Shown here: in pieces, positions 1 through 64,000 of the stretch
Position numbering within the stretch: the first letter of the stretch is position 1
Layout of the letters: the number at the start of each line of letters is the position of its first letter
Source: Macrophomina tecta
Taxonomy: Eukaryota; Ascomycota; Dothideomycetes; Botryosphaeriales; Botryosphaeriaceae
Assembly: GCA_024180945.1 (NCBI GenBank)
Contig: JAKSGN010000043.1
Coordinates: 806,001-870,000, forward strand
Reading direction: 5' to 3'
Length of the DNA: 64,000 nucleotides
Position numbers and translations under genes: made by a program
Notes under the pieces: generated by a model
The model's input: only the letters and a program-made list of their open reading frames with translations
Database searches by the model: none
Told to the model about the DNA's origin: nothing

Positions 1-517
1 GCGGACGGGCGCGTCGGCGCTGCGGCCCTGGAGTCTGCTGCGCGCGGCGGATTGGATCTCTGGCTGGTCCGGGTGCGTGAGGAGGGTGGCGACGGCGGCG
101 ATGTTGTTGTTTTTGTTAGTTGGGGAAGAGGAGGAGGTGGTGGAGGAGGAGGTGGTGGTGGTGGTGGTGGTGGACGAGTTCCCGGCGAGTTTGGCGTTGA
201 GCGCGGCGATCATGCCCGCGGCAAGGTCGACGCCCACCAGCGTGTTGGCGTGGGCGAGAGCGGGAGCGAGAGCAGGCCGGTGCCGCAGCCGATCTCGAGG
301 ATGTTGGGTTCTGGCACGGATGCGTTAGGGAAGCGGTCGGTTCTTGTGGGAGGGGGTCATGGGTTGTATGTGTTCACATACTGCTTGCTTTGAGGCTGGG
401 CACATGTTCGAGCAGGGCTTCGTACGCGAGTTGGCTGCTGCGGACTGTTACCGGATTGGAGTCCCAGGCTGCGGCTTCGGCGTTGAAGCGTTCGGTGCTG
501 CTATTTGTTGTTGACAT
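1..517 (-). CDS. SAM-dependent methyltransferase, 5' part (runs off the left edge), with an internal frame break
   Basis: The first exon (517 to 382) starts MSTTNSSTERFNAEA and is followed by a 71-base GTATGT...CAG intron (381 to 311). The second exon opens with the class I methyltransferase glycine-rich SAM motif ILEIGCGTGLLSLPL and continues in another frame with TLVGVDLAAGMIAALNAK, the usual acidic motif II region. The frame changes between about 270 and 250, where one base appears to be missing; no intron fits. Next comes a run of threonine codons (about 172-140), then a sequence open to the window edge. The N-terminus and motif order match small UbiE/Methyltransf_11-type fungal enzymes that transfer methyl from SAM; the substrate cannot be told. 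Either the gene is broken or a base was missed. Confidence 0.75.
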
Positions 518-604
518 GTTTGGTCAGTGAATGTTTGATGGGAGACTGGCCTTTCTGACGAAGTTGCAAATGGTCTGAGGTTCATGGGCGTGGCGAGAGA
601 CGAT

Positions 605-611
605 CTTTATA
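605..611 (-). promoter_or_regulatory. TATA box of the methyltransferase gene
   Basis: Minus-strand TATAAAG lies about 90 bases before the methyltransferase ATG at 517, a normal distance for a fungal core promoter. Position and sequence only; no other element was assigned. Confidence 0.4.
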
Positions 612-1289
612 GCGGCGCGGCGCTTTTAGTTAGTCATCGTCCCCCCACTTACGGTAATCCGCGCAGCAGTGCGGTTTGATAGTTTTGATTAGCGGGTCTA
701 CCCTCTACGGTCTGGTAATCTCTGCTCTCAACGGACAATAAAACCTCCCGCTGCGGATTTTGATCGTCTACCATGTCCATTTCCCGGTCCGTTTTCGCCA
801 TTGTCCAATCTTTCCATCAACTTGCCATGTGCTCCGTCGAGAGAGAAACCAGAGAAGTGAACATAAAATCTGAGGTGTACCCGAATTTGCGCCCAAGCAC
901 CCCATACCAATTCCGCTATCAACAACTTCGAACTGTTACCCTTCACAGGAATGGAAGCTATCGTCGCTGTGCAGATTATCAGTTAAAAGGAGAGGGATAC
1001 AAGACGAGACTATTTCGCCCAAGAAAAAAAAAAAGCACGGATGACAGCGTTCTGCCCTAACTAAACGGATCCTAGCTGCGGTTATGGTCACAAGTCCATC
1101 TTGAGGAGCGGCCTAGACATACTCGGCCGTGGTTTGATAATTAGTGGTGCGCTAGACCTCATGGTCGGCCTGAGTCAAGCGCTTCTACATCCGAGTCTGG
1201 TAGAAACCGAAGGCGTTGAAGTTCGGCATGTGTTGTTGCTCATGTTGCGCGGGGATCTGCAAGTAGTTGGGTTTGCTGTAGACCCCGGC
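612..1289. other. intergenic, no gene seen
   Basis: Contains short overlapping reading frames on both strands (728-1060) with no recognisable protein and no splice logic. It holds the distal promoter of the methyltransferase and the 3' untranslated region of the gene ending at 1290. Confidence 0.5.
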
Positions 1290-2757
1290 TCAAGACGACT
1301 GATGATGTTGCAGAATGGCGTTGTGATTCTCAGAAATGTTCTGAGCGAGGTGATGACGTAGGTCTGCAGCCGGTTGCGTGGAAGGATATAGGTGAGCGCC
1401 GGCACGGCCCTCGTCATGGGAAGTAGTAGTAGTAGCGCTGCCGACCGTATCATCCTGCTTGTGAACTTGCTCCGAGGCCCCACTCCTGCTGGAACCACTC
1501 TGCTGCTGAGGAAAGTATCTAGAAGAATGGCCGTCGTAGGCAGGGGCACTGGGCAACACGTTCCTAGGAACCGCAAACATGAAGTCTTGCTCCGGCTGTG
1601 TCTGGCCGTCAATGTTCGAAAGAGGGACCCCATTGCCAGCACAGGGAGCCAGGCTGTTGTTCTGCTGTGGAATGTAGCCATGCATGCTCAATGGGACGCC
1701 CTGGTGGACATAACCAGGAGGAATGGGGATGTGCTGCGGCTGCGCATTGCCGTATGACATGGCAGCAGAGGGCCCAAGGCCGAAGTTGAGAACATGGGAC
1801 TTGTTCTGCGGCTGAGAAGGGCTAAACGCTGTAGCAACAGAAGGGCTTTGGCCGAAAGCAGGAAATCCCCAGGCGTGCTGCGGCTGGGCGTATGGGAGCA
1901 TGTTGGAGTTGGGAAGTTGAAGACCATATGCAGGGGTCATGGAGCCGTGTTGCTTGGAAGCACGGCTGCTCATGTCTTGGGGTGGAAGCGGGGGCTGAAG
2001 GCCATCAGCAGGAGCCATTGCGCTGATCTGCGGAAGAATATGTCCGTTAATATCGAGACCAGAAGCCAGTTGACCAGGCGCAGGAGTGGCCATAGTGAGT
2101 TGCTCAGGATCGGAAGCTCCGGTGGGGACTGGAATCGAAAGTGTGGAGGTGCTAAGCTGCGGGCCATAAAAGTGCTGGTTTGCGGACGAAGCCTGAGCGG
2201 CAAGGCCTTGCTCGGGCAGGCGAGGCTGTTGCGATGAGCCATTTCCTAGTAGGGAGGGCAAATGAATTCCAGGCTTGGGTACACCGACAGACTCCTCCAT
2301 CTCGGTAGCAGGCATGAGTAGTGAGAAGTCCATATCTGGATGACTGCCAGGAGCGGCGACATCAAGGGTCTCCTTGCAAGCCTTGTCTTGCTCCCACGGC
2401 TGGCTCTCGGGCAGCTGAAGCCAATCCACTGCCTGCGAAGCACTCACATGCGTCTCGATAGGAGTCCGATTGGCTGGATTTGGCGGAAGGACGTGGGGCC
2501 CCCCCATATGCTTCTTCCCGAAAGTGGTCCCGGAGCTGTCACTCTGCTCGCGAGGGGCCGAAGTCGAAGTCTGGTTAGCACGCATCTTCATGGCCTGAAA
2601 AGCCTGGTCAACAACATCCTTGACCTTCCGGTCTGTCCTACGAGACCTCTTCGAAGCAGGACCAGAACCGCCATTGTCGTCATCATCCCGCTTTCTTGTC
2701 CTGCCTCCCTGGCCGCTGCCGCCAGGGCCGCCACCTTGGCCATCGTCGTCGTCGTCT

Positions 2758-2788
<31 letters not shown>

Positions 2789-4922
2789 TGCCAGGACCCC
2801 GCCCGTTCTTCCTCTGCCTCTCCGTCTTCCTCTTCCGCGTAGCATTCGACCTGCGATGCGCTCCACGCGTGTGCATGAACGCAAACGGCTCATAAACCAA
2901 CTCCCTCATGCGCAGGTCAGTCTCCCTCACGCCCAAGAACCCAGCAGCCAGGCTCTTCTCACGCATCAGAACAATACCCGTCGCGCCAACGCGCTCAAAC
3001 ACATTGACGAACGCGTCTCTGTCGCCGTACATGACGGTCGCCAGCTCAGCGGCCTTGCCGGAGCGGCGGAACTCAGCCTGAGAGGTGCCATCGGTACGCG
3101 GAACGAGGCGCCCGGCGACGCTGGCTTCCACCTGGCGGTCCGCAAGCAGGTAGCACCACGCCTGCATATTGCGCACCTGGTAGCCCCAGTGCCGCAGCGT
3201 GGGCTCGTCGGCAGAAGGGTCGGCGCCAGGGCTGCCGCCGACGAACTGCGCGTACGGGTTGCTGGACGCGTTGTCCTGAGCGTCGGCGACGTGCGCGAGG
3301 CAGTTGTAGAGCCACCGCCCGATCAGATGGTTCATCTGGATCACGTGCTCCAGCTGCGGGTCGTGTTCTGGGGGGATTGGTTCACGGACGTCGAGTGAGG
3401 CAAAGTACTGGTGGGCAGCCGCCGGTGTGGTGATCTGCTGAGAGGCGTCGAGGTCCTTCCAGGACGGGTAGAGGCACAGCGGGCGTTGGCCGGCCGGTAA
3501 GGCGCTCCACGCGCGCCGCCAGATGGTGTCATCGGCGGCTGCGAGCTCTTCATTGGTCTTGGTCTGTATGTCCTCGAGGCGCTGCAGGCGGGCGGCGTTG
3601 CGCGTGCGGCTGTCGATTTTGCGGGCTTCGTTGATGTTGTGATCGCCGCGCTTGAGCTTGAGGTAGGCGAGCGGGCAGTAGATGAAGTCTAGGATATTGT
3701 CTTTGGCATTGGGGCCGAGCAGGTCGGAGACGGTGGACTTGCGGGCCTGGACTCGAGCAATTAGTTGGTTGATTCTTGTGGGGGAAAGGATGCTGGCCTA
3801 CCTTAACGCACATCCTCATCTGGCTGACTCTTTCCTCCGCCGTCATGTTGGTCGCCATGCCCTTCCTGTCGATGAGCTTCTGTTGACGCTTGTTGGTGGT
3901 GCGGATAAAGCCATTGTGGTGGCCATCCCGTAGGGCATCCTGCGCCATGTGAGCTCCAGCAAGTGCGATAGATCAAACGCACTGCTTACCATGAGAATGA
4001 AATACAAGCCAGCCAACGCGCGCACGTCGTAGTGCGCGATATTTTGCTTCAGCTTTTTACATTTGTGCGTCTTGGTGAACCTGTGAGCAGCATTGCTATG
4101 CAAGCCATCCTCCATTTCAGAAAGGTCGACAATATCATTATACCAGTGTACAGCATTCTGCGCATCGTTGGCACGCAGAGGAGCGTAGGTGTCATCCTGG
4201 TAGGGGGCATCTCGCTGGACCTGCCTCTGCAGGTACTGCGCGGCGTCTTCCATGTTGTAGATCTTCATGTCGTCGGGGATATTGTCCCACGTAGGGAACA
4301 CGGCCGGGCGATCGTAGTCAGAAGGAACATCTTGCACCTGCTCGAGGTACTCAAAGGTCTTTGCCGACACACCAAACATCTTGGTTTCAACGTCAGCGGG
4401 AATAACAGAGGACGATCCGACTACACATGAGATCCGCCTGCCCTGGAAGATGATATTGTACCCAGCGTCGCGGTCATAGCTGACGCTCGATTCGGTCGGT
4501 TGTGAAGAGGTATGGGCACTCTGCTCCGGAGCGTTATCGAGAGCACTGGCAAGTGAATATGTGTGGTCATGAACTGGAGCGACACTCTTTCCGGGCAAAG
4601 AGAGGTCAGATTGCTGTGTAGTACCCTTTGTGAGGTTTCTAGGGTCAGTGGTAGAGCGAAGAGGAGAAGACTGCTGTGGGACATCATCGACGCTGTTTCC
4701 TACAGCGGCCTTCGCCTGTGTAGCACTCCCCATCGCGGAAGAAGTGTGACGGAAAACTCTGCTCGGTGCGCGGTCGTCTTGGTTTTGCATAGTTGTCGGT
4801 GCCTCGATAAAGTCAGAGAGGGAATTTGAAAGGCGAGCAGACGTTATGCGGGGAGAAGGACAGGTCGCTCGGTGCTTCAACGTTTGGGTGGGATTGCAGC
4901 GGACGCGTTTCGTCGATTTCAT
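1290..4922 (-). CDS. unrecognised two-module protein A (nuclear-type, 1175 residues), paralogue of the gene at 33112-35595
   Basis: Exons are 4922-3990, 3939-3802 and 3746-1290, with GTAAGC...GCGCAG and GTAGGC...GTCCAG introns, both phase 0. ATG 4922 is the first in frame; ATG 4790 is an alternative. The N-terminal third is Ser/Thr-rich. Two helical modules follow: residues ~300-392 (DVRALAGLYFILM, then ILDFIYCPLAYLKLKR) and ~546-642 (QVRNMQAWCYLLADRQ, then MRELVYEPFAFMHTR). After them come a basic stretch (RKRKTERQRKNGR), a poly-aspartate run near 676-695 encoded by a GAC/GAT repeat, a second basic cluster (ASKRSRRTDRKVK) and a long Gln/Pro/Ser-rich tail. The basic clusters suggest nuclear location. 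I do not recognise the family; a role in chromatin or transcription would be a guess. Module layout and intron phases match the other copy, which supports the model. Confidence 0.7.
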
Positions 4923-6661
4923 AGAAGTCGTTGCATGAGAGGAAGAAGTGGGTTGGTGATGGTGGGAGTGGGTAGATGGGGTTGAGGAGTGGCAGCAAAA
5001 TAGACGCGTCTAGCAGCGCCCCTTGGCCCAGCCACTATTTATCTGCCATATCCACCGCCATGTTTACTACCACCGACTGCATTCACTTCATCCACTTTGA
5101 GACTGGGAGGTAACTTCAGCTATAGTCTCTCTGCTAGCGACGCCCGACTAAGTAGTGTGGACTTCGCAGGGGAGAAGTCATGTCCTAGGGTCCAGTCACC
5201 CGCCGAGGCATTACGCTCCGAGGAGAAAGCTAGAATACCTCACGCTAACTCTGAAAGTGAGAGAGGAATCTAACATACGTAGATCTTACCCTCAACTCTC
5301 TGGCGCGAAGCTCAGCAAGTAAAGGTAATTTAAGGTCACGAAAGGAGCCACTGACCAGCCCAAATCTCCCGCTCAGCCTTTCTCCGCAAAAGCCATGACC
5401 TTGAGGGCGAGAGCACTCTTGGCTCCTTAAACAATGCTTTTGTGCGTTGCAGGTAGGTTAATAACGGCGTACAGATTGCAGCATCCAGTGCGGCAGCGCA
5501 TTGTAGCGCTTGGCTGAAGAGAAAATCACGGCTTCAACACCACGCACCTCACACAGTCACGCCATCGTGAGCCTTATGAGTCAGAGAGATGATTTGTATG
5601 AGGTTGCGTACTTTGGCTGATGATGGATTCCTTCTCAGAGAGCTTTAATCCCTTGTGGGCCTCGCAGCGGAGCAGCGTCCTTCGAATTATACGGTAAGAG
5701 CCATTTGCAGAGAGTCTTACGGCTCGAGGTGTCTTCAGGAGTACCTCGAGCTTGCCCAGATGAAGCTCTAGAGAACAATCGATTTTTTTGAGGGACTCCT
5801 CAAGTCTGAACCAGAACCCACAAATTGTGTTATGTCCTTCAGAGACAATGCCGAACAAATTTTGATAGAGCTTTGTTCTACACTGTTCTCTCTCGCGGCC
5901 TTCTCACAAAATGCTTGCGCATGCCGCTCCCTGGTAGCAAAGACTTCCCTATTCACCCTCGACCACTATAACCAGATCTCTCTGCGTCCATAATCAGGTA
6001 TGTTGTTTCCACAAAAAAAGAAAGAAAGAAAAACCTACCTTGTCGACCTTGTCAACTCTCAAGCCTCGTTTCACGCTCCCCTCCTCCAATATTGGATCGC
6101 TACGTTCTTCCTTTCTGACTGTGCATCTCTAGAAAAGATGACACAGGGAAGACAGTGCCACCGGGGGAAAAGCATGATCTTGCTGTCTTGATTTCTTCAC
6201 AAGCCAGCTGAATCAGTCACGCTGGGCCTTCGGTGTAAGCGAACATACAAGCTCGTCTGTCCGAACAATGGAGAGGGAAGCGCATTAAAATTTGCTTCTG
6301 CATTGTCACATAACAATTATGTGATCTACTTGTCCTGTTTCTCTAACAGAATATCTTCAATTTTCTAGTTCATAACTATCGTCAGCTCGCTCTAGCACAA
6401 GGTGCAACATGGTTGCACTTTACTCAAGCCCACCCTAGGGTAACTCCGAGATACACATCTATCAGGGCGTGCCTGAAGGTTAATGGTACTACATATCACT
6501 CAAATCCACGAAATACAGTCGATTGAGCCGCTTAAAACTATTCAATATATATTCGGTAGACACTGTTGGCCACTTAAAACTTTGATAGCAAGAGCTAGCC
6601 CTGCCTTTCCCGCGACTGCTAACGTTGGTTCCAGACACATAACGAACAACCGTCACCCACC
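4923..6661. other. intergenic to decayed DNA; possible relic frame at 5574-5956
   Basis: No intact gene. On the minus strand two overlapping frames (5956-5768 and 5858-5574) give protein-like helical sequence such as FWFRLEESLKKIDCSLEL and LSANGSYRIIRRTLLRCEA, with no convincing start or splice sites. This looks like a remnant exon, family unknown. The rest (5000-5500 and 6000-6660) is promoter of the gene ending upstream plus featureless sequence. Confidence 0.35.
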
Positions 6662-7837
6662 CTAAGCTCTGCACATCTTCTCCAACTCGTCCTCTGGAAG
6701 CGCTCCCGGCCTTCCTCCGCCTTCCGTTTGCAACGTAACCCCTATTGTGCCTCGCGACGCACGCATCTCCGGCTTGAATCTGGCATCAGAGCCGCTGAGC
6801 TCTGGCGCCGGGCTCTTCAGATCATTCAATGGACTGCTGCCGGGATCCCGCATCCACTCGGCTGGTCTGCACAACGCGTCATCGTCAAGGTATAACTGGA
6901 GGCGAGAGGAGGCAGTGCTGAAGTCGATGGCCACGCTAGTTTCGCTTCCGGAATGGGACTTCCCGCTTTGGGAAGGACGATCGTCAGCCTCGCAGCATCG
7001 TGGGATACATCCGCGTCTGAAGCGTCGAGCATGACGGTTCTCTAATCGGCAGGAGGAGCAGGTTGCTCTTTGGGGCTAGAAGTGCCGCCTGTTTGAGGGC
7101 GCGATGGGTGCTTGGCTTGGTACTAAGGCTCCTCAACCGCTTCCTCCGAGGTAGCCAGCATTTTGGAGGCGAAATCTGACGATTTGGTGCACAGTGGCCT
7201 GGATGTCGTGCTCTTGGTAGGCGATAGTGATGATCGTTGTCAGCGTGCTTCACAGAAGCGGTCCCAGTGACCGGTCCTGTGCTCGTTCTGCAAACGCTGA
7301 CACGGTGCATATCTTTTCGACCAGTTCCCCCCCTTTGTTGTTGAAATGCCGGATAGTTAGACCATCGGCCTTCATGTGTCTGTACTGAGCTTCATAGAAG
7401 TGCTTCTCCAGCTCTTCCACTGTGTCCCGCTTGTCGCTCTTGAACAGGTACTCTCAGTGGAGGTGCTCAGGGCAAAAAATATCATACCCATTCTTCCCCG
7501 ACATGATATCAGCAGCCTGAGCCTGCCCAAGATCTTGCTGGTGGATGAGGGTGCCACTGGTCAGATTCTCTCTGTCGGGCCATTGCAGAGAGGTGGTCGC
7601 TCTGTTTTCAAGAAAAACTTCGAGAGCGGTATCTTTCTGCACTCCATTGCTGCACACACGCATTTGCTCCACAATTCGCCGTAAGACGCCCTCAATAAGC
7701 CATGTTCTCTTCAAACAGCTGATATGTAGTAAGAATCCAAGCTTGCTACCATTCATGTGCGGTGCGCGGGAATCCACCGCGCTAAGATTTGCAGCATCGA
7801 TGACTCCGGCCTCCCGACGTGTCAGCTCGTACGTCAA
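6662..7837 (-). pseudogene. decayed gene of unknown family
   Basis: Protein-like sequence on the minus strand is spread over several frames in order. 7837-7454 reads MTYELTRREAGVIDAANLSA ... YDIFCPEHLH, then an in-frame stop, then EYLFKSDKRDTVEELEKHFY and MKADGLTIRHFNNKGGELVE down to about 7265. Next come HDIQATVHQIVRFRLQNAG near 7210-7150 with stops, and LDASDADVSHDAARLTIVLP (7032), which shifts frame at about 6932 into AIDFSTASSRLQLYLDDDAL, ending at 6662. Several stops and shifts over 1.2 kb make this a dead gene rather than a base-calling accident. I do not recognise the family. It is tail-to-tail with nothing and head-to-head with the deaminase-like pseudogene at 7919. Confidence 0.45.
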
Positions 7838-7918
7838 ACATGCAGAAAGGAATTCACACTACCACGATATCCCCACGCTGGAGATATCAGCTTCCAAACC
7901 ATATGAATCGAGACCAAA

Positions 7919-8921
7919 GTGGAAAGTATGACTCTGGCCAAAGCCGCGGCAGAGCAGAGGTCTCTAGTATCGCTCCAAATTATGGCCACCGAAGCCGATG
8001 AAGGCAGGAATAGCCCCGCGGAATCTCCCCTCTGTGTTTTTACGCAACATATACTAGAAATTTGTGGCACGGAAGGGGACCGAGAAGCAAAGGACAAGCG
8101 GGGCCTTGAAGCGCTGGGTCTGGCCGAAATTGTGGACGACTTTCGCCGCGGAAAAAATACGCACCAGGAATGGCGCCAAGTTCAACTCTCCCATGGCCAG
8201 TCACGGCCATATCACCCTCCGCCTGCTGGAGGAAGCGCTCGGATCAACACCGAGCAAGGACTCAATGATCGGCTTCACCATTGCCGAAATTGCGGGCCCG
8301 TTTGAGGATATGGCCTCAAGTAGGCATTCCAACTCACTTATCATCAAGCCGGGGAAGCAAGGAACGACTACTGTTGAATACTCCGTCGCTGATAATTGAA
8401 AAGCTGTTGAACGTCTGGAAAGAGGGACACCTTTTGGGACCCCAAAGTACGACAAGCGGCTATGCTGTGATCCCGGTAGCAAGTATATCTACGGAGAAGA
8501 GTACATCGATGAAGCGTTACATCTTTTTGAGGTAAGCTGAAATATCTTCCACGCAATCTTATGCATCTCACGTGCAATAGTAGCGCACGGAATTCTCCCG
8601 GCCGTCTCACGTCGAGAAGCAGCTCGTTGCGTACTTCATCGACAAGCACATATTCCTGCAGACAGAAATCTTCGAGGAAACGGATAGAGAGCTCGCAGTT
8701 TCTTGTGAACTTTTGTGAATATGACCAGCGATGTTGAGCAGAAGCGCTTGCCCCGCCTCAAGTATCTTAACAAGATCCCACATCTGTCGCTCCCAACGGA
8801 GATCGCGATTCTCGTAAACAAGCATGCGCCTTGCCTGTCATGCGGACGGTTTATTCAGAATATAGAGGAACGCTTCGATCTAGATATCCGCGGGGTTTGT
8901 CGGGAAGTTTGGGTCGTTTGA
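7919..8921 (+). pseudogene. decayed deaminase-like gene (HxE ... PCxxC)
   Basis: Reading frames in order on the plus strand are: 7919 to about 8155 (MESMTLAKAAAEQRSLVSLQ...), a shift in an A6 run near 8150, and then ITLRLLEEALGSTPSKDSMI to a TGA at 8397. Past the stop the same frame continues through KYIYGEEYIDEALHLFE. An intact GTAAGC...TAG intron (about 8532-8583) follows, then RPSHVEKQLVAYFIDKHIFL, a further shift near 8700, and finally IAILVNKHAPCLSCGRFIQN to the stop at 8921. HVE followed by PCLSC about 75 residues later is the spacing logic of zinc-dependent nucleoside/nucleic-acid deaminases (HxE plus PCxxC). The assignment rests on these motifs alone; exact family unknown. One nonsense codon and two shifts mark it as dead. 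Confidence 0.5.
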
Positions 8922-9010
8922 GCCAATTCCATTATCTGCCAATCACTCGTATGCTCTGCTCATATATTACCTCCGCCATTGCAGACACCTACAGCATTTA
9001 TCTGCAAAAA

Positions 9011-11188
9011 TCAGTACAAATATCTAAACTGGGTCAACGTCCTATCCGTCTTGTCCTGCAAGTTGAGCATGAGCGCGGACTCCTGCCGCACCTCCGCCTC
9101 GGCAAGATCGGCATTTCCTCCGAGCCCGCCATCTCCCATGCCAGACTTGCTATCCCTCCTCTTGTTCTCCCAGATGTAGTAGAAGCGCAGGCCGACGCTG
9201 AAGACGATGCCGAGCACGAAGCAGACCAGCATGGCCAGGAAGCCGGACTGGTACTTTGGCGCTTCCTCGTCAAGGAAGAGCTGCGGGCCGATGATGTTGC
9301 CAACGCAGTACGCCAGGAACATCTGGAAAATGCGTAGTCAGCATCCATGTGTTGTCGAGAAACCGCTCAGTCTTGCTTACCATGGCGTTGACAGTGTTCT
9401 TCTTGGTAAATCCGCCAACGTTGGCCGACGTAATGCTGAGCATGAGCGGGAAGTTGGCGGAGAAGCAGAGGAGCAGGCAGTAGCCGAAGAACTTGGCCCA
9501 AATGTGCTTTTCCGGATCGATCTCACGTGCCATAATGGCGCCGACGAGCGAGACGACGAAGTTCCAGACGAGCCAGGACGTGCGGCTGTTCTTGATGAAG
9601 GTGGCGCCACCAGCAGCGAGGAGGACAAAAACAACCTGGAAAGCGGTGGCAACCATGCCGATGAGGAGGGTCTGGTAGGTGCTGAAGCCGAGGCCCAGGA
9701 CGATGATGGACGCAAACTGTCTCCCGCGTTAGCAAGATGACCTCCAAAACATAGCCAGCCACCCGCTCCCAGGAAAAACTCACGCTCGTCACACCGCCAT
9801 TCGGAATATTGCCACACAACTGAATCAGCACGAACAGCCAACTCTGCGGGTCCCTCAGCGCCTCCCACATCTGCTCGCTCTTCCACTCCGTGCTCCGAAT
9901 GCCCGTCAAATTCGCCTTGACCCGCACCACCGCCTTGCGCCCATCGCCCGCCGACGTCTTCAAGAACCACGCCGTGGTCGGCTTGTCGGGGATCGTCCAG
10001 AACAGCGACACGCTCCACGCCAGCGTCGCGCCGCCGAAGATCAGGAAGACGGCCTGCCACGCCGCGACGCCGCCGCCCTCGATATGGGCCATCGAATAGG
10101 CGAGCACGCTCCCAAACAGGCCGGCGGCCACATTGCCCATGAACCACGCGCCGTGCCTGAGCGGCTGCTCCTCGCGCTTGTACCACATGCTGGTCACGAC
10201 GCTGAAGCCCGGGGCGACGGCGGCCTCGCAGAAGCCGAGGAAGAAGCGGGTCGCCATGAGGCCGGCGGCGTCCTTGCAGGCGGCCATGCACATGAGGACG
10301 AGGGCCCAGGCGAAGACGGAGGCGGCGAGCGTCTTGCCGACGGGGAAGCGCACGAGCAGGCGCGCGACGGGGTACGAGGCGGCGAGGTAGCCGAAGTAGA
10401 AGATGCTGCTGGCCCAGGAGTAGGCCTGTCCCTTCAGCTGCAGGTCGGTGCGCAGGCCGAGGATGGCCGTGTAGCCCATGGACTGCTTGTCGAGGAATTG
10501 GAACATGTAGGAGATGGCGAGCACGGGCAGGAGGCTGTTTTCGTTGAGGTTTGCGGGTTAGCGGCGTCGGGTATGTCTTCCTCCTCCTCTGACGTCTCTC
10601 ATTGGTGACGGACTATGGAATATTGATTTGACGCAGTAAGAAAGAAGAGTTTGGAAAAGCTTCGAGAGTGCCTTCAGTAGCATTTACAAAGGGGCGTGGC
10701 GATCGAAACAGACAAAATGGGGATTGCATTCCGCCGACGTTCGCTGGATGAAAAAAGAAAAAAAAAAAAAAAAGAGAGAAAACACGGTGGAACCTTGCAC
10801 TCTACCATAGCAGATGCCTTGCAAACCCGTGACCCGTACTTCCCAGGACGACAACACAACAGAAAAGAAGGACAATGGCTTAAGCAGGAAAAAATTGCTT
10901 CACTCAGGCGAGCAATTGACAGCAAAGACAGGGAAGAGATGCCCCAAGGACGCCACAGGGAAACAGACCAGACGAGAAAAAAAAAAAAAGAAAAACCGAG
11001 AGAACTCACCAAGTATCGATCCTTCTCAGTATCCTTCTATCTTCCTCCGGCGTCAGCTCATCCTCCTCCAAGCCCTCCACATCCGAGCCCAAATCCTCGA
11101 GCGTGGCATCCGCATGCCTGAGATCCGCCGACGTCATCTCGACGACGCCGCCGTTTTTCCGCGGCACGGCGTCCAGCGTGACCGGCAT
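9011..11188 (-). CDS. MFS transporter, anion:cation symporter / Dal5-like permease
   Basis: Exons are 11188-11010, 10534-9784, 9716-9381 and 9322-9011, giving 525 residues. The first intron is long (about 475 bases) and joins ILRRID to LLPVLAISYMFQFLDKQSMG, the signature N-terminus and first membrane helix of fungal allantoate/nicotinate/dipeptide permeases. The remaining introns are 67 and 58 bases. About twelve hydrophobic segments are present, with the conserved R-FF-GFCEA loop (ATRFFLGFCEAAVAPGF) and NTVNAM...YCVGNIIGPQLF near the end. The family carries organic anions, vitamins, allantoate or small peptides across the plasma membrane by proton symport. Neighbouring Zn2Cys6 regulator and M20 amidohydrolase suggest it imports the substrate hydrolysed by the latter. 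The substrate itself is not readable from sequence. Confidence 0.9.
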
Positions 11189-12810
11189 GTTTCCGCTTCG
11201 CTTTTCGCTCGGTATCCGCCGGGGGGGTTTTCCGTGTGCTCCAAGTGCGGGATTTGCGTTGTTTGTTCGGGGTGCGGCCAGCGCGGGAAGATGCTGACGA
11301 TGATTATCTCGCAAGAAAAGGCGAGGGGAAGTGCGCGAAAAGAGGTGCCGCAGAGAGGTCGGACAGCCCGCACACATACACCGGTCTGTTTGTGCGGTCG
11401 TGCGTCCAGAAAGGCGGTGATCGTTGTCGCCGGGTGCGTGCTGATCTTTCAGGGGCTAACTGTGCCGTGGGCGCGCGCGAGACAGAGAAGCAACCGGCAG
11501 ACGACGACGACGACGACTACCAACAACGACAAGCGTCTAGACGCGCAAAATGGGAACAGACGCAGCGGCGGAAGCGAGCGAGAGGAGGCGAGATGAAGTA
11601 GAGGTCGCGCCGCCGCTACTTATGAGACGCAAAGCGGGGGCCTTTCTTTCTTTTCGTGACGGCTATGTCCTTTTCTCCCCACGCTATCCGCAGTAGGCAG
11701 GCGAAGGGCAAGGCGAAGCGAAGAGCAATAATCGACGAGCGGCGCAGCAGCAAGAAGACAGAGCAGCAAGAGGGTGGACGAGCTTGGCGTGGGCGGGAAA
11801 AGGTGGGTTGGGTTGCAGAGCACACCGTCCGTTTCCGCAGGGCTGGGATGGACTGTCGTGCGGCGCAGGCAGCGTACGGAGCGAAGAGCGGAAGCGATTG
11901 AACCACTGACTCCGGATGCAGCTAAGGAAGATAAAGAAAAAAGAGGCGTAACGAGCGGACATGAGCGCCGGGCAGGAGAGCTTGCGCTACCGCGTGTATA
12001 TGAATTGATGTATGCTCAAGTACCCCGGACTTATGCCTCTCTGCTGTCTGTTAAACTTTTTTTTTTTTTTTTGCCCAGCCACCAGCCTCGAACGGGGAAG
12101 AAACGTGGCCGCCGCTCCCGCCGCCGGTTATGAAAGGGTCAGCGCCCAAACGTCGAGCTAAGCTTCTGTCAGATGTGCTTCGAGTGGCGCGTCCAAGAAC
12201 GGCCGTAAGCCAGCTCGCTGTGGCCTTGCCCACCAGCTTTGCGCGTCGCGGTGAAAAGTAGTAGGCAAAAAAGGCGGGATGCGAAACAGCACCGATTTCC
12301 CGGAGAGCCTGTGCGGCACTGGAGCGTGATTGCAGTGCTCGTGCACGCATATCGCCGCCGAGTCCCCGGCACATGTTGCGTGGCCCTGCTCGTGTTCAGC
12401 GAGAAAAGTGGAAAGGTGTGCTGCAGGGCACAAGCTCGGAAAGCGCGTCAACGCTTTGCGAAGAAACGCGAGTGACTGGGCTGGAGCGACCCGAGACGCC
12501 TCTGCAGCAGCAGCGTCCCTGCGTTGTCCAATAAAAGCGCCGCAATAAAGTTTGGATGAGCGGGGGGGCCCGCGCGGTCCCTCATTTCCATAAAATGCCC
12601 CAGCTAGTTGGTCCACTAGTAGATATCATTCCAACATTCCAACATTTCAGTCATCCTCGGGTATCTCTCGTCTCGGCGTCTAAACTAGCGGGGGCATGAC
12701 GGGGGGGGGGGGGGTTTCATTAATTATGAAGAGAATACAAACAGTGCCAACAGAAGTTGTGCAAAGGGCGCTGGGTATAGGTAAAACAACAATAGCAATC
12801 AACAAAATCA
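11189..12810. other. intergenic: permease promoter and regulator 3' region
   Basis: No supported gene. Holds a GAC repeat at about 11502-11519, a T run at 12057-12073 and a G run at 12702-12714. A GC-rich minus frame at 12616-12158 has no family features and no splice logic. Confidence 0.5.
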
Positions 12811-14766
12811 TCATATCACAAACTGCTCGAACCGGCCTTCAGCGAGCAGCATCATGTGATCGACCCGTCTCCCTCCCAGCTTGTCCTGCTCCTCCACAAC
12901 AGCCTTCAGACAAGCGCAAGCTCGTGCATAGTTCTTCCCGTACTTGATCAGGCCCCGGAAGCGGTCAAGGATCCAGGCGCGGTGGATGAGATCGTCCGTC
13001 TCCATGCCCGCAAAGAGCAGTGGCAGCGGAATCCGAGCGAGAAACCGCTCGCCGTCGTGCTTGTAGCCCTGGTACGAAAGGTTCATGATCTCGTGCAGCG
13101 CTCGCTTTTGCGCGTCCGTGGGCGCCGCCAGCGGGGCCGCAAAGTGCCTTAGCCGCAGGTATTCCAGCTCCATGGCGTAGTAGTGCGGCACAACGTATCG
13201 GATGTTCTGGTACAATCGCCGGCTGTGGTCAACGTCAGGGCTTAGCCGCGACGCCAGCTCCAACAACTCGCCGAACTCGTCTCGCAGCAGGTTGAACGCA
13301 AATTCGATGTCCTGGGCGCGGCGCGCCGCCTCTTGCTCGTCACCGCGATGCAGAGCGGCGCTGAACTCGGCGTTCTCATACCGGATGAGCGCGGCTTTGG
13401 CATACAGGCTGTACACCTTGCGGTTATCCATGTCGTCCACCAGCTCCGCCTGCGGGTAGCTTTCGCCCCACGTGGTGCGGAACAACGGCTCGCTGTACAT
13501 GTGGATCGAGTTGAAGCCGCGCAGCAGGCGGGCCTTGTCTTCCCCAGCAATCTGCCGCACCAGCTGATTCACCGAGCCCCCGAAGTTGGCCCCTATGCCG
13601 AACGACGCGCCAGCATCCAGCACCGCCATCCACACCATCATCCGCGCGGCAAAGAAGGATATCAACGTCTGGTTTGGAGGCGGTGAGGTCCCCGGCGAAG
13701 TTGCTTGACTCGGGCTGTCGTTATTGTACATCAAGTCCGCGTCCTCGGCTGACACTTGCAGCAGCGGCTGGAACTGGGTCCGCAGGATCGACGCGGCGCC
13801 CTGCAGGTGCTTCGACAGGCCAATCCCCCCGCCGTCGCCGTACTTTTGCTCGTACGCGATCATCAACCACAGGGCGGCCAGAACCTGGTCCAGGTCGAGA
13901 TCGCCGTCGCTAGCGCTCATTTGCTGCGTCATCAGGTGCAGGGCCGCGGTGTAGTGGGTGACTGACTTGGGTGAGTTTGGCGACTCGGCAGCCAGGACCA
14001 GTTGGTGCTGCTGGCTGGCGCGGAGATACATCAGTTCTTGGTCAGCCAGCGCGAGGATCATGTGCATGGGCATGGCATGCCGCTTGGCCTGCAGGAACAG
14101 CAGCGAGAAGACCGAGTACTCTGGGTTTTTGGTGTGGTGATTTGTCGCAAAGCGGGTGCGGTAGTAGTAGATGGCCTCGTGGTCGGCCGGGGTGAAGACT
14201 ACCGAGCACGCGGCCGCCATCTCGGGCTGCTGCAGGCCCGACGCCATGACCGCCAGGCTGTCGTGCCTGACAGATCCCCGGCGGGTGATCTGCGTTGCGC
14301 CATCGGTGGTGTTGGTGGTTGTGCCAAAGGTGGGAGGGCGGGCATAGTCCGGCGGAGACGCGGGGTCTCGGTCGCTGCTGCCGCTGCTCGTGCTGCTGCT
14401 GGACGGGCTCTGGGCGTGCTGCGAGGACGCGTCTGCCGGGCCCGCAGAGGCGGACGAGTGGGCACTGGAGGCCTTTCGAGTGTATGGCTTCCGCGGACGC
14501 GGCCTGTAGTCGCACTGGCGCCTTAGCCGAACGCAGCGCTGGCACACGGGCTTGCCCTCATCGCACTTGACCTTCTTCTCTCTGCAGGTCCAGCAGCCAG
14601 CACGGGAACGCGGGCCGCTCCGGTTGGCGTGCGGGCGCAGAGGGAGCGAGGAGGGCTGGGGAGGTGAGGTGGTGTCGTCGGTCTCGCAGCCGTGTGATTG
14701 GAGGCTCCGCGCGTGGCCGGATGTCTGAGTCTGGGTCGGTTCGGACGCGGCTGGATCAGCCTGCAT
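12811..14766 (-). CDS. Zn2Cys6 fungal-specific transcription factor
   Basis: Single exon, 651 residues from ATG 14766. The zinc cluster CWTCREKKVKCDEG ... CQRCVRLRRQC at residues ~58-85 has the exact C-x2-C-x6-C-x6-C-x2-C-x6-C spacing and a basic linker after it (PRPRKPYTRK). A Ser-rich stretch follows, then an alpha-helical regulatory half (YYYRTRFATNHH, LMIAYEQKYGDGGGIGLSKH, LQGAASILRTQF) typical of the Fungal_trans_2 group. The frame stays open 197 codons upstream of this ATG, but that part is GC-rich low-complexity leader and lies in the shared promoter, so the later ATG was chosen. Divergent from the M20 gene at 15456 and next to the Dal5-like permease, which it probably controls. Confidence 0.9.
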   Translation of the reverse strand: MQADPAASEPTQTQTSGHARSLQSHGCETDDTTSPPQPSSLPLRPHANRSGPRSRAGCWTCREKKVKCDEGKPVCQRCVRLRRQCDYRPRPRKPYTRKASSAHSSASAGPADASSQHAQSPSSSSTSSGSSDRDPASPPDYARPPTFGTTTNTTDGATQITRRGSVRHDSLAVMASGLQQPEMAAACSVVFTPADHEAIYYYRTRFATNHHTKNPEYSVFSLLFLQAKRHAMPMHMILALADQELMYLRASQQHQLVLAAESPNSPKSVTHYTAALHLMTQQMSASDGDLDLDQVLAALWLMIAYEQKYGDGGGIGLSKHLQGAASILRTQFQPLLQVSAEDADLMYNNDSPSQATSPGTSPPPNQTLISFFAARMMVWMAVLDAGASFGIGANFGGSVNQLVRQIAGEDKARLLRGFNSIHMYSEPLFRTTWGESYPQAELVDDMDNRKVYSLYAKAALIRYENAEFSAALHRGDEQEAARRAQDIEFAFNLLRDEFGELLELASRLSPDVDHSRRLYQNIRYVVPHYYAMELEYLRLRHFAAPLAAPTDAQKRALHEIMNLSYQGYKHDGERFLARIPLPLLFAGMETDDLIHRAWILDRFRGLIKYGKNYARACACLKAVVEEQDKLGGRRVDHMMLLAEGRFEQFVI

Positions 14767-15455
14767 ACTCGGCTGATGAGCGGTACCGTAGGATGGGAAA
14801 GGCAGGGAAACGATGGGACGGTGGACGCTTGACTTGCTCGCGGAGACGCGGTCTTCTTGACGAAAGAGCCGACGAATTAGCCGGCCATGGACGGCCGCCA
14901 GAGGGTTTTGGCCCCAGCCGCTGCCCGAGTCAGGCCCTCGCCTGCGAGAACAGACCGGCCAGCTGTGGCGCCCGCACTGCGCGCAAGACCGCCTCCATGG
15001 GGACGGGGGGGGTCCGGACAGTGCGCAATAAGAGCAGCGAACCCCCTGCGGAGGCACCACCGCGGGGCGCTGCGAGCGACTGCGGCGAAAAGGGGGGGGC
15101 TCCTCGTGGGCTGGAAAGAGATGGGAGATGTGGTGTTTGCGGGCGAGCGATGGACGGGAGCGAACTGCAGGCGGCGGCGCGCAGCCACAGGTGCAGCTGC
15201 GCTGGGGGGAAAGAGAGCCGGTCGGCAAATCTTCACCTCTCCGCCCAAAACGGCGAGCAAGCCGACCTCTCAACCACCCATATTGTGCCGACCTCACCCC
15301 ATCATCGCCAAATTCCACAGCCGACCACTGGCCTCGAGCTGCTGCTGCCACTAACATGTCCGCGGTCCACTTCGTCTGCGGCCGCCGCCAAAGCGATGGT
15401 GCAATAAAACCGCAGCGCCCGCCTGACTGCCGTCTCTAATGGACCCATCGCCATC
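14767..15455. promoter_or_regulatory. bidirectional promoter between the Zn2Cys6 gene and the M20 amidohydrolase
   Basis: 690 bases separate two divergent start codons. The stretch is rich in CGG/CCG triplets, the half-site usually bound by Zn2Cys6 proteins, but GC-rich sequence makes such triplets common by chance, so no operator is assigned. Confidence 0.5.
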
Positions 15456-16857
15456 ATGACCCAAGCCAAGCTCCCCCTCCGCTCGGAATCCGGCCCTGTT
15501 GAAGAGGCTCGCCATGCCGTGAATGCTGCCATTGATGCCGCCGGAGACGCCCTGCGCGCCCTCAACAGGGACATCCACGGCCACCCAGAGACAGCCTACC
15601 AAGAGGTCCACGCCCACGATGCCCTAACCGCTTTCCTGGAGAAAGAAGGCTTCACGGTCACACGCCACGCCTACGGCCTGCCCACCTCCTTTGAGGCCTC
15701 GATCGGCAGCACCGGCGGTGGCAGCGCGCGCGAGATCGTCTACTGCGCCGAGTACGACGCGCTGCCGGGCATCGGGCACGCGTGCGGCCACAACCTGATC
15801 GCGACGGCATCGCTGGCCGCCTTCGTGGGCGCGGCCAGGGCCCAGCAGGCCCTCGGCTTCGCCGGCCGCATCCGCATCCTGGGCACGCCCGCCGAGGAGG
15901 GCGGCGGCGGCAAGATCAGGCTGCTCGACGCCGGCGCCATCCCCTCGCGCACCGCGGCCGCCATCATGGCGCATCCGGTTGCCGGGCACATGGCCAAGAT
16001 CCCCGGCGCGACGGGCTTGGCCGGCTTCAAGCTCATCTGCAGCCACAAGTTCAAGGTCGAGTTCACCGGCCGCACCGCCCACGCGGGCGCGCAGCCGTGG
16101 GATGGCGTGAACGCGCTCGATGCGGCTGTGGCGGCGTATACGAACGTGTCGATGCTGCGCCAGCAGATCCGCCCCGACGAGCGCGTGCACGGCGTCATCG
16201 AGGACGGCGGCAAGGTGCCCAACGTGATTCCTGAGTACACGCGCATGAGCTGGAATGTGCGTGCTCCCAAGGTGAAGGCTGCGAATGCACTGCGCGAGAG
16301 GGTGGATGCATGCTTTCACGCGGCCGCTGCGGCGACGGGTTGCAAGGTCAAGATCACGGAGTGAGTCTTGCTTCATGGAGCCGGGCTGCTGAAGGAAACG
16401 CTAATCCATAAAAAGAGGGCCGTTATACATGGATCTGCGGGCGAACGATACGCTGTGCAGAGCGTATGTTGAGGACATGGCTGCGCTGGGCGAGAAGATC
16501 ATTCTAAACGAGGAGGAGCCCGCTACCGCGTCCACGGATATGGGTACGTCTCGTCTCCACACTCACCCGTTTTCCACCTCTGGCTGGAGGGCCCTACTTC
16601 GACTACGCCCGAGACTGACTTCGAACCTTGTAGGCAATGTGTCATACGCTGTCCCGAGCTTCCACGGCGCTTTCGGCATTCCGGCGCCGGAGAATGTTGT
16701 CGGCCATCATCCGGGCTTCGCGGCTGCTGCAGGGACGGATGAAGCTCATGCTGCGGCTATCAATTGTGCTAAAGGCATGGCCATGCTGGGATGGAGAGTT
16801 CTGACCGACGACGGCATTGCAGAGGGGGCCAGGCGGGATTTTGAACAGGATGAGTGA
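15456..16857 (+). CDS. M20 family amidohydrolase / peptidase (PM20D2-like)
   Basis: Exons 15456-16360, 16416-16543 and 16634-16857 give 418 residues. Metal-site motifs are in order: EYDALPGIGHACGHNLI (the Asp and His ligands with the catalytic region) and GTPAEEGGGGKIRLLDAGA (catalytic Glu pair). The dimerisation lid follows (HKFKVEFTGRTAHAGAQPWD), then NVIPEYTRMSWNVRA, STDMGNVSYAVPSFHGAFGI and the C-terminal HHPGFAAAAGTDEAH helix. This is the profile of the PM20D2/ACY1L2 group, dinuclear-metal hydrolases of dipeptides or N-acyl amides, cytosolic (no signal peptide). The splice joins restore the family sequence (ITEGPLYMDLR). Divergent from the regulator and two genes from a Dal5-like permease, so peptide or amide scavenging is the likely role. 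Confidence 0.9.
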
Positions 16858-19800
16858 AGGCGACCTCATATTGTTTGACGATTACGATAGTCATGAATCG
16901 TGTACGGCATTGAAATGAATAGGAATGTTTAGTAATCTGTAAGATTCTTCCTGAAAGTCTAAAGGAACGATGCACGTGCATCTCGTACTGCCATAGCCCA
17001 TGGCTACTATGTGCCTCGGGAAGTTGGGGGATGTTATCGGATTGCGGTCTGCGTGAGAGTTGTGAAATATGTCTCGTAAGGCATTGAGCTCATCGACAGG
17101 GGGAGAAAACGTGTATCAGAGAGATTGACCGCTGAGGCAGTTCGCAGTGACGAGACGGAGGAAAGAAGGCAAAACAATGGGTTCGGCTTCCTCTTGCCAC
17201 ATGACGTGACTACCTGCACAACATGTTTCGAGCTTTAATAAACAGAAACAACACGTTCTGGAGGCGAAAAGGAGGGACAAGATAGTGCTGACTAGCCAAC
17301 GGCGGTAGCAAACGAGAAATGGAAATCCTTTCGCCGAAAAAGGGCCTTTTTCTTCAGCAAAGAACTGCTTCATCGAGTCGAAATGGCTGTGTTGTCCACC
17401 TCAGGTATGAATAAATGGCATTAGTCAACGATCCAAGACGCGCGGAGGCATTTCCACTCTTCTCGGCATCTCCTCTCAAACGCCAAAACTTTCACCAACG
17501 ACGGAAACCAGTGGCGAGCAGAATGCTGAGTGACTTTAGTTGCTCAAATGACAAGCGTTGCGTTTATGCTATTAAGCTAGCTCTGCCCCTTGGAGTGTGC
17601 ACGGCTGTTTCTCTGTTAAACAACGGACCGCATCCTGTTCGGTGCACACGGGCCGTCATTTGGCGGGTTTCAAACCTCAGTGCTTTACTCCTTAGAGAAC
17701 GACCGTAACTATATACGACATGGTTTGCTGGCCTACTACGTTGGAAGTTGTGCGCCTGCTAAGCTTTTGCTTTCTCGTTTGGGGAAAGTTCAGCATGGTG
17801 AGCGAGGACAACTCATCGCCGGCGGTTCGAACGGCAATATGGTTGGCCAGGGTGCTTATGGCTGCTGCTGAACGTCTGACGAATGCTTAGATAATCCTTC
17901 TGCGGAGCTAGAGAGTGCCAAAGTTCGCAATAAGACTGGCCAGTGAAGGGAGCTTGTTTGAGATGGTCACTCCCACCTGGAACCCATATGTCGATGGCTA
18001 TGGTAGCTCATCCGCAAAATAGTGACTCCTTCTCCATAACGTATCGTGTTCACACTTGAATTTTCAAGGATAAGGCTTCGTGCCTGATACATGACGCCGG
18101 GGCGGTTACCAACCTAAGCCTTCCAACCAATCGCGGCCCATGACTTCGGAATCATGTTCCACGAGACAGAAACGCAGAGCAGGGGGAGCATCGAATCATA
18201 GCACCGCAGCCTTACGTCAGTTCAGATCAAGGACCAGGGAATGATGACCGATATCCCGCCCCCGGCTCAAATTCTATCCTACCGTGCCGGGTTCAAAAGT
18301 ATCCGAGGCTTTCACTGAATACGTACACCGTCTCCTCGCGAACAAAGCCCTTTCCTCGCTATCAACCAACAGTTCGGCTTATTCCCTAAACCAGCATCAA
18401 TTCTGTCCAGTAGACCGTAACGATCAAACAGAAACGCGTGTCTCGACTTCCGAGCCGTCAAATGTCCGGCAAGCCGCAGCCACTCTCGCGCTCAGTTACT
18501 CGAAGCAGTAATCGCTCGCACTTTGAAGGCCACATCCTGGTGGAACAACAGACCACATTTCGCGAGTTTCGAGTCGCTAAAGCATAAACTGCACTCCTTA
18601 GGACCGCGGGCAAATTATCCTATCGAACCAACAAACAGAGCAAAGTGCGGTACAAGGGGGGAGAAAAAAAAAGCGAGAAACATCGGGTCTGAGCGGAAGG
18701 ACGCTGACAACTGAGACATTGGACGGCGACCAGAAAGGCAGAGAGGCGTGTATGAATAAGGTGTAGCCCACTTCTAGTCCGTGATATTCGCCCCCCCACG
18801 CGCCCCCCCTACCCTCGATGCCCCGGAGCAACTTCCGGGGAAAACGCCACATGGCATATGACGGGTATCGCGGAAGCGGGAATCCCGCTTGGCTTGCTTA
18901 TTTCGCGCATCCGACTGTCCATCCCATACCGTCGGCTTGTATAGGCGAGAGCCTAGAACCAAAAAAGAAAAAGAAAAAAAAAGAAAAAGCCAAAGCGCCG
19001 GGGCGCCTTGTAGGGCTGTGGCGGCGTGCGGTGCCTTACCGGCAGAGAGGCCGTCCGGAGCATCCGAGGGAAGAGTGCGCCGTTCGTGGATATATACAAA
19101 TGTCGCGCGGCCCGAAGTCATTCTCCTTCTCTCCTCCTCAATGTGCCGATATGCTTTTTTTTTTTTTTTTTTCTCTCTCCTTTTTTTGCCATATTTGAGT
19201 CCTGATGCACTGTGGGCCTACGAGGCGACTAACGACAGCGAAATAGACAAAAAAAAAAAAGGCCCTGTCCCATATGACGATACCAAGCACCTACCCGCAC
19301 ACCCCCAGCCAAGCGCGACACCAACCCGCCGACACCGAACACCTGTTCCACGAAGCCCCTTTCTCTAGCGCAGGCCGACCTGGTTGGCCCGATCCCCCAA
19401 ACGAGCGGCCATTGGCGGACGGGCACGCGCGCTCGGGCATAAGCGAGAAGGATTTCGTGGAGCCGCGATCTAACGAACGAGATCTGGGGGGGGGCTAGCT
19501 GGCAAAAAGGAAATAGAGCGGTGCTAACGTCCGCTAGTGTCTGATGATGAGCACGCGTTCGCCTCGCCAATGCAGCCTCACTTCTCTTTTTTCCTGCCCA
19601 CTGCGGAGACAGCAACGGAAGGCATAATGCAAGGCCTACCGTCGTGTTGGCGCGCTCCGCTTGGTGCCTACATATAGACAGGCGACGCGCCCCGCCTCCC
19701 TCAGGCGATTTCTTTCTTTTTTTATGGAAACGCTCCGCCCTCTCCCCACACTAGCTTCCCCTATCCTCAGGAATGTTGGTGCGGGCTTCTGGTTGCGACG

Positions 19801-20510
19801 ATGATGCAGTCCGGCTGTAGAAGCCAAGAGCTCCGCTTCACTTCATGCACATGGATTGATGCTAAACGTGTAACAGGTTCTGCAGCGAAAGCGATGGCAG
19901 TAAAAACGAATGTATGGTCTACCGATTGTCATTACAGCTGGAAAGAAATTTGTTTTTTCCCCCCTTTGAAAAAGTCAACAAAAAGTTTTTTTCCCCGGGC
20001 CATTGGGTATCTCAGACATGCAAGTTTATATGTAAGTGTGTGTTCGTGTGAGTGTGTGCGAGATTCAGAGAAGAAAAGAAGGGGAAAACAGCAAGGAAAA
20101 TAAAAGAAAAAGAAAAAAGCGGGAACCTCGCCAGGGGGCGGCGGGAATGGTTTGACCGAGAGAGACAGTAATTGGCACTCGACCAGCGCACGCACTCCGG
20201 ACCGTTTCATGAAAGGGAAGGAAAAAAAAAAAAGGACTCCGACTCCGGCCTGCGAGGAGACAATGGATGCAAAAGAAACCGATACGACACCCGTTATATG
20301 CTCAGCCACATGTTGCCTTGCTTTCTCTTACTCCTTTGAGATGGAACGGACCGACTGGGATTATGGATGTCCGCGGGAGATATACTGCGTTCTGCATCTT
20401 TAGTTGGGCGAATCGTCGAAAAGGGCGAGAAAGCTGCGAGGAAGGACCTACCATGAAATGCGATTTTGGACAATGCGCGACGTTACGAAACTAGATTCAT
20501 CAACAGCGCC
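16858..20510. other. long intergenic stretch (3.65 kb), no gene supported
   Basis: Convergent 3' ends flank it. Only short frames with no family features were found on either strand. It contains A-rich tracts (18960-18995, 19248-19260, 20221-20233), a T run at 19156-19172 and a G run near 19490. No tRNA-like B box with a matching acceptor was seen; the isolated GGTTCGAAC at about 17823 lacks a cloverleaf. Confidence 0.5.
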
Positions 20511-21359
20511 TCAGCGCAGCGTGCCCAATGTGCGGCCATTGCCTTGGATCTCGGTGGGCACGCCCCGCAGAGAGCGTGCAGGCGGCAATTGCGAGTTGGG
20601 ACGCGGAGTAGTAGGTTTGGAGCCCGGTGCTGACGAAGGGCCGTCTTGGGCAGGAATGTGGTGCTGGGCTGGCTGGGGCTGCGGGTGGTGCAGCGGTTGC
20701 TGGCTGTGCTGGGACGACGAGCCGTGAGAGTAGGCATGCGACGAGAAGCTCTGAGGAATCGACGGCTGGGAGACGCTGGAGGAGGCGTGGCTGACGGTCG
20801 ACACCATGCTGTCGGCGCGGGTGGGCAGGTCCCTGGTGGTGCTGGTGCGGGTGGAGGCGGCGTCAGAGTTGCTGGTCGAGTCGACGTCGGCGGCCATCAG
20901 CTCGGGGAAGATGGCCTTGGTGGAGATGGCGTCGGCAAACTCCTTCCAGCGGATGATCTGGCTGCCGCTCTCGTCGAACTCCAGGCTCCAGACGTACTCG
21001 TTGGTGAAGGGCCCGGAGACGGTGCGGCCGGTGGCGATGATCCACAGACACACCTTGCGCTGGGGAATGTCCTCGATGATTTCGTGGATGGACATGTGCA
21101 TCTCCTTGAAGGTGTTGGCGAGCATGTTGAGGGCCTGCTGGCACGAGTTGTTGTCCTGGGGCGGCGCGCCCAGCGACTTGGGGTAGATTTCGCGCCAGCA
21201 GCTGCGGTCGCGCAGCTTCCAGACGGTGGTGGTGTCGAGGCGGTTGAAGGCGTCGACGACGGCCAGGGCCGTCTGGCGCTGGCGGGACATGCCATGGTCG
21301 GCGGGCTGCTGGGCCTTGCTGGTGGACGACTTGTCCCTGAAGAGCGCGGAGAAGGGCAT
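20511..21359 (-). CDS. NTF2-like (SnoaL-type) domain protein with Ser/Gln/His-rich tail
   Basis: 282 residues from ATG 21359 in one exon. Residues ~20-155 read as a cone-shaped NTF2-like fold: a first helix ALAVVDAFNRLDTTTVWKL, then DRSCWREIYPKSLG, a helix NMLANTFKEMHMSIHEI, and beta strands KVCLWIIATGRTVSGPFTNE and YVWSLEFDESGSQIIRWKEF. The remaining half is low complexity (Ser, His, Gln, Pro). Such fungal proteins are common and mostly uncharacterised; the fold can bind small ligands or act as an enzyme, but no catalytic set is evident. The frame extends 69 codons upstream through a CCTG repeat; the later ATG starts the folded domain and was preferred. Divergent from the gene at 22810. Confidence 0.75.
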   Translation of the reverse strand: MPFSALFRDKSSTSKAQQPADHGMSRQRQTALAVVDAFNRLDTTTVWKLRDRSCWREIYPKSLGAPPQDNNSCQQALNMLANTFKEMHMSIHEIIEDIPQRKVCLWIIATGRTVSGPFTNEYVWSLEFDESGSQIIRWKEFADAISTKAIFPELMAADVDSTSNSDAASTRTSTTRDLPTRADSMVSTVSHASSSVSQPSIPQSFSSHAYSHGSSSQHSQQPLHHPQPQPAQHHIPAQDGPSSAPGSKPTTPRPNSQLPPARSLRGVPTEIQGNGRTLGTLR

Positions 21360-21517
21360 GGTGGCGCGGGTGCTGGCGGTGGTGGTGTGGGGAGGACTGC
21401 GGATGGCAACGGGAGCAGGCGCGGCGTGGCGGGGAGAGAGTTCGTGGAGGAGGACGGGAGGGCTGCTGGGGGTTGCCTCAGGCTGGGCTCGGCGCAGCGG
21501 CGGTGGGCGAGAGCGGG

Positions 21518-21532
21518 CTGGGCGGGCAGGCG

Positions 21533-21561
<29 letters not shown>
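21518..21561. repeat. GGCA/CCTG tetranucleotide microsatellite
   Basis: About eight to ten near-perfect GGCA units (GGCG variants at the left) lie in the leader of the NTF2-like gene, about 160 bases before its ATG. Read in frame it would encode a meaningless Leu-Pro-Ala-Cys repeat. Confidence 0.8.
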
Positions 21562-21565
<4 letters not shown>

Positions 21566-22809
21566 CGCGCGGAGAGCAGCTTCTTCTCGTGCTTCCTTCC
21601 TCGGGCGCGATTGCGTGGGCCAGGGCAGGGCGGAGGTATTAAGATGCGGCCGGTCGGTGGACGCAGATTAGCAGCCGGCCGATCAGCGCAGGGGATCCGT
21701 CTCCGAATCGTGTCACTGGCCGCGCCCATTACTCAGCTCACCACCACCGGGCGCCGCGCCGAATGCCCGCCGCAGCGACACGCGCCTGTGCCGCCGCCGT
21801 CCGCCAGGCACGGCCATGGATCCAAGGGCGCTGCGAGGGCGCGACGAGCGCGCAGCGAGCAGCCAGGAGCGAGGGGGAGGCGGCGCCGGCGGCGGCCCGG
21901 CTGCGCGCCAGCGCCGCCCGCTCGCAGACTGGCGGCGTGGAGAAGCGAGCGAGTGGGCCGTGTCTGATGACTGACGTTTGACCGCCCGGGCGAGCAGACG
22001 CTGCAGACGGCCGCCGCGCGAGCCTGCCTGCCTGCGACGCGCCCCGGCAGACGACAGACGACCGACCGCTCGTGAGCCTGCGCCGATTCCTGCCTTGCTC
22101 GGTCACCGCTGCCCCGGCCAGTAATGCGCGCTCGGCTGCCTCCGACGCTGCCCGGGCCCCTGCGCTCGCCCGACTCGCCGCGAGCCCCTTCATCAACACC
22201 ACCGCTGCCGCGGCCTCCTCTCGCCGCCCGCGGCGAGACGGAGGGCCATGCGGTCCGACAGGCCCAGCAGCGCGAGCCGGCCATGGGCAGCAGCGCGTCC
22301 GCGGAAGACGGCGCGCGCGTCTCAACGCCGCCAGCCGGGCCGTGGCGACCAGTCGCATCCCAGAGACGCAGCCTGGGCGGCGCCTGCTTCATAAAGTGCG
22401 GCCGGCGACGCGCAACGGAGTGCCGCGGGAAACGAGGCCAGGGGCTTTGGGCTTTCGAGAAAACGAGCCGCACGCCAATCTTCAGCGGTTGCGGCAACGA
22501 CCTGCGCGGCGCGAGTCGCTGCGGCCGCGTGCGAGTCGTGCCCCTTGGGCAGCAGCGCCCCTCCCGAAATTGCACCACCCACGGTGGGCACCGTCGGGGA
22601 TCCGCTCCCGTCGGAGGTTGTTCCGCTCACACAGAAACAGCAACTCCACGCCCCGGCTGCGACACAATGCTCATGTGCAAGCAATGCGCTTTCTCCAAAA
22701 GCCGCTGCCTCGCCCTCTCGCCCATGTCCTCGACCGGTGCTCCCAGCTCCATAACCTGATTCATCTTTTGCGAGATCGCCTGCGCTGCTCCGCCGCTGCC
22801 CTCCACTGA
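21562..22809. other. GC-rich intergenic promoter region
   Basis: Very GC-rich. Long frames are open on several strands at once (21733-22578 minus, 22072-22809 plus), which is expected from composition; none has family features. Holds the promoters and leaders of the two divergent genes. Confidence 0.5.
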
Positions 22810-23456
22810 ATGGATTCCCTCTCCATCGACAGCTCCAGGTCTGTTCTGGCTCCCTCTCCCCTCATTGGTCGCCTCGGCCTGACCTGATTTTCCTCGACAG
22901 CTCTTGGGAGCAGCACAACTCCACGCTCCCCGTGGCCCAAGGCCCGCTGCCGCCTCCGCCCCAGACCAGCCCGACCAGGCGTATCCGGAGGTCTAAGCAC
23001 CATCAAGCTCTCGTCCGCTACCAGCCGCCCCAGGTATGTGGCGTGCTCGAGGTGCGCAAGAACGCCTGTTTTCTCGGCGTCACCGCCATAGTCCGTCGCG
23101 AGACGCGCGAGCTCGCCGACTCGGGCGACTGCGGCACCTACGAGTACCCCGTCATCAAGTATGTCGTCGAGGATCTTAGCTGGTCCGTTTTCAAGCGCTT
23201 CGGCGGCCTGGATATCATGGACCCGGACCTTCTCCACGTGCTGGAGGCCAAGTCGCGCTGGTGGACCAAGACCGACGACTGGTTCCTTCTCGTCCAGGGC
23301 GCCTTTGGCAAGAGCCGCAAGAGGACCCTGTTTACCTTTGCTGATCCCAGTGTGCCCACCCTCTCCCGTGCCGTGCTTCCTCCTCCTCCCACCTCTGCCG
23401 GCCAGCCTCAGGAGAGGGATAGCCGCGTGTCCGACCGCATAGAAGAACTGGCATGA
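22810..23456 (+). CDS. small conserved-type fungal protein, function unknown
   Basis: Exons 22810-22838 and 22901-23456; the 62-base intron has GTCTGT, a CTGACCTGA branch region and CGACAG. The product is 194 residues starting MDSLSIDSSS. A compact middle part (VCGVLEVRKNACFLGVTAIV, GTYEYPVIKYVVEDLSWSVF, WWTKTDDWFLLVQGAFGK) alternates predicted strands and helices; ends are Pro/Ser/Arg-rich. No signal peptide, membrane segment or catalytic motif is visible and I do not recognise the family. The restored reading frame across the intron and dense hydrophobic pattern support it as real. Divergent from the NTF2-like gene. Confidence 0.7.
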
Positions 23457-25791
23457 CTACATCCCGTGGCACCCGTGGCATAGCCTAAACACTGGGCGTC
23501 TTGCCCGTGCGCGTAAAGCGTCTTTACCCACGTCTGAGACCGCATGTTGTTCACTCGTCATCGTGTCCGAGCGTAGACTTCTCTTGTCCCACTAACCCGC
23601 TGATCCCTATGCTCGACGTCACGGGCGACGGGCCTTCCCGAACCATTGAACCACCTAGAAGACTTCCGATCCACAATCCTGGGGCCTTGGCATAACCTTG
23701 CAATGACTTGCATCCACGCGGATACCGAGATAGCCGGACTGAGTGCTGCTAGCCGGATTAAGTCAAGAGGACGGCTGCCGCCTCACTTTTTCGAACTGTT
23801 GTCCAGGACATCCTGGATGTGGCCTGGGCCGCCTTCAAACCACATGCCTTGATCGCCGGTAAAGGAAGCTACCCGTTTGGCCGTTTCTTCTCTCTGGAGT
23901 CCGCTGGTTGAGTCAGACTTCTGTTCGTGTGGTCCACCATCCGAGGATATTTACCGCCACTGGACCCATTCCGGCTGCCCGACTTCGTTGCTACTTTCCT
24001 CTGGCCCGGAGCCTATTGCCTGGACTCCAATTACCTGGTCTATCCGGATCATCGCTTGGTTTCTCTCCTTCGCCCACTGGACCCCGGCCGCCACTCTACT
24101 TCTAATCTAAAAGCAAAATACATAATCGTACGATGTCTCATGCAGCGCAAGAGTATTCTCACGAGCAACGGCCTACCCCATATTCTTAACCATCAGGCAC
24201 CTTGCATCCGCCTCTTTACCTGGTTACCATCTTCATAGACTTTCCTTGACAGCAATTGTTCTCGCTGCATTCGATCACGATACTGGTCGTTATCTTCATC
24301 TCTCGCCCTTTGAGATGGGCCAACTCAAACTTGTGTCTCTTTTTCCTATAACCCACTCTCTCGACAAGATACTTTATGCTTCTTTATTTGTTGTTCTTTG
24401 GATATGGCATTGGGAACGGCGCATTACTGAATTTCTACCTCGCATGGAGGAAGAAAGGGATGGGGGAACGGACGGAGGAAATCTGGGATCTTTGGATTGG
24501 GTGGCTTTATTGTTTTATGCTGTCCAACTTGTTCTTCGGTTTTTGTTTGCTTTCCTCGGGTTTTTTCTGTTCCCTTTGTTGGCGGCTCAACCTGTCGCAT
24601 ACGCATCGACTGCACGTCTTCCTTTTGCGTCACAGGGGTGGTTATCTGCAGCGATTGTTTGGTTCCTTTACGCATCAATGGTTCTTAGTGAATCTAATCG
24701 GGGCGTCTGCGCCGCGCGCTTATCACCACACCTACACTCCAATCTTTTTGCGCTCCGTGGTTCTCCTCTGCCCGGTTCACCCACACGCAATCTCTACAAT
24801 GTACCCATCGTCTCGGGTCCCGAACGCGGCTATCCAACCACTCGGAGAATTACCGCCCCTTGCCATGAGAAGACGTGCATGCTGATGCTGCAAGGTACGA
24901 TCTCTCCCGCGCTTCCCTTCCCCCAACGGCTAAAATGAGGTGCCACAGCTTTGGGCCGCCCCTACCGAGGACCAGGGTTAGCAACTGAGACTGCCGACGA
25001 GGGCGCTGCTGCGGCAGCTTACGACGCTTACCCGATATGGCAGGTGTTACTTTTTTCGGAGCCAAGGCCTCAACAGGGTTTGGACTCGGCGTGCATGGCG
25101 CAGAGCTCCCCTTGGTCGTGGCGTTTATAAGGTTGTCTGTGGTGGCCTTCAATCATCCTTCGCCCCGTGCTGTTGTCCTGGGCCTGTTTGGCGGGTCGTG
25201 GTGGGTGTGGGAATTTGCTGCGCAATATTCGTATGAACTGGGCTTCTTGTTGGAGGAGCTCAACCACAGCTCTGGAGCAACGCCTGGCTCTGATATGGCG
25301 GGCCCGGCCTTTGTCATCGCCCAGACTTCGTCCGGCAGTGACGACGAGCGCACTGCATCTGCGTCCAAAGCCAGAAGTTGCGTCCAGGCCGGGATTTGGT
25401 GTAAATGAAACAGTCCAGTGTCTTTACAACATCCTTGAGCGGAGATTGCTATGCAAAGTTTGGATGATTGCTCTTTCAATCCGACGCTCTTCAACAAAGG
25501 TCATCGAAGTCTCTCTTTCCTGCGCACCTTATCCTCCGATGCCAACAATCAGGGCTGCCGAGATATCTTCGGCTGTTAGGAAAAAAAGAAACGAGCAGGG
25601 TTGGAGGCCGATCTGCTACTCTCTCGCAGCACGCAATCCTGATCTCCTTTGTTCAATACGCGCCCAGCTTACCCTCTTCAACCAAACCGCCAAACCCTAG
25701 CCCTTGCGCACACCATCTCCCTTCCTCTCTCTCTCGCTCTCGCTCTCTTCCACCGTACCGGAACTAGATCTCGACCCTACCCTGTCCTTCT
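23457..25791. other. intergenic (2.3 kb), no gene supported
   Basis: Convergent 3' ends flank it. Frames at 24246-24938 and 24376-24885 overlap in different frames of a T-rich stretch and give hydrophobic sequence from composition (phenylalanine and leucine), not a recognisable membrane protein. A stretch of CT-rich sequence (25725-25850) lies by the end of the DUF1295 gene. Confidence 0.45.
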
Positions 25792-27027
25792 CTACCCCTC
25801 CTTTTCCTTCCCCTTCCCCTTCTTCTCCCCCTCCGGCGGCACATACCCGCTCCACCACCACCCCCGCGGCACCCACCGCCCCACCTGCCGCTGGTACTCG
25901 GCATACTCGGTGTACTTCCGCGCCGACACCGCCTCCGTCATCTTGGACGAGTCGTAGAACGGCAGCAGGTACGCGGCCAGCCCGAAGAAGCCCGCGTTGA
26001 ACGGCGCGTGCCAGGACGACCACGCGTACAGCGCGATCCAGATGCCCTGCTCGGCCGCGACGTTGGGGTGGCGCGAATACGCCCACAGGCCGTGCGTCGG
26101 GAAGCCGCGGGCGAGGGCGGAGCGCGGGAAGCGGGATGGTGTGGCCGAGGCGTCGGGGGAGGAGGAAGAAGAGGAGGAGTGCAGGAAGTTGCGTTTGGCG
26201 GTTTGGTAGGCTGGAAGCCGGGGCGGTTGTGATTAGTGGGTTTTTTTTTTTTTTTTTTTTTTTGGGCGGAGGGGAGGGGAGGGAAGCAACGTACACCACT
26301 GTTGTTCGTCGGCGATGCCTTCGATGGCGAGGAGGGCGAGGAGGACGGTGGCGAAGAGGACGTCGATGGCGGTGATGTGGGGTTGGCGTTGGGAGGAGAC
26401 GAGGAGGAAGTAGGTTGGTGTGGTGGCGAGGTAGAATACGACCTGGGGACGGGTTAGCCGGCGGGTATGAGCTTTTTTTTGGGCCGGGTCGGATGCGGAG
26501 GAGTCACAGGGGTTCATGAGACGTACGTTCTGCCAAATTGAGACGAAGAGCAGGTTGAAGACGGTGAAGAGCAGCTTGCTGGTGAATTTGGCCCGCACGA
26601 TCTTCCAGCGGTAGTCTTCGAAGCCTTTGGCGTAGCCTCCTTTGCGGCCGTAGGTGTGGGAGAGGCGTATCTGCACGGTCTTCAGCGGGACGAGAACGGG
26701 GACGGTGAATGGGAGACAGTATCTTACGGCCCAGAGGACTGTGAAACCTAGGATCAGATCAACCCTGGCTGCGTCTAGTCCTGACAGGTGTGCCCAGAGA
26801 GAGTAATGTGCATTGTAGATGGTCGGGAAGAGGCCCCATGCTCGGTCCACTTGAGAGTAGTTGTCGTTGAGTTCGGATATCGCGAAGACTATGGCGGCAA
26901 AGACGAGGGACAGGTAGAAACCTGTGAGCAGAGGGCTGGTGGTAAGGTAGAGAATCCGTAGATTGTCGAATTCTCCCGCCCAGATCTCCGAGAGGAGCGC
27001 CTGGAACTGCGTAGCGTCTACAGGCAT
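25792..27027 (-). CDS. DUF1295 (steroid 5-alpha-reductase-like) membrane protein
   Basis: Exons 27027-26527, 26442-26295 and 26210-25792 give 355 residues. The introns start GTACGT; the second carries a 20-base T/A tract. The protein has a run of membrane helices (LTGFYLSLVFAAIVFAISEL, VDLILGFTVLWAVRY, VVFYLATTPTYFLLVSS, IDVLFATVLLALLAIEGIAD). The family features are DRAWGLFPTIYNAHYSLWA near the start, DEQQW before the second intron, and the C-terminal LWAYSRHPNVAAEQGIW with YTEYQRQ-like EYAEYQRQVGRW. This superfamily includes steroid reductases and isoprenylcysteine methyltransferases; fungal DUF1295 proteins themselves are uncharacterised, probably ER enzymes acting on a lipid. A Ser-rich insert follows exon 2. 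Divergent from a P450, which fits but does not prove lipid metabolism. Confidence 0.85.
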
Positions 27028-28582
27028 GCAGGCTTGACAGGAATGAAATCTGAAACGGGTGGGTGAGTAGAATGGGGATTCTTAGACACTTGTCGCACTT
27101 TTTGGGAGGTGATGAAGACGATACTGCACTCCATGGAGTAGTTCCCGAACGTACTTGTTCCGGGGGACCTTGGTAGCCATGTGAAATGCATTTACGAGCA
27201 GGCTAGTCATGAGAATCAGCAGAATGCGGATCGTGAGTCGGACGAGGTGGAGAATCTACTCAGCAGCCCACTCCGCTAATAGCACTAGATCGATACCCGA
27301 GTAAGGGAAAAGCATAAAGCGGGAAACTAGGGAACGAACATATGCAAGGCGGGGCAGGCAACCCAGGCACGGACCGAAACGGGCCACGGCATCCCGTAAG
27401 GCCCATGTGCAGGGCAGCCTCTGTGGTGTCATGCGGCTCTCTGCACGGAGGGCCTGGCCAGGCCCGGAAGATACGGTTTACGGCTCAACTATTTTCGGGC
27501 TTTTTCGCGGGTTGGAAAGCGCGAGCACACGGACGAAGTAGACGTGCCTCTTGGCTGCCGATCGGGCGAGCAGTGCCGAAGAATGTAAGTAGATGCGAGA
27601 TCCTTTCCGAGATTGCGCCACAACGGCTGGTCAGAGCATTCGTGCTCTTTCATTGGCGCTGCTCATCAATTTCCGCTATCTGCAAGCTAAAGGCCGAGCA
27701 CTCGTCATCCTCAGCTCCGTTGAAGGGAGCTCTACAACGCCTTTCGGATGCCTTCACTTACATTCCCAGCATCGCAGCGAGTACGAACCTCGGTTACAGC
27801 AACGCCACGTCCTGACCGGTGCAGTCACAAGGTCCGCTCTCGAGCGGCCATCAAGCCAAGGCGGAAACGTCATACCAAGCATCTGAACTACTACGTTCAC
27901 ACTCTAGGTAATAGTCATTAGCAAAACCCCTGTATCCGTACTGTCTCGCTGGGCTAATGAGAGCGAGAGAAGACCTCATCCGCGTTGCCTCTTTTGCTGT
28001 CATCAGACGCATCAGCCGGCATGATGATACCTTGCCCCATTCAGCGAATACCATCAGGTGCAGGGTCCAGTCAACGTGTGTTATTGATGGTTACTAGTAT
28101 ATTCCAAAGGTGGGAGCACATTGTTAATAAGGCTACATCATTTGAAATTGTGACCATAGATAGGAGAGGCATAGTAGGCTTGATAATAAGGACTGTCCTC
28201 ATGGTGCAGCGTAAGCGTATGTTTACAGGAGATTTCGTGCAAACATTCCTGACGTTTCTGGGTTGGACAAGGGGGGTACGTCTTTGAAAACGAGAATGCA
28301 TTGCTGATGCTGCGAGTAATGCTGCTCAGATTGCATTTAAACCATTGACTCACAGAAGGGGATTTGCTGATCGTGGTGTGCCTAAGCTTATGCAAATACG
28401 AGTGAGCATTCGGAGATTTCCAGTTTCCCCAAGCGGAAGCCATGGCACGCGCTACTCACGCCTATCATCGCAGTGGAACAAAGAGGCCAGCGATTCAATG
28501 AGAGCATAGTATAATAGGCCCTCCGCCTTTTGATCTCTGTAGCTGCGTCTCGCCCATATCTGCCTCCAAGTTCCTCAGCAAA
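27028..28582. other. intergenic, shared upstream region of the DUF1295 and first P450 genes
   Basis: Short frames only. A TATAATA at about 28509 lies about 75 bases before the P450 ATG and could be its TATA element. Confidence 0.4.
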
Positions 28583-30317
28583 ATGGCGGCGGAACTCGAG
28601 TCTCTAACGCACTTTGCATCCTTCAAAAATGTTTCCTTCGGAAGCAATTCTACGGCAGACCTCTCAAAACTCGCACCTCAGATGTCCGTCTGGTCTGGGC
28701 GCAACATTGCCCTTTCCTCCATAGCACTCCTCGCCTCGATGTTCTACGTCTACTTCTACCGCTTCTGGTCCAACGGTGCCGCCGTCCGTGAGACCGGCAC
28801 GAAACTCATCTTCAGCGAGCTCGATGAGCCGGCGCGGCGGAAAATGTACATCGAAGACTGCGTCAGCATCCTCGGCCACGGCTACCAGCAGTTCAAACAG
28901 GGGCTCGACATGTACCGGATGACGACCGCGGACGGCAGCGAAGCCACGGTGCTCAACCCCCGGTACCTGCCCGAGCTGCGCAACCTGGGCGACGAGTACC
29001 TCAGCTTCCCCAAGGCCATCGAGAGCCTGCTCGCCGGCAAGTGGGCGCACATCGCCGACCGCATCATCCCGCTCGGCGTTTCCGTCATCAAGGGCGACCT
29101 GACGCCCAACCTGAACAGGCTGATGCCGGTCATCTCGGAGGAAATCGACCGCGCGCTCGAGCGCGTGATGCCGGAGTGCGAGGACGCGTGGCAGCCCGTC
29201 TGCGTGTACAAGATGGTGCAGGACATCGTGTCGCAGGTGTCGGCGCGCATCTTCGTCGGCGAGCCGCTGTGCCATGATCTGCGCTGGCAGGCGCTGTGCC
29301 GCGATTACACGGACAAGGCGTTCGGTGCTTCCCGCGCAATCAAGCAGTGGAGCCCGTTGGCGCGGCCATTTGTCTTCTTGCTGCTGCCCGAGATGATTGA
29401 CCTCCTCAAGACCCGCAGGGACGCGGTGCGCTTCATGACGCCGATCGTGAAGGCACGGGCGTTGGAGACTGGTGTCGAGAGGGACGACTTTATGGAGTGG
29501 CTGAAGCGCAAGTCGCCGCCGGGATTTGCGAACGACTACGCGGAGCAGGCCGAGATTCAGTGCCAGCTCGCGGTGGCGGCGATTCACACTACCAGCATGG
29601 GCCTGACCAACGTCATTTTTGATCTCATGGATCACCCCGAGTACCTGGAACCTCTGCGGAGTGAGCTGGTCTCCGTGCTGAAAGAGACGGGATGCTATGA
29701 CAAGAACACGATGGCGAGGCTGAAGAAGATGGATTCCTTCATGAAAGAAAGCCAAAGGGTAGGTGCTTATCCAAGCCAACGGGAATCAATGATAACACCA
29801 ATCTGCTCTTTCAAGTTCAATCCGGCCGGTTTGACGTCCTTCAAGCGCTACTGCATGCGCGACGTCACCCTCTCCGACGGTAAAGTTCTGCCCAAGGGCA
29901 CTCTGATCGAGATCGATGACTGGCATCAATACTTTGAACAAGGCTCCATGGATAGGCCTGCAGAATTCGACGGCCTGCGGTACTACCGGTTACGTCAGGA
30001 AGGCGACAAGAACTCACATCAGTTTGCCACCAGCAATCCCGACTATCTGCAATGGGGCAACGGCCGCCACGCTTGTCCAGGCCGGTTCTTTGCAAGTAAC
30101 GAGATTAAGAGTATATTGTCGAAGTTGATACTGAAGTACGATATCGTGCCCTCGAAGGAGTGGACCGGAAGACCTCCGAATGCAAACTTTGGCAGCCAGG
30201 TTTGTCGCTCTACTGCAGCGGATATGAGGACGTACGATACTGACGGCTGTTCAGCTGGCACCGAATCCGACAGCGAAACTCCTCTTCAGGAGAAGAAAAG
30301 CAGGAGCGGGTCTATGA
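28583..30317 (+). CDS. cytochrome P450 monooxygenase 1 (ent-kaurene-oxidase-like type)
   Basis: Exons 28583-29758, 29816-30199 and 30255-30317 give 540 residues. The N-terminal anchor is NIALSSIALLASMFYVYFYR. The I helix is AAIHTTSMGLTNVIFDL, the K-helix ExxR is ESQR ending exon 1 (residues 389-392), and the heme loop is LQWGNGRHACPGRFFASNE (Cys near 480). The last intron (GTTTGT ... ACTGACGGCTGTTCAG, 55 bases) restores a standard tail (LAPNPTAKLLFRRR) and a stop at 30315. Without it the frame runs on wrongly into the neighbour. The first intron is 57 bases, a multiple of three with no stop. The sequence SFMKESQRFNPAGLTSFKR is typical of fungal P450s annotated as ent-kaurene oxidase-like. ER membrane; substrate unknown. 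Convergent with a second P450. Confidence 0.9.
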
Positions 30318-30420
30318 GAACCGGCTGTCTCTCTTTTGAAAGAGGTGGAGTATGCAGCGAAAACGAACGGGAAAACAGATCAGGACGGCACAACCGCCTC
30401 AGGAACCATCACACAAAAGC

Positions 30421-32531
30421 CTACTCCCTCTTCCCCCGCTCCCGGAAAACCAGCCGCAACGGCCCCAGCGTCATCGTGAACGTGTCCTTCATCCCCTCGT
30501 CGAAATCCTTCCCCTTCACCGCGTCCCCCTCGGCAAACGAGACGTCATACGCCAGCGCCACCCCGCGCCAGCACGCTGCGCATCTCCCACATCGCCAGCC
30601 CCTTGCCCGCGCACGCATACTGCCCCACCTGGAACGGGAACATCGCGTTCCGATCCGCGACCAGCTCCGGCCTCCCGCCCTGCTCGACCGGCAGCCAGCG
30701 CTCCGGGATGAAGTCCGTTGGGTTGGGGAAGTACCGCGCGTCGCGCTGGATCACGTACGGCGGGACGTAGACGTCCGTGTCGGGCGGGATGAAGAGGTCG
30801 TCGTCGGCACCGGAGAGCCGGATCCGCAGGCCGCTCGGGGGCGTGACGCGCGGGGTGCCGGAGGGCACGGCGGGCTTGAGGCGCGTGGTCTCGTGGATGA
30901 TGGCGTCGAGGAGGGGCGCGGTGGCGGCATGGTGCGCGGAGAGGCGCGTGTAGGTGAAGGTGGTGGCGCCGCCGGGGAAGAGGGCGGCGAGTTGGGTTTG
31001 GAGGCGGGCGTAAGTGTCCGGGTGGTGGGCGAGGTAGTAGAAAACGTTGCTGAGGGTGTTGGAGGTTGTGTCGCTGGCAGGGGAAAGGTCAGTGGCTGAA
31101 TGGGAGGAAAGGGAGAGAGCACGCTCACGCTCCGGCCACGACGATGGTGCGGCCGTCTTCGTCGAGCGCGGCTTGTGTGCGAGGCGCGTGTGGTGTGCCG
31201 GCTTCGTATTCATGGAGGATCCATGAGAGGATGTCTGTAGGGGAGGAGGTGTCGGATTTTTCTGCTTGGAGAGTCTGGAGGATCAAGTTGGTCAGCGCGT
31301 CTACCCACACTCCCGATTCTCCCATGACCTGTCTTGACACTTGCTCGGCAACATTTAAGACTTCTAATGTCCAAATTTTCCCTTGTCGCCGGTCTCTTGC
31401 CAGTACTAGAGCACAGAAGTAGTGACGTACCTTCCTCTTCTCTGCCACCAACCCCCTACAGTACTCTACAAACGGCGCCACCGCACGATCCGCTCCCGGA
31501 ATTCTTGCGGCCGCATTAACCAACCACGGAATCGGCTTCAATAGTCCAAAGAACAACTGCTGCGCCCGCAGCGCTTTGACCGCCCAATGCTCCACCCCGC
31601 CCCCGGCCAGCTGCCCGAAATCCTTTCCGAACCCAACAACACCCATTAAATCATACGACAGGTACGCCATCAGCTCCGTGACGTTGATCGGTTTGTCCGA
31701 GGACTGGGACAGGATGGAGAGGAAGGTGCTGATGGTCTCTTGCATGCGGCCGTCGTAGGCGCCGATAGCCTTGTTGCTAAGCGCCATTTCCCACGGCTTG
31801 CGCCGCAGGCGGTGGTCCTCAATGTCGCGGGTCTCGATCAGCCCGAGGCGGTCGTTGGACCAGTCAGAGAGCTGGTATAAGGTAGATTTGCGGCAGGCGG
31901 CCATTGGGCCGATGGCTTCGGGGCGGAAGATGGTGAGTTCGCGGGGGCCTGGCGGGCGGGAGACGATGGCTCCGGCGTCAGCAAGCGGCTGTTTTATTCC
32001 CTCCGAAACGTTGATTCTGTCCGGTCATTCACGCTGGTCTTCTTGTGTTCTCTCTCTCTCTCTCTCTCCCCCCATCGTCTTGTTCTACGTCCTTTGCACG
32101 CGAAATCGACTGGCGCAAAACCGAAGAAAATCAGACTCACCCGTCCTCACGACATCCCCGTATTCGGCCTTCAGCCTCTCCAGCTCCAAATGCCACCGCA
32201 CCTCCTTCGCCGACAGCCACACCGCATAGAATTTGGTGAACCTCGCCGCCACCGGGCCTGGGAACTTCCTGAGCCGGTGGAAGAATCCTCGGTACACAAG
32301 TATCGAGGTAGTGAGCCCCGTCACAAACAGTGCGCTCCCGCTCGACAAGCTCCAGAGGGCGTGGGAAAGCGCGATCCCGAAAACCTGCACGCTGACATAC
32401 AGATGCGCCGCAGCCAGCGCGCCGACGACGCCGAGGATGTGCAGCAGAAACATGTCGATCTCAACGCGCCGGACGAGTGTGTGGGCGGCGGCGCCCGCGA
32501 CGAGCGGGGCAAGCCAGGACGAATCCATCAT
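30421..32531 (-). CDS. cytochrome P450 monooxygenase 2, frame-broken near the 3' end
   Basis: Exons 32531-32141, 31948-31431, 31274-31129 and 31073 onward. It has three N-terminal hydrophobic helices, then the hinge FFHRLRKFPGPVAARF. The I helix is IVVAGADTTSNTLSNVFYYL after splicing, ExxR is ETTR (residue ~412), and the heme loop is FPFQVGQYACAGKGLAMWEM (Cys ~505). After RSVLAR one extra G in a G4 run (about 30566) shifts the frame and gives a stop at 30545. The normal tail (ALAYDVSFAEGD ... RLVFRERGKRE) continues in the next frame to a stop at 30421. As written the product is 527 residues and lacks the last ~40, after all catalytic residues. The third intron (31430-31275, 156 bases) is also a multiple of three and stop-free. 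Family resemblance is to fungal secondary-metabolism P450s; substrate unknown. Confidence 0.85.
32049..32068. repeat. TC dinucleotide microsatellite
   Basis: Ten TC units inside the first intron of P450 2 (32140-31949), making it longer than its neighbours. Confidence 0.85.
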
Positions 32532-33111
32532 TGTCGTTGGTGTTGCCGTGTGCTGGCAGGTCGCGCCCGTGAAAACCGGGAGGGAGGAAGAGCAGCAGCG
32601 GGTGGCCCAGCTATCTATGCATGTACTTGTACCGCGCGTGCTTCGCCTAAACCTCTCGCACGTAAGAAGCAGGACAAACGGGGATAGTGTGCGGCGTAGC
32701 CAACGGCCGCGGGAGTGCATCGTTTCATCTCCGGTCCAATGCAGCGGCAGAGCGAGCGGGCTGCCCCGCTCCGCCTGCGGGATCTGCAGCAGGGGTGGTG
32801 GCGAGGGTTGGTGCTCACGCCTGCTTGAAGGGGCAGGATGGGCCGACCGATATGCAGGCGGGTATTTGGAGGAGCTGGAAGAAGATCCGGTAATGCTCAT
32901 GTGTTCGTCTGATTTGCTCGAAGTGTGTTCACATGTTTTGGGCAATGAAGCATTGTCATCATTCCGGTGCACGGCTGTTTCCAAACTACCTGAGTTCCAC
33001 CGTTCAAACCCCCCCCCTAAAGCCTGAGTTTCTGCCGGAAGACTGGTTTGTATATGCGCGACGTCCAGCATGTCGAGGAACCCCACAAGCTCAGATTCTC
33101 CACACGGCCCA
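32532..33111. other. intergenic upstream of P450 2
   Basis: 580 bases between the P450 start and the stop of the downstream-facing gene at 33112. Both strands carry frames of unremarkable composition; nothing recognisable. Confidence 0.5.
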
Positions 33112-35595
33112 CTACTCCTTCGTCTGCTTGCCTCTCTGCTTCGCCGGCCTGGGGTTGATCTCCTCTGAATTCCTCCTCTTCTTACCACTGCCTGTAGGAG
33201 AAGCCAGAACAAGAGCAGCAGCACCAGCCGGACCCCTGTGGACTTCCTTCCTCGAGGCCCTTCGAAACTGCCTCTCCCCATAGCCAGAAACGCCGTCATC
33301 TTCACCACCTTCAGCGCGCTCGTCCAGCTGCCCGGCCACGACCTCCTCAGCCACCTCTTTAACCACCTCCGCCCGGCTCTTCCTAGCCTTCTGCTCCTCC
33401 CGCTTCCGCCTGCTGCTCTGCTTGCGCTCACGCTCCTTAATCTCCGCGACCATCTGCGGCGCATAGACGAGGTCGAGGATCTTCGCCTTGCCAACGTCCA
33501 TCAGCTCGACGCAGACGGACTTATACTTCTGCCGAAAAAAAAACTCCCGAGGAACATCAGCAAAGCGTACGCACAGCACAGACCACCCCTCCTCCACCAC
33601 CACCACATCAGCCCGGCCAACAAAAGAAAAAAAAAAAAAAGAAGGCAAGGGAGAAAGGGGGGGATAAAAGAGAAAAGCAAGGAAAAAGGAGAAAAAAAAA
33701 AAAAAAAACTCACCGCACAAACCTCCACAACCCCGTCCACCCGGGCCGCCAACCCCACCTCCACCTCCCTCCGCTGCCGAGGCCCTCCTCCAAACGGCAC
33801 CGGCCACCCCGACCGCGCCCCCTCCGCCAGCGCATCCACGACCCTCCACACCATCGCCACCAGGTCCGCCTCGTCGTAGAACGGCCGCGGCCCCCGGAAC
33901 CGCGCCGCCGCGCCGCCGCCGCCGCCGCCGCTCGCTGCGGGCTCCGCTGCGCCCGCGGTCGTCAGGACGGCGGCGTAGAGCGCTTGCGCGAGCGCGAGTT
34001 TGTCGCATGCGGAGCGCAGCTGGTAGGGCGATGGCGGGTCGGGCGCGGTGCGGCCGTGGCGGGCTTTGCGGAGGGAGCGGGAGGTCGCGGGCGTGGTGGG
34101 TTTGGCGGAGCGGGGGAGGGTGGCGTACGGGGGGTAGGTGATGGTGGTGGTGATAGTGTTAGTAGTGCTTAGCGCTGCAGCGTAGAGGCTCGCGTGATGG
34201 AGGCGGCGGGCGGCGAGGAGCTGAGAGCGTGGTAAAGCTTGTTAGAGAGGGTGTTGGTGGTGTTGGGCGGCGGGGCGGGGGGGCTTGCGTACCTTGGCGA
34301 AGCCGGAGGGCGCGTAGATGAGTGCGAGCACGCGCGGCTTGATCTCTTGGAGCACGAGCACGGCGCTGGCCTTCTCTTTCTGTTCTGCAGTAAGCCTGTT
34401 CCTCCTTTGCGCATTTTGGCCCAGCACATGCCTTGAGAGTGCCCAGGATAGCGCGCTTGCGGTCGTCCCAGCTGTGATATACGATATCACCCTGCAGCAG
34501 CCTGTGTTCGGGCTGCAAGGAATCGCGAAAGCCCCGTCTATATCCATCGGCGATGAGGTCCTGGACAGCACATCAGCGGCCTCTGCCGGCGGAAGGAGTG
34601 GGCACCGCACTTACAGCAACCCAGTAGGCCATGGCAACGATTTTGCTTGCCGTAATCGACCATCTCGAAGCAGACTGCGTGAGAAGAGCCATGCCGGGGG
34701 TTCCAGGAGCGTCCAGAGCCTCGCTAACGTCGGTGATGGCATCATATATCTCGCCAGTCAGTTTTTCCATCTCCTCAGTTATGAGATTGGCGACGGCACG
34801 GTTTATGGTATTCTCATCCCGCCAATACCGCTTCTTGCGAGCCTGGCGTGCGGCGGCCGATGTGGTGAGCTTGGCCTCCGGGGGCAGGTCGTCCCATGGC
34901 TTGTAGGGAGAATATCCGCCTGCTGGAACGTACGTGGGCGCGTTTGGGGGCGGGGGTGGGGCATTCGGCAGGGTGGCGGGGACTTGCCCAGCGCGTGTCT
35001 GGATGATGGCTCCAGTGTTGACCTCAGCAGAGCCTGACTTGTTGACCGAAAGCCTAGGGCGGTCGTGGGGATTTGTCAAGCTGAAAGTTCCCAGCGGAGG
35101 CCGTTCGAACGAGCTAGGAAACTGAATGTTATTTAGTTGGAAGATTTGATGGCTGGCATAGGGGACACCGGGATACTGGGCGCGGCCCGGAGCAGCGATC
35201 AGCCCAGAGGTGGTGTTGCGGACCACGCTGCCCACATTCCCAGACCGACGCCTTCCGCGACCGTCCCAGGGCGGATGCATCTCGACAGCGCGATGGTGGT
35301 TTGGGGTGTAAAAGAAGAAGAACCTGCTGTGCAGCTTGCGCGGATTAATAGTTGGGGCGGGGGTCTGGAGCGCGTTGATCCGACGATGGAAGGTGGAGTA
35401 GGCTTCGGGCGGAAGATCTAAGTCATCGCAGTCGAGGCGGATGATGCGCCCTCCAACCTTGCGGTTCTTCATATGGTCAGCAGCCGTCCGGCTCTCGAGG
35501 TTCGTGTTGATAGCAGCGTCGTCCTCCTGAGCGGGCGGAGTGGGAAGGGGAGCGGGGGCGGCCTTGGCCGCGGGCTCAGTCTCGGAGGAGTCCAT
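33112..35595 (-). CDS. unrecognised two-module protein B (706 residues), paralogue of the gene at 1290-4922
   Basis: Exons 35595-34615, 34560-34432, 34379-34293, 34220-33714 and 33528-33112; every junction is phase 0. The second intron is GC-AG. The N-terminal 300 residues are Pro-rich. Module 1 (residues ~315-399) is IVAMAYWVAVDLIADGYRRG, a charged segment, then VLALIYAPSGFAK. Module 2 (~517-593) is LVAMVWRVVDALAEGARSGW, then ILDLVYAPQMVAEIKER. The two openings align almost residue for residue, showing an internal duplication. A basic coil (RKQSSRRKREEQKARKSR) and a lysine-rich end (GKKRRNSEEINPRPAKQRG) suggest nuclear location. The first two intron positions match protein A. A poly-Gly run (about 33903-33932) sits between the modules. 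Function unknown. The exon around 34379-34293 is the least certain because it depends on a non-canonical donor. Confidence 0.65.
34380..34431 (-). other. GC-AG intron in two-module protein B
   Basis: Donor AAG|GCATGT and acceptor GAACAG|AAAGAG, 52 bases. No GT donor with either nearby acceptor keeps both flanking frames open: the only one of right length, 4 bases further in, creates a TAA at the join. AG|GCATGT is the usual consensus of rare GC-AG introns. Confidence 0.55.
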
Positions 35596-35763
35596 AGCTG
35601 GCGACGGGTATGGTGGACAAGTGGTTGATTAATTCGTTTGGTATATGTACATAGCGGCCACTGAGGACCCTGCATTACCAAACGCGTTCCAAAACGCGTC
35701 ACGTGGCAAGGAGGGCGGATCTCCGCCCATGTGAATTACGTATCTTCTCTTCATTTGTTTCCT

Positions 35764-38732
35764 TCACCATGGGCTCAGCGACCACGGCCTCTCCCCGGTA
35801 TCCCACTTCGCAGGCTCAGCGCCCATCTCGAAAACCAGCTCTCCGCCATCAACCAGCTCCGAATGGTGCAACCACGCCCGATCAAGTGCAGCGCCATTAA
35901 GCGTCACGCGTTGGGGGTAGAAGGTCGTAGCAGACAGGTTGGTGGCCTTGACTTGCAGCGACGTCATCTGCTCCGTGCCAGGGAATAGGCGCAGGGTCAG
36001 AGACGAAAAGCGAGGGGCGCCAAGGAGATAAAGAGGCTGACCAGCAATGGGATACTACGGGGACACGTCAGGTTCTCTTTCGAACTAGTTGCCTCGCGCA
36101 TAGGAGTAGTCGGTGATCCACTTACCAGCCCGATCAGATTGAAGATGAGCCAGGACGGCAGCGCGCCGCTGTCGATGTTTCCGGGATAACCGTTTCTGGC
36201 GTCGCTGTAGAAGGCATCGACAATGGCACGAGACTGGTTGACCGTCTTCCAGTTGTTCCCAGGCACATAGTTGTACAGGAAAGGCGTCGCAAACGAAGGC
36301 TCATTGCCTGCGTCCTTGTCAGTCACCGCTTCGTGCACCCTTCTGCCGCTGTCTCGAACTTACCGGGATTGAACAGCGCCGAGCCAGCATCATTATTCGC
36401 ACCCACACTCGTCCCAAAGCCAGGCAAGAAAGACGCGTCCAGACGTGCCAAGAACGCGTCATCCCCGCCCATCAGCTCCACCACCTTGGCCATGTCGTGC
36501 GGCGCCGCTGAGAAGCTCGTCTCCCACACCTTCGCCTCGTAGATATCGCTGCCCCACCCACAGCGGCCACAGCTCCTCGGATCATAGCTGGAGAAATTCC
36601 ACGCGCCGTCTGCGTCCCTCGCGCCCACGAAGCCGGTGAAGGTGCCGACGCCCTCGAGCGTCGTGTTCGCCGAGGGATTCCACTGCTCCGTCCACCACCC
36701 CGCGCGCTCGCGGTACCGCGCCACATCTGCGTCAGCGACCGACTCGTTGCCCAACGCCTGCAGCCCGCTGGCGACGCTCCACACGGCGAAGTCGTTCTGC
36801 GGGTACTCGACGCCGCGGCTGAGGCTGCGCGTGTGGTTGCGAGTGAGGTAGTGCAGGGTGAGGTATTCGTCGAGCGCGCCACGGCCCTCCTTGGTCGCGC
36901 CGTCAAAGGCGACCGGGTCGACGTTGCGGGCGGGCGGCACGTCGGCGTCCTTGACGAGCGCGGCGTACGCGTCGCTCCAGTCGGAGGCGCTGAGGGCCAG
37001 CTCGCCGCGGCCGCGCGTGCGGTTGGAGATGACGGACTTGGCGAAGGCGTCGGCGAGGACGGTGTCGGCGTGCGTGCCGCCCTGCACGCGGCCGTTCCAG
37101 TTGGCGGTGCGGCCGGCGGGCAGGTAGCCTTCGTACTTGAAGATGTTGACGAGGCCTTTGAGGACGCGCGTGTAGGTCGAGGTGAAGAAGAGATGGTAGA
37201 GGGGCAGCGTGGTGCGATACGTGTCCCAGAGCGTCTGCCGGGAGAATGGTCAGTAAAGCCTCTCCCAATCCATCCCCAATCTCATATCCATCCCCAATCT
37301 CATATCCTCCCCCCAAAAGAAAAGAAAAAAAAATCGAGAGAGCACTCACATAGTGATCATCGAAATACGGCTTCTCCTCATCGCTCTCCCACCACGGATT
37401 CTCACCAGTCTTGTCCGTGGGCATCAGCCCCGTCTGATACAGCGACGTGTACAGCATCCGCTTCAACGTCGCGTTGCCGTTCTCCGCACTGCCGTCCTCC
37501 TCCAGCTGCACCGCGCCCAGCACGCGCTCCTCCCACTCGGCCCGCGCCTGCTCCACCACCTCCTCGAACGCGAGGCTCGCCGGCAGCTCGTCGGCCGCGT
37601 GCGCGCACGCCTTGGCCGCGGAGATGTACGAGATGCCCACCTTCGCCTCGACCACGGCCGGGCCGCTGGCGTTGGCGCGGCCAGCCGCGTCGCGCGTCCA
37701 GCTGAACAGCGCGCCCAGCCCCAGCCCGCTGCCCGCCGACGACCGCACGTCCGTGTACGACCGGACCACGGGCCGCTGCTCCCACAGCGGCGGCACGGCC
37801 GGGTTGTACGGCCAGCTCAGCGTGCCGGCGCCGTCGACGCGGCCGCCAGGCCCCTGCGCGGCGTACGCGTTGGACGGCACGAGCGGCGAGGTCGCGGGGA
37901 TGGAGAAGTTGCCGCAGAAGTGCAGCGTGTGCATGTCCGGCTGCGACCAGCCGCCGAAGTAGGAGGCGCTGCCGGCGTAGGAGGGCTGGTGGGTCGAGGG
38001 CGACTGGTGGGTGGTGAGCGCGCCGTGCAGGTATTTTTGGGAGTACGACTGCGCGTCCCAGTCCCAGGCGGGGAGGACGTGGGTGAGGTCGACGAGGACG
38101 TGGGGGTCGGCGGAGGGGTCGGCGTCTTGGGAGAGCGTGGGCATGGAGGAGGAGAGGTTGCCGGGCGAAGGGTCGGAGGGGAAGGTGTAGCGGATGAAGG
38201 CGGAGTGGTTGCTCGAGGTGACTTCGATCTTGATGCCGTTGAGGAGGGTGGTGGTGAAGAGGCCGACGGAGGCCGATTCCAGGGCGAGCGAGCGGTTTTG
38301 CCAGTAGGTCGTGTTGTCGCCCAGGTTGATGTTGTCCAGGGGGCCGAGGAGGGGCATTTGCGAGATCAGGCCGTCTGGGCACGCATGTCAATGCTGCAGT
38401 CACTCTTTCACGCGGGCCCATTGCAGCTTACATGTCGGGACGCCGCCGCTGCCGCTGACGTGGGTCATGCTCACGGCAGTCACGTTGCCAATCGGGCTGT
38501 ATCCGGCATTGCAGTCATTCCCGAGGCCGTCCGGGAGCCCGAGGTAGCTGGTGTCAATGCCGGCCTTGACCATTCCCCACGGCAGCGCGGCTCCGGGGAA
38601 CGAATTGCCTCCGGCAATGGTGGAGCCCGGCGTTGGGCCCACGGTGCCGATGAGAGGGTCGACGAAGTCCGTCAGCCGGGCTTGCCCAACGCCCGCCAAG
38701 CACAGCAGGGCGGCTGTCTTGGAAACGCTCAT
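35764..38732 (-). CDS. secreted GH92 alpha-mannosidase
   Basis: Exons 38732-38432, 38374-37350, 37234-36364, 36307-36126 and 36054-35764 give 889 residues. The first ~18 residues (MSVSKTAALLCLAGVGQA) look like a signal peptide. GH92 hallmarks in order: DFVDPLIGTVGPTPGSTIAG with NSFPGAALPWGMVK, SMTHVSGSGGVPTYG across the first intron, TLWDTYRTTLPLYHL, GGTHADTVLADAFAKS, GNEPSFATPFLYNYV across the third intron, and GNIDSGALPSWLIFNLIGLY then PLYLLGAPRF at the end. The family is calcium-dependent exo-acting alpha-mannosidases that trim mannose from N-glycans or mannans outside the cell. Several N-x-S/T sites are present. Bacterial members usually read G-N-D-D where this has G-N-I-D; one of two acidic residues is thus replaced. 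Confidence 0.92.
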
Positions 38733-38884
38733 TTCAGCTGCGCTCTTGCTCTTTCCCTGGCTTTTGGACGGTCAGCGGGATTGACGGATGTGGCGCCACC
38801 GCGTCTGGCGAGGTCTGTGTCCCGGCGGAGATGTCGGCGAGGGTCGAACGCGCTCAGCGGCGGCGTGCGGGTATGGCGGAGCCA

Positions 38885-38891
38885 TTATATA
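38885..38891 (-). promoter_or_regulatory. TATA box of the GH92 gene
   Basis: Minus-strand TATATAA about 153 bases before the GH92 ATG at 38732. Confidence 0.45.
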
Positions 38892-41335
38892 GACAGCCGT
38901 AAATGACGGCGGTGGGCAAAGACTGCGAAAGAGGGATGGTGCAGTGTGTTGCTTCCTGGTTTTGAGGCCGGCCGGCCGGCCGTGCGGGGTATCGATCTCC
39001 GAGAAAACGTGGGGAGAGGCGGATTGGCGTGTCGAATTACTCGGATAAGAATCCGCCGACGTGCGATGACGGAGGTGGCTCTTGCCGGGGGACGCACTGC
39101 TCATGTCTGCAGAGTCATGTTGTGGGGAGCCAATCCCGTGAAGTCACGGAAGCGGCCTTTCCGGGCTCAGGAACCCCCGACTAGCTTGTGCGCCTCGTGC
39201 AACTCTGTTCCGCCGCCAGAGTCATTCTCTCAGAGACTGGACTCCGAAGTGGGCGCCATCGACTCAGGATTCGGGCCGTTGAAGGAGACCCAGATACAGG
39301 ACCCAGCCGACCAGAACTTGCCCATTGTTCTCTGGGCTGTTGCCAGACAAGGCAGAGCGCGCCTGCCCCCCCTATTCGCCAACCAGTGACGGGAGGCTTC
39401 ACTTTCCCAAGCTCTTCTCTCTGCTGCTTGCTTCGTGTCAGCCCAGCTTTCCCTCATCACTGCATGCAGGGCCAAACATTCCAAACCTCATTCTGTACCC
39501 AACCGAGGCACAAAAGGGATAAACTCGGATCATGGTCAAGCGCGGCCGAGGAACGTCAGGACGCTCTAACGGACGCAAGCCAGCAAGATCCCGCCCAAAG
39601 CACTACGTCCTTGCAAAGAAAAAATAGCCATGAGCTAGAACTTTCTTTGCATCTTATAGAAGACAAATCCTCTCATGGCAGAGGTCCCGTACCTCATACA
39701 CCTCGAGTAGCACTAGGCCCCGACGACCCCGGTCTCGCTTATATGTTTGACCCCGAAGGTGAGAGGAACCACCGTAGCCTGACTCAGACGAGGAGATTCA
39801 CCCAGTTTCCGCTCCGGTTGGCGGCAAGCTCGATGTAGTTGCTGTCAGCACAGCTCAATTCAATACAGCCGTCTGGGGCTGACAGATGATTTGATGGAAT
39901 ATCGCCATCACCACTTGCTTCTTAATCGCAGAACGTACAGACGTCTGAAACACAACGGAGAGATGCCGGTCGGGAGGACTTCTTGCTCCAAAACTTGGAA
40001 TTCTCTAACACTTATGGATGGCTAGACAAGGGTTGCGTTGTGCTATCAGGCGAGAAGTTCATCAAGTTGGCATGCGATGCAGCAGATCGATTGGGTCACG
40101 CCAAGTGCCCACTCACCAGGTTCCGGTATCCCAGTAGCGCCTTGTATGTCTCTGCACGCCACTGTGATAGCAGTAAGCAGATTGCGTGGCTGAGCGCTGT
40201 GGGGCTCAAGAGATTCGCATTGCCGAGTGCGTCTCTGCCGTGCAACCCGCGCGGTGCGGTACCATGCAGCGCTTATCTTGCATACTGGTTCTCGATTTCC
40301 ATTTTGGGTTAGCTGCTGGGAGACACAATCCCATTGGTCGATCGTCCACCAGCTGGAACCATCAAGCCAAGGGGTTCAGCTGTGGGCGGGTCATGCGGCA
40401 ACTTCGCCTCCCATGTCTGGCCGTGGGCATGAAACGCCAGGGTGGGCCTGTGGCCACTCCTGGCTGCTGTTCACGACGCCATGTGTGCGCGCCTCGCGGG
40501 AGCTAAAAGCTGAAGCCGGGTCGGCGGCAGAGACCAGATCGGATGGGCCATCTGCGATTGGCTGCCCTTCACGATTTGCCAGCGCTGCGGTTACACGAAA
40601 AAAAGCCACTCCATGCCTGTGGTCCGCTCGGGTGCGTGGCCCCACTTGAGCTACGTTCTGCCAGAGCAAGAAAGCCGTGGTGCCGTTCCACCGTCTTTTG
40701 CTTGTTCGCGACCAATCCACTCAGCCGCATTCCGGCTGATTTGCATTTACTTGCCTTGCAAACAGAGAAGCAGCCTCGTTTTGCCGAATTACCCTGCTGA
40801 GAACTGCCTTTTTCAGCCTTGCGCGTGGGAGGCATCCTCGTGGTTCACTGGCGATGGATGGGCAAAGTAAACCCTTGGACACCTGATTCCACAGACGCCA
40901 GTCTGCTCCATGTGTTGTACACTTGATTGTCCATTCTATCCCCGCTGGTGAGCCGTTCTCTTACCGTCTTCCTTACGTTGCCCGCTCCGCATGCCTACTG
41001 CCGGCATGACCAGCCCCGCTTTTTTCTGCTGGCCACCACACCTCGCCAGCCAATATTGCTTCACGACCAGGGTCAGGAATAAGTGGCTAGCTGAGCTGCA
41101 AAAGCACTTGGATGAAAGGATGCTTATGCGCGGCGTACTACTGGGGTCTACGGGTAGCGTCAATTGGGTTTCCATGGCCCTGTTTCCCAGCTCGTCTTGT
41201 GCTGGAAATCTCTTGCTATTTAAGATTCGGCCGCCTGGTCCTGAGCGGACACCACGCTGAGCCAGCGCCTTGCCACCAAACACAATCAACACATTCTTCT
41301 GCTTGAAAATCCGCCCGCTTTTCCTGCTTACCGAG
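38892..41335. other. intergenic (2.4 kb), shared upstream region of GH92 and the CorA-like gene
   Basis: Divergent genes flank it. Short frames on both strands, none with family features or splice logic. A TATTTAA at about 41217, some 120 bases before the CorA-like ATG, may be its core promoter. Confidence 0.45.
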
Positions 41336-44300
41336 ATGGACGATACTCGGAGCGATGCCCCGGCACCTTCGGACGAATCATCCAGTCCAGGCCCCGGAAC
41401 CGTGCCTGTGGAGTCTGCAGAGGAAATGCACGAACCCGCCCTCGCCACTTCGTCAGCCCAAGCCTTGGAGGACGTTCGCATGCTGGAAGTATGGAAGACG
41501 ATTTACAGTGAGTAGCTTCTCGAGGTATGTTGATCATCTCTGACCGATTGGGATCATACAGGCCAAATTGGGCTGGATGCAGCACCATTTGCCAAGGTTG
41601 GCCTCGAAGGCCTTGGCGAACGTATCACCTCTCCAAAGGGCTTCAAGGAAGATAAGAAGCCACAACATGGCTCACTGGCTAATTCCTATTCATCATTTGG
41701 CGATGAAGGAACAACTGCAAGTGTCAACTCACATGGCCAGCTCATGCAGATCACGAAATTCTTGGGCGTTGGCAGTTCTGGATTTCTCTGCGCCGATCGC
41801 TACAACATGCCGGAACCGCTGTTAGTCCAGGATCGTGCTGAAAAGCTCATGAAAATGTCAACAGACTACAGCTACAGAACTGGCTTCTTCTTGGAAGGCT
41901 TTCAGGATCCAGAGTTGGACTTCGTCTGCGACCGTTGGCCTCGATTTACATTGAAAAGGGGGAATTGTAAGGTCCAGATGCAATACTACGCTTGCAGTGG
42001 GACAGTACTTCAGCAGTGCGTGATCGAAGAAGCTTATCCGGAGAACTCTTCGGATCATTCGGATGATTTCGACTTCTACTTGTCTTCCATTTCAAAGTTT
42101 GGGCTGGATTCTGATATCATGATTCGGGACTTGGAATGGCAAAGCCCGCACTACCCCGTTCAACGATGCTGATTATGACGACGATTCATACCATACGGAA
42201 CTTGGAAATGGTGGTTTCCGCTTATTCAGGACACATAAAGGCCTCCGCCCTGATTCCAAACTGGATGCATGCTCCACTGAGTCCGGATCCAATGCATCCT
42301 TGCCTGAACAACTAAGCCTCAAGCAGGCCGATGATGTTTGCGCAGTGCAGCTTGTTCTGACAGCATTTCTGAACGGTAGGCCATGTCCGCTGAAGAAACG
42401 AGAGAATGATTCGTCCTGTTATGTCGATATGCCGAGCAAGGGAGAGCTCAAGAAGGCGAAGCGGGTAGAGGTCACCGTGACCTATACACTGCAGCTCCAA
42501 AAGGCAGAGAAATCAACCCCGCAGGATATTTGGATCGCTGCGGTGTCCAAATTAAAGAGCATGCAGGTCGCTTTTGAAGCCAAAGACTTCGCCGCCATTC
42601 AGTTTTCGACTCACCCCAACTTCGACTTCGCAATTCGCCGGAACTTGGAACATATCCTTTCAGTTTGTTGTATTCCGATCTCAAAGTACGAGGTGCCCCG
42701 AGAATCTGCAGCTGTTCCAACGGACATGGCTGGCACAAAAAATGCTGAAGGATCGGAAAACGACCGTATAGCCATAACATGTGGTGACATATCTGGTCAT
42801 CGCCTTGTTCATTCAGCAAGCTTGTAGGTCCTCCGGACGCTCCATTTCTGGGTATTACTAAATGAATAGTAGTGCGGCCTTTCAATTCTTGGCAGCCATA
42901 TACAGCTTCCTGAACGAGATATTGAACGATCTAGTAAAGTGCGACAAGTGCCAAGGAAAGCATCAGCCGCGGGCAAGAACCAACGGTGCCTCCACTGATG
43001 TCCATGAACAACCCAGCGGTCAAACAAGCTCAGGCAACGATGCCCCAAAGCATGAGCGCAGAGACACCAAAGGTCGACAGCACTTAGACGTCCGTGTTCC
43101 AGACGACCACAGCAACGCCCCTATTGATCGAGTGGGCTCATCATGTACGGAAAGAGAAGTATATTGCGCCAATGTCCGAGGTCTGGAATCGCGGATCCGC
43201 AGAACGTGCAGCGGCCACATAGCTTGGGTATCGCAGCTTGTTCTAGCAGATCCTGCGCATGACGACCCTTTCGCCACAGATTATTGGGCCTCGGGGAAAC
43301 GCATACAGAGCGACAACAACCAACAGCCTGGCCGCGCAGGAGTTTTGACCGACACTGCCTGTCAGATAGTAAAAGCAGCAGCGTTACGCAACATGTATAC
43401 GCCGAATGCGGCGCAGGAACAGCTATCGGAAAATTTGGTTAAGAAACTAATCGGGCCTTGGACTTCACAGCTTAAAAAGGCAGAAAGGAGGCCAGAGCGC
43501 GGCCCTTACGCCTTTGCGAGATCGGCGGATGAGGTTACCAAAATGGATCTTTACTATTTGGAGGACCATGCTTGGATCTGGCAAGCCCTGAAATGCGTTG
43601 AAACGCACTGGCCCGAGTTGCTTCTGGATCCTACGGTGCGAGACAAAAGGAAGGGAGGGGCTACTTCGAAGAAATACTTCTCGAACGAAGCGCAGACACA
43701 TATCCTCAAACGTTTCACATTAGAGCACCCCACCTTGAAACGAAGGATGCTTGCGGTTTTCCGCTCCTCCAGCGAGACGAGGTTTTTGCTTCGGTCCAGA
43801 GACACCGCCCTCTTTCATTGCATGGACTCGAATTTCTTTAAGACGGCTGAATCTGAGAACACAGCGGATGTGTGGAGAAGCACCCTTTTAGCCCAGGCCA
43901 GCCACGAAGAGAACCAGACAGATGGATGGGAGAGCCCACTCAGATACGCGTTGGCACTTACCATGGCTTGCAAAGGATGGCAGATCAACCGGTCACCCAG
44001 AGACGAAATAATTCTGGAGTCCAAATCACGTTTATTTGGAAGCTTGGGGGCAAATGGCCTTTTCCCTGGGTTCCTCGACCAGGATACCAAGGCTCCAGAA
44101 ATTTTCCAGAACCCGGAGTACCGTGACACATATTGGCATGCTACATTCGAGATTCCTTACGTGCTCTGGATGCATGCCAAAGGAGCCTTGGAGCAAGATT
44201 CACCGTTTGCTGGCGCGCATGATGCAAACAAACAAAATCAACCTCCCGGTAACACACTGGGTGAAGGTGAGAGAAGCGACGGGTCTGGCCGCAGTAACCA

Positions 44301-46265
44301 GGAGATCCGAAGCACAAAGGAAATCGTTGTGACAGGGAAGAACGTGCTTTTCAACAACCTTATCAACCAGGACAGTGTCTTTGAGCCGGCAGATGAATGG
44401 CTTTACAACGAACCTGATTTTCTCAAGAACAACGCTGCTTCTAGAGCGGACGGCCAGTCGAGTTCTACCGCCGATTCGATAACCACAGGCGCAAAGCGCG
44501 TGGTGGGTACCGTTGTTAATATTTGGAAATCGCCGAAGAGAAGTACAAAAAACGATAATGCAGGCGATGCATTAGAAGGACTTGAAATGATGAATAATGA
44601 CAAAATTGATTCAGAACTCAGAGGTAAGCGCAAAGATCAAGACAAGCTCCATGAGCCTCTTGAAGGCGGTCTTATTAAGAAGAGAATTGTTAGGCTCCCG
44701 TGTGTTGATAGTAGCACGGTCACGATCTGTTGCAACGCGGCAAAAGGTCCCGAGTCGGAAAATATGTACTCCTTCTTTCGAAGACATGAGAACTTCGAAA
44801 ATTTCTTCTGGGACGGTACAACAGCGGCACTAAACACATGGCAGACGGAGCTACATTTGAGTTTCTATCAACTGTGCAATAAACCGGACGATCATCCGAG
44901 GGGCTCTATCGCGAAAAAGAAAAAAGTCCATCCCCCGGTAATTGGACCCTGGGATAATCGAGAGATGAAAAGAGCGACAATGGGATTCCGGTTCGATGGC
45001 GACTTTTTCGACCGATATTGGAGATGCCATTTTGTCGAAAAGAATCCCGCAAGTTCCGATGTGGGTGTCCGTGAGCTCGAGGATCTGCTCATACTAGACA
45101 GCAATAAAGCGGGCTCAGAAAATTGGAAGCAGCCGTGGAAGCAAAGGAAGGTGCTTGAGCTCATGCTATTCGACAAGATACTTGAAAAATCAACAATTCC
45201 ACTCAGCAAATCACGAAAGATATCAGAAAGGAGCTTGATAATATCAGGCAGACGGCCGCAAAGACCACAAAGCGCCGCAAACCGATCTCGCAAGCAAGTG
45301 GTACACCGACACTACCAGACACAATGCCACCTTTGGGCTCAATGATGACGAATCCAGACACGGTATCAGGACCGGAATTGCGCAGGTCTTTACATAATTC
45401 AGCATGGTCAAAGACTGCCTCTATATCTGAAGAAAGCACGCTGGAGAAGGACGCACTCGAGGATGCTCTTGAAGCAGCCGAGTTTGTGTCGAATATGAGA
45501 GGCGAAGATTACCTGAAGTACAGCAAAGATTCACAACCGTTTGAACAGATTCTCAGAGTCTTGGATGATGACATCGGTGAGAATCTTGAGCACATCGAAA
45601 GATGGCGCGATCGAGAAACCGACCGCGCTTCTGAGCAACCGCGCTGGACCAAGAACGATGAGCGTAGATACCGGACCACCATCACCAAATTGTTGAATTC
45701 AAATGCGAAGAGGATCAGGGATCTTCAGCGTTGTCGCACCAATAGACGGCCTTTGAGAACCTCTCTGGAAAGTACTCGAGCATACGTCCGAGACGATCTC
45801 AACCTGCGCAGCGCTGAGGACGTCCGTGCCTTCACGTACATGACTGCGACATTCCTCCCTATTGGTTTTGCAACTAGCATCTTCAGTATGGGCGGAGCCC
45901 CGGACGGAGACCTGTTGAGAAACATGATAAAGGTGGCTGGTGTCGCCCTCGCCATCACAGCAGTCGCACTCATATTCGACAAAATATTGGGGTCCGTTGC
46001 ACGTGCCATCAGAAATTTTGTGCTTCATCCGTGGAACCACATCGTATGTTTCATCGATTATCTGGAAGACTCGATTATGGAACTACGTCTCAAGGTAATG
46101 CCATTCTCACCCGAAGATGCGGATAAATCAACAGAGCGCGATTTTGGAGTCGAAGAGAGTACCAAAAAAGCCTTCAGATGGAGGGCGGTGACCGGCCTTC
46201 GTCGGCGGCCTCGCAAGGAAAGAGCTGATACTGATGCTGAGGTAGGCTTGCCCGCTCAAATCTAA
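41336..46265 (+). CDS. giant protein with C-terminal CorA-like membrane domain, one frame break
   Basis: Exons 41336-41507, 41562-42823 (frame break inside), 42873-45150 and 45207-46265; about 1589 residues. Introns are GTGAGT...ACAG, GTAGGT...TACTAA...GTAG and GTGCTT...CTCAG. The C-terminus has the CorA-like pair of membrane helices: a coil and RSAEDVRAFTYMTATFLPIG with FATSIFSMGG (residues ~1445-1470), then VAGVALAITAVALIFDK (~1480-1498). The canonical GMN is replaced by SMG. Fungi have many large proteins in which a CorA/ZntB-like membrane end is attached to a long cytoplasmic region; their roles are unclear. The N-terminal 1300 residues show no repeats I recognise. Between 42121 and 42172 the frame moves by one (IMIRDLEW to TPFNDADYDDDSYH) and no intron of the right length fits, so either one base is extra or the copy is defective. 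Confidence 0.7.
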
Positions 46266-46716
46266 AAAGCGCTCATTGAATTTATTTCTTTTTTTGTTTG
46301 TTTCTAGCTTTGGGCGCCCGATGCCGATTTCATGTTTGTGGGGCTTGGACGCGCAAATTGTATGTATGTTAGCATCTTTGATTCCATGTTGCGTTGTTCT
46401 GCAAAATATAGGTTGCACTCATAACCTTGAGTCAGTAAAACAGACAAAGATATCAGGAAATTGGGGCCGAGAAGAAGGATAAGCAGGACCAAAAGAGTGG
46501 CATGTCGATTCGTTCGTAATGAGTGACTACAAAAGTAAGAACAAAACTATATCATCAAAAAAAAAAAACAGCCGACAAGATATATCGCTCATCCCATCTA
46601 TCATATTTTCTTTCAGAGAACTCCGCGCTCATCATCGCAAGAAAAGCAGAAAAAAAAGTTAGCCGCCATCAAGAAACAAACAGACACAGCACATCATTAA
46701 GACATTACCGTCGCCG
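46266..46716. other. intergenic between convergent 3' ends
   Basis: A/T-rich 451 bases with an A run at about 46557-46568; 3' untranslated regions of both neighbours. No gene. Confidence 0.6.
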
Positions 46717-48861
46717 TCACACAACCTCCATCATAACAGTTACTTCCTCCACGCCTTCGCTAACACTCCCCATGACGCGCAATGAACCCCTGCCTGCTGG
46801 TGCATATCCCTTTCTACCACCCGAACTGCCCCTCTTCCAACTCCTCCTCTTCTTGATTGGATTCGCTGCATTCTCTTTGAACCGGTTCAACAGCAAATCC
46901 ACCGCCGCCGACGAATACCGCCGCTTCTCCACGCTGCCCCCGGACGCCGGCGAAGCTGCCTGTTCCTGCTGCTGCACGCCGCTATCCGCAGTCGAGAACG
47001 ACGAGTTAACCGACGACCCGCTCTCATCTACCGGCGCCGCGACAACGAACAGCGACTCGCGCTTCTCGTCCGCGCCCTCGCCCATGACGACGTCCTGCCC
47101 CTGTCCGTGCTCCGGCATCTTGAACGCGAAGAACGCTGCGCCGGGCACAAACGTCGGGCTGGTTGGATCGAGTGCCCTGCCCTTGCCCTTGCCCTTCGCA
47201 CCGTGTCCGTTGGCTGCTGTCGGCATCAACCACCCACCGAAGCCCATGTCGCGGGCACCCGGAGCGACGTCGTCATCGTCGGCGTCTTGCATCATGGCGA
47301 GCGACTGCTTGCGTGATTCCGACTCCAGGGGCGCGGTTCTCGGGCCGGGCGACGGCGGCAGCAAATCGTCGATGTGGTAGACGCGGCTGCCGCGGGGGGA
47401 GAGCAGGGCGGAGAGCTGGCGCATGTGGCCGCGGCGACCGTGCCCTTTGCGGGAAGGAGTGCTGGTGGCGGCGTCTTTGTCCTTGTTGGAGTTGCTGCCG
47501 CTCCGGCCGGCGCGGAGGGCGGAGGCGAGGTCCCATTCCTCGGGGAAGGGGGAGGTGCAGGAGATGGGTTCGTTGGCGGAAGAGTCGTTGTTGGTGGTTA
47601 TGTATTGGGGTTCGGGCAGGTCTAGGGAAGGGGTGTCTTCTTGTTGGCGCATGGCATGGATGGGGTAGGAGGAGGAGAAGGAGCCGCTGGGGGAGTAGGA
47701 GAAGGAGTGGTAGGGGTCGAGGTTGTAGAAGACAGAGGACGGGTCGATGCAGCCGGTTGCGTCGATGGTACCATTCTGCCAGTCATAAAGGTCCTCGGCG
47801 GTGGTTTCTGGGTCGAGTAGGAGCGGGGAGGCGATGGCCGGGGCGTAGATGAAGGGTTGCGGGTATCCTTGTTGGAACTGGCCGACGAACTGGGCAGGGT
47901 TGCAGGACGTGTTGACCTGCAGCTGGGAGTGTTGTTGGAGGGGGATGAGCTGAGCGTTAATGATCGGCAGAGTGTTGCCGTTATGGGGCATCCCGCTACC
48001 GTTCATCCAGGCGTAGGCATTCAAGCTGTCGCTCTGCTTCCGCGTCGCGTCTATGGAGCCGCGCATGCCGCCGGGTGGAGCCCCGTAGCTCATCTTGCGG
48101 GGTTCCTCACTTGGCCCGAAGCCGCAGCCCAGCGGGGCCGTCTTCTCGCCGAACTCGACCGTCCATCCAGACATCCAGGGGGAATTGCGAAATTCAGTTT
48201 GAGTCATTGCGACAAGCTCAGAAGCAGCGAACGTGGAATCACGCAAGGCGTCGTCTTGCAGGCGAAGGATCCGGCGCTGGATTGTGTACAGATTCTCGAG
48301 TAGAGCACGTTCTTCAGCAACGCAGTTGCGCAAGGTGCCGCGAGCCCGCCAGCGGCTGTGCTGCAGTTTCTTCTTTGTTGCCCGGGAGAGGCGGTTTTGT
48401 GTGTTCTGGATCTGATTCGCGCTGCGGTTGTCCGGCTGATCGTCGGCGGTGTGGCTGGCTGGGATGTCTGGTGGAGTATGGCACGGCTCGCTGGAAAGGG
48501 TCGAGGAGTACGAACGAGAAGGGGTATAGGCAGACCCGGGTTGCGACGCGGTGGTGGGCGGGTGTGTGGCTAAGCAGCAGCGTCGGTTTTCGACAAGGGT
48601 ATTTTCTATGGTGTTGAGGCGAGCGCGGGCACCGTCCAATACAATGTGGGTGCGCTGCAGGGCGGAGAGGATGTATAAACGCTGCTGGTGCAGAACAGCC
48701 AGGTGCGGTGTAGGGGTCAGTGTCGTCTGGAGAGCTGCTGACATCATGGTCCCCGTGCGCTTAGGTACTCCTGAAGCTAGTCCGGGCATCTGAAACTCGA
48801 CCGTCTGATGGGCCGTCAGAGCGGTTTTGGTGCCGGTGTGGAGCCCTATCGGCAGTTTCAC
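46717..48861 (-). CDS. low-complexity protein of unknown function (714 residues)
   Basis: One uninterrupted frame from ATG 48861; an alternative start is the MMSAALQTT pair about 38 codons later. The N-terminal third has a helical segment rich in Leu, Arg and Glu (LAVLHQQRLYILSALQRTH, EERALLENLYTIQRRILRLQ), likely coiled coil. A basic piece (RATKKKLQHSRWRARG) lies between its two halves. The middle is Tyr/Ser/Pro/Gln-rich and disordered. Later SRKGHGRRGHMRQLSALLSP, DLLLNRFKENAANPIKKRRS and a Gly/Arg-rich end suggest a nuclear or RNA/DNA-associated protein. No domain was recognised. A 2.1 kb stop-free frame with protein-like composition and convergent placement supports a real gene, though a short 5' exon could be missing. 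Confidence 0.6.
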   Translation of the reverse strand: MKLPIGLHTGTKTALTAHQTVEFQMPGLASGVPKRTGTMMSAALQTTLTPTPHLAVLHQQRLYILSALQRTHIVLDGARARLNTIENTLVENRRCCLATHPPTTASQPGSAYTPSRSYSSTLSSEPCHTPPDIPASHTADDQPDNRSANQIQNTQNRLSRATKKKLQHSRWRARGTLRNCVAEERALLENLYTIQRRILRLQDDALRDSTFAASELVAMTQTEFRNSPWMSGWTVEFGEKTAPLGCGFGPSEEPRKMSYGAPPGGMRGSIDATRKQSDSLNAYAWMNGSGMPHNGNTLPIINAQLIPLQQHSQLQVNTSCNPAQFVGQFQQGYPQPFIYAPAIASPLLLDPETTAEDLYDWQNGTIDATGCIDPSSVFYNLDPYHSFSYSPSGSFSSSYPIHAMRQQEDTPSLDLPEPQYITTNNDSSANEPISCTSPFPEEWDLASALRAGRSGSNSNKDKDAATSTPSRKGHGRRGHMRQLSALLSPRGSRVYHIDDLLPPSPGPRTAPLESESRKQSLAMMQDADDDDVAPGARDMGFGGWLMPTAANGHGAKGKGKGRALDPTSPTFVPGAAFFAFKMPEHGQGQDVVMGEGADEKRESLFVVAAPVDESGSSVNSSFSTADSGVQQQEQAASPASGGSVEKRRYSSAAVDLLLNRFKENAANPIKKRRSWKRGSSGGRKGYAPAGRGSLRVMGSVSEGVEEVTVMMEVV

Positions 48862-49558
48862 CTTATTCTGGAAGCCTGCAAGCGCTCTAGACTCAGGTAC
48901 CGAGCCGTCTCATGAGTGGAAGGTGGGGAGTTGCGGGCGCTTCGAAGATGAAGCATATGCCATGATGCGCCCCAAGCAGCCACGGCGGCCTTCTTTGTGA
49001 CGGGGAGGCGTCGGAGGCGCCTTGCAACCGTTGAAGTCAAACCCCTCGTTTATCTGCCAAGTTCGCAACTTGTTGCAACCGCCGGCATTGGCAGGTTTGA
49101 TCAGAGCCGCAGAGCACGTGAAAAACCTGCCAGGTAGAAGGAAGGCCGAAACTGCAAACGGTGTCAGATGGGCTAGAAACATTAGTGACGAACAGCAAGC
49201 GGAAACAATGGTTCAGAGCTGGTGGCGTCGGTTTTTCTCAGCCCTCGACTTGGGGACAAAGAATTGTGGTGCCGGATGTAGAGGAGCTATGCCAAGAAAC
49301 CCTGGTGAATGACCGGAACCAAGGGCAGCTCTGGAAGACTCTGAAAGGTCAAAAGCTTCCCATGCTGGATTGCATGTCTGAGCAGTCGGCAATTCTTGAA
49401 CGAAGTATGACTGGCTGCACGTCGCTTCTCTTGTGGATGGCGGCCGATGCCAGCCTGGCAATTCATGACAACATGTGGTGTTGGATGCAGGGTTTCGAAA
49501 TCGAGTAAAAAGGATACCAACGCACGTGGCCAGGCCCGAAGAAGAGGGGGAAGAAGGT
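48862..49558. other. intergenic
   Basis: Promoter of the gene at 48861 and sequence downstream of the tRNA gene. Short frames at 49022-49508 carry no recognisable protein. Confidence 0.5.
49507..49511 (-). terminator. RNA polymerase III terminator (T5) for the tRNA gene
   Basis: Five consecutive T on the minus strand, starting about 48 bases after the tRNA 3' end. It is the first run of four or more T after the gene, so the trailer would be long. Confidence 0.45.
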
Positions 49559-49685
49559 TAGCTGCGGATGGTTTCGATCCATCACCCTCCGGGTTATGAG
49601 CCCGGCGCTACAAAGAGGGTCAGTTTACGTGTCCAGAAATGGCCTATGGGTGGACTTCTTACCGCTTCCGCTGCGCCACGCAGCT
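49559..49685 (-). tRNA. initiator tRNA-Met (CAT) interrupted by a 55-base insert in the D stem
   Basis: The 5' part is 49685-49663 (AGCTGCG acceptor, TG, GCGC D stem, AGCGGAA loop, GCG). The 3' part is 49607-49559: C, G, CCGGG stem, CTCATAA anticodon loop, CCCGG, variable loop, GATGG/CCATC T stem with loop ATCGAAA, CGCAGCT and discriminator A. Joined they give a perfect 72-base cloverleaf. The T loop beginning A rather than TTC, three G-C-rich pairs under the anticodon loop and A at position 1 mark it as initiator, not elongator. A box (TGGCGCAGCGG) and B box (GGATCGAAACC) are intact. The only oddity is the insert at 49662-49608 between the third and fourth base of the 3' D-stem strand. The gene is functional only if that insert is removed from the transcript. 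Confidence 0.85.
49608..49662 (-). other. 55-base GT-AG insert with spliceosomal intron signals inside the tRNA gene
   Basis: Starts GTAAGAAG, contains ACTGAC with the branch adenosine 13 bases before the end, a CCCTCTTT pyrimidine tract, and ends TTTGTAG. Length and signals equal those of the protein-gene introns in this window. Its removal restores the D stem exactly. GTCCA and TGGAC 15 bases apart could pair as a small hairpin. Nuclear tRNA introns in fungi normally lie after position 37 and lack these signals. Confidence 0.7.
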
Positions 49686-50708
49686 ATAATTTGAGTTAGT
49701 CCTGGAATGCATGTACGACTGGTCCCATTGTATGATAGAGCGAACCCCCGGCGAAAAATCACATGCGGCGTCCTTGGAGCTGTAATTTGCCCGTAAAGAC
49801 ACCTTGATTCCAACACGAGCGGCGAAGAGAAGCGGCACACAGGATTGAAACGTGGCTTCCACGATGGCTTTGTGCCAGCGTCACGACCAGGAGATGGAAT
49901 ACGAAGGATGGTGGAGGGTAGAGATGCGACAGTGACGGTCGTATGTCGTGGCCGCCAGTCTGCGAGGCTGGTGCCAAAACCACTCCACCTTCTGGTGCAA
50001 GCCAGCGCGGAGAGGCACGCATGCACGCGCATGTAAGTTTTCAGAGCATTTCAGTACACATGCATGCCAGAGGAATGCTCAGATCCTCACGCCTGGCAAG
50101 AGTGTGTTGGAATACCTTCCGTACTCGGAGCGGCAGCGGTCGGGGCGAGCCGACGTCGCGCTCGACCATACAGAAGACAGGACAGGGGAGGTGAGCTCGA
50201 GTCAGTGGCAGTGAAGGGCTGACCGCCGCTCTGGGCGCGGAATTGCATGCCCCTTGTCTGATGGCGGGTCAGGCTGGATGGCGGGTCAGGCTGAGTGGCC
50301 CCCAGCGGCTCGGCGGCTTGCCGACGGGAGTGCAGCAGGGCAAGAAGAGGCGTGGACGGGGAGATCGATGGAGCGCGGAGGAGGGGCCGAATTTTGAAGG
50401 CGTGCGGTGTGTGCGGGCGGTGGAGAGCGGAGAGCAGAGCGGCGAGGAGGGCGGGGTGGGCCCAAGGGACGGGTGTGCCTGCGTGCTTGCTGCTGCCCTT
50501 CCCCCGGCCAAACCCCGGCCTTTTCAGACGCGTCGCGTCGCGTCTCCCCGCCGGCCTGCAAACGGCGACACCACTGCTGTCCCACCACAAGCAATCCCCT
50601 CTAGCATCGCCTGTGCCCTCCGCAAGTTTCCTTGGCCTGTATCAGCCGCCGCTCTCTCGCATCCACTGCAACCTCGTGGCCGCCCAGAGGCTGCCTGTCT
50701 GTCCGCCA
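49686..50708. other. intergenic, promoter of the gene at 50709
   Basis: GC-rich, with compositionally open frames on both strands and no recognisable protein. The frame of the next gene stays open to 50295, but that part is leader-like low complexity. Confidence 0.5.
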
Positions 50709-53228
50709 ATGGCCGGCCGCATTAACACCCGCTTTAACCCTTTCGAGCCAGGCCGTGATGGGTTTGGTGCCGATTTCAGCAACATCGACCCCAATGATCC
50801 CGCTGCCTTCCTCAAGGCCATGGGCGCTGGCAGCGGCAACCTGCCCATGCCCACTTCTCTGCCATCTCCAGACGAAGTCCGGAAGCAAGCCCGGAACCGG
50901 TCTGCTCAGATCTTCAGGGACTGGAGCTTCCTGAGGGCCGCCATCGATCGCCATGAGGCCACCATCCAGAAGCGTTGGCTCAAAAAGACCAAAGAGCAGC
51001 GCCGTAGGATCCTGCTCACTGCTTGGCCAAACATGCCCGCTACTCACCGTCCCGATTTCGAGGCCTTTACTCGCGAAGCCGACCAAATCCCGACTGCGGG
51101 CTCCAAGTTCAAGGACGCTTATATGTGGCCCTACATCAATCAAGAGGATCTCCTCAAACCAAGGACATTGCTCCTCTTCCTGAACGCCCGTGCTCGCAAC
51201 CCACCCGACGCCTTCGCTATGGCCGACCACGGGGCCGCCCATCTCGGCTACACCACCAAAGCACTTGTGGCTCCCTTCCTGAACGAACACACTATGATGT
51301 TCACTGCCCGGAGATCTCCTGAGACATATGGAGAACTCCTTAATTGGGATGACCACCCAGACTCATTCGAGTGGATGACTTCGGGAAAGGGGATGCACCC
51401 GGGATATGGTCTCCATATATTGGAGATGCAAGAGCGCGTATGGTCATTCCTTGTCGAGTGCTGCAAACAGATCTTGCACGACATCACCCCCGACTCAATT
51501 ACCGGCGACGACTTTCCTGTCCAGCCCGAACCGCCCTCTGTCTCTGAGAACGAGACTGGGTACAGCTCGCTTGCTGTTATTGCAGCAGAGGCTCCCTACC
51601 GTGCACCCGCAAGCCTCGATCTGGAACGCCTAGAATCGCTCCTGGCCGCGAAGCTCTCCGCTGCTGAGGATCATGTGTGGGCACTACGCGAAGATCCCAG
51701 CTACTTTGCGGATTGCGTCACCGACTACAGGGAGCATCGCCAGGAAATGATCCCTGATTCAAAAGGCCAGCCACATCCAGTATTCAAATCCGGCCGGGAG
51801 AACACCTTTTGGAATCGTGTCATTGGGGAGGTTGTCGCCAATGCTTATCTTCGCTTGGAGATCTGGAACGAACTTCGTAACCATGTCATCAACTTGCAAA
51901 ATCTTCAGGCAAGGCATGCCAAAAACATCTCCATTGACAATGATCTTCCAGATGAATATTTATCCGCTCTTCTCAAGTTCCAATACTATCTGAGTCACAC
52001 TACGAAGGGTCCAATTGGACAGCTGAAGCAAGGCGCTGTTGCGTCCCCGCCTTTGCGCCGCTTCTTTGCCAGGGAGCCCCCGGAGGATCCGCGCTCGACC
52101 AGGATCCGCGTCCGGGAAAAACCTGGCAGCGAGCCTGACAAGACCCGCATGCGCCTCATGTGGCTGTTCAATGCGCTTTGGGACGACGACCGCCGCTTCC
52201 TTGCGGGCATCACCACCTTGGTCGACGAATTGGAGCGGTTGCTTCAGAGTGATGCTAAAGCAAAGGAGCTCACTTCCCCTTACATCGCCGATGTTGTGTC
52301 TGACCTCGCGGTCATGGCAGAGTGTATACGCCAAATACAACTGTACCAGCCGTGGGCTCAGACCTTCGAGTCGCACATGGTCGGGAGGGAAGACGGTCTG
52401 AAGCGAGATTGGGCTGAACGGACCAAGGGCTGGGTTCAATTCCTGGGCGTTGCCGACGGGACACCCATGGCTAACCTGGGGGATCCCTCGGATAAGAAGT
52501 TCTCCTACCCTGTGGACAAGCGGAGAACTCGGGAGAATGTTGAGGCCATGAGGCGCGCCGAGCAGCATCTGGACCTCTTCTGGAGCAAGCTCGACCAGCA
52601 CATGCTGGGGAAGAATCGGAGCCTAGACAACACTGCGGTGCGGCAACTGCTGTCGCAACCTCGGATATTACAGCGCACGCCAGAATGGGTGGAGCCGGTC
52701 AAAGCTTCGCAGAAATCAGTTGCGGATGTTGACTCCCTACGCAAGCCTCTGTCCGAGCTCTATTTCGATCTGGAGCGCCGGACAGAGCACACGATCGACC
52801 GTTCCGGCGCGTCCGCTCCCAGGACCAAGGAGAAGACCAGAGCCTCTGCACAGACTTCCGCCGAACTGGCCGCACCACCGGTTGACCCCCTTGAACATCA
52901 TCTTCCTGACAAGCAGCCTACATTCCCCGTCGATAAAAGAGCCCATAAGGTATTCTCCACACTTTTCTACTCTCCGTCCACATCATCTCAACCTGGAGAG
53001 GTGGCCTGGACAGACTTCTTGCATGCCATGACATCGGCTGGCTTTGCTCCTGAGAAACTGTATGGGTCGGTGTGGCAGTTCAGTCCCACAAAGCTGGGTG
53101 TTGAAAGAAGCATTCAATTTCACGAACCTCATCCATCAGGCAAGATTCCTTTCTTGGTGGCTCGTAGGCATGGCCGACGCCTGAACAGAGCCTACGGATG
53201 GCATGGCGGTATGTTCTTCCTTGCCTAA
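50709..53228 (+). CDS. conserved-type fungal protein, 839 residues, function unknown
   Basis: Single exon from ATG 50709 (MAGRINTRFNPFEPG). The N-terminal part has a charged helical segment (IFRDWSFLRAAIDRHEATIQ, KRWLKKTKEQRRRILLTAWP) followed by DLLKPRTLLLFLNARARNPP, a pattern seen in many large uncharacterised ascomycete proteins. The middle is alpha-helical. The C-terminus (residues ~790-839) reads RSIQFHEPHP ... LVARRHGRRLNRAYGW, recalling the small alpha/beta dsRBD-like fold of HicA-type proteins, with a conserved FH.PHP and GRRL...YGW. That resemblance is from memory and weak; I assign no activity. No signal peptide or membrane segment. The frame is open upstream to 50295, but the first 138 codons there are low complexity. 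Confidence 0.75.
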   Translation: MAGRINTRFNPFEPGRDGFGADFSNIDPNDPAAFLKAMGAGSGNLPMPTSLPSPDEVRKQARNRSAQIFRDWSFLRAAIDRHEATIQKRWLKKTKEQRRRILLTAWPNMPATHRPDFEAFTREADQIPTAGSKFKDAYMWPYINQEDLLKPRTLLLFLNARARNPPDAFAMADHGAAHLGYTTKALVAPFLNEHTMMFTARRSPETYGELLNWDDHPDSFEWMTSGKGMHPGYGLHILEMQERVWSFLVECCKQILHDITPDSITGDDFPVQPEPPSVSENETGYSSLAVIAAEAPYRAPASLDLERLESLLAAKLSAAEDHVWALREDPSYFADCVTDYREHRQEMIPDSKGQPHPVFKSGRENTFWNRVIGEVVANAYLRLEIWNELRNHVINLQNLQARHAKNISIDNDLPDEYLSALLKFQYYLSHTTKGPIGQLKQGAVASPPLRRFFAREPPEDPRSTRIRVREKPGSEPDKTRMRLMWLFNALWDDDRRFLAGITTLVDELERLLQSDAKAKELTSPYIADVVSDLAVMAECIRQIQLYQPWAQTFESHMVGREDGLKRDWAERTKGWVQFLGVADGTPMANLGDPSDKKFSYPVDKRRTRENVEAMRRAEQHLDLFWSKLDQHMLGKNRSLDNTAVRQLLSQPRILQRTPEWVEPVKASQKSVADVDSLRKPLSELYFDLERRTEHTIDRSGASAPRTKEKTRASAQTSAELAAPPVDPLEHHLPDKQPTFPVDKRAHKVFSTLFYSPSTSSQPGEVAWTDFLHAMTSAGFAPEKLYGSVWQFSPTKLGVERSIQFHEPHPSGKIPFLVARRHGRRLNRAYGWHGGMFFLA

Positions 53229-55546
53229 AAGAACGAGGCCCGACACGTGGTAACCGGAAGATCGAGGTGGGTGAGAGGACACATCGGAGGCCCGCGGCTA
53301 TCTGCCTGACCAAGAGCAGGCGGTGCGCCTTGCCATTGATCGGCCCACAGCCTGAAGGAGAAAAAACAAAAAGGAAATGTTGTCTCGTATGTGCTTTATC
53401 GATTTGCGTCAGGCCGGACAACAATACGAACAGGGAGGCCGCAATTCATTGACGGCGACGATGCACGCACTTGTCGTTGGTGATCTGGATCAGCGCCCTT
53501 AGACCAGTAGCGAAATGAAATTCCCTCCCTTTCTCGGACATTGATTGGCGCGATTCACCCATACCAGAGGCTATTAATATCATCAGCGGGGCATTTTTCG
53601 TTACATCACACGCCTGTTGTCGGATCCGCGTCGACGCAGGGCTGAAGATGGTGAAGAAAATCAACCTCGAACCCACCGCCATTTGCTCGTGTTGAGCATC
53701 AAACCGGCACCCGCCGCGCGCTGTGTGTCTATCAAACTTGAGCCGCGCGGTGCATTGATTCTCTGCGACGGAGTGTCAAACAGCTGTGCCGCTAGCCACA
53801 AGTTATCTTCGGTGGAGGAGACGCAAGTGTCTCACTGGGGTTGCCTGACTGACGTGACGAAGTTGATCCGAGTTGACTCAGCGCTGAGGCCTCGGGGATC
53901 GACGAGTGCGAGCTTCAACACGGAGCGGCCAACTTGCCTCGCGGGCTGGTGCTTCCGGTCAGCCCTCTCAGCTCGGTGGAGCAACCTTGCTTGCTTTCCA
54001 AATTCTCAGCATACCGCGGCGCGCCCGAAAAGCCTTTGCCAGATGTTGTTGCTCTTTCGGGCCGTATGACAGCCACACGGCTGGGAATATTCATTACGTA
54101 CGGCGATGACCGCCTTTACGGGCGCAGAACGTGGGCGCTTGGACCGAGCCCACGACTCAGGCGGCCACGGGCCGCGTAGTAGCGTCGAACGGGCCGCTTG
54201 ACGCGACGTTTCCCTCCTCGCTTCTAGACCCTGATGGTGGTCTCCTACTGGAAGTTTCGACGACGGCCTCCCCCCCTGGTATGTGGCTGCCGCAGAAACA
54301 GCCCACGGCGGCGTGATTGCGCGGTGGCGACTCTCGTCGAGTCGTCGCGGACCCGGGACCCTGGACTGCAAAGATCGGTGAAGACAGCGGCGTAACTGTG
54401 CGGCCTGCTATCACGGGCACTCCGTATACTGTGGGGGGGAGCAATGAGCTGGCATCATGCTAAAGGAGGCGGCCGGCATCCGGCAGCCGCAGGGACGAGG
54501 CGGTAGTCATATACCTGCAGGCGGCGGGGGAATTGATAGGCGGGCGGTGCTGCCGACCTTGCGAAGCGGCGGTCAGCAGAAGCTGCCTCTGGTCCCTGCG
54601 GCGGTTCTCCGCAGCGGCGGGCCTGTGCCATTCGCTCGTCTAACGCGCTATATTCGGCGTGTTCGCTGAGCTTAACGTGCTCCCGGGCCGGCCCAGTCCG
54701 AACCAGGCAATGCGTACACACCGCTCTCAGCCTGCCTGCCGACTTCACGATCGTCCAGCACCGCAGAAAAAAAAAGGGGCGCCTTCAGCCCCGCCCCACC
54801 GGCGCGCTCGCCATTTTCAACACCCTTCGCTGCGGCGAGTGGCCGTCGCCTCCGCCCCAAGCGATCTCCACCACAGCTGAGACCCTCCCTGTGCGGCCGA
54901 TCGCCTCCTGGCAGCAGGAGGCCAGAGTGATCCTTAGTCGTGTGTCTCATGCCAATATCTGTCCCTTCCCAAGCCGCTGTCCCCTGGAAGTGTACTGCCT
55001 CCCTTTTCATTTGGCAATTTTCCGTTAATGAGCTTCACATGACGTTTCAGGCCGACCTCCAGATATACATATAGACGACTGGCTTGTCAGAGGACACTGA
55101 ATCTTCAAGACCCCCCGACCCTGTACCTTCATTTCTTCCCGCCCGACCTGTCCCCGTAATTTTCCCTATTCTGAAGCCACAAAGGCGGTGAGATCAGCAG
55201 TGATCAATGCACCCTAAAACGAAAGACACGAAGCTACCCAGCTTCATTCAACGTGGCAAGAAGCACCGCGGTGACCGCGTACGCAAGGGTCTTTCCGAAG
55301 CGTTGGGGGTTTTAGGTCTGAGAGGAGAAAGCGAAGAAGGTGGGTTCTCCGAAGGAGGCGCTTCTAGATTGCTTCCATCACGCCGCACCGCCACGTCTCT
55401 TCGCTAACTTTTGACCTTTTCCTTGCCCGCTACCAGGTGGCCTTGCTCAAAGCCTTGCCAGCACTCCATCTTTCATTTTTCACCCCGCAGCTGCAAAGCC
55501 TCCCTCCACCTCTGACACCACTTCAACACGGTCAGCCGAGCCCGAC
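53229..55546. other. intergenic (2.3 kb) with the leader of the NACHT-TPR gene
   Basis: No gene supported. Frames at 53617-54069 and 54455-54748 are composition-driven. A 66-codon frame at 55207-55407 (MHPKTKDTKLPSFIQRGKKH...) lies in the probable 5' leader of the next gene and could be an upstream reading frame or a spliced leader exon. Confidence 0.45.
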
Positions 55547-58500
55547 ATGTCTATTCTCTCCAACCTCAAAAAGCCTCGCGATTCCGGCTCCGCACCCTCG
55601 CCCGCGAGCAGCAGATCTACCTCGAAAACTCTCGCACCCACCTCCGCCCCCGCGAGGCAGCTTCCCGTCCCCCGTCCTTCCAAGCCTGAGGTTGACAGGA
55701 TGTCGGTCAACTCCATCCCCGCTACCATAGTCTCCGAGACTACCACAATTGCCAACGATGACTCGGTTGGTATGTTGAAGAAGGCCAAGAACGCCGTCCG
55801 CAGGGCTGTCTCGCCCTCGCCGGCCCCTCGCCAGAGGGTGAGCGAGTCTCAGTTCATCAACAATGTACACGAGGCTGTTCAGTCTTTGAGGGCACGGCTC
55901 CAAGCCGAGCTCAAGGGCACCAAGGAGGAGGTGCTTGCCGCTGGCATCACCATTGAGAGCTTCCTTGGCTTCATTGGGGCTGAGCGTCTGAGGAGGATGC
56001 CCCCCAAGGGAAGCAGGTGGGATAAGATCCTGAAGTGGGCCGAGTACTTTGCTACTTCGCTCTCTCTGTTCGAAGAGGCGGTTGAGACCTTCGTTGCCTC
56101 AAGCCAGGAGGCTGTTGAGCTCATCTTCGCATGTCTCCAAATCCTTCTCCAGGTGAGTGTCAAGCCATTGACAAGCCATTGGCCCTTACTAACAGTCGTA
56201 GCTGGGTCCTGGTCAAGGTGAAGCCATGGAGAGGGCCTTCTCCATTTTCCACGAATATGGTCTTGCCTTTGCTTTCTACCTTAGGCATTACAGCCTTCTC
56301 CGCACCATTCCCGAGGCCAGGCAAGAGCTGAGCCTAGCACTGGGCGACATGCTCGGTCTTGCCATTGAGATCACTATCTTCTACCGCAAGAGCATCCGCA
56401 GCATGTCCACCACTGCCGTCACGGTCGACTTCAACATTACTTTCGGTCGCCTGATGGAGTCCTTCATCCAGCACAAGGACAGGATAGCAAACATGTTCTG
56501 GACTTACCAGCTCAAGAATTCACCTGAGATTGCCGGTAAGTGGCCATTGGCCCTCCAACTGACGTCTACTGACCATTCCAGATATCCACGTCTCGATCGA
56601 GGAGATCCGCCTGTGGTTGTTGCCTCAGGATCGCACTCTCCAGGCGATGGTCACCGGTCGCCGCGCCACCCGCAACCTCCGTGCCGAATTCACCTGCGAG
56701 TGGTTCGACAGGCCGCTTATCGATTTCACGAGGAGCAAGGATAACGTTCTTACCATCACCGCTGAGACCGGTGCTGGCAAGAGTATTCTTGCAAGCTGGA
56801 TCCTGGAGAGGTTGCAGAGGCCGATTGGCAAGAAGACTTACCAGGCCATCCACGCCACCGTGGACAGCCAGGTCCCCGCTCAGGCCACGCAGATCGCGCT
56901 CGTCAAGACGCTCCTTCTGCAGCTCCTCGAGCAGAACGTTGGCAACGTCGCCCTTTACAGGTGCCTGTCCAACGTTGTCGAGCTTGACACCAACACTAGC
57001 AGCACTCAGGATGCTGAGGATGCTCTGTGGTACACCCTCGACACTGCGCTCAAGCCGTTGAAGGACGTTGTCCTCGTCATCGACGGCCTTGACGCGCTTG
57101 AGGGCGATGAATCCGAGAAGTTCGAGGCTTACGAACAGCTCTATAACATCGCTGCTAAGAACAACAACGTCCGCGTCATTGTTCTGAGCCGTCCCCTCAG
57201 CAAGCCTTGGCCCAAGCCTACCCGCCAGCTTACCATGGGCCCTGAGCGTACCACCGGTGACGTCAAGCACATGGTCCGCGCTTACCTCTTGTCCCGTGGC
57301 ATTGGCAACCGTTACGAGGTTGATGAAGTCGCTGAGCAGGTTGCTCAGCGCAGCAAGGGCTCCCTTACCTGGGCCGAGCTTGTCCTGCAGCTTTTCGGTT
57401 CTGCCAAGACCATCACTGACGTTCAGACGACCGTCAAGGACCTTCCCAGCACCACCAAGGAGGTTCTTGACAAGCACGTCAGCACCATCTCCCTTAAGGG
57501 TGATGCCCGTCTCATCTTCGCCTGGCTCCTCGTTGCTGATAGGCCTCTCACCACCTCTGAGATCCAGTGCCTGCTGGAGCTCAACGTGCAGAAGGGCACC
57601 CACCAGCCGAGGTCGACCAATATTGTCGATGACATCCAGAGGGCCTGCGGCTCCCTGGTCATCGTTCAGGACAAGACGGTCCGCTTCCGCAATGAGTCCG
57701 TCAGGCTTCATCTGCTCGAACTCAGCAAGGAGAGCAAGTACCTCATGCCCCCGGCTGAGGCGCACAAGGACTTCGCCACCAGGCTGCTCCTGTACAGCAA
57801 GGTTGTCGTCACCCGCAACACTGAGCCTTCCATGGAAGACTTGAGCCCCCGTGAGGTCGACGCTCTATTCCGCTCGAATGCCCTGCTCGAGTATGCCGCC
57901 CGCAATTGGCTCACCCACTTCAAGAAGTCTCCCTTCTATGCTGAGGGTCAGCTCCAGGCCATTACTCCTGAGCTCAAGATGGCTTTCCCTAGCTCGACCC
58001 TCCTGGCTCTGCTTGAGCGCAGCACTTGGGAGAAGCAGACTCTTCTGAGCAAGGCCAACGAGCAGCACCTCCTCGCTCTGCGCATCCGTCAGCAGGCTCT
58101 GGGCGACACCCAGCAAGCCACTCTCCAGGGCTCCATTAACGTTGCTCAGTCCTACCAGAAGCTCTCTGCTCCTGTTGAGGCTAGCAAGTTCTTCTTCTCG
58201 GCTGCCAAGCTTGGTCAGGCCATCCTCGGCAAGGCCAACGACCTCGCCGTCGCCTGCGCTACTGCCACCGTCGACTCTCTTGAGGGCATCAAGGCTGACA
58301 CCCGCAACGACGATGTCACCCGCAAGGAGGAGATGCTCAAGTACGTTGTTGAGACGGAGAAGCAGCGCCACGGTACTACGAGCGCGCTGGCTACCAAGTA
58401 CAACAACCAGCTTGCCCAGCTGTATACTGACATCAAGGAGAACGAAAAGGCCGAGGCTGTCTACCGCGATGTCTACAAGCTCACCATTGCCCAGAACGGC

Positions 58501-61500
58501 GAGTTCTCTCAGGAGGCCACCCAGGCAGCTGAGAAGCTCAAGACCGTCCTGTACAAGGAGGCCAAGCACGAGGATGTCGTTCAGTACACTCAGCCTATCT
58601 TTGAGTCTGCTGAGCGTAACCTCGACATCTTCGATATCCGCCGTGTGGAGATCACCCTCCGTATGGCCGACACGTGGGAGGAGAAGGAAGACCTCATCCG
58701 CGCCGAGGAGCTCTACATCTCTCTCTGGCGCGGCCTGACCGAGTACTGCCGTGCCAACGCCGGCTCAAACGAGGCGCACGAGCGCAAGATCCAGATCAGC
58801 ATCGCCTACGCCAAATTCCTCCAGCGCCACAACCGCTCGGCTGAGGCTCAGAACATCCTCCACGGTGTCTGGCTTGACTACCAGCATCGCGAGAACAAGT
58901 CTGAGGCTGTTGTCAAGCAGCTCAACCAGGTTGGTGAGGAGCTTAAGGCTATGGGCATCCTGGAGACTGCCATCGCTGTTTTCAAGTCTGTCTGGGGATA
59001 CTTCAAGGGCACTGGCCAGCAGAACTCCACTGCCGCCGTCTCCACCGCCGTCTCTCTCATGGGCGCCGTCCAAGAGAAGGCTGAGAAGAAGAAGGAGGAG
59101 GCCAAGAAGGAGGCCGTTGCCACCGGCACTACTGAGGATGCTGACCTTAGCGAGGATGAGGCCGATGATGAGGCCGACGCCATCCTTGAGGAGGTTGTTG
59201 AGACTGCAATTGCAGCTGCTCCTTCTGCTAAGCAGACTGATGCTGCCACTAGGGCTGGTATCGTCAAGACTGAGCAGCCAACCATTGAGCAGCAGATTCA
59301 GACCGCCGAGACTCTGTCTGGCTTCTACGTCAGCAAGGCCCGCTGGAATGAGGCGGCCGACGTCTGCATCAAGCTCCTCAAGCAGCTATGGCCCAACCTC
59401 GGCATCGAGAACAAGTATGGCTTCCCCAAGAGCTTCACCACGGTGTCCATCAAGTTTGCTCGCCGTCTTGCTGTCTGCTACACTGAGTGCAACCAGACCG
59501 AGCAGGCCGAGAAGGTTTACAACCACATCTTCCTGTCTGCCCGCTCCAGCCTGCGCATCCAAGACGAGCTCGTTGCTGAGACTGCCAACGACCTGATCGA
59601 CTTCCACCTGCGCACTCAGCAGTACCAGAAGGCTCTGGTCGTCTACCAGCAGCTTCTTGAAAGCTACCGCACCACCCTTGGTTCCCGCAACCCGCTCACC
59701 CTCAAGACCCTGTACACCATGGGTGACCTGTGCATCAAGTACCGCCTCAAGGGTGCTGACCAGTACTACCTCGAGATCACCAAGGCTGAGAAGAACCAGG
59801 ACGGTGTTCTCACCAAGGATGCTCTGCGTGCTGCTCTTGCCCTGTCCAAGATCTACTACGAACAGAAGCGCTGGGAGGAGGCTCGTGCCATCTACTCCAC
59901 CATCTGGATCACCTTCACCAAGAAGGCCAAGGAGTACCAGATGTCTCCCGAGCTTGTTCAGACCATCTTCAAGCGCTACCACGTCGTGCTCGAGACTCAC
60001 CTCAAGGTCCCCATCGAGACTGTCCGCCAGGTTGCTGTCGAGTACCGCACCACCTGCACGGCTGTCTACGGTCCTGAATCTCAGATTGCTACCACTGCCA
60101 GCCTTCACCTTGCCGAGATCTCTCGCAAAATTCCTCAGCACCACGAGGAGGCTGTCAAGATCTGTGAGGAGGTCGTTGCGAAGGCTGCCGAGAACCCGGA
60201 CAAGGCCAAGGCTCCCGGCCAAGCTGCCATCCTCGCCACCGCCAAGCGTCACCTTGCTGCTCTGTACGCCAGCCAGAACGCTGCCGGCCAGGTCTCTGCC
60301 GAGTCTACTCAGAAGGCCGAGAATCTCTGGAAGGAGCAGCTCGAGATCAACAAGAAGGATCACGGTGTCGCCCACAAGTCGACCCTTGCCTCCTTGTCGT
60401 CTCTCGTCGGTGTCTGGGCCAAGTCTGAGAAGCCCGAGATTCAGAAGCAGGCTCAGACCCAGCTCCAGACTACCGTTGTCGAGGTTCTCACTGCCCCGAC
60501 TGCCACCGACTCCACCAAGCTCCACGAGTCTGCTGTCTCCCTGGCCAAGATCTACTTGTCCTCCAACATGTCCACTCAGGCTTGGGCTCTCCTAAAGGAT
60601 CTGCGCTTCCAGATTATCTCGAAGGAGGCTCGTGGCAACGCCAAGGTCACTGTGAAGCTTCCCGAGACTGTCGACCGCCGCAGCTTGGTCTTCATTGCTG
60701 CTTTCGAGGAGACTCTCCGCGAGCATGAGACTGCTGATGCCACCAAGAAGGTCACCTTCTCGGACATCATGACTGACATGCTCACTGAGGGTATTCTGTA
60801 CGACCGCTACCACCTTACTCTGCAGAGCAAGGATGTCACCATCGAGAACAAGCTGTTCGACGGTGCCCGCTTGTATAGCTTCCTCAAGGACAACAAGCAG
60901 CAGACTGAGCAGACTCTTGCTGTCGAGGAGACACTCTTCAAGCTCTTCATCGATAACTTTGGTGCCAACATCAAGACCCAGACTGTCGTCACCCGCACCT
61001 TTTTCATCGCCCTTCTGGAGCACCTCGGTAAGCTCCGCCACCACGAGGACCTGGTCATCGTCGGCTGCGATGCCGGTGTCTCCAAGGTCTACTCGCTGCT
61101 CGAGGCCGACCAGTTCCGCCAAGCGTACGAAGTCGCGCTCTGCGTGTACCAGTTCATCGTGTCGCGTGACGGCTTCAAGAACCCCAAGAACATTCCGTAC
61201 GCGTTCAAGCTGTCGCTGTACCTGGCGGGTCTGGGCGTCAAGAAGAGCGCCGACGTCAAGCTGCAGACGCAGATGATCGAGCTGTCCAAGGCCGTCCTCC
61301 GCGAGACTCTCGTGGCGTGCCGCAGCCTGGACATCGATCTCGTGCAGCTGCAGGCCGCCGAGCTCAACAACCTTGTCCGCCTCATGGGCGAACAGAAGAA
61401 CTACGAGGATCTGGAGTGGCTCCTCACCCAGCTCTGGAACTCCCGTCTCGTCCAAGCCAGCTGGTCCGCGACGACCGTCATCTCGGTCGGCCGCCGCCTT

Positions 61501-62199
61501 GTGGAGGTCCTGTTTGTCCGCGGCAAGCAGGACGCCTCGATCCATCTGTGCGAGAGCATGACTTACAACTTGCGCCGCACCTGGGGTCTGCTCGACCAGG
61601 TCACCATCGACCTGATGAATCTGCTCAGCGCCCTGTACGTCGCTGCCAACCGCCATGCCGACGCTCTCGCCCTCCACGAGGAGATCCTCCGTGCCGTCAT
61701 GGCCGACGACGAGAGCGAGGACGTGCTCGACGACGCGCATGCCGCCGCTATCGCCCTCAATCAGCTCGAGCTCGTCAAGCGCGTCTACGCACGCCAGGGC
61801 GGCTGGGGTGACGAGGAAGACGACCTGTCCGAGCTCATCCAGCGCGTCGTCGAGACGTACGACGACACGGACGCCCGCTTCACCCAGTTCGTCCCCACGG
61901 AGAAGTGGAGCACCAAGGCGCCTCCCAGCCACGACACCTTCGGCACTTTCGTCCTGCCCACGTCTTGGGAGTTCAGCGCCGACGGCGTCCTCGCCAACGG
62001 CGCCATCACCCAGAAGAAGCCCGACTACCTCCTCCGCTGGCTCCAGGTCAACCGTCAGCAGAGCTTCGGCGATCTGCAGGCCGAGGCTAACAAGAACCAG
62101 GATGTCGTTGCGGTCAATGGCGCGGCGAAAGTTAATGGCGCGCATGGAGGCGGTGCGCATGGTTCTGGCCCTATTCCGATCGTGGTTAACGGTCACTAA
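55547..62199 (+). CDS. NACHT/STAND NTPase with TPR-like repeats (2185 residues)
   Basis: Exons 55547-56152, 56202-56535 and 56582-62199. Introns are 49 bases (GTGAGT, CTTACTAAC, GTCGTAG) and 46 bases (GTAAGT, CTACTGACC, TTCCAG). A disordered Ser/Pro N-terminus leads to a helical domain (~95-310; AVQSLRARLQAEL, WDKILKWAEYFATSLSLFEE, GEAMERAFSIFHEYGLAFAF). The NTPase follows: P loop TITAETGAGKSILASWIL (~374-382) and Walker B VVLVIDGLDALEG (~475). Winged-helix-like ARLIFAWLLVADRPLTTSEI follows. From ~500 on is alpha-helical with TPR-like pairs (KALVVYQQLLESYRTTLGSR, EARAIYSTIWITF, EAVKICEEVVAKAAE), broken by an acidic coil at ~1145-1185. STAND proteins of this layout act as nucleotide switches that oligomerise on a signal; many fungal ones govern non-self recognition. 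Codon use is strongly biased to C-ending and AAG codons, unlike neighbours, suggesting high expression. Confidence 0.88.
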
Positions 62200-63494
62200 G
62201 CGGTTCGCGCCGCTTTTCCTGGGCGGAAGCCGTCGGTGTGGTGTTGAGGAGTGGTGGTGGTTGAGGGAGATGAGGCTGGAGCAGGAGAGGAAGAAGGAAA
62301 GCCGTAGGCGGAGGCTGGTGCAGTGGACGTTCGACGTCGACGAGGAATGGTGGTTGGTGTTTTTGCTGGAGTGGTTCGTGCTGCCGCTATGTTTGGCAGT
62401 AGCGTGGCTGTATTATATTGAGGCTTGGGTGGCGTTTGGTGGATTGATTGATGCCGGGGTGGGTTCGGCGGAGGGACACTTAATACGGTAATGGGCGGGA
62501 TGTGGACGGATGAATAGATTGGTGGATTTTGGGGCGGATCTTGAAAAAGAACCTCTGTATCAAAAGTGGTTTTGGTTGTCTTTGGCTTGGCTGTCTGTTT
62601 ATTGTACTTGCTGTACTTGTTTGTTTGTTTGTCTGTTTGCTGTACTTTGATGCTTTTGTGGTTGGAGTCTGCTGTACTTGTTGTACTTGCGCTGTGCTTT
62701 TAGCTGGTGCTTGTACTGTTTGCTGTATTCGCTGTTTGGCATAGCTGTACTCTTGTTTTGATGTTGTAGTAGTTGTTTGCCTTTGTACTTGTACGTCTGT
62801 GCTACTTTTGTATCAGATGTAGGTATATTGTTGCTGTTGAGTCTCTTTAGTTTTGTTTTGTTTTTTTGGTTGTCTTGTGCTTTGTTTTCTTGTAGATTTT
62901 GTAGTGTGCTGTATTTTGTGCGTAGAATCGTACCATTCGGGATTCATCCGTTCCCATATGGTCTGATATTCAATGAAAATTCAAGCCACATTTGATTGAA
63001 GTCTTTCATCATCTTCCCGTTCCGAGGCTGGGTCTGATGCCGCTGGCGAATTTTGATCGGATTTCCCGAAGTTCGCCCAGCGCCAGAGATCTTCTTGGTC
63101 GATTCTGGTACAGGTTTGCGTAGCTCCCCGAAACGGCGCCTCGAAGAAGATAATCGCATTAGAGACCCGGTGAAATCTACCCGGCCTCGTCCACTCGCCT
63201 TCACATGACCTTCGGCCTGATACGCGTCTTACCCGATGTTAGGTTTCATGACATTGTATCCCTTCGAATTTATCCCGGTCCGTAACACTTAGCACTTTTT
63301 CTCATTTTGGTTTGGGAGTCTTGCATCTGGTCCCGATATGATATATCTCGTTCACCTTGTTCCGAACACGAAAATGGGAGTCTGCGACGTTGTATATTTT
63401 ATTGTTCCCAAGATCCATATCTTACGAGGATCTCTCAGTTATACGTACAGGAGGACTGTGGTGTCTCAGTCTTTTCCAATATCCGGAGACCACA
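62200..63494. other. 3' region of the NACHT-TPR gene and intergenic sequence
   Basis: T-rich after about 62500. Short frames at 62529-62995 are Val/Leu/Cys/Phe-rich by composition. No gene seen between the NACHT-TPR stop and the convergent gene at 63495. Confidence 0.5.
62603..62791 (+). repeat. recurrent TGTACTTG motif in the T-rich 3' region
   Basis: Five exact TGTACTTG copies start at 62603, 62612, 62673, 62682 and 62784, with variants TGTACTTT (62641), TGTACTG (62712) and TGTACTC (62746). They are irregularly spaced, not a simple tandem. In the mRNA each contains UGUA, the core recognised by Puf-family proteins. Confidence 0.6.
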
Positions 63495-64000
63495 TTACAG
63501 CGGATGTGGCACCTCAGCCTCATCCTCCTTCTTAGCCGAGACTGCTGATGGCATCCTCTCAGCCCTGGACGCCTTTCTCCCGGCTGAGACCGCCGGACCC
63601 AGACTTCTATCTTTACCCACCAATCCACCGCTCACGCCCGAACCCAGCCCCTCCTTCTTCCTCCATGGGCCAGTCAACCATCCCAATCTCTTGCCCATCT
63701 CAACCAACCCCATCTCCGTCTGCAAGGCCACGCCCGCCTTCTTCTCCCTGTCCAACACCCTGGCCCCAAACTCCCACCACGCCTTAAACACTTCGACCCT
63801 ACACAGCAAGAAAAACGCTTCCACGCCTACAAAAGACAGCACGAACAGCGTCGCCACCGTAATATCCTCGGGAATAATGATCGGCCCCGTCTTATCCAGA
63901 CACCGCTCATTATCGCGCGTCAAGATCATGCAGACAATCCACGGAACCAAGGCCTCAGTATTCGCAAAAGCCAGCTTCTCCTGCTCATTGTCGAGCACGA
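63495..64000 (-). CDS. membrane protein, 3' part (runs off the right edge)
   Basis: Open to the window edge on the minus strand and ending at 63495. The visible part carries a hydrophobic helix (ALVPWIVCMILTR), then ITVATLFVLSFVGVEAFFLL, which is a clear membrane span. A charged cytoplasmic-type tail with Gly/Lys/Ser-rich end (REKKAGVALQTEMGL ... KKEDEAEVPHPL) follows. Too little remains to name a family. An exon boundary inside the visible part cannot be excluded. Confidence 0.55.
   Translation of the reverse strand, partial: VLDNEQEKLAFANTEALVPWIVCMILTRDNERCLDKTGPIIIPEDITVATLFVLSFVGVEAFFLLCRVEVFKAWWEFGARVLDREKKAGVALQTEMGLVEMGKRLGWLTGPWRKKEGLGSGVSGGLVGKDRSLGPAVSAGRKASRAERMPSAVSAKKEDEAEVPHPL

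Follow-up and report, generated by a model that had tools for sequence, protein, structure and literature searches.

We found that every initiator tRNA-Met gene detected in the genome of the fungus Macrophomina tecta (GCA_024180945.1) is interrupted in the D stem by a short insert carrying the signals of a spliceosomal intron, and that comparable inserts lie in tRNA-Phe and tRNA-Arg genes, so that the putative phenomenon is wider than the gene from which the analysis started and covers seven genes in three tRNA families. Judging from these sequences, we hold it very likely that the inserts are removed by the spliceosome, whichever polymerase makes the precursor. With good though somewhat lower confidence, we propose that this lineage has a second, spliceosomal pathway of tRNA splicing, through which every initiator tRNA and the product of the only tRNA-Arg(UCU) gene found would pass, tying translation initiation and AGA decoding to splicing capacity, with tRNA-Phe drawn in partly and tRNA-Cys perhaps.

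The window, a stretch of 64,000 nucleotides (contig JAKSGN010000043.1, positions 806,001 to 870,000), contains at 49559-49685 on the minus strand an initiator tRNA-Met gene whose D stem is broken between bases 24 and 25 by a GT-AG insert of 55 bases. The 5' exon (49663-49685, minus strand, as for all features of this gene) comprises the 5' strands of the acceptor and D stems, the D loop and bases 1-3 of the 3' strand of the D stem; the insert, a putative spliceosomal-type intron, follows within that 3' strand (49608-49662), and the 3' exon (49559-49607) comprises the final D-stem base, the anticodon arm (CAT), the variable loop, the T arm with ATCGAAA and the 3' strand of the acceptor stem. 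The insert opens with a 5' splice-site-like GTAAGA (49657-49662) preceded by an exonic G, carries a branch-site-like CTGAC (49619-49623) 16 nt from its 3' end, and ends in GTAG, of which the TAG (49608-49610) resembles a 3' splice site. Read against the consensus motifs, both the A box (TGGCGCAGCGG, 49668-49678), upstream of the insert, and the B box (GGATCGAAACC, 49570-49580) are intact. A T5 run 47 nt past the tRNA 3' end (49507-49511) is a candidate Pol III terminator, and the longest T run within the insert is 3. The gene, its boundaries, splice signals and exons, both promoter boxes and the T5 run were thereby located as an earlier note, made from the sequence alone, had described them. 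That note had also claimed that a cloverleaf forms only when this segment is removed: deleting the GT-AG segment does give 21 of 21 pairs, while the exclusiveness needs qualifying, as 3 of 518 single deletions yield all 21 pairs together with six invariant bases. Two of these, the GT-AG cut and a cut of the same length one base upstream, give an identical product, and the third gives a product of 75 nt whose D loop is longer. ARAGORN made no call on the raw gene and called tRNA-Met(CAT) once the insert was deleted; the Rfam tRNA model scored the raw gene at 27 bits against a cut-off of 29, mistaking insert bases for the 5' half. Beside the tRNA gene, at 50295-53225 of the window (plus strand), lies an uncharacterised gene that is conserved across fungi, has no Pfam match and shows 99% identity over 82% of its open frame to MPH_01739 of Macrophomina phaseolina MS6; a regulator at 12814-15435 likewise finds its best match in M. 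phaseolina (90% identity over 74%). By these protein identities the genome belongs to M. phaseolina or a near relative of it (Dothideomycetes, Botryosphaeriaceae).

We then searched the genome (54.1 Mb, 37 contigs) with the window gene at the DNA level, yielding four loci, and with a pattern for the initiator anticodon arm (up to 2 mismatches), which returned the same four loci and no other site. The uninterrupted, spliced-form initiator sequence was not found in the 54.1 Mb with up to 3 mismatches, bringing the count of initiator genes with and without the insert, which the earlier note had named as a check, to four with the insert and no uninterrupted copy found. All four inserts lie at 24/25 (lengths 55, 58, 56 and 55 bases), start with GTAAG, end in YAG and have a branch-like motif exactly at -16, which is CTGAC in the window insert and CTAAC in the other three; T4 runs are absent from all of them. 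The A and B boxes of the initiator genes are intact, with runs of four or more T 8-47 nt downstream. After removal of the insert, ARAGORN called Met(CAT) in 4/4 genes; on the raw genes it missed three and called the fourth, on contig C6 (L003 1501-1628), a tRNA-Cys(ACA) with a 34-base intron. All four genes have the CAT anticodon, A1:U72, A54 and A60 in the T loop and three G:C pairs beside the anticodon loop, the marks of a eukaryotic initiator tRNA-Met.

The exons of the four genes represent 3 distinct sequences, in which 100% of the stem cells of 21 pairs are paired and four pairs, two in the acceptor stem and two in the T stem, are changed on both sides. This covariation, based on three distinct sequences, was matched by 7 of 500 column shuffles, and in a control in which the partner was slid by 1-3 columns, 29-42% of cells were paired, with at most one two-sided pair. 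The insert interiors are little alike (z of -1.2 to 2.0 against shuffles for 15 insert pairs, the highest values, 1.9 and 2.0, belonging to two initiator-initiator pairs). From the exon pairing and two-sided changes, together with the dissimilar interiors, all four genes look kept as tRNAs while their inserts drift outside the splice signals.

Five tRNA-Phe(GAA) genes were found, all with identical exons and an ordinary intron at 37/38. An extra insert of 57 or 58 bases at 30/31 is present in two of them (on contigs C29 and C2) and absent from the other three, so that filled and empty sites coexist in one genome. Both extra inserts have the flanks CAG|GT...AG|A and end in CAG; they start with GTCAGT (C29) and GTTCGT (C2) and have CTAAC and CTAAA, respectively, at branch position -15. 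The GTTCGT start is unusual, yet shared by one actin-family intron of the same genome. A TTTT run occurs inside one of the two inserts. ARAGORN called the C29 gene (L032 815-978) a tRNA-Arg(GCG) with an 89-base intron.

The third family is represented by a tRNA-Arg(UCU) gene on C2 with a 54-base insert at 11/12 (GTATGT...TACTAAC...AATAG), whose removal gives a full cloverleaf that ARAGORN calls Arg(TCT). One such gene was found by similarity, and its anticodon-arm pattern has one exact match in the genome and two further sites at one mismatch each; a reversed control pattern gave three. Since the pairing test accepts 30 of 518 deletions in this gene, its insert boundaries are not fixed by structure alone. 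The insert splits the A box, which in the initiator and Phe genes precedes the insert in full; the TAG end of the Arg insert, beside GCAATGG, partly restores the box, with TATATAAA upstream. Runs of four or more T lie 8-49 bases downstream of all seven interrupted genes.

Intron-aware pattern searches for further tRNAs returned 19+17 matches against 37+37 for the reversed pattern, and 13+20 against 45+45, showing no enrichment, and single matches were therefore judged by eye. Among the 36 places of the former search, one was a clear tRNA (the Arg gene), 21 were copies of one repeated element, and at C23:110104, which was examined, a tRNA model was not found. The repeated element is dispersed (e.g. 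C1:311653-311720) and has the core CTAACGATAARAAG...GTTCGAGCCC in most copies. Among the 33 places of the other search, 12 were judged by sequence and one, at C5:3539344-3539425 (plus strand), resembles a tRNA-Cys(GCA) with an insert ending in CTGAC...ACTAG just before the D stem; a second copy, whose match begins 5 bases ahead of the presumed exon, does not decide whether an insert is present, and this gene may be another case of a spliceosomal-type insert. The tRNA catalogue used here is incomplete, with 63 of 1323 Rfam candidates scored and no nuclear gene for Asn, Asp, Glu, Pro, Ile, Tyr, Trp or elongator Met in the set of loci read. It also revealed dense intron-free tRNA genes on one strand of contig C17 (125,670 bases), which is probably the mitochondrial genome.

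To compare the inserts with chance and with the genome's own introns, we collected their signals across all seven genes. All have GT...AG ends with 5' sites of U2 type (GTAAG in the four initiator genes, GTCAGT, GTTCGT and GTATGT in the Phe and Arg genes), and CTRAC, sought 10-30 nt from the 3' end, is present at -15 or -16 in 6/7. Mononucleotide shuffles of each insert reproduced GT...CTRAC...AG in about 1-2 of 10,000 cases (21 of 200,000 for the Arg insert) and the GTAAG...YAG form in 0 or 1 of 200,000; the C2 Phe insert, with CTAAA in place of CTRAC, fails this test. Six introns in genes of the actin family, located from reading frame and homology alone with the branch site ignored, start with GTAAGT (2), GTATGT, GTGAGT, GTACGC and GTTCGT, are 56-113 nt long and end in YAG, and CTRAC lies at -15 to -26 in five of them, the sixth having CTCAC at -15. 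An earlier set of four protein introns is weaker evidence, since a filter for CTRA near the 3' end had been imposed and its branch-site agreement was partly selected. In contrast, none of 28 ordinary tRNA introns has GT...AG ends (0/28) or CTRAC near the end (0/28); these remain from 31 intron-bearing calls of ARAGORN once the misread initiator and Phe genes and one duplicate of an intron are set aside, and the intron positions are ARAGORN's, with at least one (L057) looking misplaced. Four of the ordinary introns, in tRNA-Gly and tRNA-His genes (L042, L058, L062 and L068), are long (49-61 bases by ARAGORN) and have neither GT...AG nor CTRAC. The likeness of the window insert to protein-gene introns, claimed from that one gene, thus extends to introns chosen without regard to the branch site, and its spliceosomal-type reading is strengthened by the recurrence of the signals at one site in 4/4 initiator genes found and in tRNA-Phe and tRNA-Arg. 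By these signals, the tRNA inserts appear to belong to the same class as the protein introns of this genome.

A reading in which the inserts are introns of the tRNA endonuclease, defined by a bulge-helix-bulge at an odd position, with the GT-AG look coincidental, could draw on the D-arm intron of the Cyanidioschyzon merolae tRNA-Ile at 12/13, described in an excerpt from PMC9602550, and on the many ordinary 37/38 introns of the M. tecta genome, from which an endonuclease is presumably present. The inserts lie at 24/25, 30/31 and 11/12 and not at the 37/38 position of that enzyme. We scored the junctions on a 10-pair scale, allowing either orientation of the central helix as well as displaced cuts, against 2000 shuffles. 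Scores of 6-7 pairs out of 10 were obtained for the four initiator genes and the Arg gene, equalled by 686, 1369, 1141, 1152 and 1000 shuffles, respectively; with the full 3' exon, the C29 Phe gene has 6 of 10 pairs (equalled by 836/2000) and the C2 Phe gene 8 of 10 (equalled by only 53/2000), and none of the seven genes reaches 10. The minimum-energy folds of the five initiator and Arg precursors are, by eye, mutually different. A bulge-helix-bulge at both ends, which the earlier note had said would point to the endonuclease instead, was thus not found above shuffle level where insert and exons meet in the four initiator genes. We rejected this intron type for the set, six of the seven genes standing at shuffle level and C2 weakly above it, and with splice signals recurring in the inserts and in 0/28 ordinary introns, we regard removal by the endonuclease as very improbable. 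The inserts are also far too short for group I or group II introns, which, with the bulge-helix-bulge fit at shuffle level in most genes, makes the spliceosome by far the best candidate.

An explanation given still less credence is that the interrupted genes are pseudogenes and that the assembly misses an intact initiator gene. Assembly completeness is unstated, the assembly could lack such a gene, and excision is here deduced from sequence; against this, the four loci share one insertion site and show perfect pairing, four two-sided changes and T runs downstream of all, and the 54.1 Mb contain no match to the spliced form at up to 3 mismatches. Pseudogenes would not be expected to retain paired stems and splice signals while their inserts diverge, and a tRNA pseudogene with an insertion was rejected on the grounds that each of the four initiator genes found has both the insert and stems that are still paired. 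A different question, lying within removal by the spliceosome, is whether Pol II makes the precursor as part of a longer RNA, which would be spliced like an mRNA before RNase P and tRNase Z release the tRNA. The split A box of the Arg gene, which would weaken an internal Pol III promoter, speaks for it; the intact A and B boxes of the initiator and Phe genes, and the runs of four or more T past all seven genes with none inside the four initiator inserts, speak against it, as does the fission yeast U6 snRNA, which according to a passage of PMC10484740 is a Pol III RNA that is spliced, so that Pol II would not be required. We consider a Pol II origin unlikely, although clearly less so than the endonuclease or pseudogene explanations.

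As for where the inserts came from, as distinct from how they are removed, recent insertion of mobile introner-like elements might be suspected from the presence of the Phe insert in 2/5 copies and from the occurrence of introner-like elements in other Dothideomycetes. Near-identical copies of the inserts elsewhere in the genome were not found, within the sensitivity of the searches with the initiator and Phe genes, which match only their own tRNA genes, and the inserts are dissimilar to one another, although this has no bearing on a very old origin. An introner-like repeat was rejected for want of genome copies, and recent mobile insertion seems to us about as improbable as removal by the endonuclease. 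That dissimilar inserts occupy a single position in all four initiator genes suggests instead an old gain followed by duplication and drift. For tRNA-Phe, either loss in three genes or gain in two would account for the pattern. The initiator insertion context, GCG|C, is not that of a typical exon junction, and the Phe site, CAG|A, resembles one. IMG/VR and the GTDB species genomes, scanned by pattern for an interrupted initiator gene or for either form of it, gave no match, as expected of virus and prokaryote collections.

Under the spliceosomal reading, Pol III would be directed by the internal A and B boxes of each gene and transcribe as far as the T run, giving a precursor with a U2-type intron of 54-58 nt (GTNNG start, CTRAC 15-16 nt from the end in 6/7, YAG). 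The nuclear spliceosome would cut out this intron and join the exons, and only then could the D stem and cloverleaf form; processing by RNase P and tRNase Z, CCA addition and export would presumably come afterwards, in an order that we infer. In tRNA-Phe, the tRNA endonuclease would remove the ordinary 37/38 intron later, as the insert at 30/31 divides the anticodon stem and should leave before the endonuclease acts. Transcription of the tRNA-Arg gene is less clear than that of the initiator and Phe genes, its A box being split. With the intron present in each of the four initiator genes found and no empty copy detected, start-codon decoding would depend on the spliceosome, and the start of protein synthesis probably requires the mRNA-splicing machinery to cut the initiator tRNAs first.

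Nuclear tRNA introns are taught as the task of a dedicated endonuclease and ligase. A spliceosome-dependent initiator tRNA, if true, would break this rule and tie the start of translation to pre-mRNA splicing; it would also mean that tRNA genes can acquire spliceosomal introns and retain them. The Phe genes with and without the insert in one genome make intron gain or loss testable. Such an initiator tRNA would further reveal a blind spot of annotation, in which interrupted tRNA genes are missed or misnamed, and misnamed calls of the ARAGORN type in fungal annotations may mark spliceosomal tRNA introns. In a search of titles and the openings of abstracts in the open-access literature, a spliceosomal intron in a tRNA gene was not found. 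An excerpt from PMC6108506 states that a fungal tRNA gene with an intron of over 100 nucleotides had not been found, and the noncanonical-intron step of tRNAscan-SE 2.0 is described, in the part of PMC8450103 consulted, for archaeal candidates, which may be why such fungal genes have gone unseen.

Several known systems share some of these features. The canonical 37/38 introns removed by TSEN likewise lie in tRNA genes and are abundant in this genome; they differ from the inserts in position (24/25, 30/31 and 11/12 for the latter) and in splice signals, and two tRNA-Phe genes hold both kinds together. In archaea and red algae, ectopic tRNA introns fit a bulge-helix-bulge that the endonuclease recognises. 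Like the inserts described here, they lie outside 37/38, the D arm included, as an excerpt from PMC9602550 reports for Cyanidioschyzon merolae. They differ in the bulge-helix-bulge fit, which in the present genes exceeds shuffles weakly in one and not in the other six. Messenger-type introns occur in fungal U3 snoRNA genes, in other snRNA genes and in U6 genes of basidiomycete yeasts; these too are spliceosomal introns in genes for non-coding RNAs, whereas their hosts are not tRNAs and several are Pol II transcripts. We judge the nearest precedent to be the mRNA-type intron of the fission yeast U6 snRNA. A passage of PMC10484740, citing Tani and Ohshima (1989), describes this intron as spliced and as lying near catalytic bases, for which reason it is thought to stem from reverse splicing. 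In M. tecta, one U6 match covers the whole model and has no intron (47 of 2731 candidates scored). The fission yeast U6, as that passage presents it, resembles the interrupted tRNAs in being a small Pol III RNA with an mRNA-type intron, and it differs in being a component of the spliceosome, the proposed reason for its intron, whereas the hosts here are tRNAs of three isotypes.
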